Shown here: piece by piece, positions 1-64,000 of the stretch
How positions within the stretch are numbered: position 1 is the first letter of the stretch
How the letters are laid out: each line of letters opens with the position of its first letter
Assembly: GCA_945888515.1 (NCBI GenBank)
Contig: CAMDAD010000005.1
Span: 1 to 64,000 of the forward strand
Length of the DNA: 64,000 bases
Reading direction: 5' to 3'
DNA from: Akkermansia muciniphila
GTDB lineage: Bacteria > Verrucomicrobiota > Verrucomicrobiia > Verrucomicrobiales > Akkermansiaceae
Program-made: the position numbers and the translations under genes
The notes under the pieces: generated by a model
Told to the model about the DNA's origin: nothing
What the model saw: the letters and a program-made list of their open reading frames with translations, nothing else
Databases searched by the model: none

Positions 1-890
1 GTGGTGGGTGCTTTGGGGGTGGAGGTGCCGCCGTCTTCTTCGGGTGGCGGGTCGTTTGGGGAAGGAGGTGTTTTTTCGACGGTGGAGGTGGGGAACGGGC
101 ATCGGTTTGAGGTGGTATGAGCCTCTTCGATGATTTGTTCGTTCACCAAATTCATGTATGGAGGCATTAGCGGATATGGAGACGTAAGGGAAGAATTTTC
201 TTCCCATTTATGACTTTCCTCCCGGGGAAGTTGACCGTGGGGGTGGCAGCGGGTGTGGATTTGGCGTAAGGCCTCGATGTTGACGTGGGTGTAGATTTGA
301 GTGGTTTCAAGGCGGGCGTGGCCTAGCATTTCTTGCACATACCTGATGTCAGCGCCTCCCTGGTGCATGTGGGTGGCGCAGCTGTGGCGGAATAAATGGC
401 AGGAGCCGGGTTTGTCGATGCCGCAGCGATTCAGCAGTTTTTTGATCCAGTTGCCCAGATACGCTGGGGTGATGCGGGTGCCGTAGCCACTGAGGAAGAG
501 GGCGGTCTCATTCGGAAGGTGGGCGAAGAGGGGCCGGGATTCTGTGAGGAATTTGTCCATCCACGAGTGCGCACGTGCGCCAACTGGAAGGCGGCGAAAA
601 TTCCCGCCCTTGCCGCGACGGATGGTGAGGGTGTGGGTGGTGGGATCGTAGTCGCCGAGGTCGAGTTGACTGAGTTCGGTGCGGCGGATGCCGGAGGCGT
701 AGAGGAGTTCAAGCATGGCGCGGTCGCGCAGGCCGAAGGGTTGGGCGGTGTTGGGAATGGCGAGAAGTAGGTTGATTTCTTCGGGGCTGAGGGCTTTGGG
801 AAGGCAGAGGAACAGACACTTTTTATACTTATGACCGTATTCATGATCCCAGAGACTTTTATCATCCAGCGATGGGGTATCCCTGAGGCA
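1..890 (-). pseudogene. Tyrosine recombinase (XerC/D-like), 5'-truncated and cut by the window edge
   Basis: The minus-strand frame encodes a phage-integrase catalytic domain. It begins around LPKALSPEEINLLL, the usual linker into the catalytic domain, and continues through GIRRTELSQLDLGDY (box I Arg), RRGKGGNFRRLP (Lys), HLFRHSCATHM (HxxR), LGHARLETTQ (His) and IYTHV (Tyr nucleophile), so all catalytic residues are present. The frame stays open to base 1, so the C-terminus is not seen. Upstream it meets an in-frame TAA at 891-893, and no ATG, GTG or TTG lies between that stop and the catalytic domain. The N-terminal SAM-like core-binding domain of about 100 residues is missing, and no other frame supplies it before polX begins at 942. 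I read this as a decayed integrase; a CTG start on a catalytic-domain-only protein is the less likely alternative. Confidence 0.75.
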
Positions 891-941
891 TTACGATCGA
901 ATTTCGCAATTGTATGTCGGTGAGGCGAAAGTCGGAAAAAC

Positions 942-2678
942 TTACCGCTTCTCCTTCGGCAGTTTCAGCCATTCAGTGATTTTTTCTAACGAAAGTGTAT
1001 TGATGACATCTTCGCGGCGCAGCCAGCCTTTGCGGGCGAGGCGGACGCCGAAGTGGAGGAACTGGAGTTGTTCTGTTTTGTGGGCGTCCGGATTGATGGA
1101 GCAGAGTACGCCCTTGTCGCGCGCGCGGTGCCACCAACGCCAGTCCATGTCGAGGCGCATGGGGTTGCAGTTGAGCTCGATGACGGTGCGGGTTTCCGCA
1201 GCGCAGTCGATAATTTTGGCGATGTTCACAGAGTATGCTTCGCGCTTGAGCAGGAGGCGGCCGGTGAGGTGGCCGAGCATGGTGACGTGCTCGTTTTCCA
1301 TGGCGCGGATGATGCGGCGGGTCATGTCGTCTTCACTGAGGGTGAAGGCGTTGTGGACGGAGGCAACGCAGTAGTCGAGCTGGGCTAGGATGTCATCGGA
1401 GAAATCGAGCGTGCCGTCTTTGAGGATGTCCACTTCGGAGCCGGCGAGGAGGCGGAAGCCATCGAGAGATTCATTCAGCGCACGGATGTTCGCGCATTGC
1501 TGTAGCAGTCGATCTTCGTGCAGGCCGTTTGCTTGAAACGAGGACTTCGAATGATCAGCAATCCCGAGATACTGCAGTCCCAGCTCTTGCGCAGCGGCGG
1601 CCATTTCTTCTAACGAATTTTTGCCGTCGGACGCGGTAGTGTGATTGTGAAAGGTGCCGCGCAGGTTGCTGATATCGATCAGACGCGGTAGTTTGCCATG
1701 TTGAGCGGCTTCGATTTCGCCCATGTTTTCTCGTAGTTCTGGCTCGATGAAAGAGAGCCCCAGAGCTTCATAGATGTCTTTTTCGTCGTGGACCACGGGC
1801 AGGGGAGCCGCGTCGTCGTTGACGCGTGTGAAGTCATATTCATTGAGGGACCAGCCTTTGCGCAGCGAGAGTTGGCGCAGGGCGACGTTGTGTTCCTTCG
1901 AGCCGGAAAAATACTGTAGTGCGAAGGGAAACTGGGCGTTTGAAACCGCGCGCAGATCGCACTGCAGGCCGTTATCGAGAATGACCGAGGCCTTGGTCTC
2001 GCCGTGAGCGAGAATTTTCTGAATGCCAGGAAGCGTCGTAAAAAACGATGTAATTTCGGTGGGCTGGGACGTGGCGACGAGGAGATCGATATCGTGCACA
2101 GTTTCCTTGGCTCGGCGGTATGATCCGCAAACCGCTACGCGCAGCGTATCCGGGTGATTGCGTAGTTGGTCCAGCATGTCCTCCACCACATGCGCGACGT
2201 TGCCTAGGCGGAAAATACCGGCATGGCTTTCGCGATGGGCGATCGCTTCTAACAGATTGTTTTGTGTTTTCGCGCCGAAACCTGGTGTTCCGGCGATGCG
2301 GTTCTCGAGGCAAGCTTGTTTCAGATCGGCGACCGAGCATAGGCCTAGGTCACGGTGGAGAATTTTGATTTTTTTGGCACCCAGCCCCTGCAGTTCGAAA
2401 AGCTCAAACAATCCAGCGGGAAATTCTGCGCGCAGATTTTCATGGAACGCCAATTTCCCTGTGGTCGCCATCTCGTGCAGCTTGTCGCGCAGCGCCTCGC
2501 CTATGCCCTTGATGCCCGTGAGTTGATTTGCGGTTGCCAAGGCGACGATGTCATCGGGAAACGACCGCACCGTCTCCGCACCGCTGCGGTAGGCCTTAAT
2601 CTTGAAAGGATTCTCGTCCTTCAGTTCTAACAAAAGAGCGATTTCTTCTAGGATGGTAACCATTTCCTCGCGCGACAT
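942..2678 (-). CDS. polX: DNA polymerase/3'-5' exonuclease PolX
   Basis: This 578-residue protein has the standard bacterial PolX architecture. An N-terminal helix-hairpin-helix region carries GIKGIGEA at about 54-61 and GFGAKT at about 133-138. The family X nucleotidyltransferase core has CGSYRRAKETVHDIDLLV at about 184-201, with metal-binding Asp196, Asp198 and probably Asp241. The C-terminal PHP phosphoesterase domain has FHNHTTASDG at 343-352, IADHS at 373-377, GSEVDI, SVH at 440-442 and PDAH near 530. In characterised homologues the polymerase fills short gaps in base excision repair and the PHP domain provides a Mn-dependent 3'-5' exonuclease. The ATG start precedes the conserved N-terminal helix directly. 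It is followed on the same strand by the truncated recombinase and preceded by a small hypothetical gene. Confidence 0.95.
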   Translation of the reverse strand: MSREEMVTILEEIALLLELKDENPFKIKAYRSGAETVRSFPDDIVALATANQLTGIKGIGEALRDKLHEMATTGKLAFHENLRAEFPAGLFELFELQGLGAKKIKILHRDLGLCSVADLKQACLENRIAGTPGFGAKTQNNLLEAIAHRESHAGIFRLGNVAHVVEDMLDQLRNHPDTLRVAVCGSYRRAKETVHDIDLLVATSQPTEITSFFTTLPGIQKILAHGETKASVILDNGLQCDLRAVSNAQFPFALQYFSGSKEHNVALRQLSLRKGWSLNEYDFTRVNDDAAPLPVVHDEKDIYEALGLSFIEPELRENMGEIEAAQHGKLPRLIDISNLRGTFHNHTTASDGKNSLEEMAAAAQELGLQYLGIADHSKSSFQANGLHEDRLLQQCANIRALNESLDGFRLLAGSEVDILKDGTLDFSDDILAQLDYCVASVHNAFTLSEDDMTRRIIRAMENEHVTMLGHLTGRLLLKREAYSVNIAKIIDCAAETRTVIELNCNPMRLDMDWRWWHRARDKGVLCSINPDAHKTEQLQFLHFGVRLARKGWLRREDVINTLSLEKITEWLKLPKEKR

Positions 2679-2720
2679 GGAACGAGCGTAAAACAGCCGC
2701 GTGAAAAGAAAAGCATGGAT

Positions 2721-2924
2721 TCAGGAAAGCAGCTCCTCGCGAAAGGCACGGTGCAGATCGGTGGCGGGGTCGGTGGTATTTTGTGAGGGAAAGGGCACCT
2801 GCTTCTGAGCTTGCCGTAGCCAGAGGTGAAACGGGATGCCAGTTTTTTCCGCGTGTTCTCTGGCGCGCGATTGCGCTTGTTGCCAGAGTTGGTCCGATGA
2901 CGGCGTGGTAGAGTTCTGCTTCAT
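2721..2924 (-). CDS. Small hypothetical protein (67 aa)
   Basis: A short frame sits in the gap between lpxI and polX, on their strand. The peptide is hydrophilic, Gln/Arg-rich and probably helical (LWQQAQSRAREHAEKTG), with an acidic C-terminal end. It has no signal peptide, membrane segment or recognisable motif. ATG start at 2924; I see no convincing Shine-Dalgarno. It ends 43 bp before polX. I do not recognise the family. Support is positional and by amino-acid composition, so a spurious frame remains possible. Confidence 0.5.
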   Translation of the reverse strand: MKQNSTTPSSDQLWQQAQSRAREHAEKTGIPFHLWLRQAQKQVPFPSQNTTDPATDLHRAFREELLS

Positions 2925-2991
2925 GGTGAGAGCCCAGATCTCAGCAGCTCGGGATGAAGAAATGATGAAGCCGCCGTGAAAAGAGCGTGGA

Positions 2992-3813
2992 TCACGCGAA
3001 TGCCACGAGCGTTATGTGCTTTTCCTTACACAACGCGGCAATGCGGTCTTTTTCCAAGAGCAAGGTTTTTCCCGCTTCCACAGCGATAATGCCCACGCCT
3101 GCCTCGGCGCAGGTGAGAATGGTTTGCGCTCCGATGACTGGGATATCGAAACGGAAATCTTGGTTGGGTTTCGATACCTTTACCATAGTCACCGCCTTAC
3201 CGCGTCCCAGCACGCCGCCGCGTTTGATGCAAGCATTGGTGCCTTCGAACGCCTCCACTGCCAGCACCGTGCCGTGGCGCACCACAACGGTTTGTCCGAT
3301 GTCTAGCCGCGAGCTTTCCTTGGCGATGCGTTGGCCGAAACGCACATCGTCCCAAGCGCGGCTTTTGAGAGTAGGGCCGCAGATGTGGCCTTCCGGCGCC
3401 AGCAGGTCCTCCATGAAAGTCGTGGCGGGTAGCAGCGTGATGCCGTCTTTGTGCAACTCGTTCGCGATGGCACCAAAGAGGCTCTCCGCATGACGCTCCT
3501 TGACTTTGGCGAGCATGAAAAGGAGACGCATGTCCGGACGTAGGTCGAAAAGATTTTTCGGCGCGATTTGTCCGACCATGATGGCCTCGGTGACGCCCTG
3601 CGACTTGAAGTAGCGGATTAGCTTACCGAGTTGCCCGACGCGGAACCACTCGATCGAATCCACGAGCGGCGTGAGACTTGCGGCATCGGTTTCATTTTCA
3701 AAAGCGGCGACGCTTAGCTTCACTGGCTCCGCTTGTGCGCGTGCGGAGCTGGCAAAAGTCGAGGGGTAGACTCCGTTGCCAGCGATGATGCCGATGTTAC
3801 GCGTGGTTGCCAT
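2992..3813 (-). CDS. lpxI: UDP-2,3-diacylglucosamine pyrophosphatase LpxI (DUF1009)
   Basis: A 273-residue protein of the LpxI family, which hydrolyses UDP-2,3-diacylglucosamine to lipid X in lipid A synthesis and replaces LpxH in many non-gammaproteobacteria. Visible family features are the N-terminal Rossmann-like start GIIAGNGVYP, MVGQIAPKNLF in the middle, VVVRHGTVLAVEAFEGTNA, and the C-terminal PVIGAQTILTCAEAG and GIIAVEAGKTLLLEK. I chose the ATG at 3813 because homologues begin only a few residues before the GIIAGNG motif; an upstream TTG at 3876 would add an unrelated 21-residue tail. Its presence supports an outer membrane with lipid A, consistent with Lnt, TonB-receptor and TolC-type genes in the window. 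Confidence 0.92.
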   Translation of the reverse strand: MATTRNIGIIAGNGVYPSTFASSARAQAEPVKLSVAAFENETDAASLTPLVDSIEWFRVGQLGKLIRYFKSQGVTEAIMVGQIAPKNLFDLRPDMRLLFMLAKVKERHAESLFGAIANELHKDGITLLPATTFMEDLLAPEGHICGPTLKSRAWDDVRFGQRIAKESSRLDIGQTVVVRHGTVLAVEAFEGTNACIKRGGVLGRGKAVTMVKVSKPNQDFRFDIPVIGAQTILTCAEAGVGIIAVEAGKTLLLEKDRIAALCKEKHITLVAFA

Positions 3814-3911
3814 GTCGGATTCTGTTTTCTGTGGGATTGGGCAAACGGGCAATTCTTTTTTGCACGGCTCACTCAAGTATCACGCCTCATCCCCAAGAGT
3901 CCGGATTCTCC

Positions 3912-4658
3912 TCAGCGCAGGATCATCGGTCGCAGGGCCTGCGCTAGGCGCTCGTAGCCTTGCTCGTTCGGGTGCAGACCATCACTGAATAGCTTTCCAT
4001 TGAGGTGGCCCTCTTCGTCGAGAAACACTGAGGATAAGTCGTGAAAGTGGATGCGCTGAGCGCCAGAAAGGTGTTGGTGCAGTTCGTTGTTTACCGCTGC
4101 GGGGAGAGTTTTGATTTTGGCGGGAATGGTGCGCGGGAGGATGCCGAGCACATGGATCGTGCATTCCGGCAATTGCTTGTGGATGGCGCTGCAAACGGCC
4201 TGAATGCCCACGCGAATTTCAGCAGCGCTGTTGAACTCTAGGTTGTTGGTGCCGATGAGGAGCACCACCGTTTTCGGTTTCAGCTCGGCGAGCTCGCGAT
4301 TGTTTACACGCCACAGCACATTTTCCACACGATCCCAGCCGAACCCGAGATTGGCGACAGTTTTTCCATCGAACAATGTCGACCACGAGACCGCACCGCG
4401 GATGATGGGAGCCTTGGGCTCGCCGGCCCAGTAGTGCAGAATGGAGTCGCCGATCATAACGACGTCAACAGGACCTTTTTTGCCTAGTGCGATGACCTCT
4501 TCGTGTCGTTTCGCCCAATCGTAAATCGCTTTGTCACGATCCTGCGTGACGGCAGTCACGGTGCTCGGTTTGGCTGTTGCGGGCGATTGCGCCAGCGTGG
4601 GCGCAATCGATAAAAGGGCAAAGATCAGGGCGCGATACATGCTTCGTGGAAACTCCAT
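3912..4658 (-). CDS. Exported SGNH/GDSL-family hydrolase (PAF acetylhydrolase-like)
   Basis: With the ATG at 4658 this is a 248-residue protein. A signal peptide (MYRALIFALLSIAPTLAQS) is followed by an SGNH hydrolase domain: VVMIGDSILHYW (catalytic Ser72), NLGFGWDRVENVLWR (block II Gly), LLIGTNNLE (block III, Asn138) and SDGLHPNEQGYERLA (Asp226 and His229). The spacing resembles the platelet-activating-factor acetylhydrolase beta/gamma branch, often annotated as lipase or acetylxylan esterase; the substrate cannot be told from sequence. A second ATG at 4640 would start exactly at the signal peptide, and GGAG lies 12 nt upstream of it, so either start is possible. The gene faces away from icd across the DnaA-box region. 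Confidence 0.88.
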   Translation of the reverse strand: MEFPRSMYRALIFALLSIAPTLAQSPATAKPSTVTAVTQDRDKAIYDWAKRHEEVIALGKKGPVDVVMIGDSILHYWAGEPKAPIIRGAVSWSTLFDGKTVANLGFGWDRVENVLWRVNNRELAELKPKTVVLLIGTNNLEFNSAAEIRVGIQAVCSAIHKQLPECTIHVLGILPRTIPAKIKTLPAAVNNELHQHLSGAQRIHFHDLSSVFLDEEGHLNGKLFSDGLHPNEQGYERLAQALRPMILR

Positions 4659-5174
4659 AGTAGCAATCAGACGCCTTGACCATCCAATTTGTTCAAAAAG
4701 ATCAAAGCGCTTGAAAAATGAGGCTTTTTTCTCGTTGTTCACGAGTTATTCACAATCGCTATGAATGAATGGCATGGGGATTTCTGCATGGTTTGCTCGG
4801 AATACAGCGAGGGAGAACCGATGATGTGAAAAGATTGTGCATAACTGATCCAGCATCGGGCTAACGGGAAAAAAGCATGGTAAATCAAGGGTTGCGGGAG
4901 ATATTTCGCGATACCAAACAGTTTAAGAACCTGAAAAACATAGCCGAAATTCCCCTATGTTACGTTTTCGTTGCAGATCGCAAGAATGTGAAAAGGCACG
5001 ACTACTTGGATCCACTTGGCCCGAATGCGACTTTCTTCCCAAGTTATTCACAATGCCGATGCGAGCGTTTGAATGCTTTGTTTTGCGGCAAAAGAAATGA
5101 GGATTCGCTACGTTCCGTGCTTGCTTTTTTTCGATAAAACTGCTCCACTCCGCGCGCTCAACGCATCTCTTACC
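4659..5174. promoter_or_regulatory. Divergent intergenic region with three DnaA-box matches (candidate oriC or DnaA-controlled region)
   Basis: No convincing gene lies in these 516 bases between the minus-strand hydrolase and plus-strand icd. Three exact matches to the DnaA box TTATNCACA are present: TTATTCACA at 4746-4754 (plus), TTATGCACA on the minus strand at 4836-4844, and TTATTCACA at 5044-5052 (plus). An imperfect box, TTGTTCACG, sits just before the first. A/T-rich runs flank the first box around 4700-4735. All genes to the left (1-4.7 kb) point left and all genes to the right (5.2-8.9 kb) point right. This arrangement fits a replication origin or a DnaA-bound promoter region; which one is inference. 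Confidence 0.5.
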
Positions 5175-6467
5175 ATGGCCTACCAACACATCACACCTCC
5201 TGCTGGCGAAAAGATTACCATTTCCAATGGCGTGCTCTCCGTGCCAGACCATCCCGTGATTCCATTCATCGAAGGTGATGGAACCGGTCGCGATATCTGG
5301 CGTTCCTCGGTGCGAGTACTGGATGCAGCTGTGGAGAAAGCTTATCATGGCACACGCAAGATTTCGTGGTTCGAGGTTTTTGCTGGGGAAAAGTCTTTCA
5401 ACATGTATAAGGATCAAGTCAGCGATCTCGGTCAGGCCTGGCTGCCGGATGATACCCTCACGGCCTTTCGCGAGTTCTTGGTCGGCATCAAAGGCCCTCT
5501 TACCACTCCCGTGGGTGGCGGTATCCGCTCGCTGAATGTCGCCTTGCGCCAAATCCTCGATCTTTACGTTTGCCTGCGCCCCGTGATGTATTTCAACGGA
5601 GTGCCCAGCCCAGTGAAACATCCGGAACTGGTGGACATGGTGATTTTCCGTGAAAATACTGAGGACATTTATGCAGGCATCGATTTCGAAGCCGGCAGCG
5701 AAAAAGCGATGAAGTCGTTAGAGTTTCTGAAGGAAAATTTCCCTGCTGATTTCAAAAAAATCCGCTTTGGTGCCGAGGCTCCGGAGACAGTAGGCGTGGG
5801 CTTCAAGCCCGTTTCCAAACTCGGCACTCAACGTCTCGTGCGCGCAGCGATCCAATATGCCATCGACCAAAATCGAAAGTCGGTGACTATCGTGCACAAG
5901 GGTAACATCATGAAATACACCGAGGGCGCGTTCCGCGACTGGGGTTATGAGTGTGCCAAAAATGAATTCGGTGCCGTAGAGCTCGATGGTGGTCCTTGGT
6001 GTGTGATTCCCGAAGGCAAGCCCGGTGCCGGTCTTGTGATCAAAGACGCGATCGCCGATATCACCTTGCAGCAAGTGCTGACACGTCCGACCGACTTCGA
6101 CGTGATCGCCACGCTCAACCTCAATGGCGACTATCTCTCCGATGCACTGGCCGCGCAGGTCGGCGGCATCGGCATCGCCCCCGGCGGTAATGCAAACTAT
6201 ATCACCGGTCACGCGATTTTTGAAGCCACCCACGGCACTGCTCCGAAGTATGCAGATAAAGACCAAGTGAACCCAGGCTCTGTCGTTCTCTCCGGAGAAA
6301 TGATGTTCCGCTATATGGGCTGGAATGAAGCTGCAGATCTCATCATCAAGGGTCTGAATGGTGCCATCGGCTCGAAAAAAGTCACCTACGACTTCGCTCG
6401 TTTGATGGAAGGCGCCACTCAGGTCAAATGCTCCGAGTTTGGCGATAACATCATCGCTCACATGTGA
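5175..6467 (+). CDS. icd: NADP-dependent isocitrate dehydrogenase
   Basis: A 430-residue protein of the Escherichia coli-type homodimeric isocitrate dehydrogenase, which oxidatively decarboxylates isocitrate to 2-oxoglutarate in the TCA cycle. Landmarks: [14 protein letters not shown] near the N-terminus, [13 protein letters not shown] (substrate-binding Ser119, the position phosphorylated in E. coli, and Arg125), YVCLRPV (Arg135), [46 protein letters not shown] with metal-binding Asp residues, and [19 protein letters not shown], the nucleotide-binding loop. The ATG at 5175 matches the usual family N-terminus; the frame is open further upstream from a TTG but gives no family-like sequence. 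No clear Shine-Dalgarno is seen. Confidence 0.96.
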
Positions 6468-6552
6468 GGAGAAGTGTCTAGTGAACAGTAGGGAGGAGAC
6501 TTTCTCACCAAGTCTTAGGTCTGATGTCTGAAAGTCTTCCCTCTTAACCTCC

Positions 6553-7077
6553 ATGGACGAGCCACTCATCGACACGCAGAGCGACGAGCACTTCATGCGC
6601 CTCGCCCTGCGTGAGGCGCGCAAGGCGCTTGCCGCCACCGAGGTGCCGATTGGGGCGGTCATCGTGCACGAGGGCAAGGTCATTGCGCGCGCCTGGAATC
6701 AGGTCGAGACACTCAAGGATGCCACGGCGCATGCGGAAATGCTCTGTCTCACCGCTGCGCAGTCGGCTATGGGCGACTGGCGACTCGAGGGCTGCACGCT
6801 CTATGTGACGAAAGAACCGTGCCCGATGTGTGCGGGTGCCATCGTGCATTGTCGTCCTTCGCGCGTCGTCATCGGCTGCTCGGATCCCAAGGCGGGTGCG
6901 GCGGGTGGCTGGATCAATCTGCTGCAATCGAACCCACCACTCAATCATACCTGTGACATCAGTTCCGGTGTGCTGGCCGAAGAATGCCTCTATCTGATCC
7001 AAAGTTTTTTTCGCGAGGCGAGAGAAAAAAAGAAAGAGAATCCGCGCCGCGAGTATCGCTTTGAAGAAGGAGAGTGA
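6553..7077 (+). CDS. tadA: tRNA-specific adenosine deaminase TadA
   Basis: A 174-residue zinc deaminase that converts the wobble adenosine of tRNA-Arg(ACG) to inosine. The zinc site is complete: HAE at 60-62 (His60 ligand, Glu62 proton shuttle) and PCPMC at 89-93 (Cys90 and Cys93). Other family features are LALREARKAL, EVPIGAVIV, the NQVE segment before the active site, the C-terminal GVLAEECLYLIQSFF and a basic tail. The next gene begins 3 nt after its stop, so the two are probably co-transcribed. Confidence 0.95.
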   Translation: MDEPLIDTQSDEHFMRLALREARKALAATEVPIGAVIVHEGKVIARAWNQVETLKDATAHAEMLCLTAAQSAMGDWRLEGCTLYVTKEPCPMCAGAIVHCRPSRVVIGCSDPKAGAAGGWINLLQSNPPLNHTCDISSGVLAEECLYLIQSFFREAREKKKENPRREYRFEEGE

Positions 7078-7079
7078 CT

Positions 7080-7502
7080 ATGAAACATTTGTTACGAGCT
7101 GGTTTGTTGTGGGTTGCCACAACCGCGGCTGCGAATGCCGCCGACATTACGATCACGGTCAATGGAGTGAGGAACGATAAAGGAAAAATCGCCGCGCTTG
7201 CCTTTGTGAAACCTGATGGATTCCCCGATCGGGTGGCGATGGCCGCCACCCAAGCGCAAGTGCCCGCGCGCCAAGGCGTAGTGACGTTGGTCCTGAAAAA
7301 CGTGCGTGCAGGGAAAGTGGCTCTCACGATTTTGCACGATGAGGATGGCGATGGGAAACTCAAGCGCAACCTGGTTGGTATCCCGACGGAAGGTGTCGGC
7401 ATGACTGGAAAACCGTTAGGCAACCGCGCCCCTAAATTTGAAGAAGCCGTTGTGGAAATCCAAGGCGATCAAAAGCGCGAGATTACCCTCAAATACTGGT
7501 AA
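7080..7502 (+). CDS. Exported DUF2141-family protein
   Basis: A 140-residue protein with a signal peptide (about residues 1-21, ending NAA or AADI) and a single beta-sandwich domain resembling DUF2141: ITITVNGVRNDKGKIAALAF, then ALTILHDEDGDGKLKRNLVGIP, then EGVGMTGKPLGNRAPKFEEA and a final beta strand. The HDEDGDGKLK stretch followed by GIPTEG and the late P-K-F-EEA motif are typical of that family, whose molecular role is not established. ATG at 7080 has a strong ribosome binding site (GGAG ending 7 bases upstream) and lies 3 nt after the tadA stop, indicating an operon. Confidence 0.8.
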   Translation: MKHLLRAGLLWVATTAAANAADITITVNGVRNDKGKIAALAFVKPDGFPDRVAMAATQAQVPARQGVVTLVLKNVRAGKVALTILHDEDGDGKLKRNLVGIPTEGVGMTGKPLGNRAPKFEEAVVEIQGDQKREITLKYW

Positions 7503-7580
7503 ACAGCGGGAGTCTTTCGCATATGCGAAACACCGAATATTACTCTCGACGCGTCACGGACTTTGGATTAGGAAATTCGT

Positions 7581-8009
7581 ATGAAATCCCTCTTGTGGTG
7601 TTTTTTCAGCAGTTGGTTGATGATGGGTCTTGGTTCGGCAGAGCCGCAGGAAAATCTTGCGCAGCCCGTCGTAGAATCGGTGGAGAATGCTGACTGGATC
7701 AAGGCGCATCTCGATCAGGAAGTAACGGTCAAAGGCGTGCCAAATGCGAAATCGGCGGTATCGGCGGCGGGACATTTTTTCTACAATTTCGATCGCAGTG
7801 AACTCACGCTTTTTTGCTTCAAGGCGGTGGCGGGGACCTTGCCCGATGATAAAAAACCCAGTGCCTTGGTGGGGAAAACAATACAGGTCACGGGAAAACT
7901 GGTGCTTTACAAAGAGAAACCGCAGATCGTCATCCGAAAAGCCGAGCAAATCGTGGTCGTGGAGTCGCAACCCGCTACGGATCGTGCGCCGAAAAAAGAA
8001 GTGGAGTAA
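7581..8009 (+). CDS. Exported small OB-fold-like protein of unknown function (142 aa)
   Basis: The N-terminus is a signal peptide (LLWCFFSSWLMMGLGSAEP). The mature part has alternating strands (EVTVKGVPNAKSAVSAAGHFFYNF, then VGKTIQVTGKLVLYKEKPQI) that resemble small exported OB-fold proteins with the pattern of a tRNA-anti/NirD-like fold: a short strand VTVKG, then a 'GK.I.VTGKL..Y...PQI.I' strand pair. I cannot name a function. The C-terminal end is basic and hydrophilic. It lies between the DUF2141 gene and yicC on the plus strand, 78 bp after the former and 29 bp before the latter. Confidence 0.65.
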   Translation: MKSLLWCFFSSWLMMGLGSAEPQENLAQPVVESVENADWIKAHLDQEVTVKGVPNAKSAVSAAGHFFYNFDRSELTLFCFKAVAGTLPDDKKPSALVGKTIQVTGKLVLYKEKPQIVIRKAEQIVVVESQPATDRAPKKEVE

Positions 8010-8038
8010 TTCGGGCGTGATGGCTACGCTTCGCAACT

Positions 8039-8920
8039 ATGACTTTGCATTCGATGACTGGTTTTGGGCGTGGCACAAATGCCGCGGACCCGTTTCATGC
8101 CTCGGTAGAAATTTCTTCTGTAAATCGCAAGCAGTTGGAGTTGGCATTTTCCCTAGCGCGTGAACTGAGCGGGTTGGAGGCGCGCATGCGTCCTTTGCTC
8201 ATGCCGCACGTGAGCCGTGGCCGGTTGCAGGTGTCGATTCATCTCCATCGTGTTACGCAGGGCGCTTCCAGTTTCGAGGTCGACATGGGACTAGCGCACG
8301 GGCTGGAGCGGGCCTATCAGCGGCTTTCGCAGGAGCTAGGTCGCCCTCTTGTCCCTGTGGCAGCAGACTTTCTACAAATGCCCGGCATCATCCGGATGCA
8401 GGAATCGAGCTTGGACTTGGACGAAGCCTGGGCCGTGGTGGAGCCTGCATTGCAAAAGGCATTGCGACAATTCCAGGAGTCGCGCCAGCAGGAGGGTCGC
8501 GCGTTGTTAGAAGATTTTTTGCATCGCCTGGGCCACTTAGCGCGTTTGTTAGCGCAGGTGGAAGAAGCGGCGATGGGGCGCTGCGCACGCCAAGCAGACT
8601 TGCTGCGCAAGCGCTTGGCGGACCTGGACTGCCCGGTGTCCGCTGACGATGAGCGGGTGTGCAAGGAGATCGCGCTGTTTGCGGATCGTTGTGACATCAG
8701 CGAGGAGATCACTCGCTTGCAGAGTCATCTAACGAAATTTCACGACTACTTAAAAAGCGATGAGCCGCCGGGTCGAGCCTTAGATTTTCTATGTCAAGAA
8801 ATTCACCGCGAGTGGAACACCATCGGATCAAAAGCCCTGGACGCCGCTATCGCGCAGTGGGTGGTCGTAGCCAAGACCGAATTGGAAAAAATCCGTGAGC
8901 AGGTGCAGAACATTGAGTGA
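8039..8920 (+). CDS. YicC family endoribonuclease
   Basis: A 293-residue member of the YicC/YloC family. The diagnostic N-terminus SMTGFGRG is at residues 5-12, followed by VEISSVNRKQLE, a central helical part and the conserved C-terminal EITRLQSHLTKFHDYL and GRALDFLCQEIHREWNTIGSKA (DUF1732). E. coli YicC is described as an endoribonuclease acting on small regulatory RNA; transfer of that activity here is by family only. The C-terminal motif ends normally, so the gene looks intact. It converges with the small lipoprotein gene, whose stop is 6 bp away, with no terminator between them. Confidence 0.93.
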   Translation: MTLHSMTGFGRGTNAADPFHASVEISSVNRKQLELAFSLARELSGLEARMRPLLMPHVSRGRLQVSIHLHRVTQGASSFEVDMGLAHGLERAYQRLSQELGRPLVPVAADFLQMPGIIRMQESSLDLDEAWAVVEPALQKALRQFQESRQQEGRALLEDFLHRLGHLARLLAQVEEAAMGRCARQADLLRKRLADLDCPVSADDERVCKEIALFADRCDISEEITRLQSHLTKFHDYLKSDEPPGRALDFLCQEIHREWNTIGSKALDAAIAQWVVVAKTELEKIREQVQNIE

Positions 8921-8926
8921 GTAAGA

Positions 8927-9109
8927 TCAGCGGCGCTGAAGCATACCACCGAACTGACCGCTCCCTTCGCCGGGCATAGGGCGATTCCATGGCATGTTGC
9001 CAGCAGACGAGGTGGGTGGCACGGCTTTTCTTTCAGGCTCCTCTTGTCCGCATGAACTCAGGAAGGGTGCACTGATTACAACCAAAAGCAGAAGCATGTG
9101 TTTCATCAT
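8927..9109 (-). CDS. Small lipoprotein with PWNRP motif (60 aa)
   Basis: The short peptide has a lipoprotein signal sequence (MLLLLVVISAPFLSSCG, lipobox LSSC), then a polar linker, and ends in MPWNRPMPGEGSGQFGGML. Short lipoproteins ending in a similar PWNxPxxxEG..GML segment are something I associate with Verrucomicrobiota; their role is unknown. ATG is either 9109 or 9106. It lies downstream of the terminator that ends the coiled-coil gene pair, so it probably has its own promoter inside 9110-9180 or depends on read-through. Confidence 0.75.
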   Translation of the reverse strand: MMKHMLLLLVVISAPFLSSCGQEEPERKAVPPTSSAGNMPWNRPMPGEGSGQFGGMLQRR

Positions 9110-9121
9110 GCCCTAAGTATA

Positions 9122-9156
9122 CAAAAAACCCCGCAGCTGGCAAGCGTGCGGGGTTA
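9122..9156 (-). terminator. Rho-independent terminator of the coiled-coil gene pair
   Basis: On the minus strand AACCCCGCA and TGCGGGGTT form a perfect 9-bp stem around an 11-nt loop, followed directly by a T6 run. It lies 25 bp past the stop of the gene ending at 9181, in the correct orientation. Confidence 0.9.
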
Positions 9157-9180
9157 GGAAAGTAAGAAAATGTTTTCCGA

Positions 9181-9981
9181 TTACTGAGCAGCAGGAACAG
9201 CGAGAATGACGCGGTCGCCCACTTGCAGTGAGGTACCGATAGCCATGCTGGAGCGGTCGATTTCCGCGATCGTTTGAGATGGTTCGATCGAGGTGGGATT
9301 GATGCGACCCACAAGAACGCCATCGCGCTTGACCAGCAGCTTGGTTTGTGGAGTAAAGCCCGAGTTGGATCCTGCGCCGATGACTACGAATCCCCAATCA
9401 GCTTCCACTGCGGTGATAACAGCTTCTTTCGCATTGCGGCTGATTTTTTCATCACGCTTGGCCTTGCGAGCCGAGAGATCAGCAATGGACTCTTTGTTTT
9501 TGGCGACGTCATTCGTGGCACCATCGGCCAGAGTGCTTAGCTCTTCCAGTTTTTTGGTCTGATCTTTTTTGGTTGCCTCAATCTCAGCGATTTTATCTGC
9601 GAGGTTTTCAATTGTGACGCCAGGACCCAGAATCTTGGTCGTTTCATCAATGAGCTTTTTCTGCTCGGCGAGTTGGGCGGCTTGCTCTTCGAGCGTAGCT
9701 TCACTCTCGGCTAGCTGTCGCTGCATGGTTTTTTCCGTGGATATCGCCGCGTCAAGCTTGGCGACTTGTTCTTCGAAATCCGACTTGGCTGTGGCCAGGC
9801 CTGCTTGTTCTTCGGACAATTCTTTTTCCGCTTTTTTGATTTCCGCATCAAGTTTGCGGTTGTCCTGAACGGCGGACTCGTAGATGGACTTCTGCTCCTT
9901 GTGTTTCACATTGCTTTGCCAGGAGAAGAAAATGCCAGCGCCGCCTACGACGATGACGAGGGTATGGAGAAGTGCTTTCAT
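9181..9981 (-). CDS. Membrane-anchored coiled-coil protein with C-terminal beta domain (266 aa)
   Basis: Residues 3-21 form a single membrane anchor or uncleaved signal. Residues about 25-175 are a long, charged coiled coil rich in Lys, Glu and Ala, with heptad-like spacing. Residues about 185-266 form a compact beta domain (WGFVVIGAGSNSGFTPQTKL, LVKRDGVLVGRI, then GDRVILAV). That pattern (GS..GF..., 'V.RDG..VG.I', 'VGDRV') resembles the small C-terminal barrel found in FlgT-like and similar envelope proteins. Function unknown. It lies 36 bp after a paralogue of the same design and before a strong terminator, so the two form an operon. Confidence 0.85.
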   Translation of the reverse strand: MKALLHTLVIVVGGAGIFFSWQSNVKHKEQKSIYESAVQDNRKLDAEIKKAEKELSEEQAGLATAKSDFEEQVAKLDAAISTEKTMQRQLAESEATLEEQAAQLAEQKKLIDETTKILGPGVTIENLADKIAEIEATKKDQTKKLEELSTLADGATNDVAKNKESIADLSARKAKRDEKISRNAKEAVITAVEADWGFVVIGAGSNSGFTPQTKLLVKRDGVLVGRINPTSIEPSQTIAEIDRSSMAIGTSLQVGDRVILAVPAAQ

Positions 9982-10017
9982 GAAATAGGATTCAGGTGGA
10001 TTTTGTGATAAGAAAAT

Positions 10018-10929
10018 TTATTGGAATGGGTCTTGTTCTGCAGGTGCAGCAGGTTCCGGAGCTTCTTCCGCAGGAGCGGTTGGTTCCGCGGGTGCCGCAG
10101 GAGTTGTTTCGACGGGCGCGGTAGGGATGGGCGCTGGAGTTGCGGAGATGGGTTTCTTGGCCGCAGAGGCACGAACGGCATCGCCTACCATGAGAACTGT
10201 ATCAGGACGGAGGCTGTCAGGAATGATTTCCGCTGCGGCTGTGCTGGCTTCTACAGTTTTGACGAGTAGTTTGGCGACAACTTCGCCATCGCGCACGATG
10301 TCTAGTGTCGATCCGCCGACTACGCCAGCATTGTTGCCGACGGGCAAGGTAACGAAGCCGTATGTGTCATAGATCGCAGTGATGCGGGTGGCGAGCTTGG
10401 GATTGGAGAGCGTGGCATTGCGCCAGTTGTTTTCTTCCTCGTAGCTCGCGATGATGGAAGCCGTACGATTTTTTTCAGAAATCAAGTTGTTGAGTTTGTT
10501 CGTGGTTTGATCGATGTCACTCTGAAGTTGCACCAGCTCATCGCTCATGCGTCGCATCTTGGTGGCGAGTTCCTTCACATCTCCGAGCTCCTTGAGTCGA
10601 TCGGCGAGAGCATCGATACTCGCTTTCTGTTCACGCACCTGATCTTCTTTCGCTGCGATTTCTTTTTTCAAGTCATCGAGCTTTTTCTGCTGGGCGACAA
10701 CTTCAGCCGACTTGTCTTCTGCTGCTTTTTGTTGCTCTTCCTTAGCGGTTTTGGTGTCGTCACGCTCGTTGCGTGTTTTTTCCAGCTTGGGACGGAGAAA
10801 CGTATCGCGTTTTGATTCCTCCGCTTGGCGGACTTCAATTTGCTCTTTGTATTTCTCCATGTTCTTGAATCCGAGGAAAGCGGATACGGCGAACACGAGA
10901 GCGGTTAAAATTCCTAGAGTCGTCTGCAT
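10018..10929 (-). CDS. Membrane-anchored coiled-coil protein, paralogue of the next gene (303 aa)
   Basis: The layout matches its downstream neighbour: N-terminal membrane segment (TTLGILTALVFAVSAFLGF), a coiled coil at about 24-165, and a C-terminal beta domain (YGFVTLPVGNNAGVVGGSTL, DIVRDGEVVAKLLV, MVGDAV). It adds a low-complexity tail of Pro, Ala and Glu from about residue 255 to the end. The shared order and the 36-bp gap suggest a tandem duplication followed by divergence. Both would expose the coil and beta domain to the periplasm if the anchor is N-in. No function can be assigned; a scaffold or envelope-spacing role is a guess. Confidence 0.85.
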   Translation of the reverse strand: MQTTLGILTALVFAVSAFLGFKNMEKYKEQIEVRQAEESKRDTFLRPKLEKTRNERDDTKTAKEEQQKAAEDKSAEVVAQQKKLDDLKKEIAAKEDQVREQKASIDALADRLKELGDVKELATKMRRMSDELVQLQSDIDQTTNKLNNLISEKNRTASIIASYEEENNWRNATLSNPKLATRITAIYDTYGFVTLPVGNNAGVVGGSTLDIVRDGEVVAKLLVKTVEASTAAAEIIPDSLRPDTVLMVGDAVRASAAKKPISATPAPIPTAPVETTPAAPAEPTAPAEEAPEPAAPAEQDPFQ

Positions 10930-11078
10930 AGGGTAGTGAGCTTAGGTGGCTTTTTTTGGGAGAAAGGGTTGGGTCAGGCGCAAAGACTAAGAAAAAATTA
11001 GGGCGATGCGCAACAGGAAAATCAGAAATTTACAACCCGCCTTTACAAAGCGCATACAAAAGGCGATGTATCCCGCCG

Positions 11079-12809
11079 ATGAAGTCAATCTTGCGCGTTT
11101 TTTCCTACTTAAAACACTACCCCCTGCACGCGGCCGGGCAATTGTTTTGCGCGGTCGGAATGACCATGGCGGTCTTTGTCTTCCCGAATGCCACGCGCTA
11201 TGTGATCGATCACATCATTCCATTTCCCGAGAGGCATGCAGAGTTCGGTTTCTGGGTGGCGCTGTCGTTCGCCGGTTATTTTTCCAATTCCGCCCTCAAC
11301 AGTCTGCGTATCATGGTGAACAACACCTTTGAGCAGAAAGTGATCTATGACATCCGCTCTGACCTCTATGAAAAAATCCAGCGATTGCCGTTGCGGTGGT
11401 TCGACACCCGACGCACGGGAGATGTGATGACGCGCGTGGTGGAGGATGTGACGAACATGGAGCGGGTGCTGATTGATGGCATCGAGCAGGGCCTCGTTTC
11501 ATTGCTGCAAGTGGTGGGCGTGGGTGCGTTTTTGTTTTGGCTCAATCCCACCGTAGCGATGTGGGCAACGCTACCCGTGCCGTTGTTAGCCGTGGGTGCA
11601 TGGATCTACTCGACCAAAGGTCGTGACCGTTATCGAAATCAGCGAGAGGCTTCGTCCGATCTGAATGCGCTGCTTCACGACAACATTTCGGGCATTCGAC
11701 AGATCAAGGCGTATGCTGCCGAAAAAGAAGAACTGGAACGCTTCAATCAGTTTTCGGATCTGTTGCGCACGGCCAACTTGCGGATGATGAAGTGGTGGGC
11801 GATCTATTCGCCCAGCATGTCCTTGCTGCGCATGTGTGGCTCAGTGCTGGTGTTGTCCTTCGGTGGCATGGCGGTGATTCGTGGTGAGCTCAGCAACGGC
11901 GAATTTATCAGCTTCTTTTTGTTTCTATCGCTTTTTTACGAACCGATCGACAGGCTTAATTCTCTCAACCAAATGGTTTTGTCTGGTCGGGCGGCGGCGG
12001 ATCGTGTGTTCGAGATTATGGATACCGATGACGAGATTCACGCCAGCAGCGGGGCCTTGTTGCCGGCGCAGGTCGATGGACACGTGCGCTTTGACAAGGT
12101 GGGATTTTCCTACCAAGACCAACCGACTTTGGAGGATGTTTGCCTTGAGGCACTCCCCGGCCAGACTGTGGCATTGGTGGGACCGACGGGTGCGGGAAAG
12201 ACGACCATTCTTTCGTTGTTGGCGAGGTTTTACGAGACATCGTCCGGTCGCATCACGCTGGACGGGCAGGATCTCTCCGTTATCTCCAAATCATCTCTCC
12301 GTGATCGCATGGCCTATGTGACGCAAGAGGCGTTTCTATTCAATGGCACCGTCCGGGAAAATCTGCAACTGGCACACCGGCATGCGACCGATGAAACGAT
12401 GTGGGCCGCCCTCGAGGCCGCGCACGCGGCACCTTTCGTGAGGGAGCTTCCCAAGGGACTGGATACGAATGTCGGTGAGCGCGGAGTCAAACTCTCCGGT
12501 GGCGAAAAGCAACGACTTTCGATTGCCCGCGCGCTGCTAAAAAATGCACCCATTCTCCTGCTGGATGAGGCGACGGCATCCGTGGATTCCGAAACCGAGC
12601 GACTCATCCAACAGGCACTGGATCATCTGATGAAAAATCGCACCTCTTTTGTCATCGCACACCGACTCTCGACGATTCAGAACGCAGATCGCATTTATGT
12701 GTTAGATGGTGGTCGGGTGGTGGAAGAAGGGACCCATACGGATTTGCTATTGCGAGAGGGTAAGTATGCCGAGCTCTGTCGTAAGTCCTTTCTGCCGGAT
12801 CGCGGATGA
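11079..12809 (+). CDS. ABC transporter, fused permease and ATPase (MsbA-like exporter)
   Basis: A 576-residue half-transporter with an N-terminal six-helix type I exporter domain (about 1-310) and a C-terminal nucleotide-binding domain. All ATPase motifs are canonical: Walker A GPTGAGKTT near 367-375, Q-loop YVTQEAFLF, signature LSGGEKQRLS near 472, Walker B ILLLDEATASVD near 490-501 and H-loop IAHRLS near 526. The sequence resembles lipid-A/multidrug exporters of the MsbA group, but substrate is not determined by sequence. The ATG at 11079 is preferred to a far-upstream GTG because homologues start just before the first helix (MKSILRVFSYLKHY). It meets the subtilase gene tail to tail with no intervening base. 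Confidence 0.92.
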   Translation: MKSILRVFSYLKHYPLHAAGQLFCAVGMTMAVFVFPNATRYVIDHIIPFPERHAEFGFWVALSFAGYFSNSALNSLRIMVNNTFEQKVIYDIRSDLYEKIQRLPLRWFDTRRTGDVMTRVVEDVTNMERVLIDGIEQGLVSLLQVVGVGAFLFWLNPTVAMWATLPVPLLAVGAWIYSTKGRDRYRNQREASSDLNALLHDNISGIRQIKAYAAEKEELERFNQFSDLLRTANLRMMKWWAIYSPSMSLLRMCGSVLVLSFGGMAVIRGELSNGEFISFFLFLSLFYEPIDRLNSLNQMVLSGRAAADRVFEIMDTDDEIHASSGALLPAQVDGHVRFDKVGFSYQDQPTLEDVCLEALPGQTVALVGPTGAGKTTILSLLARFYETSSGRITLDGQDLSVISKSSLRDRMAYVTQEAFLFNGTVRENLQLAHRHATDETMWAALEAAHAAPFVRELPKGLDTNVGERGVKLSGGEKQRLSIARALLKNAPILLLDEATASVDSETERLIQQALDHLMKNRTSFVIAHRLSTIQNADRIYVLDGGRVVEEGTHTDLLLREGKYAELCRKSFLPDRG

Positions 12810-14564
12810 TCAGGGGGTGGAGTGCGTTCCGTAGAGGGTAAGCTCGGCCATGAGCAGTGTGGCTGTGATTTTCTTGCCACCATCGCGCACATGCAACAGC
12901 CACTGGCCCTGCGCGGATTCGCCCCAATGGCGCACGGTGCTGAAAGTCCAGTTGTTGTAGTTGGCGCGTTTGTCGGCATGCGTTTCCGCTAGCTGGCTGA
13001 CCATGCCAGAGGGCGAGGTGAGTGTGATGGCGCATTGTCCGCGCGCTGCGTGGCGGATGTTTACGGTGACTGTCGCGTGCTCGACACGGAGAGCGCTTGG
13101 GACGGGAAAAGAATAAGTGACACCCGTGAGAGAATTGTCGGGGATCGGTGAAGTCGTCGACTGGACAAGGACAAAAGGCTCTGCGCGAGCTGGCAGGTTT
13201 TGCCATGTCGCGGCGAAATTCACGGCCTCTTGAGCATTGACCAAGCCGGCTCCGAATTGATGATGAAAACGAAGCCCGGCCCCGTTCGTGCTCCAGCCGC
13301 TGTCGTTGAACTGGATCCGCGTGGACGAGCGCAACAGAATTTCCTGCACATCACGCCAGCCGAGATCCGGATTTTTTTCCAACATCAATGCCACCACTCC
13401 TGCAACCGTAGGACAAGCGGAACTGGTGCCGCCGAAAGTGGATACGTAGTTGCTGGATGTGTAGCCAGCGGCTCCTGATCGATCCGTCGTTAAAATTGCT
13501 TGGGTATCTAATCTGTAACCATCAGAAGGGGCGACACAGACGAGGTTCGCGCCGCGCTCGCTGTAGTATGCCGCGCGCGCTCGGCTATCGGTGGCACCTA
13601 CGGCGATAGTGTAAATGGAATTGGCAAAGCCGTCTTTGTTGGAATTATCTTTTTTCTCTGCACCGTTTCCCCCTGCCCAGACAAAAATGGTTCCCTTTCC
13701 CTTGCGACCGCTGCTCACTGCGTGTTGCCATGCAGCGCGGGTCAAGGGGCCGGCATTTTCGAGTATCCTGCCAGTGTCGACCGGTCCCCAGCTGTTACTT
13801 TTGATCGCGATCTTTTCTATCTGGTGCGCCATGGCTTCGGCTTCCATTTGATCCGTGGAAGAGCCGCTGGTCAGGCGCAGTCCGACGAGAGTGGATTCTG
13901 GAGCGACTCCCGCAAGTCCTATGCCGTTGTTTCCTCTTGCAGCTGCCACGCCAGCACAAGCGGTGCCGTGGCGGTTTCGCGATAGGCCCGGCGAAGGATC
14001 ATTGTCTTTGTTATTCCAGTCGTAGTCGATTTCTGTATCAACATTGACCTGTAAGTCTTCATGCGTGAGGTCCAGTCCGTCATCGATAATGCCGATGCGT
14101 ATGCCAGCGCCTCTGATTCCCTGGCCGCCATAGTTCCATACCGGGGTCGCGCGAATGTCAGATCCATCGAGCACGTTTTCCTGATTTTGGAACGCGAGGT
14201 GCCATTGTGCTGAGAGCAGAGGATCATTCGATAAGGAGCGCGTATGGCGTTGTTGGGCGAGCTGTATTTCGATCAGTGGCAAAGAAACAGTCGCACCAAA
14301 GCGTTGGCAAATGTTGAGAGCGGCAATAGGATCTTCTGCCTCATAGATGGCAAAGCCGGGAGCATAGTCGGGCACATGGCTCAAGCGCATACCGGTTTCC
14401 TCAGCCATCGCCTCGGGCGAGACGCCGGGTGGCAACTGAATGGTGACGGAGGAGGTGAGTAACCGTCTGGTCAGCGGATCTCCCACGCTGTCGGCGGGAT
14501 AGAGCAGGGGAAAAGTGCGACCAAAGGGATGGCATTTCTGCAAGCGCGCGGCGAGCGTTTCCAC
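12810..14564 (-). CDS. S8 family subtilisin/kexin-like peptidase with C-terminal P domain (main part)
   Basis: As read from the GTG at 14564 the protein has 584 residues: a pro-like segment (about 1-110), a subtilase catalytic domain (about 150-450) and a proprotein-convertase P domain (about 460-584, ending LLMAELTLYG). The catalytic triad is intact: Asp161 in IGIIDDGLDLTHEDL, His199 in NRHGTACAGV, Ser381 in FGGTSSACPTVAG; the oxyanion Asn is 300 in WAGGNG. No signal peptide follows the GTG. The sequence immediately upstream, in the same frame after one TAG, encodes a membrane or signal segment and pro-region (14586-14849). The likeliest original gene therefore runs 14849 to 12810 with one internal stop. 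AAAGG 5 bases before the GTG could allow re-initiation. Confidence 0.85.
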   Translation of the reverse strand: METLAARLQKCHPFGRTFPLLYPADSVGDPLTRRLLTSSVTIQLPPGVSPEAMAEETGMRLSHVPDYAPGFAIYEAEDPIAALNICQRFGATVSLPLIEIQLAQQRHTRSLSNDPLLSAQWHLAFQNQENVLDGSDIRATPVWNYGGQGIRGAGIRIGIIDDGLDLTHEDLQVNVDTEIDYDWNNKDNDPSPGLSRNRHGTACAGVAAARGNNGIGLAGVAPESTLVGLRLTSGSSTDQMEAEAMAHQIEKIAIKSNSWGPVDTGRILENAGPLTRAAWQHAVSSGRKGKGTIFVWAGGNGAEKKDNSNKDGFANSIYTIAVGATDSRARAAYYSERGANLVCVAPSDGYRLDTQAILTTDRSGAAGYTSSNYVSTFGGTSSACPTVAGVVALMLEKNPDLGWRDVQEILLRSSTRIQFNDSGWSTNGAGLRFHHQFGAGLVNAQEAVNFAATWQNLPARAEPFVLVQSTTSPIPDNSLTGVTYSFPVPSALRVEHATVTVNIRHAARGQCAITLTSPSGMVSQLAETHADKRANYNNWTFSTVRHWGESAQGQWLLHVRDGGKKITATLLMAELTLYGTHSTP

Positions 14565-14585
14565 TGTTGCCTTTGGTTGGAGACG

Positions 14586-14849
14586 CTAGAGAATCTCGTT
14601 GCCGTCCTCGGTTTGCAGAATATAGCTGTCTAGCGCGAGAGCGTAGGTTTCGCCTGCCAGTTCGATCGCATGAGTGTGAGTTACGTCGTTCTGCGTGCGA
14701 TGGGCGGCACCGAGGGAAGCAGTCGAAATCGGTATCGACTCCGCTTCTTCCAAGGGTGGGCGCTTCAGCCTGTGAACTCCTAAACCGAGCCCCGCCATGA
14801 CCGCTACCAAGGTCATCACAGTGCGGGAATCGAGGGTGCGTGCTATCAT
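14586..14849 (-). CDS. N-terminal part of the S8 peptidase, ended by an in-frame TAG
   Basis: This 87-residue frame starts with a hydrophobic segment (TVMTLVAVMAGLGLGVHRL), suitable as signal anchor, then a polar spacer and a small domain ending GETYALALDSYILQTEDGNEIL. The TAG stop (14586-14588) is followed without a frame change by RLQPKAT and then the GTG start of the subtilase. Exported verrucomicrobial subtilases usually have such a segment ahead of the pro-region, so I interpret this as the missing N-terminus rather than an independent gene. The stop could be a true nonsense mutation, a sequencing error, or a read-through codon. Confidence covers coding, not independence. Confidence 0.65.
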   Translation of the reverse strand: MIARTLDSRTVMTLVAVMAGLGLGVHRLKRPPLEEAESIPISTASLGAAHRTQNDVTHTHAIELAGETYALALDSYILQTEDGNEIL

Positions 14850-14922
14850 CGATGTTGTGACAGAGGAAAGGAATGGCGCGGCGAAACGAGGCCTCTTGGC
14901 TGATCGGTTTGTTTCCGAAGGA

Positions 14923-16233
14923 TCATGCTGTGGGCATTTCCGCAGCGGCGGTGCTTGCTTCTTCCGCGGGTGGAGTCATGACTGGTTCTTCTACGCTGCT
15001 GGCGTGGAGTAAGACATTGGAGGATGACCATTCTTCGATCACCCGATAGGCGACAGCAAGAAGAGTGGGACCGAGGAAAACTCCCACCAATCCAAAAGCG
15101 AGAGCGCCACCAATGACGCCCAGAAAGACGATGATGAAAGGGATTTTTGAGCCGTGACTGATGAGGTAAGGCTTGATGATGTTATCGATGCCACTGACTA
15201 TAAACATGCCCCACACCAGCATAAAAATGGCCCATCCCGTTTTTCCTTCGCTGAAAAGCCAGACTGTGGCGGGGATCCAGACCAGCGGAGGGCCTACGGG
15301 CACGGCGGAGAGGAAAAATGTCAACACGCCGAGCAGGGCGGCGGCGGGAACCCCGGCGAGCCCGAAGCCGAGACCGGCGAGGATGCCTTGGGCGACGGCG
15401 GTGCCTATAATGCCATAGACCACGCCGCGCACCGTATTTCCCGCGACCTTGATCAGGCGTTTTCCGCGCGCACCCGCAATCCGCGAAGCTGCCACTGCCA
15501 CGCGTGCACCGAGTTCCTGCCCTTCACGCAGAATGAAAAACGTCAGAACGATACTCAATGCAATCTGAAAAAATCCCATGCCCACGGCCACGGTGGCGCC
15601 GACGAGCCAGGATCGTGCCCAAGCGAAAAATTTCCCCACCAATTCGAAAATTTTGCCGTCGTCGGTCAAGCTCTCCGCCGCGAGTGCATCGGCAGCTACC
15701 TCTTCGGCAAGAGGGCGCGTCAATGATAAGGCATTGTCAATGACCTCGCCATCAGGGCCGACGACTTTTGCCTTCGGTGGCACTTCCTGCATACCCTTGT
15801 CGATGCGCTCTAGCCAGCCCTTGCGAGCGAGTGTGAAGTCTGCCCAGTAGCCTTCCACTTCATCGCCGACAACAGGGATTTTGGTGGTCCATTCGGGTGG
15901 TTTTTCCGATGCTGATTCCACCCATTTTTTGGTCGCTTTTCCCAATAAGGCGGCGTCATCGGCCAAGCCTACACCGAGCAGCACGATCGGACCCACAAGC
16001 AGAAGAGATACCGTGATCGCGACAAAAACAGCTGCGATGGTTTTCCGTCCGCGGAACCAACGGGTTAGCAAACGCTGCGCCGGCCAGAGTGAGAAGCCGA
16101 GAATGACCGACCACATGATCGCCGTCATGAAAGGCTTGAGGATGTAGAAACCTCCGATAAGCAGCAACAACAACGCCGCCATGCCGAGCAATTGCTCCAG
16201 ACGTTGGTTGGTGTTTTTGTTCGGCTGTGACAT
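14923..16233 (-). CDS. AI-2E family transporter (PerM/YdiK-type permease)
   Basis: A 436-residue polytopic membrane protein of the AI-2E exporter superfamily. It has two N-terminal helices (MAALLLLLIGGFYIL, then IMWSVILGFSLWPAQ), a third near 65-90, a large charged loop of about 140 residues, and the conserved C-terminal helical block: RGVVYGIIGTAVAQGILAGL, GFGLAGVPAAALLGVLTFFL, SAVPVGPPLVWIPA, and the hallmark GIDNIIKPYLIS followed by VFLGVIGGALAFGLVGVFLGP. Members transport varied solutes; no substrate can be assigned. I chose ATG 16233 (MSQPNKN); an upstream start at 16284 only adds a polar tail. Confidence 0.9.
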   Translation of the reverse strand: MSQPNKNTNQRLEQLLGMAALLLLLIGGFYILKPFMTAIMWSVILGFSLWPAQRLLTRWFRGRKTIAAVFVAITVSLLLVGPIVLLGVGLADDAALLGKATKKWVESASEKPPEWTTKIPVVGDEVEGYWADFTLARKGWLERIDKGMQEVPPKAKVVGPDGEVIDNALSLTRPLAEEVAADALAAESLTDDGKIFELVGKFFAWARSWLVGATVAVGMGFFQIALSIVLTFFILREGQELGARVAVAASRIAGARGKRLIKVAGNTVRGVVYGIIGTAVAQGILAGLGFGLAGVPAAALLGVLTFFLSAVPVGPPLVWIPATVWLFSEGKTGWAIFMLVWGMFIVSGIDNIIKPYLISHGSKIPFIIVFLGVIGGALAFGLVGVFLGPTLLAVAYRVIEEWSSSNVLLHASSVEEPVMTPPAEEASTAAAEMPTA

Positions 16234-16331
16234 GGCTTGTGGCGAAGGTCTCTCGCAGAATAGGGATAATTGAGGAAAATGCAACGTGGAATCGAAAGGC
16301 GCTTCGTTTTTCTGCTAGCTCGCGAGTCAGC

Positions 16332-16386
16332 CCATCAAAAAGCTGGGCACTGCAACCATAAAATTCATGGATCTGCGGTGCCCAGC
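16332..16386 (-). terminator. Rho-independent terminator of the TonB receptor gene
   Basis: Minus-strand GCTGGGCAC pairs with GTGCCCAGC (16342-16350 and 16378-16386) around a 27-nt loop that itself contains a CCAT/ATGG mini-stem. TTTTTGATGG follows. It lies 35 bp past the receptor stop. Confidence 0.75.
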
Positions 16387-16420
16387 CTGGAGCTATGAAA
16401 AGAGTGGGTAAAAGAAGGAA

Positions 16421-18538
16421 TCAGAATTCTACGGAGGCGCCTACGTAAACGTTGCGAGCCATGGAAGGATCAATACCGTCACCGCGCACTCGGGTGAAGT
16501 AATCCGCATCAAAGAGGTTGTTCACGCCGGCGAGAAGTCGCAGGTTTTCGCGAACTTGATACTCGGCGGTGAGATCCCACACGGCATACGAAGGCACGGC
16601 AAAGCTTGCTGTGTTTGCATCATCGGCATAGTGATCATCGACCCAGGTAGCCGCCAGAGTGAGGATGGCTTTGGTGCCTTGGCGGTAGGTGAGGCCACTG
16701 CGGATTATAGAGTCCGCGGCGTATTGGGGTGTATTGCCCTCACGAGGTCCCTCGGTGAATTCGGCATCGAGGAAGGTGGCATTGATGAACCAATCAAGTG
16801 TAGTAGCGGTCTTGGCACCAGTTGCCAATGTGAGCAGTCCTACCGTCGCCGAAACATCGATTCCTTTGTGCGAGCTGTTGCCGACGTTTTCAATCGAGTT
16901 GCCGACGGTGCCGATTTGATCCTCGAACTGCATCAGAAAAACACTGGTATCGAGGCTGAGCCAGTCGGTGGGACGGCTGCGATAGCCGACTTCATACTCG
17001 ATGGCTTTGCCCTCTTCTAGGTCGTTGTTGATCAAGGCGTTCGGTCCCGTGGGCACTGCTTCGATAAAAATAGCGGGGCGATAGCTTTGGGAGACGTTGG
17101 CATAGATCGCGGAGCCTGGAGTGGTTTCATACTCGAGTCCGAGACCACCGAGCAGGATGGTGTCGCTCTGATCTTTCTCACCGAGCGGCTTGCCATCTGT
17201 GGTCTTGTCCACATTGACCAACTCTCGCACCTCTTGGTTGAAGTTCTCAATGCGCAGACCGGGGGTCATCGAGAATTTGCCAAGTTGGAAACGGTTTTCC
17301 ACAAACACTGGCGCATAAAAGACGTCACGTTGCGATTTGTTGCGCAGCGTTCCGTTAGACGCATCGGGTGTATTGCCGCGTCGGTCTTCTCGTGGCGAGT
17401 CGCTGGTGTAGAATTGCACGCCAGAGCTGAGAGTGTGTTGTTTTTCCGCACCCCAGTTCAGACGATAACGGGCATCGAGGCCGAAGTTCTGAAACTCTTG
17501 GTTCTCGATGGTATTGGTCGTCGAGGTCGGGCCGCTTGGCAGTGTGCCGAAGCCACCACCGCGCTGGCGGGCACTGTAGCGGGTGTAGTCGGTCCACCAG
17601 AGCGATGTCGTAAAAAAAGAGTCAGGCGTGGGTTCGATTTCATACGTCAAAGTCGCCGAATCGCGTTCGATGGTCATGGTGTCGAAGAGTCGCGTGGCTT
17701 GTCGATTTCCGGCCCAAAAATCTTCACGTGTCAGGCCGCCCGGTTCACCATGGGTTTCTTCGTAGGTGTCGAGGCTCAGAATCAACTGGCCGCCATTGTC
17801 CATGCTATAAAGTAGCTTGACCGCGCCGTTATTGAGATCGTAGTCGGAATTTGCGCTGCGGAAGCCATCGGATTGGCGGTGATTGAAGTAAGTGTAGTAG
17901 CCCAGTTTGCCTACCGTGCCATCGGCGGAGGTAAAGGTGGCGTAGAGATCGTAGTCGCCGATGATGTGTTGGCTGCGCAGTGAGAATTCCTCATCGGTGC
18001 GCGGGCGGTGTGTGATGTAATTGAGAGCACCGCCGGGCTGCGGACCGTATTGCAAGGCAGCGCCGCCGTGCACGAACTCGAGTCGATCCACGGTCTCAAG
18101 CGGGGGCGTGAAATAGGCCTCGGGATAGCCGAACTGATCGGCGTGGATCGGAATGCCGTCGCGCAGCATTTGCGTGAACTGTGCACGGTGCGGATTCAGA
18201 CCGCGATAACCGATGCTCACGAGCGGCGAGCTTTCCTCGCTGAGTAGCAAACTCGGCGTCTGCGAGAGGGCTTGCCGGTAGTTATTGCCGACAACTTTCG
18301 GGAGATTGTCAAAGTCGATGACGTTGGTTTTTTTACCCGAGTAGATCGAGGTCCCGATGACCGATGGCAGCCAAGGATCTTGCACGATTCCATCGGATTC
18401 TGACTCGGCGGAGACGACCACGGCATTGAGCTCGGTGGCCTCACGAGGCGCAATGGTTTCTTGCGCCTGAAGCAAAGAAACTCCAAAGCTCAGCGGGATA
18501 CAGAACGGACGTAATGAAAAACGTAGACTTTGCAACAT
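16421..18538 (-). CDS. TonB-dependent outer-membrane receptor (FecA-like)
   Basis: A 705-residue receptor: signal peptide (about 1-25, SLLQAQ), a plug domain (about 60-190) with NYRQALSQTPSLLLSEE, ISIGYRGLNPHRAQFTQMLRDGIP-type motifs and RLEFVHGGAALQYGPQPGG (the conserved plug end), and a 22-strand barrel ending in aromatic YVGASVEF. It resembles Fe(III)-dicitrate-type receptors by plug sequence, but the ligand is not fixed by that. No FecR/FecI genes or TonB-ExbBD are nearby. Start ATG 18538 begins the signal peptide; an upstream frame from 18640 adds a basic non-signal tail. A 19-bp perfect palindrome lies just upstream (18550-18568), suggesting repression by a Fur-type regulator. Confidence 0.93.
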   Translation of the reverse strand: MLQSLRFSLRPFCIPLSFGVSLLQAQETIAPREATELNAVVVSAESESDGIVQDPWLPSVIGTSIYSGKKTNVIDFDNLPKVVGNNYRQALSQTPSLLLSEESSPLVSIGYRGLNPHRAQFTQMLRDGIPIHADQFGYPEAYFTPPLETVDRLEFVHGGAALQYGPQPGGALNYITHRPRTDEEFSLRSQHIIGDYDLYATFTSADGTVGKLGYYTYFNHRQSDGFRSANSDYDLNNGAVKLLYSMDNGGQLILSLDTYEETHGEPGGLTREDFWAGNRQATRLFDTMTIERDSATLTYEIEPTPDSFFTTSLWWTDYTRYSARQRGGGFGTLPSGPTSTTNTIENQEFQNFGLDARYRLNWGAEKQHTLSSGVQFYTSDSPREDRRGNTPDASNGTLRNKSQRDVFYAPVFVENRFQLGKFSMTPGLRIENFNQEVRELVNVDKTTDGKPLGEKDQSDTILLGGLGLEYETTPGSAIYANVSQSYRPAIFIEAVPTGPNALINNDLEEGKAIEYEVGYRSRPTDWLSLDTSVFLMQFEDQIGTVGNSIENVGNSSHKGIDVSATVGLLTLATGAKTATTLDWFINATFLDAEFTEGPREGNTPQYAADSIIRSGLTYRQGTKAILTLAATWVDDHYADDANTASFAVPSYAVWDLTAEYQVRENLRLLAGVNNLFDADYFTRVRGDGIDPSMARNVYVGASVEF

Positions 18539-18549
18539 GGCAGCGCGAT

Positions 18550-18568
18550 ATTGAGACTCAGTCTCAAT
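18550..18568. promoter_or_regulatory. Palindromic operator candidate (Fur-like) upstream of the TonB receptor
   Basis: ATTGAGACTCAGTCTCAAT is a perfect 9-1-9 inverted repeat ending 11 bp before the receptor ATG. Its core TGAGACT-C-AGTCTCA has the 7-1-7 layout of a Fur box (TGATAAT-N-ATTATCA) with altered inner bases. The position would block transcription or initiation. Assignment to Fur rather than another dimeric repressor is inference. Confidence 0.55.
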
Positions 18569-18770
18569 AAGGCAAGAGGAAAATGAGTATTTCTTCCTTT
18601 TTCGCGAAAACTGTTCGCGCTGTTTTGATTTGTGATACAAATAATTATCTCGACGGGCGCAACTAAACGAGTAAAAATCACGTGTTTCTGAGTGTCATTA
18701 CGTATCGTGATGGGAACCATCTCTCATGATGCTATTCGGCAAACCAAGCAACGCACAAGGCCGTATATTT

Positions 18771-21700
18771 ATGAAAAAATCCCTTACTCGCAAAAAGTCA
18801 TTTGGTGTGATCTTTGTGTTGTCGATGCTCGTGGGTGTTTTGTTTTTTCGACAAAGACCCTCGGAGCCCCTCACGACCTCTGCGCCGCAAGTATCGCGGG
18901 ATTTTCGCGCGGATGAAACATCGGTTTCTGCGAGAAAGGAACGTTCTGGTGCTAGCTCTGACATGAGTGAGAACGATGAGTCCGCGCCGCAGGGATTTGG
19001 TGAGTGGGCCAGTGCGCCAATGATAGCGCCTGACTTTGCGAAAATTGATGCGTTTCAGGATTGGCTTCAGCGCTGGCAGAAAACCGATGCTGCAGGGCGA
19101 GAGACCATGGTGGAGGAGGGCGCGAGTCTCGCGGCAGAACGACGCCTTGAATTCAAGCGTCTGATCATGAGCGATCCGAAACGAGCCTTGGAGCTATCCG
19201 TGGCGCGTGTGATTCGGCAGGATCTGCCCGCGACGATTGTCTCCGAGCTGGAGAAGCCGATTTCCGCCACGGGCGATTACGATGTGCTGATGGCACGCCC
19301 TGCCCCAGGTGAGCCTGTGCCGGACGAGCTTGCGCTGCGCTACTTCGAAGTCGAGGGCATGAGCTACATTGCCCGCGTTTTCGGCGAAATGACATCGGTG
19401 ATGTCGCGAAAGGATATTCCCCTGCGCGGTGTGGCACTGGATCGTGAATTGGCCGTGGCGGAGAGTCCGTTGCGTTCGTTAGAGCGTGGTGAGCGCATCG
19501 CTATCGGAACAGTCGTGGAAGAAGTATGCCCGGTATCCGGTAAGGAGACCGAGGCATTGTCGTCAGGTGAGCCAGTCACTGCCGAGACTCCGGTGGTGGA
19601 AGTGGGCGAACGCCTGATCGCACTGTGCAACGGCTCGCATGTGGAGGTGCTGGATGAGAAGTATCGCACACTGGTTCAGGCGGCAGGACCTGGTGGGGCC
19701 TCGTTTTTCATCGATGGCTATCCCGGAACCTCCTCGCGCGCCATCGGTAACCTACGCTGTCTCTATATTCGCGGCACTTATCCGGATCGGTTAGAGCAAC
19801 TCAACACCGAAGACCAAGCCGCGGCCGACATGGCGAACACCGCGCGCTTTTTCTCGGAGAACTCGTTTGGCAAATGCTCGCTCACGACCACCATCACGCC
19901 CATGGTGGTGCTACCACATACCTTCACTTGGTATACCACCAAGGACACAGAAGTGAACGGTCTTGGCCTGTTGCAAACGCATGCGCGTATCGAGGCGCGG
20001 CGGCTCGGGTATGATTCGACCCAGTATGACTGCATCATCCTCCGCATCAATGGGCTGCGCAGTGGTGCCTCTTGGGGTGGTGGCGATAGCGTTTGGTTAG
20101 GCTGGGGTGGCATGGATGTGATCAATCACGAGGTGGGTCATTCCCTTGGCCTTAATCACGCAAATTTTTGGCAAACCAGCGACGGCACAGCCTATGGCAA
20201 TGGCGCCAATCAGGAATACGGCAACTCTTTTGATGTGATGGGCGGCGGCGGTGGATTTGGCGCGCATTACAATACCGTTTCAAAACGTTCGGTGGGTTGG
20301 TTGCCTAATAGCTACATGCATTTTCCGAGGGAAAATGGAGTCTATCGGATTCATGCCTATGACCAACCGCGACTGGAGGAAAACAAACGCTATGGGCTGA
20401 ATGTTGCGAAGGATAGCATTCGCTCTTATAACATCGAATATCATCCTGAGGGCGGAAGCACTTGGCAGAATAGCGCGCTGGTAATCTACAGCGGCATGGG
20501 CAGCAACGCCGGGCATTTGCTCGATACCACGCCAGGTTCCAGTGGCGGTAAAGCGGATGGCGGGATTATGGTCGGTCGCACTTATTCCGATCTGGAGGCA
20601 GACATGCATTTTACCGTCTTGGCGAAAAATGACACTTCTCCGCCATCGCTCGACATCGCTTACCTGCGCGGGCCGTTTCCGGGTAATCTGGCACCGACCT
20701 GCACGCTTGTGGCCAGTGCGACGTCTGTCGCACTGGGACAAACGGTGACTCTCACTGCTCATGCCGCTGATGCCAATGGCGATGAGTTATCCTATTTCTG
20801 GGAGTTCGATGACGGCACGACAGCGGCGAACAGCATGACGATTACGCGCACTTTTGCTGCGGCCACGCAGATCACTGCCATGGTGACGGTATCTGATCGC
20901 AAAGGTGGCACCGTGCGTCGCCACGTGGTGCTGAATGTTGGCAGTCACGGCAGACACACCGTTTCCGGACTCGTTCTGTTGAATGGCCAACCCCTTCGCG
21001 ATGTGCGCGTGGCCAGCGGCAGCAAGTTTTGTTTTACTTCAGACGACGGCAGCTATGCTCTGGCAGGTTTGAATACCGGATCGCAGACACTCACCGCCAC
21101 GCTTAATGGTCATACGCTGACGCCTGACTTTGTCAATCCGCTGACAGTGCTGTCAGGCGGCAATACGGCGAACTGGTCTGCTACTGTCTCGACGCCATTT
21201 GTCACCATAGTAGCCAATGCCGATGCTACGGAAAATGGGTCCGCTGGATCATTTACCCTGACGCGCACAGGCGATACCACAGCCGCAATGACGGTGCGCG
21301 TTTCTCCTCAAGGAGGAACGGCGACAAAAACCACTGACTATACTTTTTTGCCGGACTTTGTCACCGATGGTTCTTACCGCAGTTTTACCATTCCGGCCGG
21401 GCAATCATCACTCACTGTGTCGGTGAATGCCGTCAATGACACCAGTGCGGAAGGTCCAGAAACCATCACCTTGCAGTTGGCTTCTAACGGAAATTACCTC
21501 TCGGGAAGAGCGAATGCGATGACGATGAGCATCGTTGACGACGATACCGCCTTGCCGCAAGTGGCGCTGCGTATGATTGATCCGTATGCGCTGGAATCTC
21601 CCGCCGAGAGCGGGACCTTATTGCTGACGCGCACAGGATCGACAGCATCCTCCCTGGCTGTGGTATTGACCTGGACGGGCACGGCTACCAATGGCACGGA

Positions 21701-24700
21701 CTATGCGAGCCTGCCCACCAGCGCCGTGATTCCTGCAGGACAAAGCTCCGTGGCTCTCTCGGTAAATCCTCTGAATGATGCGTTGATCGAGGGACCAGAA
21801 GACGCGATTGCCACCATCGTTAGCAATGCCGCGTATCTGCGCGACGCCTCAGCTCTTTCTGGAACTGTGACGATTACAGATGACGACACACCTGTGGTGA
21901 GTCTAACAGTCATCGATTCCTCAGCAAGCGAAGCAGGTCCCGATTCCGGTGTTTTTCTCGTCACTCGCACCGGTTCCACGGCGGCGCCGCTGAAGGTGTA
22001 TTATGGTATCTCAGGGAGCGCCTATCACGGCACCGACTATGCTGCTCTCGCTGGTGAGATTACCATTCCTGCGGGTGCGACATCTGCTCCGATTGTGATC
22101 ACTCCCTATGCAGATGATTTGGGTGAGCCAGCGGAATCTGTTACGATTTCTCTAACGACATTTAACAACACCTACAGCATGGCGGAAGACCATCGTTTTT
22201 CTGTCACGATCGAAGATGCGAGTGATGTGCCTGTGGTCGCTGTGCGAACGGGAACGGTGGGTGTGGAAGGTGGTGCGAATGCTACCGTGATTTTCCGCAC
22301 CATGGGATCCGCGAAAGGTTCGGTGGTGGTGAACTATACGGTTTCAGGCACCGCGACCGAGGGTCTCGATTATACCAGTCTTTCAGGCGTGGTTACCTTA
22401 CCGGCTGCGGGTCCCAGTGATGTGACGGTGGCCATCCCTGTGCTCAATGATGTTGCTCCCGAGCCGACGGAAACGTTGTTTGTCAAAATCACACCAGCGA
22501 CGGGGTATCGGGTCTACAATGACGGCTCCGCCACCGTGTTCATTCGCGACAATGATAGTGGTGATCGTGTGATGGTTTCCACCTACAACGATACGCCCGC
22601 AGAAGGCGGCGGGACGGGACGCTTTTACATTCATCGCGCCGGTGCTACGACGACTGAATTGGTAGTGAATTACAGCCTCTCGGGCACGGCGACGTCGGGA
22701 GTAGATTACACCGGACTCACAGGCACGGCGACTATCCCTGCGGGCGAAGTGGGTGTGAATGTTCCGTTCGCGGTCAGTGAGGATATCCTGGCCGAGGGCA
22801 CGGAGACGGTGACCCTGCAACTCGTGGAAGCGGCGGGCTATGGTCTGGATCTGCCTTCGTTTGCGACGTTTGAAATCGGCGATAACGATGCGTTGCCTAT
22901 CACCGTGGGCTTTCAGAGTGCGACATCGACCACCACCGAACAGCTAACGGCTTTGGGAGAATATCGCGATATTGCCGTCGTTCTCTCGGCGGCATCGGCA
23001 TCTACCATCAGTGTGCGCTACGCGTCCGGTGGTGGCGTGGCCATGGGTGATGATGTGGACTGGGCCTTTGTGGATGCGGCTTCGGGGAATGAGATCATGC
23101 CCCAAGGCTTGTTGACCTTTGCTCCCGGAGTCACCGCGCGGAATATTCGCATTCGTGTAAAAAATGATCATAGGATCGAGCCGATCGAATCGCTCATCAT
23201 AGAATTGCGCGCCCCGTTCGGGGCTGGACTCGCTTCCGGCTTGAGCCGACATACGATGATGGTAGGAGATACCAGTGTGTCGGGCTTGGTGTTAGAAGAG
23301 CGCTGGTCCGGAAGCACGACCTACAGCAATCAGGCATGGGCGAATACCGCGCCGACTTTCACAGGTTTCCTGACATCCTTCACACCCGCACAAAATGTCG
23401 CGGACAACTATTCCCGCCGTCTCACAGGGCAAATCGTGGCTCCTGTTTCCGGTGCCTATCGTTTCTGGATTGCTTCGGATGATGATAGCAGACTGTATCT
23501 CAGTTCGAACTCCAGTGCAGCGAACAGAGTGCTCATTGCGAGTATGAGCGGATGGACCTCCTATCAGAACTGGGACGCGAATGCCAGTCAGCGCTCAGCT
23601 CTTATCAATCTGGTGGCAGGTCAGTCATACTACATGGAAGTCCAGCACCTTGAAGGCGGCGGCGGTGATCACGTTTCCGTAGCATGGGAAGCACCGGGTA
23701 TCTCGCGACAAGCGATTCCGGCACAATCTCTGGAAAGCCAGGCCACGCGCTATGTTCGTTTGGTGCATAGTTCAATCAGCTGTCGTGAATCGGACGGTGC
23801 GGATACGCAACTGGTGGCAATTCTCGATAGGCCAGCGGGAGCGTCCTCTGTATCGGTCGAATACGCCGTTTCCGGCACCGCAACATTAGGCCAGGATTAT
23901 ATCTTGCCATCAGGGCCTTTGATCTTCGCGCCCGGTGAGCAAATGAAAACGATTCCTCTTACTTTGTTGACTGATTCAGCAGCGGAAATGCCCGAGTCTA
24001 TCGTGCTTTCGCTGACCAACTCCTCAGGTATGGTGGCGAGCAATCCGGCGCGCGCGACGATTACTTTGATCGATGACAAGGCCCCCGTCGTGGCCACGCA
24101 AGTTCTGACCGCACGATCCAACATGACAAGCGGAACGGTTCTCGGTACGGCCAGCGCCTCTGCGGCATCCGGTCGCAGCATCAGTTCGTGGTCTATCGTC
24201 GCAGGAAACACAGCTGGTCTGTTTTCCGTTAATGCAGCTGGGGTGATTTCCCTCGTCAATCCCGCCGCTCTCCCTCAGCCGGGATCGCGCGGGTTGCTAC
24301 TGCGAGCCGTGGACAATCTCGGGGCCAGTGGTGATGGTCTCATCACGATCGATTGCAATCCTCCGACGGTGTCAGGTGTGCGTGAGCAGCGCTGGAGCGG
24401 TGCGACGGCATACAACAATCAGAGTTGGACTGGCACGACAAATTACAGCGGAGTTCTCTCCACATACACGACATCACAAAATGTCGCCGATACATATTCG
24501 CGCCGCCTGACTGGTTATCTGCGTCCGCCGGCGACGGGACAATATACTTTCTGGATCGCCTCGGATGATGCCAGTCGTTTATTCCTCAGCACAGACACAT
24601 CGGAGGGGAATAAAGTGCAGATTGCGAATTTGAGTGGGTGGACAAATTTCCAGAGCTGGGATTCGAATGCCTCGCAGAAATCGGTCGCTGTTCCGCTCGT

Positions 24701-27700
24701 GGCTGGTCAGATTTATTGGCTCGAGGTGCATCATCAGGAAGGAAGCGGTGGCGATCATGTATCGGTGGCATGGTCGGGTCCAGGTATCAGCCGCGAGACG
24801 ATTCCTGCGCGCGCCATTTACCTTCCCGGATCGCCTGCCTCAAGTCCAGTTCCCGCGATGGTGGCGCTCACGTCGCCACTGGCGGGATCCAGCTTTACCG
24901 CGGGAGAAAGCATCGAGCTGACCGCTGATGTGCTCGTTGGTTCTGAGTCGGTGGAGGCGGTGAATTACTACCAAAATAGTAATTTAATCGCATCGGCCAA
25001 CACCGCACCCTATGCCGTGTCATGGGATACCGCTCCTGTGGGCTCGCATGTTCTCACGGCGCGGGTGATCACCAGCGGCGGCTCAGTTTCGTCCGGACCG
25101 GTAACGGTTCAAGTGATCTCAGGCAATCTGGCTCCCGTTTTCATGAGTGATCCCGTGAACGCAGGTGCCACTGCCCCGGGTCAGCCATTCGACGGCACAG
25201 TTGCGAATTCGGCTACGGATGCGAATGCGGGTGACGTGCTGGCTTTCAGTAAGGTTTCTGGTCCAGGCTGGTTGAGTGTGGCGGCAAATGGCGCACTGTC
25301 CGGCACACCTACATCCGCGGATGTGGGCTCCAATGAATTTACGGTGCGAGTGGAGGATCAACTCGGTGCTTTTGCCACGGCGACTCTGATCATCGACGTC
25401 GTTCCGCAAGAGTTGCGATGGATGGAGCCTTCCGGTGGCTCTTGGAATCAATCCAGTCATTGGTGGGGCGGATACATGGCGAATGGCATCGGGGCTACGG
25501 CTTTGTTTGATACCCTGAATCTCACTTCCTCTGCCATGGTGACGCTCGATGGCAACCGCACTCTCGGTCAGTTGCGCATGGGCGATACCACGCCTTCGCA
25601 TCAGTGGACGCTTGCATCGGGAAGCGGTGGCGTTCTCACTCTCGATGTGTCCACGGGGCAGCCTAGCATTGTCATCGCGAATCAGACGACCACCATCACT
25701 GCGGCAATCTCCGGAGACAAAGGCCTGGTCAAGAGTGGTTCGGGGGAATTGGTGCTAACCAATGCTAATACCTACACGGGAGTGACAGTAGTTAACGCAG
25801 GGACATTGACGGTGCAACAAGCGCTTGGCTCTGCTACGGGTGCGAGCAGTGTGATGGTCGCGACGGGTGCCACCTTGGGTGGCATGGGTGCCATCACTGG
25901 TGCAGTATCGGTCAGTGGCACGCTATCCGCTGGCGGAAACATGGTGGGTCAACTCAGCACAGCGGCTCTCGCGCTCAATGACTCTCCTACCCTGGTATGG
26001 CAAGTCGCGGATTGGGCGGGCACGGCCGGGGTCGCGAGCGATTTGGTGTTGGCATCGAGTTTGCAACTCAGCGGATTGACTCAGGCCACGATCGTCCTGC
26101 AAGAGTCGAATCTGGTGAACTTCACCAATGCGAGCAAAGTCTTTCCTTTGATCCGCACAACGTCTGGCGTTACGGGTTTTTCTGCGGCTCAGTTTGTCGT
26201 GGATGCTTCCGCTTTACCTCAGGCGACAGGGACTTGGTCGGTAGCATTGATAGGCAATGATCTGATGTTGCAATATACACGATCGAACACAGCGCCTACT
26301 TTTACGACTGATCCTGTGGAGCTGGCATCGGCAGCGGAAGATCAGAATTGCGTCAGGAATATCGCCACTGCGGTAAACGACCCCGATCTCAACGAAGTGC
26401 TGACCTTTGAAAAACTGAGCGGTCCCGCCTGGCTGCAAGTGCAGGCAAACGGCACAGCTTTCGGCGTCCCCGGCAATGCGGATGTCGGCTGGAACGAGTG
26501 GAGCGTGCGCGTCACGGATTCCTTCCTCACTTCTGCGACGGCCACACTGCGGGTCTTGGTCACAAACGTCAACGACGCGCCTGTGTTCCAAAGCAATCCG
26601 ATGAATTTCGGCACGGTGTTGCAGGGCTCATCGATCGCTGCCAATCTATCGAGTGAGGCGGTTGATATCGATGCCGGTGATGTTCTCCAATTTAGTAAGG
26701 TCTCTGGTCCAGTATGGTTGAGTGTGGCGGGAAATGGCGTGCTCTCGGGAACTCCGGGCAATGGGGATGTCGGCGAGAATTCGTTTGTCGTTCGTGTCAC
26801 CGATGCTACCGGAGCCTTCCATGATTCCACTCTTACGCTCACCGTGCTCAACGTGAATGACGCGCCGACATTCCTTACCCAACCAATCGCGGGTGGCATG
26901 GTCAAGGCACTGGGAACTTTCAGCGGCTCACTGAGTGGAACAGCGGAGGATATCGATGTCGGCGATTCCCTCTCGTTCCGCAAAGTATCTGGACCGGCTT
27001 GGTTTAACATCGCCAGCAACGGCGTGATGAGTGGATCGCCAGCCGCTGGAGATGTGGGCGCGAATGTCTTTTTGGTGCGGGTGACGGATGCAGCGGGGGC
27101 TTTCGCCGAGGCGAATCTATCGATCACCGTGAATCCCTCCAATGTGGCTCCATCGTTCCTTTCCAATCCGCTCACAGGTGCCTCTGCCGTGCGAGATAAT
27201 GTCTATGTGGCGACATTAGCGGGAAGTGCGGTGGACGCGAATCCGGGCGATACACTTTCTTTCAGCAAGGTGAGTGGACCGGCGTGGCTGACGGTGGCGG
27301 CCAATGGTGCGCTGGGTGGCACCCCGACGATTAGTCAGCTGGGTGCGAATTCCTTTGTCGTGCGTGTCATCGATGGCGATGGGGCGTCCGCACAGTCGAC
27401 TCTCAACATCCGAGTCATGAGCTTGCCCCTGCCTTGGGTGGGAGCCAACATCGGCAGCGGAAATCTCGCGGGCAGCGCCCGTTTTCTGAACGGGGCCTAT
27501 ACGCTTTCCGGTTCGGGAGTGTTCACGGGATCTGCTGATGGTGGCTACTATGTTTATCAGAGTTTGATCGGTGATGGCGAAATCTCGACGCGTATCGATC
27601 AAATGCAAAACACGGGCACAAGCTCGCGGGTCGGCGTGATGATTCGCAACACCCTAGCGGACAATGCGCAATACACCGCCATGACCGCCACTGGTACTGG

Positions 27701-27971
27701 GGCCTATCGCTGGACGCGACGGACAGTCGCCGGAGCGAAAAGCACGGTGTCTAATCATGGCAATGGCACCTTGCCTAATCTGTGGGTGAGGGTGACGCGT
27801 GTGGGCAATGTGTTCACTTCTTTCACCAGCAGCAACGGCACGACATGGACCGACATAGGCTCTGTGACGATGACCTTGAACCAGAATTGCTTTATCGGCC
27901 TCACCGTTGCCAGCGGAGCGAAAAACTCCCTGAACACATCGCGGTTTGTCAATCTGAGTGTGACGCCATGA
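18771..27971 (+). CDS. Giant surface metzincin-type metalloprotease with Calx-beta, PA14, Ig-like and autotransporter-repeat modules (3066 aa)
   Basis: The ATG at 18771 starts a signal segment (SFGVIFVLSMLVGVLFF). Residues about 300-520 hold a zinc protease domain with HEVGHSLGLNH (about 453-463) and a possible Met-turn, SFDVMGGG. Then, by approximate position: a PKD domain (640-725), a carboxypeptidase-regulatory-like domain (725-800), six Calx-beta-type repeats (805-1490; each has variants of SGTAT.G.DYT.L and D.D), a first PA14 (about 1500-1650), one more Calx-beta (1660-1775), a cadherin-like stretch (1775-1865), a second PA14 (1865-2020), an Ig-like domain (2025-2115), a He_PIG-type repeat (2115-2210), an autotransporter-associated strand repeat (2215-2500; GELVLTNANTYTGVTVVNAG), four more He_PIG/dystroglycan-like repeats (2500-2880) and a concanavalin-like C-terminal domain (DUF1349-like, about 2885-3066). 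A large secreted or cell-bound protease/adhesin is likely. No sorting signal is recognised. The lipoprotein gene overlaps its stop by 4 bp. Confidence 0.88.
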   Translation: MKKSLTRKKSFGVIFVLSMLVGVLFFRQRPSEPLTTSAPQVSRDFRADETSVSARKERSGASSDMSENDESAPQGFGEWASAPMIAPDFAKIDAFQDWLQRWQKTDAAGRETMVEEGASLAAERRLEFKRLIMSDPKRALELSVARVIRQDLPATIVSELEKPISATGDYDVLMARPAPGEPVPDELALRYFEVEGMSYIARVFGEMTSVMSRKDIPLRGVALDRELAVAESPLRSLERGERIAIGTVVEEVCPVSGKETEALSSGEPVTAETPVVEVGERLIALCNGSHVEVLDEKYRTLVQAAGPGGASFFIDGYPGTSSRAIGNLRCLYIRGTYPDRLEQLNTEDQAAADMANTARFFSENSFGKCSLTTTITPMVVLPHTFTWYTTKDTEVNGLGLLQTHARIEARRLGYDSTQYDCIILRINGLRSGASWGGGDSVWLGWGGMDVINHEVGHSLGLNHANFWQTSDGTAYGNGANQEYGNSFDVMGGGGGFGAHYNTVSKRSVGWLPNSYMHFPRENGVYRIHAYDQPRLEENKRYGLNVAKDSIRSYNIEYHPEGGSTWQNSALVIYSGMGSNAGHLLDTTPGSSGGKADGGIMVGRTYSDLEADMHFTVLAKNDTSPPSLDIAYLRGPFPGNLAPTCTLVASATSVALGQTVTLTAHAADANGDELSYFWEFDDGTTAANSMTITRTFAAATQITAMVTVSDRKGGTVRRHVVLNVGSHGRHTVSGLVLLNGQPLRDVRVASGSKFCFTSDDGSYALAGLNTGSQTLTATLNGHTLTPDFVNPLTVLSGGNTANWSATVSTPFVTIVANADATENGSAGSFTLTRTGDTTAAMTVRVSPQGGTATKTTDYTFLPDFVTDGSYRSFTIPAGQSSLTVSVNAVNDTSAEGPETITLQLASNGNYLSGRANAMTMSIVDDDTALPQVALRMIDPYALESPAESGTLLLTRTGSTASSLAVVLTWTGTATNGTDYASLPTSAVIPAGQSSVALSVNPLNDALIEGPEDAIATIVSNAAYLRDASALSGTVTITDDDTPVVSLTVIDSSASEAGPDSGVFLVTRTGSTAAPLKVYYGISGSAYHGTDYAALAGEITIPAGATSAPIVITPYADDLGEPAESVTISLTTFNNTYSMAEDHRFSVTIEDASDVPVVAVRTGTVGVEGGANATVIFRTMGSAKGSVVVNYTVSGTATEGLDYTSLSGVVTLPAAGPSDVTVAIPVLNDVAPEPTETLFVKITPATGYRVYNDGSATVFIRDNDSGDRVMVSTYNDTPAEGGGTGRFYIHRAGATTTELVVNYSLSGTATSGVDYTGLTGTATIPAGEVGVNVPFAVSEDILAEGTETVTLQLVEAAGYGLDLPSFATFEIGDNDALPITVGFQSATSTTTEQLTALGEYRDIAVVLSAASASTISVRYASGGGVAMGDDVDWAFVDAASGNEIMPQGLLTFAPGVTARNIRIRVKNDHRIEPIESLIIELRAPFGAGLASGLSRHTMMVGDTSVSGLVLEERWSGSTTYSNQAWANTAPTFTGFLTSFTPAQNVADNYSRRLTGQIVAPVSGAYRFWIASDDDSRLYLSSNSSAANRVLIASMSGWTSYQNWDANASQRSALINLVAGQSYYMEVQHLEGGGGDHVSVAWEAPGISRQAIPAQSLESQATRYVRLVHSSISCRESDGADTQLVAILDRPAGASSVSVEYAVSGTATLGQDYILPSGPLIFAPGEQMKTIPLTLLTDSAAEMPESIVLSLTNSSGMVASNPARATITLIDDKAPVVATQVLTARSNMTSGTVLGTASASAASGRSISSWSIVAGNTAGLFSVNAAGVISLVNPAALPQPGSRGLLLRAVDNLGASGDGLITIDCNPPTVSGVREQRWSGATAYNNQSWTGTTNYSGVLSTYTTSQNVADTYSRRLTGYLRPPATGQYTFWIASDDASRLFLSTDTSEGNKVQIANLSGWTNFQSWDSNASQKSVAVPLVAGQIYWLEVHHQEGSGGDHVSVAWSGPGISRETIPARAIYLPGSPASSPVPAMVALTSPLAGSSFTAGESIELTADVLVGSESVEAVNYYQNSNLIASANTAPYAVSWDTAPVGSHVLTARVITSGGSVSSGPVTVQVISGNLAPVFMSDPVNAGATAPGQPFDGTVANSATDANAGDVLAFSKVSGPGWLSVAANGALSGTPTSADVGSNEFTVRVEDQLGAFATATLIIDVVPQELRWMEPSGGSWNQSSHWWGGYMANGIGATALFDTLNLTSSAMVTLDGNRTLGQLRMGDTTPSHQWTLASGSGGVLTLDVSTGQPSIVIANQTTTITAAISGDKGLVKSGSGELVLTNANTYTGVTVVNAGTLTVQQALGSATGASSVMVATGATLGGMGAITGAVSVSGTLSAGGNMVGQLSTAALALNDSPTLVWQVADWAGTAGVASDLVLASSLQLSGLTQATIVLQESNLVNFTNASKVFPLIRTTSGVTGFSAAQFVVDASALPQATGTWSVALIGNDLMLQYTRSNTAPTFTTDPVELASAAEDQNCVRNIATAVNDPDLNEVLTFEKLSGPAWLQVQANGTAFGVPGNADVGWNEWSVRVTDSFLTSATATLRVLVTNVNDAPVFQSNPMNFGTVLQGSSIAANLSSEAVDIDAGDVLQFSKVSGPVWLSVAGNGVLSGTPGNGDVGENSFVVRVTDATGAFHDSTLTLTVLNVNDAPTFLTQPIAGGMVKALGTFSGSLSGTAEDIDVGDSLSFRKVSGPAWFNIASNGVMSGSPAAGDVGANVFLVRVTDAAGAFAEANLSITVNPSNVAPSFLSNPLTGASAVRDNVYVATLAGSAVDANPGDTLSFSKVSGPAWLTVAANGALGGTPTISQLGANSFVVRVIDGDGASAQSTLNIRVMSLPLPWVGANIGSGNLAGSARFLNGAYTLSGSGVFTGSADGGYYVYQSLIGDGEISTRIDQMQNTGTSSRVGVMIRNTLADNAQYTAMTATGTGAYRWTRRTVAGAKSTVSNHGNGTLPNLWVRVTRVGNVFTSFTSSNGTTWTDIGSVTMTLNQNCFIGLTVASGAKNSLNTSRFVNLSVTP
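23280..24830 (+). repeat. Two homologous PA14-type modules inside the giant protein
   Basis: Residues encoded at about 23280-23740 and 24370-24830 are near copies: EERWSGSTTYSNQAW against EQRWSGATAYNNQSW, and later QNVADNYSRRLTGQ against QNVADTYSRRLTGY, FWIASDDDSRLYLSS against FWIASDDASRLFLST, and GGGGDHVSVAWEAPGISR against GSGGDHVSVAWSGPGISR. A Calx-beta and a cadherin-like module separate them. It reflects internal module duplication and is not a mobile repeat. Confidence 0.85.
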
Positions 27972-28774
27972 TGCGATTTTCGGCAGTGGTATGGATGAGT
28001 TGGCCTCTGTGGTTCGCTTGCGAAAAACAGGAGCAGTCCATCGATGGCGTCACATCTGAGGAGTCCAGTGGCATACGAAATTCTACCGGGATTTCTCAAT
28101 CACGTCGATCTCACGAATCGGCACAACTGCACCAGACCACGTCCGCTGAAGAACAGGAGGATGCCGTTGTGAGGAAAATTTGGGATAGCATCTCTGCGGA
28201 TCCTGCAGCGGCATGGTCGTCTGTGGAATCTCAGGCTCTGCCGGAAGATCAGCGGCGCTCACTATTGGCGCAATGCACTACCATCTACACGCTTCAGGAT
28301 CGGGATGCAGCCCTTCAATGGGCTGAAAATGCTACGCTGGGAGAGGAGAGAGAATTTGCCATTTCTCGAATCGCAGTAGCTTGGGCGGCTTCCGATCCGA
28401 AAGCAGCGGCGGAGTTTCTCAGATCGAAGGGTATTGCAGGACACGATGACGAGGTAGCCGCGGTTCAAATTTTGCAATTATGGGCGCAACGTTCAGGCCC
28501 AGAAGCGTCGATCTGGGCCTTCTCTCTGCCCTCGGAGTCTCTCCGCCAATCGGGCTTAGAGGCCGTGAGTGAACAATGGTTGATCCATGACGCGGCGGGA
28601 TGTGGTGAGTGGTTGTCTCGGCAAGAGACCGGTCCATTATACGATGCCGTTGTCGCCGCCGCCGCGGAAGTCCTAGACCGTCATATTCCGGAAATACGCC
28701 AGTTGTATCTGCAGAGATGGCCCGCGGAACTGCGCCAGCGTGTAGCGATGCCCTCGGATCCGACGACGAGATAA
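27968..28774 (+). CDS. Lipoprotein of unknown function (268 aa)
   Basis: Start ATG 27968 overlaps the stop of the giant protease gene (ATGA), so the two are translationally coupled. The first 18 residues are a short hydrophobic signal ending at Cys18 (SWPLWFACE), a weak lipobox. The rest is helical: a polar linker, then repeated segments such as ADPAAAWSSVESQALPEDQR, VAWAASDPKAAAEFLRS and WLIHDAAGCGEWLS. The SDPKAAAEFL-like pattern recurs in exported repeat proteins of Verrucomicrobiota, whose function is not known. Its coupling suggests a partner role for the large surface protein. A longer upstream frame inside the giant gene is a shadow. Confidence 0.75.
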   Translation: MMRFSAVVWMSWPLWFACEKQEQSIDGVTSEESSGIRNSTGISQSRRSHESAQLHQTTSAEEQEDAVVRKIWDSISADPAAAWSSVESQALPEDQRRSLLAQCTTIYTLQDRDAALQWAENATLGEEREFAISRIAVAWAASDPKAAAEFLRSKGIAGHDDEVAAVQILQLWAQRSGPEASIWAFSLPSESLRQSGLEAVSEQWLIHDAAGCGEWLSRQETGPLYDAVVAAAAEVLDRHIPEIRQLYLQRWPAELRQRVAMPSDPTTR

Positions 28775-28857
28775 AAAATTCCCTTTTGTCCCGAACTCAT
28801 TTTTTTTGCAAGATGGGCAATTGGTGCTAGCTTCGTGCGCCCCAGTGGCACCGATAA

Positions 28858-31089
<2,232 letters not shown>

Positions 31090-31193
31090 GTGCATGGACT
31101 GCGTTTGCCGCAGGGGTCCGGTTCTCCCGCACGGGAAACCTTGACCCTTGTCGCAAATGAGCTGCATTCCGATCGCGCGGTCTCACCTTACCC

Positions 31194-31221
31194 TTGCACT
31201 GCGGCATTTTGCTGCCATACT
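31194..31221 (+). promoter_or_regulatory. Sigma70-like promoter candidate for hisB
   Basis: TTGCAC (31194-31199) and CATACT (31216-31221) are separated by 16 bp and lie 45 bp upstream of the hisB start. The match to the -35/-10 consensus is moderate. It is the only clean pair I see in the katG-hisB gap (31090-31266). Confidence 0.4.
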
Positions 31222-31266
31222 GCGCGTTGTCTGTGCATGACAGCGCGGCACTAGCTCATTACTACC

Positions 31267-31854
31267 ATGGCACGCATTTCCACACAAAGGCGCAAGACAG
31301 CGGAGACGGACATTGTGTTGTCCCTCGATCTCGATGGCTCGGGAAATTCCACGATTGAGACGGGCATCGGCTTTTTCGATCACATGCTCACGCTGTTTTC
31401 CCGCCACAGCCTGATCGATCTGAACGTGAAAACGATCGGCGATCTGCACATCGATGCGCACCACACCGTGGAGGATACCGCGATCGTGCTCGGTGATGCT
31501 TTGCGCGATGCGCTCGGATCGAAGGAGGGAATCACCCGCTACGGACATGCGTATCTGCCCATGGATGAAACGCTGGCGCGTGTGGTGATCGATCTCTCGA
31601 ACCGTCCGCATTTGGAGTTTCGGACGCCGCCGAATACGGCATCGGCTCCGAATTTCCCGCTCACATTGACCGAGGAGTTTTGTCGCGCTCTGGCTAGTAA
31701 CTTGCGTTGCAACCTGCACGTCGAGCTACTCTACGGTCGCGATGGGCATCACATTGCCGAGGCGATTTTCAAAGGCATCGCGCGCGCCCTGCGCACCGCC
31801 GTTACCGTCGATCCACGTGTCAAAGGCGTGCCCTCCACCAAGGAAGCCCTCTAA
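31267..31854 (+). CDS. hisB: Imidazoleglycerol-phosphate dehydratase
   Basis: A 195-residue monofunctional dehydratase that makes imidazole acetol phosphate in histidine synthesis. It shows the two half-repeats with their metal-binding histidines: TGIGFFDHMLTLFSRH and the DLHIDAHHTVEDTAI signature in the first, then RDGHHIAEAIFKGIARAL in the second. ETDI near the N-terminus and LARVVIDLSNRP are also typical. No phosphatase domain is fused, unlike the enterobacterial enzyme. hisH begins 6 bp after its stop. Confidence 0.97.
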   Translation: MARISTQRRKTAETDIVLSLDLDGSGNSTIETGIGFFDHMLTLFSRHSLIDLNVKTIGDLHIDAHHTVEDTAIVLGDALRDALGSKEGITRYGHAYLPMDETLARVVIDLSNRPHLEFRTPPNTASAPNFPLTLTEEFCRALASNLRCNLHVELLYGRDGHHIAEAIFKGIARALRTAVTVDPRVKGVPSTKEAL

Positions 31855-31860
31855 CGCATC

Positions 31861-32472
31861 ATGTCCGCCACTGTTTTGATTGATTACGGCGCTGGGAACT
31901 TGCGCAGTGTGGCCAATGCCTTGCACAGTCTGGATGCCGAGGTGCTCATCGTCAGCAAGGGTGACGATTTCCCCGAACATCCCGCCCGCGTGATTTTGCC
32001 GGGTGTGGGGTCGTTTGGTGATTCGATGGAAGAACTTACGCGGCGCAATCTTGCTGATCCGGTTCGCCGTGCCATCGCCGCAGGCGTACCATTTTTGGGC
32101 ATTTGCGTGGGTTATCAGCTGCTTTTTGAAGGCAGCGAGGAAAGTCCGGGCATCGTGGGATTAGGTGTTCTCAAAGGTCAGGTGAAACGATTTCTGCCTG
32201 GAAAAAAAATTCCGCACATGGGGTGGAATGCGGTTTGTCCGACTCACTCGGATCATCCTTGCTGGCATGGTTTGGAAAAAAATCCGTATTTTTATTATGT
32301 TCACTCGTATTTTCCAGATCCTGTGGACAAGGGCATCATCGCCGCAACCACCGAGTATGAAGAAACTTTCGCCGCCGCCGTGATACGCGATCATTTGTGG
32401 GCTGTGCAATTTCACCCAGAAAAAAGCCAGGACAGTGGCCTGCAGTTGCTGCGGAATTTTCTGGTGCAGTGA
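31861..32472 (+). CDS. hisH: Imidazole glycerol phosphate synthase glutaminase subunit
   Basis: A 203-residue class I glutamine amidotransferase that supplies ammonia to HisF in histidine synthesis. The N-terminus VLIDYGAGNLRSV is diagnostic. PGVGSFGD holds the oxyanion strand, FLGICVGYQLLF the nucleophile Cys82, and WAVQFHPEKSQ the catalytic His and Glu. The subunit requires HisF, which is not in this window. It follows hisB by 6 bp and converges with lnt, whose stop is 6 bp beyond. Confidence 0.96.
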   Translation: MSATVLIDYGAGNLRSVANALHSLDAEVLIVSKGDDFPEHPARVILPGVGSFGDSMEELTRRNLADPVRRAIAAGVPFLGICVGYQLLFEGSEESPGIVGLGVLKGQVKRFLPGKKIPHMGWNAVCPTHSDHPCWHGLEKNPYFYYVHSYFPDPVDKGIIAATTEYEETFAAAVIRDHLWAVQFHPEKSQDSGLQLLRNFLVQ

Positions 32473-32478
32473 TTGGTG

Positions 32479-33849
32479 TTAGCGCGTTTCGCGTGGGATA
32501 GATCTGCGTTTTGTCCAGAGCACTATGGTTCCGATGATCGTGAGGGCAGCGACGAGGTAGGGGAAAAGCCAGCCGTAGCGGATATACGGCGTGTTTTCGA
32601 CACGAAGTCCCACGCGTGAGGTCAGAACTCCATCTTGCATCAGTGGGAGCGAGGCGCGTCGTTTCCCATCGGGACTAATGACCTGCGTCACTCCGGACGT
32701 CGCACAGACCATATACCACCTGCCCGTTTCTACCGCGCGCAAGCGGAATAACTCGGCGTGCTGTCGATGCTGCCGTGCCGACCAATGCTCCGCATCCATA
32801 CTGGGTGCCAAAAATACGTGCGCGCCAGCTGTCGCCATGCGCCGTGGGACTTCGGTGTAGTCGTTATCGAAGCAAATCGGCGTGGCGATAGCTCCAAAAC
32901 GCGTGACGATGGGTAGGGCTGTTTTACCTGGTGTGCCATCGTTCATGAAATGCACTGGGCGGTTTTTGGCATGGGAGCCGATGACTCCCTCCGCGCCGAT
33001 GACCAAAGCTTCATTCCACGCACCATCTCCCTCGATGCGTCTTTGTCCGAGAATGATGAGAGAGTTTTTTTCGCGAGCCAGTGCGGTGAGTGGTTCGATG
33101 CCAAGTTGATGGTCTCGCCCCCAGCGATTGGTTTGCACATCCTCGAAGACCGAGTATTCCGGCCAGAGGATAATGCCATCGCGGAAATTGCTTTGCTGGG
33201 TGCGCTCGATGTAGGTAAAAAAATCGCAGTTCTCACTCTGCACTGCCATCACGGGGATGGAGTTTTGTGGATCGATGGGATCGCTGTCACGGACGGGCAC
33301 GGACAAGAGAAGAGCTATCAGCAAACAGTTTCCATGACGCCATTGCGGGCGACGCAGATCGATCATGCTCGCCGCCAACCAAGCGACTAAAAAGCTTGCC
33401 CCATACACGCCAATCCACGGTGTGATTCCGATTGGTCCCATCGCCGTGCCAGCCGTGATCCAAGGAAAGCGCAGGGTGAACCACTCACAACGAAAATATT
33501 CCACGCTCGACCACACCATGGCGATGTAAAGCGGCCACCACGCAGCCTGTTTCCAGCGTATGCTACTCCAGGCAATGATGCTGGCGGAGATGCCGCAGAA
33601 TAAGGCGAGAATCAGCCACAGCGCGATCGCTGGTGCGGTAAAAATACTCCACAACCACGAGAGAGAAACGCCATACAAAACAAAGCCGTACAGAGTGCCC
33701 AAGCGAAAAGCCAACTTCGTGCTCAATCCGCGCAGGCTGGTAAATAAAGCCAGCAATGAAAACACCATCAACCACGAGGGTAAGAGGGAGAGCGACCACA
33801 TCACAGCAGGAATGGCAGCCGCTAGGATCACGACGATAATGCGAATCAT
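32479..33849 (-). CDS. lnt: Apolipoprotein N-acyltransferase
   Basis: A 456-residue inner-membrane enzyme that adds the third acyl chain to lipoproteins. The N-terminal part has about six membrane helices (IPAVMWSLSLLPSWLMVFSL, then LYGFVLYGVSLSWLW and later segments). The periplasmic nitrilase domain has its three catalytic motifs: IILWPEYSV (Glu), IGSHAKNRPVHF (Lys) and TPICFDNDY (Cys). A last membrane helix (LVAALTIIGTIVLW) closes it. It is shorter than the roughly 510-residue E. coli enzyme but keeps all catalytic residues. Its presence fits an outer membrane carrying triacylated lipoproteins such as that at 8927. Confidence 0.93.
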   Translation of the reverse strand: MIRIIVVILAAAIPAVMWSLSLLPSWLMVFSLLALFTSLRGLSTKLAFRLGTLYGFVLYGVSLSWLWSIFTAPAIALWLILALFCGISASIIAWSSIRWKQAAWWPLYIAMVWSSVEYFRCEWFTLRFPWITAGTAMGPIGITPWIGVYGASFLVAWLAASMIDLRRPQWRHGNCLLIALLLSVPVRDSDPIDPQNSIPVMAVQSENCDFFTYIERTQQSNFRDGIILWPEYSVFEDVQTNRWGRDHQLGIEPLTALAREKNSLIILGQRRIEGDGAWNEALVIGAEGVIGSHAKNRPVHFMNDGTPGKTALPIVTRFGAIATPICFDNDYTEVPRRMATAGAHVFLAPSMDAEHWSARQHRQHAELFRLRAVETGRWYMVCATSGVTQVISPDGKRRASLPLMQDGVLTSRVGLRVENTPYIRYGWLFPYLVAALTIIGTIVLWTKRRSIPRETR

Positions 33850-34056
33850 AGAAGCAGTTTATCTCAGCGTTGGAGAGATACAATCAGAAATGGGTGACTG
33901 TCATAGTGTATGAGAGACGCGTGGTTTAGCAGAAGGTAAATTCTGCCGAGCATTAGATTTGCCTGCACTGTCGGATTCGAATGATTACCCAGCAAGCTTC
34001 CGCAAAATTCCACACTCCGCTATCGACCAACGGATTTCTTGCGCTAGGCTGCGGGC

Positions 34057-35073
34057 GTGTACTCTTTGTTTCGAGACTTGCTCTTTCGACTGAATGCGGA
34101 AACCGCACACCATTTTTCGCTCGCCTCCCTGCGGTTGATGGAAAAATCTGGGCTGCTGCGTTTGCTCTTTCCTGCCACGGAATGCATCTCGCCTGTTGAG
34201 GTGATGGGATTGACATTTCCCAATCGCATCGGCCTCGCGGCGGGACTTGATAAGGAAGGAAATACCATCGACGCGCTCGGTCGTCTCGGCTTCGGGTTCA
34301 TCGAAATCGGAACGATCACGCCGCGCCCGCAAGCGGGAAATCCCAAGCCGCGTTTGTTTCGCTTGATCGAAGAGGAGTCCATCATCAATCGCATGGGCTT
34401 CAATAATCCCGGCATGGAGCAAGGCGTAATCAATGTGCGCGGCACTCGCGATTACGCGGGTATCATCGGTTTCAACATCGGCAAAAATAAGGACACGCCT
34501 AACGAAAAAGCCGATGACGATTACCTGCAATGCCTGCGCGCCGCCTATCCAGTGGCCGATTACGTGACCGTCAATCTATCCTCACCAAACACGCCCGGCC
34601 TGCGAGATTTACAAAATGCGGAGAGCACCGCGAAACTGTTAGCTACACTTAAAGCCGAGCAAAAACTTCTGCAACAACAGCACGGTAGGTATGTGCCCAT
34701 CACTTTCAAGGTCGCACCGGATCTGGCCGATGACCACATCGATGCGCTGGCGGAGGTGTTTCTCGCGGGCGGGCTCGATGGCCTTATCGCCACCAATACC
34801 ACATTGTCGCGTGCGGGAGTGGAGCATCATCCCCTGCACTCGCAGGCGGGGGGCTTGTCCGGACCTCCGGTAAAAAATCTCAGCACGCACGTGATCCGAC
34901 GTTTCGCCAGCCGTCTGCAAGGGCGCATTCCCATCATTGGCGTCGGTGGGATTTCATCGGTGGATGATGCGAAGGAAAAACTGGATGCTGGCGCGACCTT
35001 GCTGCAGCTCTATACATCCTTCATTTATCAAGGCCCGCCGCTGGTTCGCGATTTGGTGAATAAAGTGGGCTGA
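34057..35073 (+). CDS. pyrD: Dihydroorotate dehydrogenase (quinone), class 2
   Basis: A 338-residue membrane-associated flavoprotein oxidising dihydroorotate in pyrimidine synthesis. The N-terminus (YSLFRDLLFRLNAETAHHF) is the amphipathic extension that marks class 2 enzymes. Motifs include GLAAGLDKEG, FIEIGTITPRPQAGNPKPR, RMGFNNPG, IGFNIGKNKDTP, NLSSPNTPGLRDLQ (catalytic Ser in the NxSSPNT motif), TFKVAPDLADD, TNTT, GGLSGPPVK and GVGGISS. A GTG initiates at 34057; homologues start at this point, right before YSLFR. No obvious Shine-Dalgarno. A small gap of 173 bases without a gene follows. Confidence 0.96.
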   Translation: MYSLFRDLLFRLNAETAHHFSLASLRLMEKSGLLRLLFPATECISPVEVMGLTFPNRIGLAAGLDKEGNTIDALGRLGFGFIEIGTITPRPQAGNPKPRLFRLIEEESIINRMGFNNPGMEQGVINVRGTRDYAGIIGFNIGKNKDTPNEKADDDYLQCLRAAYPVADYVTVNLSSPNTPGLRDLQNAESTAKLLATLKAEQKLLQQQHGRYVPITFKVAPDLADDHIDALAEVFLAGGLDGLIATNTTLSRAGVEHHPLHSQAGGLSGPPVKNLSTHVIRRFASRLQGRIPIIGVGGISSVDDAKEKLDAGATLLQLYTSFIYQGPPLVRDLVNKVG

Positions 35074-35246
35074 TGCCACGTTCAAGCCCTGGTGGGCTGA
35101 TGGGTCTTCAAATGGGCGCGAACAAGGATCGAGCCGCTGCCTCTTACGGTGCCTCACCATACCGATAGGATCATCTCATCGGAGGTAGCAATCACGAATC
35201 ATAAAACGAATCGTGTGAAAAAGTAGAGCTAATCGTTTTTTTATTG

Positions 35247-35717
35247 TCACGGTAAAATATCATCATAGATGCCGGGGTCACTACCCTCGATGACCGTGGC
35301 TCCGCAGGCCTTGGCGTAGAATTCGCGCGGTCCAACGCCGCCGATGATGGCGTAGGCGTAGCCCATCTCTTTCATGGCTTCGAGACACTTGAACAACAAA
35401 GCCTTGCCGATGCCCATGCCGCGCGCGGCTTCGTCCACTCCGGTGGGGCCGAAGTAGCCGCGCATTGTCGTTTCATAGCAGGCGAAGCCGAGGATGGCCT
35501 TGTCTTTGGTCGCGATGAAGCAACTCACGGGCTGCCGTGAGAGCGCCACTTCGATCTCGCTCACCCACTTCGGCGAGAAATGCTTGCGCGCGAACTCGGC
35601 GACCGTGTGTTTTTCAAAGGCGCGGGCGCGTCGCAGCGTGACCCCGTGCGCGTCCACCGTTTCATACAATTCCTTCGCTTCGGGCAGCGCATACAATCGA
35701 ACCAGCATGTCAACCAT
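35247..35717 (-). CDS. GNAT family N-acetyltransferase
   Basis: A 156-residue acetyl-CoA-dependent transferase. The GNAT fold is visible as an N-terminal arginine-rich helix region, FIATKDKAILGFACYE (strands), the acetyl-CoA-binding signature TGVDEAARGMGIGKALLFKCL with the Q/RxxGxG/A-like RGMGIGKA, and AIIGGVGPREFYAKACGATVI in the C-terminal strand. The acceptor substrate is unknown. ATG at 35717 or 35708. It is transcribed away from the HD gene across a 150-bp gap. Confidence 0.85.
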   Translation of the reverse strand: MVDMLVRLYALPEAKELYETVDAHGVTLRRARAFEKHTVAEFARKHFSPKWVSEIEVALSRQPVSCFIATKDKAILGFACYETTMRGYFGPTGVDEAARGMGIGKALLFKCLEAMKEMGYAYAIIGGVGPREFYAKACGATVIEGSDPGIYDDILP

Positions 35718-35867
35718 GCGAGCATGCTAGCGACTTTCCTCAACGCTGCCAATCGGCAAATGCGGAACGCGGGATGAAACACGGAATTGCCTTGCGCCGC
35801 ACTTCGAATCTTTTTATCGATGGGTGTTACCAGAGCATCGCCTCACAACATCTCTCTTCACACACTC

Positions 35868-36500
35868 ATGGAATACGCAACCCGGCAACGATGGATGGAA
35901 TTGGTCGAATTTCTCGGCGGCAGCAAGCTTGCGTCGCAGCAGTGGTTTGATCGCTTGGCCCGCTGTTACCAAGAACCGCACCGGCGTTATCATACGTTCC
36001 AGCACCTGGAGGAATGCTTGGAAGAGTTGGATGAGATCGAGGGCGATGAGGAACGCTTGGCTCTGATCGAGGTCGCCCTCTGGTTTCACGATGCCGTCTG
36101 CCAACCGGGCTCCGCCACCAATGCCACGCTCAGCGCCTCACTGGCGAAGGAGTTCTTGTTAGAGTGCCAGGCGTCGGATTCCGTGATCGAGTTTGTTCAC
36201 GACATGATCTTGTCCACGCAAGATCATCTTGCCAAAGATGACCCGGATGCCGCCATCATGATTGCATTGGATCTGAACATCTTCGCCCGTAGCCCGCAGC
36301 GCTATGCCGCTTACGAAAAACAACTGCGCGAGGAATCGGCCAGCGTGCCATTCACGGAATACGCAGCGCAACGGATTGCGTGGCTGCAAGGATTCCTCGA
36401 TCGTCCTGTGATCTACGAAAGCGAAACGATGCGTGACATTTACGAAGACCAAGCACGCTTTAACCTGGAAGAGGGAATCAAGCGTCTCGGGCAGGGGTGA
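35868..36500 (+). CDS. HD-superfamily metal-dependent phosphohydrolase (COG4339)
   Basis: A 210-residue protein of the predicted HD hydrolase family COG4339. Metal-binding motifs are RYHTFQHLEECL (first His), ALWFHDAVCQPG (HD pair) and the later ILSTQDHLAKDDPDA and LDLNIFARSP. The end has ITYEDQARFNLE-like residues (IYEDQARFNLE). Some database entries mislabel this family as an NMDA receptor subunit homologue; that name has no functional basis. Substrate unknown. ATG 35868 was preferred to an upstream start at 35787 because the extra N-terminus is not family-like. It converges with rimO with 24 bp between stops. Confidence 0.85.
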   Translation: MEYATRQRWMELVEFLGGSKLASQQWFDRLARCYQEPHRRYHTFQHLEECLEELDEIEGDEERLALIEVALWFHDAVCQPGSATNATLSASLAKEFLLECQASDSVIEFVHDMILSTQDHLAKDDPDAAIMIALDLNIFARSPQRYAAYEKQLREESASVPFTEYAAQRIAWLQGFLDRPVIYESETMRDIYEDQARFNLEEGIKRLGQG

Positions 36501-36524
36501 GCCTGAAAGAAATGCCACGTGGCA

Positions 36525-37928
36525 CTATCTCGCTGCCACGAGATCGTAGCCGCGCCAGTCTTTGATGGTGACGTCGGCGAAGCTGCCGACGGGGATGTCC
36601 TCGGGGACGTGCACGGAGCCGTCGATCTCGGGGGCATCCCACTCGGTGCGGGCGATGCCGGGCTGCTCGACCAAGACTTTCACCGCCTTGCCCACCTGCT
36701 CCTGATTCACCTCGCTGGCGATGCGTTGCAGGGCTTTCATCGCGCGGCTCCAGCGCGATTTTTTCGTGGCGTGATGGATGTGGCCGTCCATTTTGTTGGC
36801 GCGTGTGCCTTCTTCTTTCGAGTAGGAAAAGACACCGGCGCGCTCGAAGCGGAACTCTTCGATGAAATCCAGCAGTTCTTGGAAATCCTCTTCCGTTTCG
36901 CCGGGGAAACCTACTATGAACGTAGTACGAATGCCGATGTTCGGGATGCCGGCGCGCATGCGGCGGAGCAGGTCGCGGATGTAGTCGCCGGAGGTGACTC
37001 GCTTCATCGCGGTGAGCATGCGATCGGAAATGTGTTGCAGCGGGATATCGACGTATTTGGCGACTTTATCGCACTGCGCGATCGTCTCGATCAATTCATC
37101 GCTCCAGTGTGCGGGGTGGGTGTAGAGCAAGCGAACCCAGAAATCGCCCGGGATTTCATTCAGTTCGCGCAGCAAGCTGGCGAGTGAATGGCCTTTGGTG
37201 GAATCGACGGGGGAATTCGGCTTCGGCCGCGATTCGTCCCAGAGGTCCATGCCGAAGTAGGTAGTGTCTTGCGAGATGAGATTGATCTCCTTGACGCCTG
37301 ATGCCACGAGTGCTTTGACTTCGTTGACCACGGACTCCTGCGTGCGCGAGCGATGGCGACCGCGGATTTGCGGGATGATGCAGAACGTGCAGGTGTGGTT
37401 GCAGCCCTCGGCGATTTTCACGTAGGCGAAATGATCCGGTGTGAGCCGCATGCGTGGCGTCGAGTAGTCGGGAATATACTGCGGCTTCAGCGTCACGAAA
37501 TCGCGCGGGTCTTCTGTGGCAGCTGGGCCCTCGGTTTTTTGCACTTCCTCGGCATTGTTTTTGCCTAACAGATTTTCGATGATGGGCGCGACCTTGGTGA
37601 TTTGGTCGAGGCCGATGAAGGCATCCACTTCCGGCATGATGCCGGGCAGGTCCTTGGCGAAACGCTGCGACAAGCAGCCGGCGACGATGATTTTCTGGCG
37701 TGCGCGCTCTTCATTTTCCGCACGCTCCTTGACGGCCTCGAAAATGGCATTCACGGATTCCGTTTTCGCCATGTCGATGAACGAACAGGTATTGATGATG
37801 AGTACATCGGCGAGATCGGCATCGGGCGTGAGCGCCATGCCAGCTTGCGCGAGGTGGCCGATCATGACTTCCGAGTCGATGAGATTTTTGGCGCAGCCGA
37901 GAGAGATGAGACCGACAGTGGTTTGCAT
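36525..37928 (-). CDS. rimO: Ribosomal protein S12 methylthiotransferase RimO
   Basis: A 467-residue radical-SAM enzyme that methylthiolates Asp89 of ribosomal protein S12. The UPF0004 domain supplies three Cys for the auxiliary cluster (SLGCAKNLIDSE near 12, INTCSFID and VAGCLSQR). The radical-SAM triad CNHTCTFC lies in AEGCNHTCTFCIIPQIRG. The radical-SAM domain includes PLQHISDRML and GFPGETEEDFQELLDF. A TRAM domain closes the protein. The N-terminal sequence SLGCAKNLIDSEVM and the loop length distinguish it from MiaB. The short C-terminus shows no truncation. dedA starts 48 bp behind it on the same strand side, in its 5' flank. Confidence 0.95.
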   Translation of the reverse strand: MQTTVGLISLGCAKNLIDSEVMIGHLAQAGMALTPDADLADVLIINTCSFIDMAKTESVNAIFEAVKERAENEERARQKIIVAGCLSQRFAKDLPGIMPEVDAFIGLDQITKVAPIIENLLGKNNAEEVQKTEGPAATEDPRDFVTLKPQYIPDYSTPRMRLTPDHFAYVKIAEGCNHTCTFCIIPQIRGRHRSRTQESVVNEVKALVASGVKEINLISQDTTYFGMDLWDESRPKPNSPVDSTKGHSLASLLRELNEIPGDFWVRLLYTHPAHWSDELIETIAQCDKVAKYVDIPLQHISDRMLTAMKRVTSGDYIRDLLRRMRAGIPNIGIRTTFIVGFPGETEEDFQELLDFIEEFRFERAGVFSYSKEEGTRANKMDGHIHHATKKSRWSRAMKALQRIASEVNQEQVGKAVKVLVEQPGIARTEWDAPEIDGSVHVPEDIPVGSFADVTIKDWRGYDLVAAR

Positions 37929-37976
37929 GGTGGGGCAGAGCGATAGCGCAAAAGCGCGCTCTTGAGAATCAGAAAA

Positions 37977-38630
37977 TCAGGAATTCTCGGTGCGCTTGGC
38001 GAGTTTGTGTTTGAGAAACTCGATCACCATGGGCAAGAGCGAGAAGCCGATGATGCCAAACACCACGAGCTCGAAGTTTTCCTTCACCACCGGTATGCTA
38101 CCGAAGAAATAGCCTGCGGGAATGAGCAGGCCCACCCAGAGAACGGCTCCGGTGACATTGAAGGACATGAATTTTTTAAGGTCCATGTGCCCCATGCCAG
38201 CGACAAAGGGAGCAAAGGTGCGTACGATGGGCAGGAAACGGGCGATGATGATCGTCTTGCCACCGTATTTCTGGAAGAAGTGGTGGGTTTTATCGATGTA
38301 TTCCTTTTTCACAATACGTGGGAATTTTTTCATCATCCAGCGTCCCGCGAGGCGGCCGATCCAGTAGTTCACGATATCCCCGAGGATCGCGGCGGCCAGC
38401 ATCAGGAAACCGCAATACCAAAGATTTAGCTCAGCCGTGTGCGATACCGCGCCAACGGCAAAAAGCAGCGAGTCGCCGGGTAGGAAAGGCGTCACCACCA
38501 GACCGGTTTCGCAAAAGATGATGGCAAACAAAATGCCGTAAATCCAGGGGCCGTATAGCGCCACGAGTTCTGCCAGCTTCACGTCCAAATGCAAAAAGTA
38601 ATCGAGTAACTCCTTCACGTGCGCCAGCAT
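37977..38630 (-). CDS. DedA family inner-membrane protein
   Basis: A 217-residue member of the DedA/SNARE-associated family. Conserved features are [19 protein letters not shown] (E..(x)..P.PGD), [15 protein letters not shown] (G......G...G), [28 protein letters not shown] (the R-F-x-P-xxR-xxxP-xxAG motif with essential arginines) and [17 protein letters not shown]. DedA proteins are linked to membrane homeostasis and flippase activity for undecaprenyl phosphate or PE; which applies here is open. An in-frame extension to 39077 overlaps the divergent SNF2 gene and is not family-like, so the ATG at 38630 is used. Confidence 0.9.
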
Positions 38631-38738
38631 CGCGAGGAACGCCAAAAGTGCAAGACAGTTAGGAGGAAAAGTGGTGACGATTGTTGTTCTGATGAGTCCG
38701 TGCTTGTTAAAATCCACCGTTCGATTGAACATGCCTGC

Positions 38739-41471
38739 ATGTCCGAATTCGCCGCTCTCCAGGAAATGCTCACGCTGGAGGAGTGGCAGGATCGTTTCGA
38801 TGAGGAAATGATCGCCGTTGCTAGTAAGATCAACAAGGAGCGCCGTGTCGCTGATCTGGCTGTGGATGTGATCGATGCGCAAAACCTCGCCATCACCGCG
38901 TCGTGTGCGGACAAGCCTCCCGCACGCGTGGAGATCAACTTCTGGAAACAGAACGACGATTGGGAGATCGACACCTCCTGCTCGTGCACTGTGGCCCATT
39001 TCTGCGAACACGCCGCCGCCGTGATGCAGTCGCTGTCGATGCAGCAGAATTTGTTGCGACTGACCGATGGTCGGCAAGCCGCGCTGAAGGATCCGCTCAC
39101 GCTTGCCAAGGCCAGTGCGTTACTGCCGCAGGATCGCCAGGACATGAGCACGCTGGTGACCATGCCGCGTTTCCGGCTCGATGTCTGCCGCGCGCCCGTG
39201 CGCGATCGCAGTGCCTCGATGATCTGTCAGTATCTCGGCGAGAAAGAACCGAGCGAGTGGGTGTTTGCGCGCGCGGTGGCCTTATACGACAACCACGAAC
39301 TACCCTTGTTTTCTTCTCACCCCGAGCAGGAACGCCGCTGCACCGATGCAAAAGGACAACCCGTTCTGGTGCGACGCGATCGTGCGAATGAAACCATCGC
39401 CGCTCTGGCCCTGCGTGAGATCGGCCTGAGCGCTTTTGACTCCACGCCCATGTTGCGTTTTTTGCACGGCGCGCAGAAACGGCAGCTACCCGATGACAAT
39501 CCCTGGCTGCCTTCCCTTCCACCTTCCGCTGCCGCTTCTTATTGGCATCAATTCCGCGCTTTCCACGCCCCTCGTTTGTTAGAGCGCGGCTGGAACATTT
39601 CTTTCACTGACAATGTCGGCCATGAGGTCTATGACACGCTGCCGGACGACTGGGACACAGCCTTGCTCGAAATGGATGGTGAGGGCGGATGGTTCTCGCT
39701 CTCCGTCGGCTTTCAGGTCGGCGGTAAGCCCTATGACCTGCTCCCCATTCTCGCGAAGCTGATCGAGGAGGATTATCTCGAAGAAACACTCGATCGGCCC
39801 GATAGTGGATTTGTGCTCGCCCCGTTGTCCGATGGCTCGGCATTGAAAATTCCGTTAGGCAGGGTGCGTTCCATTCTCAAACACCTCGTCGCCTTGATCG
39901 ATCCGAAGCACATCGGGCCCGTCCGCATTCATGCACTGGATGCCGTGGCGCTCAGCGCGGTGGAGGAACTGGGACTCGATACTCCACCTGCATTGCTGGA
40001 ACTGCGCACGAAGATGCAGGACTTCACCGGCATCGAGGAAACGCCTGCTCCCGATGGCTTGCAGGCGACCATGCGCGAGTATCAGATCACCGGATTCCGC
40101 TGGATGCAGTTTCTGGCTCATCATGGACTGCACGGCATTCTCGCCGATGATATGGGCCTGGGGAAAACCATGCAAACGCTCGCCCACCTCTTGGCGGAAA
40201 AAGAAAGTGGCCGCAGCAAAGGACTTCCCTCACTCGTGATCGCGCCGACCTCTGTGGTCTCGAACTGGCGTGCGGAAGCGATCAAGTTCGCTCCCTCGCT
40301 GCGACTACTCGTGCTCAGCGGAGCCGATCGCAACAAGTATTTCCGCAGCGTGCCCTATGCCGATGTGGTGCTCACCTCCTATGCCTTGCTGCATCGCGAT
40401 ATCGAAAAACTGAAGCAGCAGCCGTTTCACCTCGTCATCCTCGATGAGGCGCAATACATCAAAAACCCGCGCGCCCAAGTGGCACAGGCCGCGTGCAAAC
40501 TCACGGCCCGGCACCGGCTCTGCCTCTCCGGCACGCCCGTGGAAAATCATCTCGGCGAGCTCTGGAGCCTCATGCGTTTCCTCATGCCGGGATTTCTCGG
40601 CAGCGAAAAATCCTTTAACGAGCGCTTCCGCAAAGCCATCGAAAAACAAGGGGACGAAGCGCGGTTCGATGCCCTCAGGCGCCGTGTCGCGCCGCTGATC
40701 CTGCGCCGTACCAAAGACCAGGTCGCCAAGGAACTTCCACCGAAAACCATGCTCGTCCACCTGATCGAACTGAGCACCCCGCAGAAAGATCTCTACGAAA
40801 CCATCCGCGCCACCATGGACAAGCGCGTGCGCGACGCGATCGCGGCCCGCGGCATCGAACAAAGTCAAATCCTGTTTCTCGATGCCCTGCTCAAGCTGCG
40901 ACAGCTCTGCTGCCATCCGAGTTTGCTGCCGTCCGAGTTTTCCAACCAAATCACCGAGTCGGCCAAACTCAACTTCCTCACCGAGCTACTCAGCACCTTG
41001 CTAGAAGAAGGACGCCGCATCCTGTTGTTTTCCCAATTCACCAGCATGCTCGCCATCATCGAGCGCCACTTGCAACAGCAAGGGATTGCCTATCTGATCC
41101 TGACGGGTAGCAGCAAAGATCGTGGTGCCTTAGTGGAGCAATTCCAGACAGGCAAGGTGCCCTTGTTTTTGATTTCACTCAAGGCAGGCGGCACGGGACT
41201 GAACCTCACCGCGGCGGACACGGTCATTCATTATGATCCCTGGTGGAATCCTGCTGCCGAGGCACAGGCCACGGACCGCGCTTATCGCATCGGGCAAGAC
41301 AAGCCGGTCTTTGTCCATAAGCTCTTGTGCGAAAATACCGTCGAGCAGCGCATTCACCTGCTCCAGCAGGAAAAAGCCGAGCTCGCCCACACGCTGCTCT
41401 CGCAAGCGGATCGCAGCGCCCGACTCGACCCGTCAACGCTGCGCCAGTTGCTCGCACCGATCGAGGCGTGA
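38739..41471 (+). CDS. SNF2-family ATP-dependent helicase with SWIM zinc finger (910 aa)
   Basis: A bacterial Snf2/Rad54-like translocase. The N-terminal half (1-440) contains a SWIM zinc finger, [18 protein letters not shown] near residues 78-95. The helicase core has [17 protein letters not shown] (Walker A/I near 468), [12 protein letters not shown] (II, about 568), [20 protein letters not shown] (III), and [18 protein letters not shown] with [22 protein letters not shown] (V and VI). These proteins act on double-stranded DNA; the cellular role is not known. The ATG at 38739 starts at [10 protein letters not shown]; a longer frame exists. It meets the TPR gene tail to tail with a 2-bp gap. 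A second, differently built SNF2 gene lies at 54277. Confidence 0.93.
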
Positions 41472-41473
41472 GA

Positions 41474-42859
41474 TCACGAGTAAGAAGATTCCACGCGCTG
41501 GGCGACGTCACGGTAGCCGTAATCGACTTCGTAAATCTGCTTAAAGCAATCGAGCGCGGCGGTTTTGTCGCCCATTTCGTCGTGAATGAGGCCTTTATCA
41601 TAAAGCACCTCTTTTTTGATGTTGTCCATGCCGTGCAAATCAGCGAGGGCATCGCTCAACTGCTTGAGGGAAAGGTCGAACATCGACTTAGCCTTGAAAG
41701 TGCGGCCTAACAGAAGAAGTACTTTGGTGCGGATGTGCGGGTTGCTCTTGGCCTGTTGCAGGTGAGGAATGGCGGCGCTGTAATCGGCCGCATGGTAGAG
41801 GGCGCTGCCGAGCTCGAAACGCAGTTGCGGGTCGGTGGGGTTTTCATCGACGCGCTGTTTTGCATTGGCGACCATCTCTGCGGAGCGGGCCTTGAGCACC
41901 TCGTCGAGCTGCGCGCGCAGTTCCGTGTTATCCGGATCATCCTTAACTGCGGCCTGGAGTGTGGCCATTTGCTGAGCGATGAATTTATCGGACATCTGAC
42001 GCCCTTTGGTTTTCAGAGCGGCGTCTCCATTACTGAGACTAAAGGCCCAATCGTAGAACGTGGTAGCGTTTTCCCAATCTTCGAGTTGCTCGAAGATGTT
42101 GGCCAGCTCCTTGGCATTGCCAAGGTTGTTCGGATCCTCGTTGTAGCGTGCGATGAGTCGATCGCGTTTTTCATACATCTGGTCCTTGGTCATGCCGGCG
42201 CGGGAGGCGGCTTCGAGCTCTTGGAACTCGGACTGATCTTTCATCAGATCGCGCACACTGGAATTCTCCGACCAATTTTGCCGTTGCATCGAGTGCTGGG
42301 CGGCGCAGTCTTTGGAGCCTTTGATGGCTTTGGCGTCGGTGGGCTCGGCTTTAAGGATGTCGTTGTATACATCACCTGCGGCATCGGCGCGGCCGCGTTC
42401 CAGATAGAACAGGGCTAGCTTGTGCATGTTTTTGGTGTTCTCTGGATGAGTTTTACGCACGGTTTCCAAAGCAAAGGCCGCGCTATCGAACAATTCCATT
42501 TTCAGCAGGCAATCGTGCAGCAGATCGTTGAGGCCATCGTTGAACGGATCTTTTTCCAATTCTTTCTCAATCAGAGGCAATGCGGCAACTGGATCTTTTT
42601 TCGCAGCGCTTTGCAATTTCATGCCCGGGCCTCCGGATTCCATGCCGAAGATTTTTTGTTTTTTCTTGGGCCCGCCTGTGAGAAATCCTTCGCACTTGCG
42701 CAACAGTTCGCGGCCTGCGAGGAATCCAGGATTATCCTTGAGGATCGCGTGCAGCAAGGTCACGGCGTAAGCATGATTTTTCACTTCCACCGCGGAGAGG
42801 GCCTTCAGCCAATAGGGACGAATGGATTGTGGCAATTCTTTGTCTGATATTTCGGGCAT
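41474..42859 (-). CDS. Tetratricopeptide-repeat protein (461 aa)
   Basis: The sequence is a chain of helical repeats: HAYAVTLLHAILKDNPGFLAG, FDSAAFALETVRKTHPENT, NMHKLALFYLERGRADAAG, then DWENATTFYDWAFSLSNGD, ADYSAAIPHLQQAKSNPHI and a last pair near 400-440. No signal peptide or membrane segment is visible, so the protein is likely cytoplasmic. TPR proteins are scaffolds for complexes; the partners are not indicated by context. ATG 42859 has no strong ribosome binding site. Confidence 0.85.
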   Translation of the reverse strand: MPEISDKELPQSIRPYWLKALSAVEVKNHAYAVTLLHAILKDNPGFLAGRELLRKCEGFLTGGPKKKQKIFGMESGGPGMKLQSAAKKDPVAALPLIEKELEKDPFNDGLNDLLHDCLLKMELFDSAAFALETVRKTHPENTKNMHKLALFYLERGRADAAGDVYNDILKAEPTDAKAIKGSKDCAAQHSMQRQNWSENSSVRDLMKDQSEFQELEAASRAGMTKDQMYEKRDRLIARYNEDPNNLGNAKELANIFEQLEDWENATTFYDWAFSLSNGDAALKTKGRQMSDKFIAQQMATLQAAVKDDPDNTELRAQLDEVLKARSAEMVANAKQRVDENPTDPQLRFELGSALYHAADYSAAIPHLQQAKSNPHIRTKVLLLLGRTFKAKSMFDLSLKQLSDALADLHGMDNIKKEVLYDKGLIHDEMGDKTAALDCFKQIYEVDYGYRDVAQRVESSYS

Positions 42860-42956
42860 GGTGTTTGGTGTTTTTCGAAGCTATAGAAAACCGCGCGGAT
42901 TGTGCAAGGGAGGCGGCGTCTTGGCAAGCTTGCGTGAAAAAAAATCGGCAATCGAC

Positions 42957-43412
42957 TCAAAATACGTTTTCCACCCGATTGATCCGCGGGGGAATTCCTT
43001 CTTCGAGGATGATCTCGATGACATCGAAGCGCCACGGGATACGCCGAGTTTTGAGGAGCTTGAGCCAGGAATTCGCGCCTCGCTCAATGAGTTCCTGCTT
43101 GCTGCGGTCCACGGCATCGAGCGGACGTCCGACGCCACCCGCGCGGCGGGTTTTGACCTCGATGAACAGCAGTAGCTTGCCGCGCCGTGCGACGATATCG
43201 ACCTCACCCCCTTGGGGAGCACGGTAGTTTCGATAGAGGACCTTTTCTCCATGCGCGCGCAGCCACTGGCAGGCGATGCGTTCGCCGAACTCTCCCACCT
43301 CCTGCGAAGTCCACGGGGTGCCGTCAGTGTGAATCAAGCGGCAGGGAGAGTTGAGCAACCGGCTGAAACGAGCGACGATGAATGCGACAGGGCCCGTGAA
43401 GATGGAGTGCAT
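42957..43412 (-). CDS. YraN family protein (UPF0102 nuclease-like)
   Basis: A protein of the YraN family, a restriction-endonuclease-like fold: VGEFGERIACQWLRAHGEKVLYRNYRAPQGGEVDIVARR with EVDIV, then FIEVKTRR (the PD-(D/E)XK-like E-x-K triad) and RFDVIEI. Size is 151 residues from ATG 43412, somewhat longer than the usual 115-130; the extra N-terminal part is arginine- and hydrophobic-rich. A TTG at 43337 would give 126. From the ATG it overlaps the rnhB 3' end by 89 bp, so the two are transcribed together, rnhB first. Molecular function is unproven; a role in recombination or DNA uptake has been suggested for relatives. Confidence 0.8.
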   Translation of the reverse strand: MHSIFTGPVAFIVARFSRLLNSPCRLIHTDGTPWTSQEVGEFGERIACQWLRAHGEKVLYRNYRAPQGGEVDIVARRGKLLLFIEVKTRRAGGVGRPLDAVDRSKQELIERGANSWLKLLKTRRIPWRFDVIEIILEEGIPPRINRVENVF

Positions 43413-43959
43413 GGAGGTGCTGCTTTGTACCATAGCCGCTGTGACGTTCAAAGCCATATTGCGGAAATTCCTTGGCGTATTCTGCCATGCGTTGATCACG
43501 ACTGACCTTGGCGATGATGCTGGCGGCCGCGATGGAGAGAGATTTGCCATCACCCTTGACGATGCCCTGATGAGGGAGGGGAAACTGCTTCACAGGGAGG
43601 CCATCGATGAGGCAATGATCAATCGTGATCTGATACTTTTGCTGCAAGTTCATGGCGGCGGCGGCCATGCCTTGATGGGTGGCGCGTAGGATGTTGAGGG
43701 AGTCGATGGTGGCGGCATCGATCTCGACCTGCGCCCACCAGACAGCGGGGTGTTCGATCAATTGGTGATAAAGTTCCTCGCGTTTTTTGGCGCTGATTTT
43801 TTTGGAATCATCCAGCCCTGGCAGAGAAAAATCGGCGCGCAGGATAACGGCTGCGACCGATACAGGACCGGCGAGAGGCCCGCGTCCGGCTTCATCGATG
43901 CCACAGACCCACGTGTGTCCAGCGGCGCGGGCGGCGTTTTCATACTGCATGTCGGGCAT
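43324..43959 (-). CDS. rnhB: Ribonuclease HII
   Basis: A 211-residue type 2 RNase H that cuts RNA in DNA:RNA duplexes and removes misincorporated ribonucleotides. Motifs: CGIDEAGRGPLAGPV (Asp22 and Glu23 of the active site), DSKKISAKKREEL, IDGLPV (Asp119), and SLSIAAASIIAKVSRD (Asp155). The family's G-R-G catalytic motif is intact. ATG 43959 (MPDMQYEN) is chosen because an upstream frame to 44049 gives a non-homologous tail. yraN follows and overlaps. Confidence 0.95.
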   Translation of the reverse strand: MPDMQYENAARAAGHTWVCGIDEAGRGPLAGPVSVAAVILRADFSLPGLDDSKKISAKKREELYHQLIEHPAVWWAQVEIDAATIDSLNILRATHQGMAAAAMNLQQKYQITIDHCLIDGLPVKQFPLPHQGIVKGDGKSLSIAAASIIAKVSRDQRMAEYAKEFPQYGFERHSGYGTKQHLHALHLHGPCRIHRRSFQPVAQLSLPLDSH

Positions 43960-44000
43960 GGGAGTGAATCGTGAAGAGTGAGGAAGATCGACAGGGGCGG

Positions 44001-44309
44001 TTACTTGTTTCTCAGGGGAACGCGCATGCCACAATGCAAACACTTCCACGAAAAGCAGTTAAAGTAATTAAAAGCTGGGAACTTGCGGCACGGGCGCGAG
44101 TGGAATTTTTGGTGGCAGTGGGGGCAAATGACACTGCTCTCCCCAAAGCCCACGACGATCCACGCTCCCCAGTAAAGAAGGACTGCGGCAAGCATCAGTC
44201 GATCGGACTCAATCAGGAAACAGCCTATGATTATGCCGTAGGGAAGCCAACAAATCGTCAGCAGCAAATACGCGCGCTTGATATTGCGGATGTGCAGGAG
44301 CGCCTTCAT
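44001..44309 (-). CDS. Small membrane protein with C-terminal zinc-ribbon-like Cys pairs (102 aa)
   Basis: From ATG 44309 the protein has two hydrophobic segments (AYLLLTICWLPYGIIIGCFLI, then LMLAAVLLYWGAWIVVGF) and then CPHCHQKFHS followed 13 residues later by SWKCLHCGM, a likely C-x2-C...C-x2-C zinc ribbon. I do not recognise the family. A frame upstream to 44438 overlaps the start of the GxxExxY flank region and is not used. It lies 42 bp upstream of rnhB on the same strand and may share its transcript. Confidence 0.65.
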   Translation of the reverse strand: MKALLHIRNIKRAYLLLTICWLPYGIIIGCFLIESDRLMLAAVLLYWGAWIVVGFGESSVICPHCHQKFHSRPCRKFPAFNYFNCFSWKCLHCGMRVPLRNK

Positions 44310-44480
44310 CAAAGGATCAAGTCGAGGCGCGGGCGAGTGATCTGCAAGATTGGTCGTCACTGTACTTTCGAGAGTTTGGAAACAAATGCTGATGTAATTC
44401 CTGAAATCACTCCCTGCAAGTACGGATTGGGCAGGCATCGACCGCAGAGCGGGCTAGAAACTCGAATGAAGCTCCTATTT

Positions 44481-44571
44481 CCACAGAAGGCAACAAAGGG
44501 CACAAAGGATTCCTAACCTTCGTTTTCTTTCTTTCCTTCTGTAAAACTAATCGCCTTCAGACTGTATTCAC
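44481..44571. repeat. Left copy of the ~85-bp imperfect direct repeat flanking the GxxExxY gene
   Basis: It begins CCACAGAAGGCAAC and ends near GACTGTATTC. It is close to identical to 45036-45118, with the core ACAAAGGATTCC and TTCGTTTTCTTTCTTTCC shared. The first core is ACAGAAGG (44483-44490), its exact inverse CCTTCTGT at 44535-44542, so each copy can fold as a hairpin of about 60 nt. Confidence 0.85.
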
Positions 44572-44574
44572 GCC

Positions 44575-44976
44575 ATGCATCCCTTATTTAAGAAAGCTGA
44601 CGAACTAAGCAAAACCGTGATCGGTGCAGCCATTGAGGTTCACCGATTGAAAGGCCCTGGATTGATCGAGAGCATTTACGAAAAATGCCTCATGCGAGAA
44701 CTCGACTTACAAAAGCTACAATCAGTAAATCAAAAGGTGGTATTAATCGAATACAAAGGCATCACTTTTGAAGAACCGCTCCGTTTCGACATCCTCGTTG
44801 AGGATTGCTTGCTGCTGGAACTCAAGTGCGTGCAAACCGTGCTACCCATTCATAAGGCGCAACTGTTGAGCTACATGAAGCTGCTCAATATCCCTTTGGG
44901 ACTTTTGATCAACTATCATGAACTGAAGTTGGTGGACGGTATCCAACGCATGATTCTACCCGGAGCGAATCAATAA
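44575..44976 (+). CDS. GxxExxY family protein (PD-(D/E)XK nuclease-like)
   Basis: A 133-residue protein named after its GPGLIESIYEKCL motif: G29-x2-E32-x2-Y35. Downstream RFDILVEDCLLLELKCV carries Asp72, Glu82 and Lys84 spaced like a PD-(D/E)XK nuclease core, and the rest (YMKLLNIPLGLLINYHELKL, 'LINF' type end) is typical. Such genes occur in many copies in several phyla, often inside or next to repeat sequences; their molecular role is unknown. It starts 4 bp after the left repeat copy and ends 60 bp before the right copy, so the gene and the two repeats form one unit of about 640 bp. No transposase or target duplication is seen. Confidence 0.9.
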   Translation: MHPLFKKADELSKTVIGAAIEVHRLKGPGLIESIYEKCLMRELDLQKLQSVNQKVVLIEYKGITFEEPLRFDILVEDCLLLELKCVQTVLPIHKAQLLSYMKLLNIPLGLLINYHELKLVDGIQRMILPGANQ

Positions 44977-45324
44977 AAAAATCGATCTATGTCCCCCCAC
45001 AAGAATACCATCGCCGCAAAAACCAAAAGTCACTTCTACAGAAGGCAACTGAGGACACAAAGGATTCCATTCCTTCGTTTTCTTTCTTTCCTTCTGTAAG
45101 AAAATAGCCTCAAGACTAAGAAAGCTGTTGCGACATACTGTCTTCCCATCGCAGGCCCAGAAGCCTGGTAGTGTAATGCGGTAGCCTAGGTCACGCTTGT
45201 CGATCACTTCACTTCACTTCACTTCCCTGACCTCCCTGTGATGACGCAAAAGGATACGGCACGGTAGAGATAGAAGTGTGTTCTGTTTCGCGTATGGTAG
45301 GGTGCTGTCTGTCGGCCTTGACTT
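44977..45324. other. Gene-free stretch with the right repeat copy and a CACTT tandem
   Basis: These 348 bases hold the right repeat (see 45036-45118) and a short simple repeat, four CACTT units at 45205-45225. The remainder before DUF1080 shows no convincing promoter or terminator. No start codon with a good coding frame appears. Confidence 0.5.
45036..45118. repeat. Right copy of the ~85-bp imperfect direct repeat flanking the GxxExxY gene
   Basis: It starts CTACAGAAGGCAAC and contains ACACAAAGGATTCC and CCTTCGTTTTCTTTC, then CCTTCTGT at 45090-45097, the inverse of ACAGAAGG at 45038-45045. About six mismatches separate its first 62 bases from the left copy; the flank (TAAGAAAATAGCC vs TAAAACTAATCGCC) is weaker. 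Confidence 0.85.
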
Positions 45325-46326
45325 ATGATCACTCGATTTTTCCTTTGCTGTTTTATTGCTACGGTGGGTGCCTGGGCGGCGCCTGCGAATCAAGCGACGT
45401 GGATTGATCCCGCCGTGGCATTGCGGGAGGATCCGGATTTTGCGGTTCAGGGGGAATACCGCAGTGCCGGCGAGGCCGGTGCATGGGGCGCGCAGGTGGT
45501 GGCTCTGGGCGGTGGGGCGTTTGATGCTTATTTGTTAGAAGGCGGACTACCGGGCGCGGGGTGGGAACCGGGAAAAACGCGCCTCAAGCTGACGGGAGCG
45601 CGCAAGGGGGAAGCGATTGAGTTTGCGGAGCAGGCCACGAAGATCCAGTGCCGCTGGTCCGAGGGAAAACTCCAGGTGACTCTTGCCGATGGAGCAAAGC
45701 ACATGCTGACGCGCCTCGAACGGCAGAGCCCTACCCTGGGAAGCAAAGCGCCTGCAGGGGCCGTGGTGTTGTTTGATGGAACATCCGCGGATGGCTGGGA
45801 AAAAGGGAAAATGGAAAACGGTTTCTTGCAAGCGACGAGCTGCATGAGCAAGCAACACTTTGGCGATTACAGCCTGCATGTGGAATTCCGCACACCGTAC
45901 AAGCCTCAGGCACGGGGACAAGGGAGGGGCAACAGTGGCATTTATCTGAATGGTCGCTGGGAAACGCAGGTGCTCGATTCCTTTGGTCTTGAAGGACGTG
46001 ATAACGAATGCGGCGGTGTGTATTCCCTCTCGCCGCCGCGCCTGAACATGTGCCTGCCGCCGCTGACGTGGCAGACCTACGACGTGGATTTCACAGGGGC
46101 GACGTTTGATGCGGAGGGCAAACGCATGGCTTGGCCGCGTGTCACCGTGCGGCTCAATGGCGTGGTGGTGCATGAGAATTTGGAGTTGAAAAAAGACTGC
46201 ACGGCGGCGGCGCCACTTTCTGCGCCCTTGCAGACGGCAAAGGGACCGATTTTCCTGCAAGACCACGGCAATCCGGTGGTCTATCGTAACATCTGGGTTA
46301 TGCCTCGGGAGCAGGCGGGCAAGTGA
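45325..46326 (+). CDS. Exported DUF1080 (3-keto-disaccharide hydrolase-like) protein
   Basis: A 333-residue protein with a signal peptide (MITRFFLCCFIATVGAWAAP). The second half (about 145-330) is a DUF1080 domain: VVLFDGTSADGWEKG, DYSLHVEFRTPYKP, RGNSGIYLNGRWETQVLDSFG, the LPPLTWQTYDVDFTG segment and WPRVTVRLNGVVVHENLELK, ending GPIFLQDHGNPVVYRNIWV. This lectin-like beta-sandwich is common and expanded in Verrucomicrobiota and Planctomycetota. Some members act on 3-keto-glycosides, others have no tested activity. The N-terminal ~140 residues are less conserved. Its 3' end overlaps the convergent tilS by 29 bp. Confidence 0.92.
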   Translation: MITRFFLCCFIATVGAWAAPANQATWIDPAVALREDPDFAVQGEYRSAGEAGAWGAQVVALGGGAFDAYLLEGGLPGAGWEPGKTRLKLTGARKGEAIEFAEQATKIQCRWSEGKLQVTLADGAKHMLTRLERQSPTLGSKAPAGAVVLFDGTSADGWEKGKMENGFLQATSCMSKQHFGDYSLHVEFRTPYKPQARGQGRGNSGIYLNGRWETQVLDSFGLEGRDNECGGVYSLSPPRLNMCLPPLTWQTYDVDFTGATFDAEGKRMAWPRVTVRLNGVVVHENLELKKDCTAAAPLSAPLQTAKGPIFLQDHGNPVVYRNIWVMPREQAGK

Positions 46327-47263
46327 TGCGCCCCGCCCTGCGACGTAAGGTTTTCCCCCCGGGCAGGTTGATGCTGTGAGTGGCGGGATCGGTGAGCAGT
46401 AAGCGGCATCGGTCTAACAGATCGCGTGAGATGTTAGCGACTTGCTGGTGATGCAGGAAATCGCGAAACACGAGATTTTGCAGCGCGTTGGGTAATGCTT
46501 GTAGGACAGGCACGTGCAGTCGACCTTGGGGGTCTAGGGCGCGGATTTGCTGGAGGGCCCATGTTTCTACATTTTCTTGATCCTGCTGCGATTCGATCTG
46601 TCGCAGCAAAGTGGGTGTCACGTCACGGCGGGCGACATCGCAGAGGAGGGGGAGAACTTCGTGACGGAGGCGGTTGCGGGTGGCGATGGGCTGGGAGTTA
46701 GTAGCATCCTCGCGCCAATCTTCGCCATGTTCCCGCAGCCAGTGACGCAGTTCCTCGCGGCGGGTGGAGAGAAGCGGGCGGATGACGAGAAGCGCGCGCC
46801 CCGCGATATTCATCGTTTGCTCGATTCGCATTCCTTTGCTTCCATGGGAGCCGCGTAAGAGATTCCAGAGAAGCGTCTCGGCCTGGTCATCGGCATGGTG
46901 GGCGAGCAGAAGACGCGGGCAGCGATGAACGCGGGATACTTGAGAAAAAAATTCGTATCGCAGATCGCGTGCGGTGGTCTCGAGAGAAGTGCCGCGTTGG
47001 GCGGCGATGGATGATACGGGAAGTCGCGTGCTTTCCCAAGTTAGCCCATGGCGAATGCACAGTCTCTCGACAAAACGGGCATCGTTTCGCGAGGCATGGC
47101 CGCGCAGTTGGTGATCGACGTGGCAGACGACGAGCTTGCGCAGGCCGGCGGCTACCAGAAGGTGGAGCAGCGCGACAGAGTCCGCGCCACCGGAGACTCC
47201 CACCAGATACTTCCGCTGTGGCGGGAGTCGTTCGATGAGTTCTTGTGAGGTGGGCAGGGACAC
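46298..47263 (-). CDS. tilS: tRNA(Ile)-lysidine synthase TilS
   Basis: A 321-residue PP-loop enzyme that puts lysidine at C34 of tRNA-Ile(CAU), allowing AUA reading. The ATP-binding motif is GVSGGADSVALLH at residues 22-34 (SGGxDS). Others are VVCHVDHQLRGHAS, LETTARDLRYEFF, LLLAHHADDQAETLLWNLLRGS and RPLLSTRREELRHWL, then EDATN and RNRLRHEVLPLL. It lacks part of the far C-terminal extension of E. coli TilS but this is common. ATG 47263. Confidence 0.94.
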   Translation of the reverse strand: MSLPTSQELIERLPPQRKYLVGVSGGADSVALLHLLVAAGLRKLVVCHVDHQLRGHASRNDARFVERLCIRHGLTWESTRLPVSSIAAQRGTSLETTARDLRYEFFSQVSRVHRCPRLLLAHHADDQAETLLWNLLRGSHGSKGMRIEQTMNIAGRALLVIRPLLSTRREELRHWLREHGEDWREDATNSQPIATRNRLRHEVLPLLCDVARRDVTPTLLRQIESQQDQENVETWALQQIRALDPQGRLHVPVLQALPNALQNLVFRDFLHHQQVANISRDLLDRCRLLLTDPATHSINLPGGKTLRRRAGRITCPPAPEA

Positions 47264-47354
47264 GCGGTCATTGTAGAAGGTCGACGCGGCTTGGCAATGC
47301 GGGACTGCGGGGATCTCGATTGCTTTTGTGCGCTGTGTCAGTCATGATCCAAGA

Positions 47355-47774
47355 ATGTCTGCCATGTTTATTCTTCATGAACGCTTAGCTCGTGGCTGCG
47401 TTGACTTGGGCGTGCACGGTATTTGTCGAGTATTACTCAAGGATCAGGCGCATTTTCCCTGGATCTTGCTGGTGCCGGAAGTGCCTCTTGAAGTGACGGA
47501 ATTGCACCACCTTTCGGCAGATTTGTATCGGCAGGTATGCGAGTCGATCCGCGAATTTTCCGCGGGCATGGCGCGATGGCCGGGGATCGAAAAAGTGAAT
47601 GTTGCCGCCATTGGAAATCAAGTGCCGCAACTGCACATTCACATCGTAGGTCGACACAGCGGCGATATCGCATGGCCAGGTGTGGTCTGGTCCTGCGCGG
47701 AAAAAAGAGCGTATGAACCTGCTGAGAGAGACAGGCACTGCGAGCGCATCCGCTCATGGATGGCAGTATCGTAA
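47355..47774 (+). CDS. HIT family protein
   Basis: A 139-residue histidine-triad protein. The family signature is QLHIHIVGRHSGD: the HxHxHxx triad reads Q-L-H-I-H-I-V, the first His being Gln as in many bacterial members that have PQLHVH. The run NVAAIGNQVPQLHIH, the following SGDIAWPGVVWS and the N-terminal HERLARGCVDLG are typical of this Ap4A-hydrolase-like subgroup. It probably hydrolyses or transfers nucleotides, exact substrate unknown. ATG 47355 begins at MSAMFILHERL; the longer frame starting at 47328 is not family-like. Confidence 0.85.
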   Translation: MSAMFILHERLARGCVDLGVHGICRVLLKDQAHFPWILLVPEVPLEVTELHHLSADLYRQVCESIREFSAGMARWPGIEKVNVAAIGNQVPQLHIHIVGRHSGDIAWPGVVWSCAEKRAYEPAERDRHCERIRSWMAVS

Positions 47775-48056
47775 AGTCGCGCAGCCTGCCCAGAGACACT
47801 CTCATGGCGCCCAGCGCATGGAGGGTGACATCAATCGGCCTTCGTTCCTCCCAATTTTCTTGAATTTAATTCATGTTTTTTTCTAGCGACAAATCTAGCG
47901 CGCGATGAGTGATTTTTATTTGAAGTGTGCGCAAGTTGTTGTAAACTCACATGTGCAAAAAAGTTGCAATATGCAGGATGTTGTTATTCGATCGCCCGGC
48001 ATGCCGCAGTCGGGGAGCAGTTTCTTGCAAGGTGAACCGTAATGTTTTGAGGAAAA

Positions 48057-48209
48057 ATGACTGACACAATAGAGACGAAACAGGTGACGAAGGTGGGGAC
48101 CCTTGACTGGGTGGCGAATCTGTCTCTCCCTTCGCTGAACGACAATCATTGGATCATGGGCGCGATTGTCACAGGGCTATTTCAATCCGTTATCCTTCCC
48201 GTCCGATGA
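48057..48209 (+). CDS. Small open frame (50 aa) at the head of the export operon
   Basis: ATG 48057 is preceded by GAGGAAAA, a good Shine-Dalgarno. The peptide starts MTDTIETKQVTKVGTLDW and has a hydrophobic C-terminal half, NHWIMGAIVTGLFQSVILPV. It has no Cys and no GG leader-cleavage motif. Its TGA overlaps the ATG of the next gene (ATGA), so translation is coupled. It may be a secreted-peptide precursor, an assembly factor or just a regulatory leader; the sequence alone cannot say. Because it is short, coding is supported mainly by the ribosome binding site and coupling. Confidence 0.55.
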   Translation: MTDTIETKQVTKVGTLDWVANLSLPSLNDNHWIMGAIVTGLFQSVILPVR

Positions 48210-48559
48210 AGCGATCAAAAGGACCATCGGGGAATTACATCGAACGTATTTACCGCGCTCTGGAGACGGTATCTCAGGAATCCACCTTGGATCCGCTGGC
48301 GAGGTGCGCACCGGCGCTGGACCAGCAGGGATTGCGTGTGAATTTGTATCGATACTCACTTTCAAAGGCTGTGTGGCAAGCTCATCTCGACTCGCCCGTG
48401 GTAGTGTGGAGCGAACCCGAAAAGCGCTTCCTGATGATTCTCCAAGCAGGAACATTCCGGGTGAGGATCATCACGCAGGGTGATGCCGTGGATCATGTGA
48501 CGACCGTGTCGCGCGCGGGCTTGGCGAAACGTCTCGGCTTGAGTAGTGTGAATCAATAA
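48206..48559 (+). CDS. Free-standing C39-like domain protein (117 aa)
   Basis: The sequence pattern (YIERIYRALETVSQESTL, LDQQGLRVNLYRYSLSKAVW, DSPVVVWSEPEKRFLMILQ, TFRVRIITQGDAVDHVTTVS, GLAKRLGL) parallels the N-terminal non-catalytic C39-like domain of HlyB: a short helical start, an 'L...GL.V' strand, then 'lPALVWREDGRHFIL' and 'yLIFD' strands. No catalytic Cys is at the expected place. In HlyB this domain is fused to the ABC protein; here it is a separate gene directly before an ABC gene that begins at its transmembrane part. I read this as a split domain. Initiation overlaps the preceding stop by 4 bp. Confidence 0.6.
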   Translation: MKRSKGPSGNYIERIYRALETVSQESTLDPLARCAPALDQQGLRVNLYRYSLSKAVWQAHLDSPVVVWSEPEKRFLMILQAGTFRVRIITQGDAVDHVTTVSRAGLAKRLGLSSVNQ

Positions 48560-48565
48560 CTGGAG

Positions 48566-50317
48566 GTGGCTCTGATCCATCCGAAGCTCATGGCGGAGTC
48601 TGCGAGCGCACAAACGGTCATGCGTGAAATGGGCGACACCGCTCAGCATGCGAGCGACTCACATACAGATCACTATCACATGCCGCCTTTTCGCCGTTTG
48701 CTCAAGATCCTGAGTCCGGAACGCCGCGAGATCCTTCTGTTGCTGGTATTCGCGTTTTTCTCCGGCATTCTCTATCTGGCTCTTCCTCTGGTGATTGACA
48801 CGGTGGTCACCAATCTAGCATTCGGTTCGCAAACCCAGCCTTACTTTCAGGCCTTGGTGGTGATTGGTCAATTGCTGGCTGCTTGTTTGTTGCTGCAGGC
48901 ACTGATCATCGGCTTCCAGTATTATGTGGCGGAGCTCATTCAGCGCCGCATCATTGTGCGCATTGCCGGGGACTTGTCATATCGCCTTCCGCGTGTGGCC
49001 GCGCGCGCCATTGACCACGTCCATGCGCCAGAACTAGTGAACCGTTTTCTGGATTCGGTGACCGTCCAAAAAAATACAGCGTTTTTCTTGCTTGATGGGA
49101 TTAATGTGATTCTTTCGACATTGATTGGTTTGATCTTGCTTGCGTTGTATCACCCCTACCTGATTGTATTTGTTGCGATTCTTATTTTTCTCATCGTAGC
49201 ATTTATATGGCCCTTCGGTCGGAGATCGGTGGACTCCTCAATTGCCGAGTCGCGTTGCAAGTATGATTTGGTCGGATGGTTTGAGCAGGTCGCTACTTAT
49301 CCATTCATGTTCAAAGGACGTGGTGGCTATGAAATGGCCTACCAGCGAACGAATGAACTGGCCGCGCAATACGTGCATGCACGCCGCTATCATTTCAAAC
49401 TGGTGCTGCGACAAATCTCCGGCTTGCTATTCGTTTCAGTCATCGCGAGCGTGGCACTCCTGATTCTGGGGGTTACCCTAGTCTTGCGGCAGGAACTGAC
49501 TCTGGGGCAACTAGTAGCAAGCGAACTGATCATGAGCAGTATCGTGGCTGCTGTGATCAAGTTGGGGAAAAAACTGGAAACATGGTATGATACCTTGGCG
49601 GCTACCGATAAGCTAGGCCACTTGTTGGATCTGGAGACTGAGTCTGAGGAGGGCGAGGTGATCACCACGCCGCACGACAGCAAGGGCATGAAAGTAGAGG
49701 CCATAGGAGTAAGCTTCGGGTATCACGAGGGGTATCCGATTTTCGCAAATCTCAGCTTCACTCTGGAGCCGGGCACACGCGCTTGCATCTGCGGGCCACA
49801 GGGTAGTGGTGTCAGCTCCTTGCTTGATCTGTGTTTTGCACTGCGTGATACGAACGATGGCTACCTCAGTTTTGACGGGCTGGACATGCGTTCCTGGCAT
49901 CTGGAGTCCTTGCGAAATTCGATGGAGCTGCTGCGCCGTGATGAGTTCGTATCCGGCACAGTGATGGAAAATCTCCGCCTCGGCCGCAGTGATATTACGG
50001 TCGATGAAATCCACACGGCTCTGAAAACGGTGGGCATGCTCGACGAATGCCTGCATCACTCCGATGGCCTAGATATGATGCTGCAAGTCGGCGGATCTCC
50101 TTTTTCCACACGTCAACGAGTTGCCTTGTTGATTGCGCGCTCGTTGGTGCAGAAGCCGCGCTTGCTGCTCATCGATGAAATTTTTGACGGTCTGGACACG
50201 CAAACGTTCCGCCTGCTGACCAGTGTGGTGTTCGATCCCAAGCGGCCCTGGACCGTGGTGGTGGCTACCCGCATGAGTGAGGTGCGCGATATGTGCCAAC
50301 AACGAATCGAGCTCTGA
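48566..50317 (+). CDS. ABC-type exporter, fused permease and degenerate ATPase (583 aa)
   Basis: A type I exporter-like half-transporter: an N-terminal polar stretch (1-38), six membrane helices (about 44-320), then a nucleotide-binding domain (about 365-583). The ATPase motifs are unusual. Walker A reads CGPQGSGVSSLLD (Val in place of the invariant Lys), the Q-loop region ELLRRDEFVSG lacks Gln, the signature region is GGSPFSTRQRVAL rather than LSGGQ, and the H-loop is VVATRMSEV (Thr for His). Walker B LLLIDEIFDGLD is intact. It lacks a fused C39 domain; the preceding gene appears to provide one. The start is uncertain: a GTG at 48566, a CTG at 48572 with the best spacing to GGAGG, or ATG 48590. 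Hydrolysis at this site is doubtful. Confidence 0.85.
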   Translation: MALIHPKLMAESASAQTVMREMGDTAQHASDSHTDHYHMPPFRRLLKILSPERREILLLLVFAFFSGILYLALPLVIDTVVTNLAFGSQTQPYFQALVVIGQLLAACLLLQALIIGFQYYVAELIQRRIIVRIAGDLSYRLPRVAARAIDHVHAPELVNRFLDSVTVQKNTAFFLLDGINVILSTLIGLILLALYHPYLIVFVAILIFLIVAFIWPFGRRSVDSSIAESRCKYDLVGWFEQVATYPFMFKGRGGYEMAYQRTNELAAQYVHARRYHFKLVLRQISGLLFVSVIASVALLILGVTLVLRQELTLGQLVASELIMSSIVAAVIKLGKKLETWYDTLAATDKLGHLLDLETESEEGEVITTPHDSKGMKVEAIGVSFGYHEGYPIFANLSFTLEPGTRACICGPQGSGVSSLLDLCFALRDTNDGYLSFDGLDMRSWHLESLRNSMELLRRDEFVSGTVMENLRLGRSDITVDEIHTALKTVGMLDECLHHSDGLDMMLQVGGSPFSTRQRVALLIARSLVQKPRLLLIDEIFDGLDTQTFRLLTSVVFDPKRPWTVVVATRMSEVRDMCQQRIEL

Positions 50318-50355
50318 AAATCGGAATACGAAACTGACTAACCATAGCCCTTTTT

Positions 50356-51663
50356 ATGAACTCCCCAGCATCTAACAAATTCAAATCAATAGAACGTTGC
50401 CGACTACCCGCGATTAATCTGACGGGCTCAAATCGCTTACCGCATTTGTTCAGTCGCGCGCTCATCATTGCCTTTTTGATACTGTTTGCCTTTGTGGCGC
50501 TCGCCCCCTGGCGTCAGTTCGTGCGCGGTTCAGGTCGCGTGATCGCCTATGATCCGCTGGAGCGGCGCATCAATGTCGAGGCCTTGGTGTCAGGTCGCGT
50601 CAGCAAACTTCACATCAATGAGGGGCAGAAAATCAAGCAGGGCGATCCCATTGCGGAAATCCAAGACAACGATCCGAATTTTCTCGAAAACCTCCGCGCT
50701 CAGCGGACGGCGGCGATGAATCGCATCGACCTAGTGAAAACCCGCGTCGAGGCACTAGAGTCGCAGATTGCTCAGCAGACTATGGCCAAGGAACAGGCTC
50801 TCGATGCCGCGCGCCAAAAAGTCAGTGCGGATAAAATCGCCGCAGAAACTGCTCTCCTCGACTTCACTCGAGTCGACAATCTCTTTCAAAAAGGCATCAG
50901 CTCGCGTCGTGAGTTTGAGGCTGCGATTCTTCGTCGCGACTCCACTGCGGCGAACTTGCTATCCGCCGAGGCGACTCTGAAACGTACGGACAATGAGTTC
51001 AATGCTCTCATCTCCTCGACCACGGCCTCGCGCCAATCCGCTCGCAGCGACATTGCCAAAGCGCAGGAAGAGTTGACGGGTTTGGAAATCCGCGTCAGTC
51101 AAAATATGCGGCAGGTGATCACCTCCCCACGCGATGGCATCGTGCTGCAAGTGCCTGTGACGGAGGGGAGCTACTTGAAACCTGGTGATCCGCTTTGCGT
51201 GGTGATTCCCAATACGGAAACGCGCTACGCTGAGGTGTGGGTGGACGGCAATGACGTGGCGCTGATCCGTGCGCGCAAGGAGGAAAATGGCGTGGTCACT
51301 CCGGGAAGCCCTGTGCGACTCGTGTTCGAGGGATGGCCGGCGATTCAGGCAATCGGTTGGCCACAACTCGCCGTGGGTTCCTTCGGCGGTGAGGTGATGT
51401 ATGTGGATGCTGCCACGGATGATGGCCAAGGCAGATTTCGGGTTCTCGTGGCACCGGAAGCGGACGTGGTGGACCGTGGCGATGGTCCGGTTTCTGTTCC
51501 TTGGCCGGATGGGGAGCGTTGGCTACGACAGGGAGTGCAGACGAATGCCTGGGTTCTACTGGATGAAGTACCGCTGTGGTTCGAGTTGTGGCGGCAGATG
51601 AACGGATTCCCTGCCATCGGCAAGGGGATGAAAGAGGAAACCGAGAAATTGAAAAAGAAATGA
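50356..51663 (+). CDS. HlyD-type periplasmic adaptor protein
   Basis: A 435-residue membrane-fusion protein. A single N-terminal membrane segment (ALIIAFLILFAFVALAPW, about 34-51) leads to a lipoyl half-motif (VEALVSGRVSKLHINEGQKIKQGDPIAEI), a long coiled-coil hairpin (about 105-255), a second lipoyl half (ITSPRDGIVLQVPVTEGSYLKPGDPLCVV), then beta-barrel and membrane-proximal parts, ending in a basic tail. Such adaptors link an inner-membrane ABC protein to a TolC channel, the two genes on either side. It follows the ABC gene by 38 bp and the TolC gene starts at its stop codon. Confidence 0.9.
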   Translation: MNSPASNKFKSIERCRLPAINLTGSNRLPHLFSRALIIAFLILFAFVALAPWRQFVRGSGRVIAYDPLERRINVEALVSGRVSKLHINEGQKIKQGDPIAEIQDNDPNFLENLRAQRTAAMNRIDLVKTRVEALESQIAQQTMAKEQALDAARQKVSADKIAAETALLDFTRVDNLFQKGISSRREFEAAILRRDSTAANLLSAEATLKRTDNEFNALISSTTASRQSARSDIAKAQEELTGLEIRVSQNMRQVITSPRDGIVLQVPVTEGSYLKPGDPLCVVIPNTETRYAEVWVDGNDVALIRARKEENGVVTPGSPVRLVFEGWPAIQAIGWPQLAVGSFGGEVMYVDAATDDGQGRFRVLVAPEADVVDRGDGPVSVPWPDGERWLRQGVQTNAWVLLDEVPLWFELWRQMNGFPAIGKGMKEETEKLKKK

Positions 51664-53084
51664 CCCGGCGTCGCCTTTCTCGTCTCAGCTGGCTCTGCTG
51701 TCTGTTGACACCATTCTCGCTTTACAGCGCTCCCTTGCAACTGGATGACGTGCTTTTGACCTTGCGCACCCAGTATCCTCCTCTGGTAGCCGCTTGGCTC
51801 CAACAGGATATAGCCAATGGCAAAATTCGTCAGGCGGACGGGGCCTTCGATCCGATGCTCATCGCCTCGCTGAATTTCCGCCCGCTCGATTATTATGAGG
51901 GCGCCAATATGAGCTTTCTCATCGATCAACCGCTGCTCTCCGGCGGCAGCGTCTACGCAGGCTATCGATTGAGCACGGGAACACTTCCGGACTACGATCG
52001 CAAAGACCGAACCTCTTCTTCCGGAGAGGGAGTTATGGGCGTGAGGATTCCGCTTCTGCGAGATCGGACCATCGATGCCCGTCGCGCCAACATGGGAAAA
52101 GCCGCTGTCGATCGGGAACTTGCGGATCCTCTCATCTTGCGGCAATATCTCACGTTCCACCGCGCGGCGCGCATCGCTTTTTACAACTGGATCGCCGCGG
52201 GGGAGCGATTGGAAATCGCTGAAAAGGTGTTAGGCATCGCCAAAAAGCGAGATGAATTTCTCAAAAAACAATCGGAGGAAGGTGCGATCGCGGCGATTGT
52301 TCTCGTCGATAATCGACGTTTGGTCGTCAGTCGTGAAATTGCGGTAATTCAAGCGTCTCGCCGGTTTCAAGCCGCCAGCATCGAGCTTTCCTTATTCCAC
52401 CGCGACCCACAAACTACCGAGCCGATTTTGCCGCTTCGCGCCCAGTTGCCGCAGGCATTCCCGCAGCCCCAGCCTGTCGATCAACTGCAATTTATTTCCG
52501 ATCGTGGTCGTGCCGCATTTCGTAGACCGGAAATTCGTGAAATGGATCTCTTGTTGCGCAAAGGAAGCATCGACAAGAGTCTCGCAAATAACAATTTGAA
52601 GCCGAACCTCGACTTGGCGATGGAGCTCAATCAAGCGATTGGTCATGATGTGCCCAAGGATATCGAGGATACCGAAATCATGGGATTGCTTCGTTTTTCT
52701 GTTCCTATCGGCAGAAATGAAGCCAAAGGCCGGCTCGAAGCCATCGATGCCAGTATCAAACAACTGCAGCAACGCCGGAAGTTTGCGAGTGAACAAATCA
52801 CAGCCGAATCGAACAATACCTACCAAGAACTAGCGGCTGCGCTGGAGGCCTTGGCTCAGAGCAAAGTCAACGTCGAACTGGCTCGTCAACTTGAAGTCGC
52901 GGAGAGCGAGCGCTTCGCCCAAGGAGCGACAGATTTACTCACGCTGCAGATCCGCGAGCAATCCACCTTTGACGCAGAGACACAAGAGATTGATGCGTTT
53001 CTGGCATTCTACCGAGCACTGGCCGATTATCAGGCGGCCGTCGCAGCCGATGCTCCCGCCTCACTGCTCAACACCGCCAAGTGA
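51660..53084 (+). CDS. TolC-family outer-membrane efflux/secretion channel
   Basis: A 474-residue protein with a signal peptide (about 1-24, LCCLLTPFSLYSA) and two outer-membrane-factor repeats. Features include LDDVLLTLRTQYPPLVAAWLQ near the N-terminus, DQPLLSGGSVYAGYRL and RIPLLRDRTIDARRA (strand regions), long helices around 150-280, and the second half with NNNLKPNLDLAMELNQ, FSVPIGRNEAKGRLEA and QLEVAESERFAQGATDLLTLQ. The last is the typical end of a helical barrel repeat. It starts with ATG at 51660, overlapping the hlyD-type stop (ATGA), which puts it in the same operon. Confidence 0.9.
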   Translation: MTRRRLSRLSWLCCLLTPFSLYSAPLQLDDVLLTLRTQYPPLVAAWLQQDIANGKIRQADGAFDPMLIASLNFRPLDYYEGANMSFLIDQPLLSGGSVYAGYRLSTGTLPDYDRKDRTSSSGEGVMGVRIPLLRDRTIDARRANMGKAAVDRELADPLILRQYLTFHRAARIAFYNWIAAGERLEIAEKVLGIAKKRDEFLKKQSEEGAIAAIVLVDNRRLVVSREIAVIQASRRFQAASIELSLFHRDPQTTEPILPLRAQLPQAFPQPQPVDQLQFISDRGRAAFRRPEIREMDLLLRKGSIDKSLANNNLKPNLDLAMELNQAIGHDVPKDIEDTEIMGLLRFSVPIGRNEAKGRLEAIDASIKQLQQRRKFASEQITAESNNTYQELAAALEALAQSKVNVELARQLEVAESERFAQGATDLLTLQIREQSTFDAETQEIDAFLAFYRALADYQAAVAADAPASLLNTAK

Positions 53085-53095
53085 ATCATTCGAGC

Positions 53096-53132
53096 AAAAA
53101 AATACATCTCCCATGACGAGCATGGGAGATGT
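53096..53132 (-). terminator. Rho-independent terminator of the beta-barrel gene
   Basis: ACATCTCCCATG (53104-53115) pairs perfectly over 12 bp with CATGGGAGATGT (53121-53132), loop of 5 nt. On the minus strand a T-rich run (ATTTTTTTG) follows. It is placed 30 bp past the stop of the gene ending at 53163 and would also face the TolC gene from the opposite side. Confidence 0.9.
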
Positions 53133-53162
53133 TGCTATGATGAAACTAATCCTCAAAATCTA

Positions 53163-53984
53163 TTAGAACGCGTAAGTCACGGAAACGCCGCCGTATACGT
53201 CATCACGTGTTTCGTTTACGTTGAGATTTTTACGTGTCTCAAGGCCGAAGTTGCATGCGATGTATGGCGTCACTGTAACCGAATCGGTGGCTTTGTAAGG
53301 AGCCGTCAGGGCCGTGCGAATGTGCGTGAGACCTTCTTCGTCGGAGCCATTGTTGGTGTAGTAATCAATGGCGTAGCCCATTTGCACGACAGGCACCAGT
53401 GAGAGCTTGTCATTGACTTCATAAGTGTAATCCACACCCGCCTCGAAATACCAGCCATCGATCTTGGTGTCGAACCAGCTTCCCAGGTAGAGGTTGAAAT
53501 CGCCAAAGCCTTTGACCATGGTAAGACCGACATCGAGGGCGTTTTTGACTTCAGCATCATAAATGCCACCGCCATTGGAAGCGCCGTCGATCTCACCGGA
53601 GAAAGTTTCGAAGAAATGGTAGTTGGTCACGACCAAGCCGAAGGTGGCGAAATCGTGCTCGTAACTCAGGGAGGCAACCAAGTCCATTTCGGAGTAATCC
53701 AGGTCACCACCACCACCGGAAATGTTGGTGTCAACGGTTTCTGTGTAGAGTGCTCCCAAGCCGAGAGTCAGCTTGTCAGCGAGCGGTGCCGAGAGGTTCA
53801 CACCACCCCAGAAGTTGTTGTTGGAGAACCAAAGACCACGGAAGTAGTAGGAGCTGTCGAAGCCGGCGCTCGCGCTGCCTGTGATCCATGGTTCGGTCGT
53901 TGCCGTCTGGGCGGATGCCATGCTGGACAACGCTGCAGTGCACGTGAGGATGCTTACGTTGGATAATCTCGATAGTGTTTTCAT
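53163..53984 (-). CDS. Outer-membrane beta-barrel protein (TorF/Gcw_chp-like, 273 aa)
   Basis: A signal peptide ending SMASAQ precedes a series of amphipathic strands: GSASAGFDSSYYFRGLWFSN, LTLGLGALYTETVD, DLDYSEMDLVASLSYEHDF, FGLVVTNYHFFET, FNLYLGSWFDTKIDGWYFEA and a final aromatic YGGVSVTYAF suited to barrel insertion. FDSSYYFRG resembles the Gcw_chp family of predicted outer-membrane barrels, whose function is unknown. It has its own strong terminator and a gene-free upstream region (53985-54276), so it is a single-gene unit. Confidence 0.85.
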   Translation of the reverse strand: MKTLSRLSNVSILTCTAALSSMASAQTATTEPWITGSASAGFDSSYYFRGLWFSNNNFWGGVNLSAPLADKLTLGLGALYTETVDTNISGGGGDLDYSEMDLVASLSYEHDFATFGLVVTNYHFFETFSGEIDGASNGGGIYDAEVKNALDVGLTMVKGFGDFNLYLGSWFDTKIDGWYFEAGVDYTYEVNDKLSLVPVVQMGYAIDYYTNNGSDEEGLTHIRTALTAPYKATDSVTVTPYIACNFGLETRKNLNVNETRDDVYGGVSVTYAF

Positions 53985-54276
53985 TAGTAGGGTGTTGTTT
54001 TTAGTTTGTGTTTATGGAACCAGACTGATCTGTAGTTAGGTTACAGCCTTCGATGATGAAAAAGCAGCCTTCGTGCCAACGTTGGGTTATTTTTTCCAAG
54101 ATCCCTTGCCAAAGGTCACAAAACAGCCTCGAATGCTAATATCTTGCTTCCATTCTCGGGTAAGAATTGACTCGCTGCGGGCAACGCTCTATCGCACTGG
54201 CGTATCAGTTGCGTGCAATCAGTCTGTTGATTTTTTCCCCGCAGCTCTCACTAAAAACACTACATACCTGATTTTC

Positions 54277-57200
54277 ATGAAGAAACGCGAGAGTCAAACC
54301 GCTGAGGCAATCATCCAACCTTTGCTCGAGAAACCCATGTCGGCTCTTGTGAAGTCTTGCCTAAAACAGATGGAGTCTTGGCATCGCAAACGCGCGCGAA
54401 CGATTCATCTCTTCGATTTGAGTCGCGCACTGAAGCTCAGTCTCTACATGACTCACAGCAAGGTGGAGCTGTATGATGACAGGCAAGATCCCATGGGTTT
54501 GCAGGAATATCTTGGCTACATCAAGGTCGCCATTTTCCGCTTGGACTACGTGCTGCCCCAGGAGTTGCATGAACTGTTCCAAGTCATTCCACTCACGGAA
54601 AAACAGCAACAGATCTTGACGGAACTGGATGTCAAACGCTGGCAACATACGTTCGAACTCATTGAAAATCAATATGGCATCGCCAAGACATCGCCTGTCT
54701 TGCGTTTGAAAATTTCACCTAGCAATGCCGTCATAGAATCCGCCGTCCCTGGTGAGGTATTTCGCAGACTCTCTGCCACGAAGCTGCGCGAACTCTGCCG
54801 TCAGTCGATCTGGAGAACTCTGCCGAGAGCGGATCGTGGCTCGGAGGTGATCCTTCGTTCAACTCTCGAGGGCCATAACGCGGCGCATTCTACGGAATTT
54901 TCGATCACTAACGAAAATCTCCCGCTAACGCTCTCCCACTTGATGTTGGATCGCTCCCTTTTTTCTCAGCATGTCGTCGATGAGCAAGGGGAGCCCATTT
55001 TGCTTCATGATGTGCCTCTCAAATGGAAACTTCAGCCATCAACAGTATCGCCCTCCCACATGTTGCTCTCGCTGCAGGGAGTCGATGGGGAGATGGTTAC
55101 GGAGGTTTTTCTCACGGTGAGCGGACTGCGCCACTATGTTTGGCTGAGCGATGGCTTTCATCCGGTAACCAAGTGGCCGGTAGGCGCGAAATTGGCGAAA
55201 TTTCCTCTACAAATTCCGATCAAGGCACTGATCAGCTCCGCAGGCTACTCGTTGTTGCAGCAGCTCGAAGTCGCCATCCCAGAGGAAATTTCCCGCCATG
55301 TCACCACCATCACCCCACAGGTCTGTGTGAAGTGCTCGCTGATCAAGGGCCATGGCAGCACGAGCGATCGTCTCGTCATGACCGCCACAGCCAGTAGCGC
55401 TCAAGGTATCGAAACTCACAAATGGAATACCAGTCGATGGGAAAAACAACAAAAAGGAATCAATGCCGCAGGACAAATGATTGAAATCGACGAGTCGCCG
55501 CTGCAGCGATCCGCTTCTTGGCTCGGCTCACTTAACTTCAAAATTTCCCCTTATTATAACGACTTGCGCCACGAGTTACGTGCTACCAAAACGTTTCCCG
55601 ATCAGTTTATCGAATGGATGAAGGCAAAACCTGACTCCATCGAGGTTGCGCTCGATGCCACCCTCTCGGAGATGGTCAACAGCATCGTGTCCGGCAATGT
55701 CTTTCTTGAGGTCGTAGAAAGCGAACACGGCATCGACTGGTTTGATATCCGCGTGGACGTCACCGTTTCCGATACCTCATTGACCCCAAATGAAATCGAG
55801 CTACTCCTCAAAGCCAAGGGCAAATGGGTCAGGCTATCTAACAAAGGCTGGCGCAAACTAGAATACAATCTGAGCCCTGAGACCGAACGCGAGCTAGCCG
55901 ATATCGGCCTCAGCGCGCAGGATTTCGATGCTGGGAAACAGCGACTGCATGCGCTGCAACTCGGTAGTCTCGCCAAAAAACAGTCCCAACTCCTTCCCGT
56001 TCAAGCTCAGCAACAGATCACGCGTCGCATCGAGCAAATCCAAACACGCGTCACGCCCGCGCTGCCCACTAGCATCAAGGCCACGCTCCGTCCCTACCAA
56101 ACAGAGGGCTTCCATTTCCTCGCGTATCTCAGCGCGAATCACTTCGGCGGCGTTCTTGCCGATGACATGGGTCTGGGCAAAACCATCCAGGCGCTCACGT
56201 GGCTTGCCTGGCTGCACGAAACGGGGAAAAACTCTCTGCCCACACTTGTCGTCGCACCGAAGTCTGTGCAGGAAAACTGGAGCCAAGAAGCCGCACGCTT
56301 TTTTCCGCAGCTCCGGACTCGCACATGGAAAACCGGCGAAATCGAGGAAATCATCGATCCCGCCTCCTTCGATCTTCTCATCATCAATTACGCCCAACTC
56401 CGCAATCGTAGCGATGCCCTCCAAGCCGTCGCATGGCTCGCCATCATCGTCGATGAAGCGCAAAACATCAAAAACCCCAACTCCCAGAGCACCCAGGTCC
56501 TGCGCGCGCTGCACGCGAACCAGCGCCTCGCCCTCACCGGCACTCCGATCGAAAATCGCCTCATGGATCTGTGGTCCATTTTCTCCTTCGCCATGCCCGG
56601 CGCCCTCGGCTCGCGCGCTTCGTTTTCGCGCACTTTTGATAATCCCAAGGACCTCTTTGCTCGCCGACGTCTCTCCGCACGCACCCGACCGTTCCTACTC
56701 CGTCGCACGAAAAACGAAGTCGCCAAGGATTTGCCCGAGCGCATCGAGGAGGACCTCACCATCGAGCTCGAAGGCATACAGAAAAAACTCTACCAAGCGG
56801 AACTCAAGCGCGCGCGCGCGCACCTGCTCAAGGCCCGCATCCCCGGGCAACTGGATAAACTGCGCTTTCACCTGCTCAGCAGCCTGCTGCGCTTGCGCCA
56901 AATTTGCTGCCATCCGCAACTCGTGGGACTTGATGCACGATCGGAGCCAGAAAACACCAGCAAGAAAAAGCCAAAGAAACAATATGCCCAAACCGCCGCA
57001 TCTGATTCTGGCACCAGTGCCAAATTGGAAGCCCTCATGGAATTGTTAGAACCACTCATCGAGCAAGGACAAAAAGTGTTAGTCTTTTCGCAATTCGTCC
57101 ACATGCTCGAAATCATCCGGGCCGAGATCGCCGAGCGCGAGTGGAAACAGTTCCTGCTCACCGGCCAGACCGATGAGCGTGGAGCCCTGGTCCAGGACTT

Positions 57201-57525
57201 TCAGACGACTGAGGACGCCGCCGTTTTTCTCATCAGCCTCAAGGCAGGCGGCGCCGGACTGAATCTCACCGCCGCTAGTTACGTCGTGCTCTTCGATCCC
57301 TGGTGGAACCCTGCCGTGGAAGCGCAAGCCATCGATCGCACCCACCGCATCGGCCAAAAGTCCACCGTCATCGCCTATCGACTCGTCGTCAAAGACACCA
57401 TCGAACAAAAAATTCGCGAGCTCCAGAAATTCAAATCCGCCGTTGCTCAAGACATCCTCGGTGAAGAAAACTTTGCCCGCGCTCTGACTCTCGATGACTT
57501 CCAGTTTTTGTTAGAATCCGAGTGA
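54277..57525 (+). CDS. SNF2-family ATP-dependent helicase without SWIM finger (1082 aa)
   Basis: From ATG 54277 (MKKRESQTAEAI) the protein has a long N-terminal region (about 1-570) that lacks the Cys/His of a SWIM finger, then a Snf2 core: [17 protein letters not shown] (I, near 628), VVAPKSVQENW (Ia), DEAQNIKNPNSQ (II, near 725), LTGTPIENRLMDLW (III), and in the second lobe VFSQFVHMLEII, ISLKAGGAGLNLTAA (V) and DPWWNPAVEAQAIDRTHRIGQ (VI). A basic insert (KKKPKKQY near 905) lies between lobes. It resembles bacterial DEAD/SNF2 type helicases but differs from that at 38739 in its N-terminal half. Activity on duplex DNA is likely; role unknown. A frame 68 codons longer is possible but unconvincing. 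Confidence 0.93.
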   Translation: MKKRESQTAEAIIQPLLEKPMSALVKSCLKQMESWHRKRARTIHLFDLSRALKLSLYMTHSKVELYDDRQDPMGLQEYLGYIKVAIFRLDYVLPQELHELFQVIPLTEKQQQILTELDVKRWQHTFELIENQYGIAKTSPVLRLKISPSNAVIESAVPGEVFRRLSATKLRELCRQSIWRTLPRADRGSEVILRSTLEGHNAAHSTEFSITNENLPLTLSHLMLDRSLFSQHVVDEQGEPILLHDVPLKWKLQPSTVSPSHMLLSLQGVDGEMVTEVFLTVSGLRHYVWLSDGFHPVTKWPVGAKLAKFPLQIPIKALISSAGYSLLQQLEVAIPEEISRHVTTITPQVCVKCSLIKGHGSTSDRLVMTATASSAQGIETHKWNTSRWEKQQKGINAAGQMIEIDESPLQRSASWLGSLNFKISPYYNDLRHELRATKTFPDQFIEWMKAKPDSIEVALDATLSEMVNSIVSGNVFLEVVESEHGIDWFDIRVDVTVSDTSLTPNEIELLLKAKGKWVRLSNKGWRKLEYNLSPETERELADIGLSAQDFDAGKQRLHALQLGSLAKKQSQLLPVQAQQQITRRIEQIQTRVTPALPTSIKATLRPYQTEGFHFLAYLSANHFGGVLADDMGLGKTIQALTWLAWLHETGKNSLPTLVVAPKSVQENWSQEAARFFPQLRTRTWKTGEIEEIIDPASFDLLIINYAQLRNRSDALQAVAWLAIIVDEAQNIKNPNSQSTQVLRALHANQRLALTGTPIENRLMDLWSIFSFAMPGALGSRASFSRTFDNPKDLFARRRLSARTRPFLLRRTKNEVAKDLPERIEEDLTIELEGIQKKLYQAELKRARAHLLKARIPGQLDKLRFHLLSSLLRLRQICCHPQLVGLDARSEPENTSKKKPKKQYAQTAASDSGTSAKLEALMELLEPLIEQGQKVLVFSQFVHMLEIIRAEIAEREWKQFLLTGQTDERGALVQDFQTTEDAAVFLISLKAGGAGLNLTAASYVVLFDPWWNPAVEAQAIDRTHRIGQKSTVIAYRLVVKDTIEQKIRELQKFKSAVAQDILGEENFARALTLDDFQFLLESE

Positions 57526-57559
57526 CGCTGCGTTTTTCTGTCCGAGAAAAAGCGATTCA

Positions 57560-58126
57560 TCACGCAGAGGTGGAGCAATTTCCGCTCGCGCAGCACGATT
57601 GACCGACTACGCGATTCCAAGGCATCTTGGACATCAGAATGGCGAGTCCGCACCAACCAGTGGAGCCGGCCATCGTCAGACCCGCACCGAAAAAGGCACA
57701 GAGAAATACCCAGTTCGGATGAACGGTGAGCGCGAGGATCGCGCCAGTCAGTACTCCGAGGCCGATGGTGAGCTGCACCTGCTGCATCAGTGGCAGGCCT
57801 TTTTTTCTGCTGGTGACCACGGGGAGCCCCGCTTCTTTCCAACCGAGAATGCCACCTTCCAAATTGCGCACATCGGTGATGCCGAGAGCTTTCAATTTGT
57901 TCAGCGCCTCCATGCCGCGCTTGCCACCACGACACATGACAATGACAGGTCGATTGCGATCGATTTCTTCCATGCGTTTTTCGAGCTGCCCCAGAGGAAT
58001 CAACTTTGAAGCTGGAATGTGCATCTCCGCGTGTTCGATCGGTTCACGCACATCGATCAGACAACATTCACCGGATAGCATAGGTTGGAGTTTCAAGGGC
58101 TGGATGGTGTCGGAATAAGCATTCAT
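57560..58126 (-). CDS. Rhodanese-like domain fused to DUF2892 membrane domain
   Basis: A 188-residue protein. Residues 10-105 are a rhodanese domain with CLIDVREPIEHAEMHIPAS, active-site VIVMCRGGKRG (Cys65) and LEGGILGWKEAGLPV. Residues about 115-165 form a two-helix hydrophobic hairpin of the DUF2892 type (TIGLGVLTGAILALTV, FFGAGLTMAGSTGWCGLA). The tail has Cys178, Cys179 and Cys184. The pair of domains is common in proteins that handle sulfane sulfur or membrane redox. It is divergent from an ArsR gene with an operator-like palindrome between them, suggesting regulation by sulfur, persulfide or metal. Confidence 0.9.
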   Translation of the reverse strand: MNAYSDTIQPLKLQPMLSGECCLIDVREPIEHAEMHIPASKLIPLGQLEKRMEEIDRNRPVIVMCRGGKRGMEALNKLKALGITDVRNLEGGILGWKEAGLPVVTSRKKGLPLMQQVQLTIGLGVLTGAILALTVHPNWVFLCAFFGAGLTMAGSTGWCGLAILMSKMPWNRVVGQSCCASGNCSTSA

Positions 58127-58167
58127 AATGATGAGAATTTTTCTTGTGCAGTTGTAAAACAGGATTA

Positions 58168-58191
58168 CTATATCGCTAAGTAACGATATAG
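58168..58191. promoter_or_regulatory. ArsR operator candidate between the rhodanese and arsR genes
   Basis: CTATATCG and CGATATAG form a perfect 8-bp inverted repeat with an 8-bp spacer (CTAAGTAA). It lies 20 bp before the regulator start and 41 bp before the rhodanese start, so one bound dimer could control both divergent genes. Confidence 0.7.
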
Positions 58192-58210
58192 CAAATCATT
58201 TTATGAAAAA

Positions 58211-58582
58211 ATGAAGAAAAAGAAAAAAAACGCTAACCGGAAAATTCTCACTCCGCTCGCCCTCGAGCTCATCGCCTCGCGTTTCCGCGCTTTATCAGAA
58301 CCTGTGCGTCTACGCTTACTCAATCTTCTCATGCACAAGGAGCAATCGGTCGGCGCACTCGTCGCAGCGTCGGGCTCGGGCCAAGCCAACGTGTCCAAGC
58401 ACCTCTCCGTTCTCAGAGAGGCCGGCATGGTCGGAACCCGCAAGGAAGGCCTGCAAACGATCTGCTACATCGCCGATCCCATCATCAACGAGCTCTGCGA
58501 ACTGATGTGTTCTCGTCTCCGCGATGAAATGGAACACAAGGCCGCCGCGTTGAAGATGACGGTGAAAGCGCAGGCACACTGA
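58211..58582 (+). CDS. ArsR/SmtB-family transcriptional repressor
   Basis: A 123-residue winged-helix regulator with a lysine-rich N-terminus (MKKKKKNANRK), ALSEPVRLRLLNLLM, recognition helix GQANVSKHLSVLREAGM and wing KEGLQTICYIAD. Cys85, Cys96 and Cys100 (ELCELMC) are the possible sensing residues; C-x3-C resembles members that sense reactive sulfur or metals. The divergent rhodanese gene supports a sulfur role (as for BigR-type regulators), which is inference. A tiny frame ATGAAAAAATGA precedes the start. Confidence 0.88.
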   Translation: MKKKKKNANRKILTPLALELIASRFRALSEPVRLRLLNLLMHKEQSVGALVAASGSGQANVSKHLSVLREAGMVGTRKEGLQTICYIADPIINELCELMCSRLRDEMEHKAAALKMTVKAQAH

Positions 58583-58595
58583 CATCTCCCTGAAC

Positions 58596-58632
58596 AAAAA
58601 GAAAAACCCCGCCCGGATGAACCGGACGGGGT
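58596..58632 (-). terminator. Rho-independent terminator of the choice-of-anchor I gene
   Basis: CCCCG(C)CCGG pairs with CCGG(A)CGGGG across a 5-nt loop. On the minus strand the stem is followed by TTTTTCTTTTTG. It lies 27 bp past the stop at 58659 and 14 bp after the ArsR stop, so it may serve both. Confidence 0.85.
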
Positions 58633-58658
58633 GAGCCAAGCGTTAAGCGACAACAAAC

Positions 58659-61600
58659 TTATTGCGGGAGAATCAAGCGGTAGAATTCCTTGTCTTCAAT
58701 TTTCGGGAAGGTGATGTCGAGTTCACCTGCGGGATTCCAATCGTTTTGTTGGAGTGTAGTGGATTTTTCGATGGGTAAGCTGAGGGTGACATTTCCTCCT
58801 TGCACTTGCACCATCAGGTTGCCAGCACCGCGCAGATCTTGGATCGACTCGGCAGTGTAGAGGCTGTATAAGCTGGGGCTTGATGTTACGTCGGTGCGGC
58901 CGGCTGTGCGTATGCCGGCGAGCGCCGCATTGATCTGTGCCGAGGTGTTGACGACATCAGGATTGAGGCCGAGCGATGCGACTTCGATGATGTTGCTGTA
59001 ACCGTCGCCATCGCTATCCGTGGTGCCTTGCAGGATACGACGGTCTGATCCCACGACGGTGTCTGCCTTGGCGAAAGCGGTGACGCTGTGGAAGGCGCGC
59101 ATGTATTCGGCGAGGGCATCTTGCTCCGTGCCGGCTCCATTTACGCCACCAATGGCGCTGACGGCGGAAGTGTAGGCATTGGCTGAGCCGTCGGTGGTAA
59201 GGTCCAGTCGGTTGGCCGAAGCATTGGTGCGAATCGCCCATGGATACGGGTAAGAATCACCAGCAAAGTCGGAGCCAGCAGTCGAGGAGTTGACAAGGAA
59301 ATTCAGAGTCACCAATCGAATCTGACGGTTTGGATTCAGCACGATGCCGTTCGAGACAAGTACTTCCGTTGGGTTGCCATTGGAATCCACAAGTGCTGCA
59401 TAGCGGATACGAGAGCCGCCAGTGATCGCGGTGATCCGAGAGGGACTCCCGGAACTGGTGTAGCTAATCGCAGTTTCCGCAAGGTCTGCCACGACCATCA
59501 TCCCGCCGAGTTGGCAGAATTGGCCTGACGTGGCTTTATCGGAACCAACGCCGTTGCTACCCTGCACGCCGTGTTCTAACAGAACCTTGAGCTGCGCAGC
59601 CGTGACAGTGAGCAGGGTGAGGTTGTTGTTGAACTTCAGCGAGTCTTCCACATCGAGCTGCGAGATGTCTCCCGCAGCTTTCGATGCCGCGGGATTGGCA
59701 GCAGTGGGTTGTGGGACACTATTGGAATCCACTGAGCCGATCGAGTTGCGGATGCCACCGCCATTTTTGATCGAAACCTCGACGGTGGAGTCAATCAGCT
59801 TCGCATACCACAGGTTGGCGTCAGCGGAAAGATTGCCAAAGTTGGTTTCTTGTTGGCGTACGTTCGTGCGGCGGCCCTCCAGATAGACGGATGACTTGCC
59901 GATGATGAGACCGTCCTTGGCGACGATGACAGAGTTGACCGCATCGGTGACCGCTTTCACGGTGCCGCCGCGTGTGCCCGCGGCGTAGGGGTCTTGTGCA
60001 CCCCAGGCAGCGGCGACAGCTGCACTGTTCACGGTGATATTGTTACTCGCGGAGTCGATATTGGTGATATGACCCTGGGCATTGAAGTCCACGATGAGCT
60101 GACCGAGATACTGGTATTGACCTTCGCCACTGACGACGCAGACGGTGCGACCATCGAGGTCATTGGCGGTGAAGGGGTAATTTTCTGAAATGCTGTCACC
60201 TGGTTGTAGCACCGTATTGGGCTTTGCCATGACGGCGCCGGAACCTCCGGCAACAATGATGTCTACGTGGCGCATTTTCGTGGCTAACAGTTTTTCGTTT
60301 TCTACCTGTTGCAACTGGGTGGCCATGACGATCTTGTTGCATCCGGCTGCGACGAGCGCATCAACGGTGGGCTGCAAGTGAGCGGCAAGCGCATCGATGT
60401 CATACGTCCGTGGCGAGACGACAACCGCACCGGTGGGACCTGTGACGGTGACGAGACCGGGCGAGGAGATGCTCGCGAGGTCAGGAGGAGTCACGCCGAG
60501 AACGCCGATTTTTTCGCCACCGCGTTCGATGATCGCGGACTTGGCAAGTTTTGCGTTGGTGGGTGAGGCAGTAATACCGGGGTAGTTTTCGTTAGGATGC
60601 GGTGCGAAGGCGCCGATGTTGCGAATATCACTGGTGAATCGCGGTGCGAGATCGGTTACGGCGGTGGGTACGGACACGACTGCGCTGAAGTCGAGATTCG
60701 CGCTCAGGAACGGGAAAGCCGGCCCGTAGTAGCGCATGCTCGTTTTGCTAGTGCGTGGCTCAGGCAGCACGATATTTGCGAACTCCGTAGTGCCGAGGTC
60801 AAACTCGTGATTGCCGATGCAGGTAGCATCGAAGCCAATGGAGTTCATGATCGCGATGTCAGGACGGCCGGGATTTTCTCGAAGATCAACGGCGCTGGCA
60901 TTGTAACCAAAGACGAAGCCCAGTGATGTTTTCAGCGCTGTGCGGGTGGAAGTATCATTTCCCGCTGACAAAAACGCGCCGGGGATGAAACAATCACCCG
61001 CGCCGATGGTGATGGAGGCGTTGTTACTGCTGACATCTTCGAGTTTATCGACGAGCGCTGCGAATTGCGGTGCGGTGACGATGGAGGAAGTATCCGCTTC
61101 CATATCGGATGCGTGCAACACTTGAAGACGGAAGGAGGGAGCATTGATTTCATAAACACCCACACCGCCAGCTACACCATCATCCGAGTCACCTTCATAA
61201 CCTACGATAGCCATAGTTACTCCGGTTGGGCTATCTGCGGCATCGACGATAGTCACGGTCTCTGGAAAGAAGAGGCCTTTATCGCTGTCGTTAATGTAGC
61301 GCAGAACTTGCGGTGAAGCAGGGTTGGTGATATCGACAACAATCACACCGTTTTGGCGTTCCATACCAGCGACGGCGATGACCGTGCCATCAGCGAGCGT
61401 GGTTACCGCCACGGCTTCCGGTTCGGGGCCTTTGTCATCCGAGCGGGCATCGAAGGTTGTTTTTAGTCCCCCATCGTTCGCATTGTGGCGCTGGGGGTCG
61501 CGCTGGAAGAACTCATTCTCGAGCGGCAGGTGGGAGACGAAACTGAGCGAATGATCGGCCACTTTTTTCCACAAGGAAAGCCCGCGTGTGCCCATGGTGA

Positions 61601-62816
61601 CGATCTTATTGATGTCAGAGTTGGGCGCTGTGGTCGGCAAAACTGGCCCGTTCAACGATTGATCCCGCAAAATATTGAGGCGACCGTAATCGTTGTTACT
61701 GGTCGAAACAGAGAATCCTGTGGCAAAGTCATAGGTGCTAAACGCGCTGCTCAAACGCTGGATGTCGCCATCATCAACGCGGGCATCTCCCTCATCTGCG
61801 GTGATGACATACACTTCGCCATTTTTTGTCCAAGTGGCAATAGCGTCAGGCATGTGCAAACCGAAGGCAGGGTTGCTGACGTCGAAAATATCGTCGTTGT
61901 CCGAGGCATCGATGGTGATCGAACGCTGGCCGAGGTCAGTGATTTTTTCCCAAGAGAGCGTGGCGACATCGAACGTAGCGATCGCATTGTTTTCCTGTAG
62001 ACCCACAAAAATCTTGCTGTTGTCAGGAGAGAACGCGAGATATTCGGGCTCGATATGAAAGTATTTTTCTTTGGTGTTGGCGGGATCGAAGGACGTGTGA
62101 TCACGCAATCCGGAGATGAGACTGGGAACGCTGCTGAAGTCGATGGTATGGACAGTCAGTGAGGCGTAATCAAAGCTGGTGACGTTTGTCGCATTCACAG
62201 CGGAGGCATCGATGAACGTGATCGAGCCAGGTTGTTGAACGCTATCGAAGGCAGCAACACTACTGGCTCCGTCGCCGTCCCATGCGTGCTGACCTTCATT
62301 GGCGAAGGCGATTTTTCCTGCCTTGATGGTAACCATATCCGGATGGTATCCGGCAGGCGCCGAACCGAGAACGGTACCGTCGTTGAGATTGAAATAAACG
62401 ACGCGTCCAAGTTGTGGTACGGAACTGGTATAATCAGAACCATCTACATTAACGACGGATGCGTTCAGTGCGGTGGCTACTCCAAGACCTGAGCCATCCT
62501 TATCGAGAGCGACGCCTGTGACATCGCTATAAACAAAGCCCGCGACGGGATTGGCCGCAAACCATGCCGCAATATCCACTGTGGCATGATTGGCGAACTG
62601 CGTGCCGTTGTGGCGCATGAGGCGAATGCCTCCCGCGGAGTTATCCGTGACAGCCAGTGTGTCGTTTGTCGGTGAAAAAGATACGACTTCACCAGCAGCG
62701 ACTCCTAACGGAATGACTTGGTGCTGACGCAGACCATTGACTTGGGCTGTAAGTGGGAATGGTGCGAGGCCTATTAAGGCTGCAATGAATGGGTAATAAG
62801 TGCTTTTTGGTTTCAT
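58659..62816 (-). CDS. Exported choice-of-anchor I protein fused to 5'-nucleotidase/metallophosphatase (1385 aa)
   Basis: Signal peptide (ALIGLAPFPLTAQ) then a beta-propeller-like choice-of-anchor I domain (about 30-560; LAVTDNSAGGIRLMRH, PEYLAFSPDNSKIFVGLQENNAIATFD, ITADEGDARVDDG, EAVAVTTLADGTVIAVAGMER). At about 562 a calcineurin-like phosphatase starts: LQVLHASDMEAD, TIGAGDCFIPG, IGNHEFDLG. A 5'-nucleotidase C-terminal domain follows (about 970-1230, DANLWYAKLIDSTVEVSIKNGGGIR). A calcium-binding type DSDGDGYSNIIE at about 1255 precedes a last small region. In LHASDMEAD the usual DxH dipeptide is D-M-E, so the metal ligand His is changed; the rest of the site looks kept. A secreted or cell-surface nucleotidase/phosphatase is likely. 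Confidence 0.88.
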   Translation of the reverse strand: MKPKSTYYPFIAALIGLAPFPLTAQVNGLRQHQVIPLGVAAGEVVSFSPTNDTLAVTDNSAGGIRLMRHNGTQFANHATVDIAAWFAANPVAGFVYSDVTGVALDKDGSGLGVATALNASVVNVDGSDYTSSVPQLGRVVYFNLNDGTVLGSAPAGYHPDMVTIKAGKIAFANEGQHAWDGDGASSVAAFDSVQQPGSITFIDASAVNATNVTSFDYASLTVHTIDFSSVPSLISGLRDHTSFDPANTKEKYFHIEPEYLAFSPDNSKIFVGLQENNAIATFDVATLSWEKITDLGQRSITIDASDNDDIFDVSNPAFGLHMPDAIATWTKNGEVYVITADEGDARVDDGDIQRLSSAFSTYDFATGFSVSTSNNDYGRLNILRDQSLNGPVLPTTAPNSDINKIVTMGTRGLSLWKKVADHSLSFVSHLPLENEFFQRDPQRHNANDGGLKTTFDARSDDKGPEPEAVAVTTLADGTVIAVAGMERQNGVIVVDITNPASPQVLRYINDSDKGLFFPETVTIVDAADSPTGVTMAIVGYEGDSDDGVAGGVGVYEINAPSFRLQVLHASDMEADTSSIVTAPQFAALVDKLEDVSSNNASITIGAGDCFIPGAFLSAGNDTSTRTALKTSLGFVFGYNASAVDLRENPGRPDIAIMNSIGFDATCIGNHEFDLGTTEFANIVLPEPRTSKTSMRYYGPAFPFLSANLDFSAVVSVPTAVTDLAPRFTSDIRNIGAFAPHPNENYPGITASPTNAKLAKSAIIERGGEKIGVLGVTPPDLASISSPGLVTVTGPTGAVVVSPRTYDIDALAAHLQPTVDALVAAGCNKIVMATQLQQVENEKLLATKMRHVDIIVAGGSGAVMAKPNTVLQPGDSISENYPFTANDLDGRTVCVVSGEGQYQYLGQLIVDFNAQGHITNIDSASNNITVNSAAVAAAWGAQDPYAAGTRGGTVKAVTDAVNSVIVAKDGLIIGKSSVYLEGRRTNVRQQETNFGNLSADANLWYAKLIDSTVEVSIKNGGGIRNSIGSVDSNSVPQPTAANPAASKAAGDISQLDVEDSLKFNNNLTLLTVTAAQLKVLLEHGVQGSNGVGSDKATSGQFCQLGGMMVVADLAETAISYTSSGSPSRITAITGGSRIRYAALVDSNGNPTEVLVSNGIVLNPNRQIRLVTLNFLVNSSTAGSDFAGDSYPYPWAIRTNASANRLDLTTDGSANAYTSAVSAIGGVNGAGTEQDALAEYMRAFHSVTAFAKADTVVGSDRRILQGTTDSDGDGYSNIIEVASLGLNPDVVNTSAQINAALAGIRTAGRTDVTSSPSLYSLYTAESIQDLRGAGNLMVQVQGGNVTLSLPIEKSTTLQQNDWNPAGELDITFPKIEDKEFYRLILPQ

Positions 62817-63044
62817 ATGGTGGACGCATCTTAGCTATGCGATGCCACGATAGGATCAACGTGTGTTCCGACAACCGGTTTGCTGTGACAAACATTTCAC
62901 GGTGTAAATGATATGTGGTTTTTTTGTGACGAGATTGATTCCGTTATGGTGTGGGAAATCTGTCGTGTCGTCACGCGCTGGGATTCCATGCCTTCGATAG
63001 GGCGAGATCTGTTAGTCAAACTGTGACGTGAAAGAAGAAGCGTC

Positions 63045-63575
63045 TTATTGAACGGATGACTGTCGAATACTTGGCATACGAGTCATTCGTGAATCGTCCG
63101 AGGTAGCATGGGTTTGGGACACATCCACTACGTATTCGTCTTCTAGCCAGTTGCGCCCCAGAAGAAGAGGATAAGTCAGACTGGAGCGGTCGTTGAGATT
63201 GATGCACACCTGTTTGCTACGTCCTTCGTGATGTATGGTCATTTCGACATAGACACGTTCACGCGTGCCACCGGAACTGCGCACTCGCGCCGTTTTCGCC
63301 AGCGGCAGACGTAGTGGAACGCGCGCACCATCCTGATTGACCGCGATGAATGCGACCATACCGTTTTCCATTTGTACGGCTTCCGCGTGCAGCGAGGTGC
63401 TGGCTGCGCCCGTGTCTACGCGCGCGACAAATTCCAGTGCGACCTCTTCAATCCTTACACGAGCGGTTTGGCCGATGACTTGTTTTTTTCTCTCTTGCGC
63501 GAGTTGTCCGCCTGTCCAAGCAAGCCCCACTGCAAAAAGCGCAAAAAGCCATAGGGCTGATGTTCTGCGATTCAT
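63045..63575 (-). CDS. Membrane-anchored retropepsin-like aspartic protease (RimB/COG4067-like)
   Basis: A 176-residue protein with an N-terminal membrane or signal segment (LWLFALFAVGLAWTGGQLA). The domain after it has the aspartic-protease-like signature ARVDTGAASTSLHA (Asp54-Thr-Gly), then RVPLRLPLAK, RVYVEMTIHHEG and PLLLGRNWLEDEYVVDV. It matches proteins annotated as ATP-dependent zinc protease, which are retropepsin-like and often near rimK; no rimK is in view. A membrane anchor suggests an envelope role. ATG 63575. Confidence 0.85.
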   Translation of the reverse strand: MNRRTSALWLFALFAVGLAWTGGQLAQERKKQVIGQTARVRIEEVALEFVARVDTGAASTSLHAEAVQMENGMVAFIAVNQDGARVPLRLPLAKTARVRSSGGTRERVYVEMTIHHEGRSKQVCINLNDRSSLTYPLLLGRNWLEDEYVVDVSQTHATSDDSRMTRMPSIRQSSVQ

Positions 63576-63790
63576 TGATGGTTACTACAGCTAGAACCAA
63601 GCCGATATTACTGCGTAGAGAAAGAAAATTTTCCTTTGTGCAAAATAAGAACCGAACGAATCAGATGACGCAGCACAAGCACAGGCGATGGCTGAGTGTA
63701 GATGTGTTAGACTGGTAATGATGGAGTAATGGGATTCTCCAACCGTTGAAGGATTGACAAAATCATTTTCATGGAACAGCTTGCGCTCAC

Positions 63791-64000
63791 ATGAGAGAGA
63801 AAAAAATCGGTATCGTGGGTGTGGGGCGCATGGGAGCGAATATGGCACGGCGTTTGAAGGATGTTGGCTATGATGTGGTGGTGGTGTATGATCGATTCCC
63901 GACACACGCCGAGGTGCTTGCCTCGGAACTGGGCTGTCAAGCAGCAGATTCACTCGCGTCGGTTTCGGCAGCGGCAGAAATCATTCTCACGGTGGTGACC
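63791..64000 (+). CDS. NAD(P)-dependent oxidoreductase, 6-phosphogluconate/3-hydroxyisobutyrate dehydrogenase-like (5' part)
   Basis: The first 70 residues, cut by the window end. They give a Rossmann start (KIGIVGVGRMGANMARRLK) with the GxGxxG motif, an Asp after the second strand (VVVVYDRF), and the next ILTVVT strand. This fits beta-hydroxyacid dehydrogenases (NAD-binding domain 2). Substrate is not readable from the fragment. ATG 63791 with no strong ribosome binding site; a TTGACA lies 37 bp upstream. Confidence 0.8.
   Translation, partial: MREKKIGIVGVGRMGANMARRLKDVGYDVVVVYDRFPTHAEVLASELGCQAADSLASVSAAAEIILTVVT

Follow-up and report, generated by a model that had tools for sequence, protein, structure and literature searches.

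The stretch of DNA analysed here (64 kb, hereafter the window) contains a small gene for a protein of the GxxExxY family, which lies between two hairpin-forming repeats in direct orientation. The locus comprises the following features:

43324-44049, minus strand: ORF for a ribonuclease HII-like protein (rnhB), the left syntenic neighbour used in the empty-site test
44479-44544, plus strand: hairpin copy 1, from repeat comparison, folding and period analysis
44575-44976, plus strand: gene for a GxxExxY protein of 133 amino acids with a predicted PD-(D/E)XK fold (PF13366, TIGR04256)
45034-45099, plus strand: hairpin copy 2, a direct repeat of copy 1, from the same three analyses
44479-45099, plus strand: presumed element of hairpin, gene and hairpin, missing from the corresponding site in a congener (G009)
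45325-46326, plus strand: right syntenic neighbour, an ORF that is hydrolase-like (DUF1080-type) from the look of its sequence and seems to start with a signal peptide

The left ORF is taken to be rnhB on sequence recognition rather than a family search. As an earlier note on this DNA had stated, the gene is flanked by two repeat copies, which are 89% identical over 66 nt and lie 555 nt apart from start to start. With copy 2 as the query in its own genome, copy 1 was recovered at an E-value of 4e-19, and the pair is therefore not a chance similarity. The copies had been described as ~85 bp long, with one ending 3 bp before the gene. As judged by eye, the similarity extends at a weaker level beyond the 66-nt core, in agreement with this length; in copy 1, 30 nt separate the end of the core from the ATG at 44575 and the weak extension alone nears the gene. 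That both copies can form a hairpin also held, with folding energies of -20.1 kcal/mol (z -4.0) for copy 1 and -24.1 kcal/mol (z -5.8) for copy 2, neither of which was matched by any of the shuffles. The stem of copy 1 reads ACAGAAGG...CCTTCTGT and is composed of units of 9-10 nt (ACAGAAGGCA-ACAAAGGGC-ACAAAGGAT). The predicted RNA of the whole element folds into two separate hairpins. Apart from a 22-nt palindrome at 7512, no other strong hairpin was found in the 64-kb window. The Rfam search of the window region returned no family, only a sub-threshold chance match to a plant miRNA, and no rRNA match was found in this region or in 40 related loci.

The encoded protein matches PF13366 (PDDEXK_3) with an E-value of 9e-36 (123.3 bits, curated cut-off 22) and TIGR04256 (GxxExxY) with an E-value of 1e-37 (128.8 bits, curated cut-off 35). 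Its AlphaFold (AF2) model has a PD-(D/E)XK fold (pLDDT 95.8). Among solved structures, the Cas4-like SSO0001 comes closest (Z 9.2); restriction-type enzymes and the Holliday resolvase Hjc (Z 7.0) rank next. These values place the protein at superfamily level only. A sequence search of the PDB gave no convincing relative. Across an alignment of 94 members E32, D72 and Q96 do not vary, and K84 hardly does. Together, the model, the fold matches and the conserved residues E32, D72 and K84 predict a member of the PD-(D/E)XK nuclease superfamily, in agreement with the earlier note. TIGR04256 proteins are present in 44 of 57 genomes (the window's own and its relatives), with 1-7 copies each. Their dN/dS values are mostly 0.02-0.12, which is strong purifying selection and might also reflect a function in the host.

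The closest congener (G009), whose RnhB is 94% identical to that of the window, is syntenic on both sides of the element (82.8% identity over ~1 kb and 82.7% over ~0.9 kb). Its site measures 224 nt compared to 1035 nt in the window, and the gene and both hairpins are missing. This comparison places the ends of the window element only within ~44300 to ~45336. A short pentamer run (CACTT repeated) located 3' of copy 2 at 45205-45226 is likewise missing at the empty site. Genome-wide hairpin counts were obtained from similarity searches. In the window's own genome (G000), the 66-nt repeat was found only at the two places in the window and as a partial copy on contig 9 (C9:85706), with no GxxExxY gene in the 700 nt around the latter. 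Three further gene-free copies are present in another congener (G004; L007-L009). The closest relative of the protein (L038, 89-90% amino acid identity) is encoded at a different site in G004, where the gene is followed by several tandem copies of the window's hairpin family. As the two genes share a nucleotide identity of only ~75% and their synonymous sites are saturated, the relocation between both sites must be old. All three GxxExxY genes of the window's genome adjoin hairpin-type repeats, the sequences of which are entirely different. The two comparisons that the earlier note had suggested, of empty with filled sites and of repeat copies elsewhere, support its view that the gene and its repeats behave as a single insertion unit, and neither of the two refuting outcomes that it named was found.

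For the family as a whole, we took 92 related loci and aligned the 200 nt on one side of the gene with the 200 nt on the other. Inverted alignment scores had a median of 37.5, compared to 17 when partners were swapped between loci, and 68 of the 92 loci exceeded the 95th percentile. A second set of 81 genes, taken from named genomes that span more than twelve phyla, gave medians of 34 and 18. Inverted-repeat scores of at least 30 were reached by 61/92 related and 52/81 broad GxxExxY genes, compared to 1/78 control genes, which were neighbouring genes from the same loci. Roughly one locus in three has no arms at a score of at least 30, and about one in four has none at a score of at least 25. 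Most GxxExxY genes occupy the loop of one inverted repeat. The earlier statement that such genes lie near repeats in many genomes is borne out here. The picture of flanking direct repeats needed revision: these had a median of 18 compared to 17 for shuffled partners and were rejected as the general rule, which inverted arms fit instead. Elements with a complete hairpin on each side, as in the window, represent a minority form according to the direct-repeat scores. The common order is the end of the upstream host gene, a 5' arm towards the start codon, the ORF and a 3' arm, at a distance of a few to some tens of nucleotides from the stop codon. Loop-type elements fold arm to arm in the predicted RNA, with 28/29, 29/29 and 22/28 nt paired. 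An ORF inside a terminal inverted-repeat stem is therefore general for the GxxExxY family, and the window carries the variant with one complete hairpin on each side.

Other arrangements were also observed. In Pseudoalteromonas, Colwellia, Paraglaciecola and Pedobacter, GxxExxY genes are found among tandem hairpins of ~90-150 nt each (L198, L182, L186, L208 and L223, around 1900-3500; marine gammaproteobacteria and Pedobacter). In L161 the gene is located between two direct copies of the 3' arm of ~84 nt (2340-2425 and 2877-2960), which looks as if it had integrated by recombination at an arm. A contig labelled as a 'Chlamydia trachomatis' MAG (L187) holds a GxxExxY element as well, with an organism label that looks doubtful.

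The sequence of the repeated unit is specific to each locus (CACGGAT, CGCAAAG, CACTGAT, ACAGGATT and others), and the common property of the arms is a period of ~9 nt, not one repeat sequence. In two independent GxxExxY sets, the autocorrelation of the arms has its maximum at lag 9 (8-10; z ~11), and this peak persists once same-site relatives are removed. Copy 1 of the window fits this period, with an identity of 0.60 at lag 9 and 0.58 at lag 10. The units share a loose C-R-C-N-N-A grammar, and the arms keep one polarity with respect to the ORF (forward in 76 loci, reverse in 4). Even at unrelated sites, similar proteins tend to have similar arms, an association that is significant but weak (rho 0.09, a value that none of 999 permutations reached). 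Upstream arms can be nearly identical (17/17, 37/40 and 37/42 nt) while pS is 0.5-0.7; in the same-site pair L075/L085 only 32/50 nt of the upstream arm are identical. When arms that share a site were compared, pairing was kept in both loci at 37 of 87 and 34 of 64 of the positions that differ. This is suggestive only of compensatory change, since the alignment picks paired stretches and gene conversion would look alike. The data support that GxxExxY arms and protein belong together and that both are under constraint.

A second protein family shows the same anatomy. The four-helix-bundle (4HB) or S23 family (TIGR02436) is known from the intervening sequences (IVS) of 23S rRNA; it is unrelated to GxxExxY and was detected in 45 of the same 57 genomes. 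Inverted arms with scores of at least 30 surround 19/30 of the 4HB loci, and these arms have a strict 7-nt period (z ~15) that recurs at 14. The genes (L100-L129) are often located within operons, such as metK-ahcY, ilvB-ilvN and nuo, and 18 of 20 lie in sense orientation when their neighbours are co-directional.

Hairpins of this kind could also be REP/MITE-like sequences that Y1 (RAYT) or other transposases mobilise in trans, with GxxExxY as a passenger between copies. Y1 transposases are indeed present in 17 of 19 relatives, with 7 in the window's genome, and gene-free hairpins exist. Nevertheless, we regard this as very unlikely and the least probable of the explanations, as the period, polarity and presence of the arms are tied to GxxExxY genes and the Y1 genes own different palindromes. 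In the 22 Y1 loci inspected (L292-L313) these palindromes are unrelated and lack a 9-nt or 7-nt period, and an identity of Y1/RAYT hairpins with the GxxExxY repeats was rejected. REP palindromes carry a GTAG or CGTC tag at the foot (PMC3733652), which is absent from the window hairpins, reading TTCYACAGAAGG...CCTTCTGTAA. As a separate observation, the Y1 (RAYT-like) genes, of which there are several per genome, sit in REP-like palindromes of their own.

Insertion sites were compared across genomes. The elements are mostly located in operons, e.g. nuoK-nuoL, pheS-pheT and nrdB-nrdA, and with co-directional neighbours the gene is in sense orientation in 57/62 related and 40/47 broad loci. The window is an exception to this pattern, since the neighbours of its element diverge and it is not in a co-directional operon. 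Of 10 congeners, 9 have a nuoK-nuoL spacer of 13-24 nt; in G006, which has a complete element there, the spacer measures 471 nt. At pheS-pheT of another genus we found empty (mostly 14-55 nt), filled and decayed states as well as a solo 5' arm and a hairpin only. A compact unit of arms and ORF is hence gained in, and lost from, intergenic sites. No insertion was observed at nucleotide resolution in the compared sites, and target-site duplications were not readable in spacers as short or as diverged as these. In the collections searched, phages and plasmids carried such elements to a negligible extent and were not a main route, with 0 matches in 50,697 phage records, 8 among 72,556 plasmid records and one locus in IMG/VR.

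The spacer between nrdB and nrdA, which we take to be these genes on sequence recognition, is a hot spot that differs between species: it may be empty, filled by a 4HB element, or filled by a GxxExxY element of one of two types (L130-L159). At least two of the GxxExxY-filled spacers keep a leftover 4HB 3' arm downstream, which indicates that GxxExxY and 4HB elements succeed each other at the same sites. The window's genome has an internally deleted 4HB element in its own nrdB-nrdA spacer (G000:C1:10833-11500, L137).

At pheS-pheT, the element differs from its orthologues with a pS of 0.48-0.89, and PheS with a pS of 0.39-0.80. As the element is about as diverged as its host gene, movement must be rare, and this points to rare insertion, long vertical persistence and frequent loss. 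Long persistence at this site, together with the strong purifying selection, the conserved arm sequences and the sense orientation in operons, would also suit a domesticated, useful host gene with arms that are regulatory, either as protein binding sites or as mRNA-stabilising stems, and not the ends of an element. We consider this unlikely: the element occurs patchily and close relatives have empty sites, unrelated elements occupy the same spacer, gene-free hairpins and solo arms exist, and a second, unrelated protein family shows the same anatomy.

Free-standing homing endonucleases are small nuclease ORFs in the spacers of conserved operons, where the same spacer is occupied repeatedly. A GxxExxY protein of this type would cut element-free alleles and be copied by repair through the homology of the flanking genes, with the arms being secondary. 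The nuclease fold, the conserved catalytic residues and the repeated occupancy of the same conserved-operon spacers resemble such a system. Unlike homing endonucleases, the GxxExxY ORF has periodic stem arms, and arms of one kind recur at unrelated sites. Furthermore, the pheS-pheT element has no excess similarity over the host gene and thus shows no sign of recent allele conversion. We judge this explanation to be improbable.

The reading we favour, and think probable though far from certain, is that the window holds a member of a group of widespread minimal insertion elements consisting of a short stem, with arms that repeat a degenerate ~9-nt unit, and one GxxExxY ORF. In their common form the ORF occupies the loop of the stem, and in the form of the window it lies between two direct copies of a whole hairpin. 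Read-through from the host operon may express the element. The protein could then bind or cut the repeated unit of its own arms, either as a DNA hairpin or as an RNA stem, and this action may promote the spread or maintenance of the element. By analogy with the S23 elements of 23S rRNA, the RNA stem may permit removal of the element from the host message by RNase III; such cutting of the stem would make an insertion into essential operons tolerable. To our knowledge, excision by RNase III is known for rRNA-inserted elements only.

The GxxExxY element is probably an IVS-like stem-loop insertion, and the two protein families may together mark out a broader class. We put forward only tentatively, as nearly as likely right as wrong, a general class of stem-loop ORF cassettes in which a small encoded protein would identify its own arms by a period particular to the family (~9 nt for GxxExxY, 7 nt for 4HB) and of which the S23 IVS of 23S rRNA would be the rRNA-inserted members. 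Annotations of GxxExxY and 'four helix bundle' proteins, neither of which has a known role, exist for very many genomes. Assigning the two families to elements of a single kind that differ in their period would offer the arms as a concrete and testable substrate. It would also explain the scatter and copy number of both genes, and suggest an origin for the intervening sequences of 23S rRNA. Moreover, essential operons routinely hold such inserts in sense orientation. In the open-access library searched, GxxExxY is named in just two publications, which make no connection with repeats, and the arm sequences occur only in two papers on unrelated subjects. The periodic stem-loop insertion element of GxxExxY is apparently undescribed in the open-access literature.

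Similarities to several known systems are evident. Like the REP/RAYT system (PMC3733652), the elements combine dispersed extragenic hairpins with a gene for a small DNA-processing protein among them. In contrast to it, GxxExxY belongs to another protein family and has another hairpin design, and both systems coexist in the same genomes. Short units with a fixed period, like those of the GxxExxY arms, have been described for the heptamer TAACTGA of Beggiatoaceae and cyanobacteria, which is mostly intergenic, lies upstream of start codons in one orientation and has possibly been spread horizontally (PMC4679880). These heptamers are almost only direct repeats, and no enclosed nuclease or 4HB ORF was described for them. 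The 23S rRNA element of Coxiella burnetii has a 28-bp terminal stem, is excised by RNase III and carries tandem heptamers (GACAGAT) just upstream of the S23p start codon; such IVS were described as selfish, with their origin and function called unclear (PMC4990558). The free-standing 4HB genes found here share this anatomy and the 7-nt period. The window element and its relatives differ in that their protein is an unrelated one of the PD-(D/E)XK type, their period is ~9 nt and their sites are in protein-coding operons or intergenic DNA.

Follow-up and report, generated by a model that had tools for sequence, protein, structure and literature searches.

The operon at positions 48057 to 53084 of the window, by which we mean the whole 64,000-nucleotide stretch analyzed here (Akkermansia muciniphila assembly GCA_945888515.1, contig CAMDAD010000005.1, positions 1 to 64,000), appears to encode a tripartite exporter that is built on an ABC fold and carries a pseudo-ATPase, and export through it is most likely driven by an ion-motive force. 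We give this reading, drawn from sequence comparisons, a probability of roughly one-half. The open reading frames (ORFs), overlaps, and gaps listed in the first-pass annotation were all recovered when the sequence was rechecked: two ATGA overlaps lie at 48206 and 51660, and the remaining gaps between neighboring ORFs are 6 and 38 bp (Table 1).

Table 1. Features of the exporter operon, in window coordinates
Feature	Position	Strand	Basis
50-codon ORF, doubtful as a gene	48057..48209	+	tblastn; comparison with nearest relative
N-terminal C39-like domain of ABC protein, ended by in-frame stop	48206..48559	+	Same frame as ABC ORF; fold comparison
Single in-frame TAA at junction of N-domain and transmembrane domain	48557..48559	+	Window genome only
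Putative pseudo-ABC exporter, transmembrane domain and degenerate NBD, 583 aa after stop	48566..50317	+	Pfam ABC_membrane, ABC_tran; family alignments
Glu320, TM6	49523..49525	+	Fixed in family; not in 11 canonical exporters compared
Degenerate Walker A GPQGSGVSS, without Lys	49793..49819	+	Order alignment
Q-loop Gln to Arg	49934..49936	+	Order alignment
Degenerate signature FSTRQ	50102..50116	+	Order alignment
Walker B LLLIDE, retained in window copy	50162..50179	+	Order alignment
H-loop His to Thr, then Arg	50267..50272	+	Order alignment
HlyD-type periplasmic adaptor	50356..51663	+	Pfam HlyD_3, Biotin_lipoyl_2
TolC-type outer-membrane channel	51660..53084	+	Pfam OEP

The substitutions described in the first-pass annotation for the nucleotide-binding domain (NBD) are real. 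The window sequence reads GPQGSGVSS at Walker A, Arg in the Q-loop, FSTRQ at the signature, LLLIDE at Walker B, and Thr in the H-loop; in the same columns, four half-exporters of canonical type from this genome, aligned as controls, have Walker A K, Q-loop Q, [LF]SGG[QE], DE, and H. The protein matches Pfam ABC_tran at 55.6 bits and ABC_membrane (PF00664) at 39.8 bits against a cut-off of 28. Across the 70 carrier genomes of the host's order (the window genome and 69 others), the Walker A Lys is found in 0/70 rows, the Q-loop Gln in 0/69 (Arg in 66, Asn in 3), and the H-loop His in 0/68, its place being taken by Thr in 68/68 and followed by Arg in 69/69. The first signature Gly is present in 33/70 rows and the second in 0/69, never both together. 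The P-loop glycines and the Walker B Asp (69/69) are almost invariant, and the catalytic Glu position holds E in 53 rows, D in 13, and K in 3. Within the order, a Q-loop Arg pairs with an acid at this position in 66/66 rows and an Asn pairs with Lys in 3/3; we considered whether this co-variation proves a salt bridge and set the argument aside as weak, since the pairing represents a single event on the tree. A full-length AF2 model built from 5 sequences (pLDDT 48.8) was too poor for judging the nucleotide site.

These losses recur with the same two neighbors in the 70 order genomes, as judged wherever the contig reached far enough, and they do so under purifying selection. Between the window copy and its nearest relative, dN is 0.065 and dS 1.12 in the NBD (dN/dS about 0.06), and dN is 0.069 and dS 1.70 in the transmembrane domain (TMD), with dS near saturation. 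The earlier reading had named a homologue with a canonical Walker A and H-loop in the same gene order as grounds for rejecting itself; we found none, and its proposal of a selected, nonstandard NBD, not a decaying one, is supported. These alignments show that both nucleotide half-sites have degenerated within one polypeptide, and that the degeneration is common to the whole order set and maintained by purifying selection.

The same trio, with NBDs equally or more eroded, also turned up on plasmids when we read 17 records from Bacteroidota and Sphingomonadales; plasmid pNL2 of Novosphingobium aromaticivorans DSM 12444, for example, carries such an operon. NBD losses were seen in 19 plasmid loci, one of which ends before the later motifs. 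The plasmid members lack the Q-loop Gln and the H-loop His, and both signature glycines are never present together. None of the 13 intact Sphingomonadales rows has the P-loop Lys or the Walker B Asp, yet the operon is still there, and 5 of the 13 retain the second signature Gly. The claim of an intact Walker B holds within the order and fails in the wider family. Among six members from outside the order that were tested, Pfam ABC_tran went undetected in three, and ABC_membrane was detected in all. Going by these records, the trio with a degenerate NBD is present in three phyla, its breadth in Bacteroidota and Alphaproteobacteria resting on plasmid records. Branches between the family and the outgroup are long in the TMD tree, so that the family cannot be called monophyletic with confidence. 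The Walker A Lys is retained in four Bacteroidota rows and in two Verrucomicrobiota rows outside the order, one of which has an otherwise canonical-looking Walker A; these six rows, along with the single signature glycines, are points against the reading proposed here.

HlyD orthologues occur in exactly the 24 of 97 genomes that carry the ABC gene. The HlyD gene lies beside the ABC gene in 68/70 order genomes and TolC is found in 63/70 order carriers, and all of the misses (two and seven, respectively) are at contig ends. The unit is thus ABC-HlyD-TolC, in which the ABC gene is accompanied by an HlyD and a TolC gene of its own. HlyB-like systems export unfolded proteins that bear a C-terminal signal; no linked substrate gene was recognized here, and no other flanking gene is common to more than 4 of the 24 loci. 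A limited literature search found no description of such an exporter family.

Fourteen residues are nearly fixed in the family and rare among 11 canonical exporters (at most 30%), and every one of them falls within the TMD or at its end. One is Glu320 in TM6, which is fixed in the family and occurs in none of those 11 exporters; ComA and PCAT1 carry Asn at this position. The other fixed polar residues of the TMD are N159, K169, H196, K232, and Q283. Some of the fixed polar residues, in loop or coupling regions, may serve assembly rather than ion coupling.

The first-pass annotation had described a separate C39-like gene as a feature of the system, a claim that did not survive comparison with relatives. 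The C39-like ORF and the ABC ORF share one frame and are separated by one TAA; the N-domain and the ABC protein are fused in 66/69 other order carriers, and in 3/69 the N-domain is absent. In the nearest relative, whose ABC protein is 88 to 89% identical, they form a single 704-aa ORF, and the window genome is alone among the 70 order genomes in having the stop. Given that the stop severs the N-domain in this genome, the window copy may have mutated recently or may work as two pieces, or the stop may be an error of assembly.

The description of this domain as C39-like fared better in structure than in sequence. Searches with its sequence against Pfam and PDB profiles gave no useful match. An AF2 model of the nearest relative's N-domain (pLDDT 82.5) had as its best structural matches the PCAT1 peptidase (Z 8.4), a Vibrio C39-like protein (3b79; Z 8.3), and the HlyB C39-like domain (3zua; Z 7.4), and Z values of 7 to 8.4 are modest by the fold-comparison tool's own note. 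Foldseek placed Josephin-2 first (E 0.004) and PCAT1 second (E 0.0073). The modeled fold thus supports a C39-like N-terminal domain. An active C39 peptidase of the PCAT kind needs a catalytic Cys and His, whereas none of either is invariant among 19 N-domains of the family, as counted over the whole domain.

The upstream 50-codon ORF, earlier suggested to encode a peptide that gates the exporter, is doubtful as a gene. A tblastn search with the peptide against the other 23 loci found no counterpart (best E 0.39), and L065 and L084 have no such ORF ending at the N-domain start. In the nearest relative this frame is likewise open, and its start and ATGA overlap match those of the window copy. 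Agreement between the two copies is highest at third codon positions (33/51, against 27 and 24 for the others) and only 14/50 residues are shared, so the ORF bears no mark of a selected protein. Its sequence is not conserved as a protein, and the suggested gate is not supported.

Because most of the residues needed to burn ATP are lost, another energy source is probably used. We postulate that the NBDs are kept beneath the TMD in a scaffolding or gating role and would not power transport by ATP hydrolysis, and that an ion-motive force would drive export through the TMD, with Glu320 and the five other fixed polar residues as candidates for the coupling. Substrate would then pass from the ABC-fold protein to HlyD and on to TolC. 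Substrate docking has been proposed for the C39-like domain of HlyB, and by analogy the C39-like domain, where present, could have this role here. LmrA retains a working NBD and is not known to have an HlyD/TolC operon. Its membrane domain (LmrA-MD), a truncated version unlike the operon's protein, is a precedent for an ABC membrane domain acting as an ion-coupled translocator, as reported in PMC6155054; the same paper states that ethidium export by LmrA in cells still needs ATP binding and hydrolysis. The evidence for the ion-motive-force step consists of the conserved residues and this one precedent. More tentatively, and at somewhat less than even odds, we propose that these proteins form a natural class of ABC-fold exporters in Verrucomicrobiota, Bacteroidota, and Alphaproteobacteria that make no use of ATP, the NBD being a structural relic and the TMD an ion-coupled secondary transporter that feeds HlyD-TolC.

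The near invariance of the P-loop glycines and the Walker B Asp in the order suggests that the site still binds something. An alternative hypothesis is that the site has been rewired in the order, with the Q-loop Arg and the H-loop Thr-Arg replacing Lys and His, so that the channel is gated by bound ATP, which may be slowly hydrolyzed, or by another ligand. The near invariance of the new residues and their pairing with the catalytic Glu position fit this idea, but the pairing is that single event on the tree and the second signature Gly is absent throughout the order. Because the Sphingomonadales operon persists with neither the P-loop Lys nor the Walker B Asp, binding cannot be a requirement of the whole family, and we hold a rewired site to be a possible but rather unlikely explanation.

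ABC proteins without a pump function, such as CFTR and SUR, are known, and the loss of motor residues would fit a nonenergized gated conduit or sensor, channel- or receptor-like, that opens a path into HlyD-TolC. A permanently open path through the inner membrane would be costly, however, and the strong conservation of the TMD, with its fixed charged residues, suggests a regulated cycle. We therefore regard such a conduit as distinctly unlikely.

The possibility of pairing with a second ATPase, also raised in the first-pass annotation, found no linked candidate: no operon in any locus read contains a second ABC gene, and another ABC ATPase lies near the operon in 2/70 order neighborhoods, on the opposite strand. 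The protein could still pair with a canonical half-exporter that is encoded elsewhere and hydrolyzes ATP for the heterodimer; this is the known design of exporters with one degenerate site (PMC7756269). In those cases the two halves divide the defects between them, and a single composite site remains canonical. The operon's protein instead carries degenerate Walker A, Q-loop, H-loop, and signature motifs within a single chain, so that neither composite site of a dimer containing it would be expected to be sound. We compared the other four half-exporters of the genome in 24 carriers and 73 noncarriers and found none that tracks the operon: with counts that vary with the E-value threshold set for each type, L127 was matched in 20/24 carriers and 47/73 noncarriers, L130 in 8/24 and 42/73, L128 in 8/24 and 20/73, and L129, although matched in all 24 carriers, also in 67/73 noncarriers. 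A heterodimer seems very doubtful, although a shared partner is conceivable. Decay or an artefact of the NBD in the window genome, which the stop codon in this copy might bring to mind, has next to no likelihood, being refuted by relatives that show the same losses in 70 order genomes and 19 plasmid loci; the low dN/dS also speaks against it.

The pseudo-ATPase exporter proposed here most resembles HlyB/HlyD/TolC type I secretion of the C39-like subclass, with the same three gene roles, a type IV ABC exporter TMD, and an N-terminal C39-like fold; PDB sequence matches of the ABC protein include ComA, PCAT1, and HlyB. It differs from HlyB-type systems in an NBD without most ATPase residues and in the absence of the N-domain from many members, and the ABC protein scores below cut-off with the NCBIfam models for HlyB (134.7 bits against 725.55) and LssB (169.9 against 693.1). 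The ATP motor is the defining feature of ABC exporters, and to our knowledge the known degenerate ones all keep at least one working site. TM287/288, TmrAB, and the ABCC family likewise have degenerate motif residues under selection, according to PMC7756269, but such one-degenerate-site exporters keep a canonical composite site, which the operon's chain could not form. HlyD/OEP modules without a normal ABC motor also occur in the secondary SecA_DEAD loci of PVC and other bacteria, including Verrucomicrobia; according to PMC4452313, these loci encode a SecA-type ATPase and M50 proteins and, per its authors, no ABC homologue.

For this exporter family, the annotation "ABC transporter ATP-binding protein" probably misstates the function. 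If the proposed reading is true, nature offers a test of a long-debated question, that of transport by an ABC membrane domain in the absence of ATP hydrolysis.

The nucleotide site of the ABC protein encoded in this operon (pseudo-ABC) is degenerate, and the protein is under constraint. The first-pass annotation had described changes at the Walker A Lys, Q-loop, signature and H-loop beside an intact Walker B, and these motif calls are correct. In genome searches, 70 of 386 genomes from the same taxonomic order (11 of 50 genera) carried the family, as did 8 of 387 genomes in a phylum-wide sample, 2 of them outside the order; the loci of all 70 order carriers and the 2 outside-order genomes were aligned. 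Among order rows, none of 70 has the Walker A Lys (A in 34, C in 12, S in 9, V in 8, I and T in 3 each, M in 1), none of 69 the Q-loop Gln (R in 66, N in 3), and none of 68 the H-loop His, where all have Thr; the following residue is Arg (69/69). The first signature Gly remains in 33 of 70 rows and the second in 0 of 69. The P-loop glycines are kept (70, 69, and 70 of 70 rows), as is the Walker B Asp (69/69), and the catalytic Glu position holds E in 53 rows, D in 13, and K in 3. On the tree, Arg/acid covariation between the Q-loop and the catalytic Glu position is a single event. Three loci from the genus that lacks the C39-like domain (L082, L083, and L154, from G082, G067, and G557) pair a Q-loop Asn with Lys at the catalytic Glu position.

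Both outside-order members lack the Q-loop Gln, H-loop His, and signature glycines; Walker A looks canonical in one, and the other has an eroded P-loop with Lys. As a control, canonical exporters of the same genome retain the motifs in the same alignment columns. Comparison with the nearest relative (locus L061) gave dN/dS values of 0.065/1.12 for the nucleotide-binding domain (NBD), 0.069/1.70 for the transmembrane domain (TMD), 0.043/0.84 for HlyD, and 0.071/1.39 for TolC.

Features in and around the exporter operon on contig C5 (genome total, 3.36 Mb)
Feature	Positions	Strand	Match
PDDEXK_3 nuclease-superfamily protein	44575-44976	+	Pfam PF13366, 123 bits
3-keto-disaccharide hydrolase domain protein	45325-46326	+	PF06439
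50-codon ORF	48057-48209		
Exporter operon (C39-like ORF, ABC ORF, HlyD-type gene, TolC-type gene)	48206-53084	+	
ABC ORF (pseudo-ABC)	48566-50317	+	
HlyD-type gene	50356-51663	+	
TolC-type gene	51660-53084	+	
273-aa protein	53163-53984	-	no Pfam match

Pseudo-ABC, HlyD, and TolC are inherited as a linked unit. HlyD follows the ABC gene in 68 of 70 order genomes and TolC in 63, the exceptions being contig ends, and across 97 genomes (its own included) the 24 with HlyD orthologues are precisely the 24 with the ABC gene. Flanking genes other than the operon's own were each common to at most 4 of the 24 loci compared. No second ABC gene lies inside the operon at any locus read. An opposite-strand ABC gene occurs in the neighborhood in 2 of 70 order carriers; the outside-order genome G407, in whose locus TolC was not recognized, has another ABC gene about 7 kb away. 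At L155 (G500) the pseudo-ABC ORF is broken between two frames of the same contig. The hydrolase-domain gene has a homologue at the same place in L061, and the gene for the 273-aa protein, which lies downstream of the operon and points toward it, holds this position in L061 and L062 as well (cluster 4).

The split C39-like arrangement proposed at first pass was not borne out: one TAA parts the C39-like ORF from the ABC ORF, and both are in the same frame. The ABC protein of L061, 88 to 89% identical, is an unbroken 704-aa ORF. The N-domain is fused in 66 of the 69 other order genomes with the gene and absent in 3, all of one genus, leaving the window's genome as the only one of 70 order carriers with a separated N-domain. 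This domain has a dN of 0.074 against L061 (dS of 2.97, saturated), and since it has not decayed, the stop would be of recent origin or tolerated, or else stem from misassembly. In L061 (upstream of 7641) the frame of the 50-codon ORF is also open, and both its start and its ATGA overlap coincide with those in the window; 14 of 50 residues are alike, third codon positions agree most, and tblastn found no counterpart in any of 23 other loci. It is possibly a leader for translational coupling, or a chance ORF.

Searches with the N-domain sequence returned nothing useful from Pfam or PDB. Modeled from 5 sequences, the corresponding domain of the relative (pLDDT 82.5) resembles C39 peptidase and C39-like domains in fold comparison: PCAT1 (Z 8.4, rmsd 3.7 over 119), 3b79 (Z 8.3, rmsd 3.5 over 100), and the HlyB C39-like domain 3zua (Z 7.4, rmsd 3.3 over 98). 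Foldseek E-values were weak, with Josephin-2 first (0.004) and PCAT1 second (0.0073). The domain looks peptidase-dead because no Cys or His is invariant across 19 N-domains.

The family extends beyond the phylum. A tblastn search of 72,556 plasmid records found HlyD relatives in 20, all within the first 21 of the ABC match list, and the carriers are Sphingomonadales and the Bacteroidota Persicobacter, Aureibacter, and Riemerella. ABC, HlyD, and TolC are consecutive in all 17 records read of these 20. Two more ABC genes, on Sphingomonadales plasmids (loci L189 and L197) of Sphingobium TKS (nearly whole) and Sphingopyxis (cut), run straight into IS3-family transposase genes, and neither HlyD nor TolC was found within the 5 kb fetched there. 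All 13 intact Sphingomonadales rows have lost the Lys of Walker A and the Asp of Walker B; 5 of them retain the second signature Gly. In the four Bacteroidota rows Lys remains at the Walker A position, but at least one P-loop glycine is gone, along with the Q-loop Gln, the H-loop His, and both glycines of the signature. Pfam ABC_tran was detected in the Riemerella, Persicobacter, and outside-order G319 members and not in the tested Novosphingobium, Sphingobium, and Aureibacter members. The ABC proteins examined with NCBIfam all scored below the cut-offs of its models. The Riemerella "plasmid" record (L181) may be a chromosomal piece, since core genes (rplU, rpmA, murA, murB, miaA) flank its operon. 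TonB-dependent receptor genes lie 1 to 2 genes downstream of the operon on two Novosphingobium plasmids and one Aureibacter plasmid (L180, L182, L186), which might hint that a small ligand is exported.

Constraint specific to the family falls in the membrane domain. We set 68 Verrucomicrobiota and 17 plasmid rows against 11 canonical exporters and found 14 positions near-fixed in the family yet rare (≤30%) in the canonical set, all in the TMD or at its end: L71, N159, Q168, K169, H196, S229, K232, W238, Q283, L305, Q315, A318, E320, and Y341. Family-fixed NBD positions (G432, G501, G510, P531, T563) are mostly common to canonical exporters. Glu320 lies inside a hydrophobic segment (313-331), and aligned ComA and PCAT1 have Asn opposite it.

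Pseudo-ABC lacks the catalytic contacts, and both half-sites of its one chain are affected, so that no dimer containing it would have a canonical site; from this we infer that it would not hydrolyze ATP. None of the genome's four other half-exporters tracks the operon at the E-value cut-offs used. It is well established that ABC exporters can have degenerate sites; in the available text of PMC7756269, however, such exporters keep one canonical site. The available portion of a review of tripartite systems covers C39-like domains as well as a heterodimer carrying a degenerate site, and no fully degenerate exporter appears in that portion (PMC8277102). Conserved replacement NBD residues within the order make a bound ligand or locked NBD dimer plausible there. 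Our best guess, held with real doubt, is that ion-motive force would power export. The guess draws on the TMD residues and on LmrA, a precedent for ion-coupled transport by an ABC membrane domain, and the doubt arises because in that work, as far as its available text goes, ethidium export by LmrA in cells continues to require ATP binding and hydrolysis (PMC6155054). ATP-free transport, if shown, would make the pseudo-ABC exporter more than a variant of known exporters.
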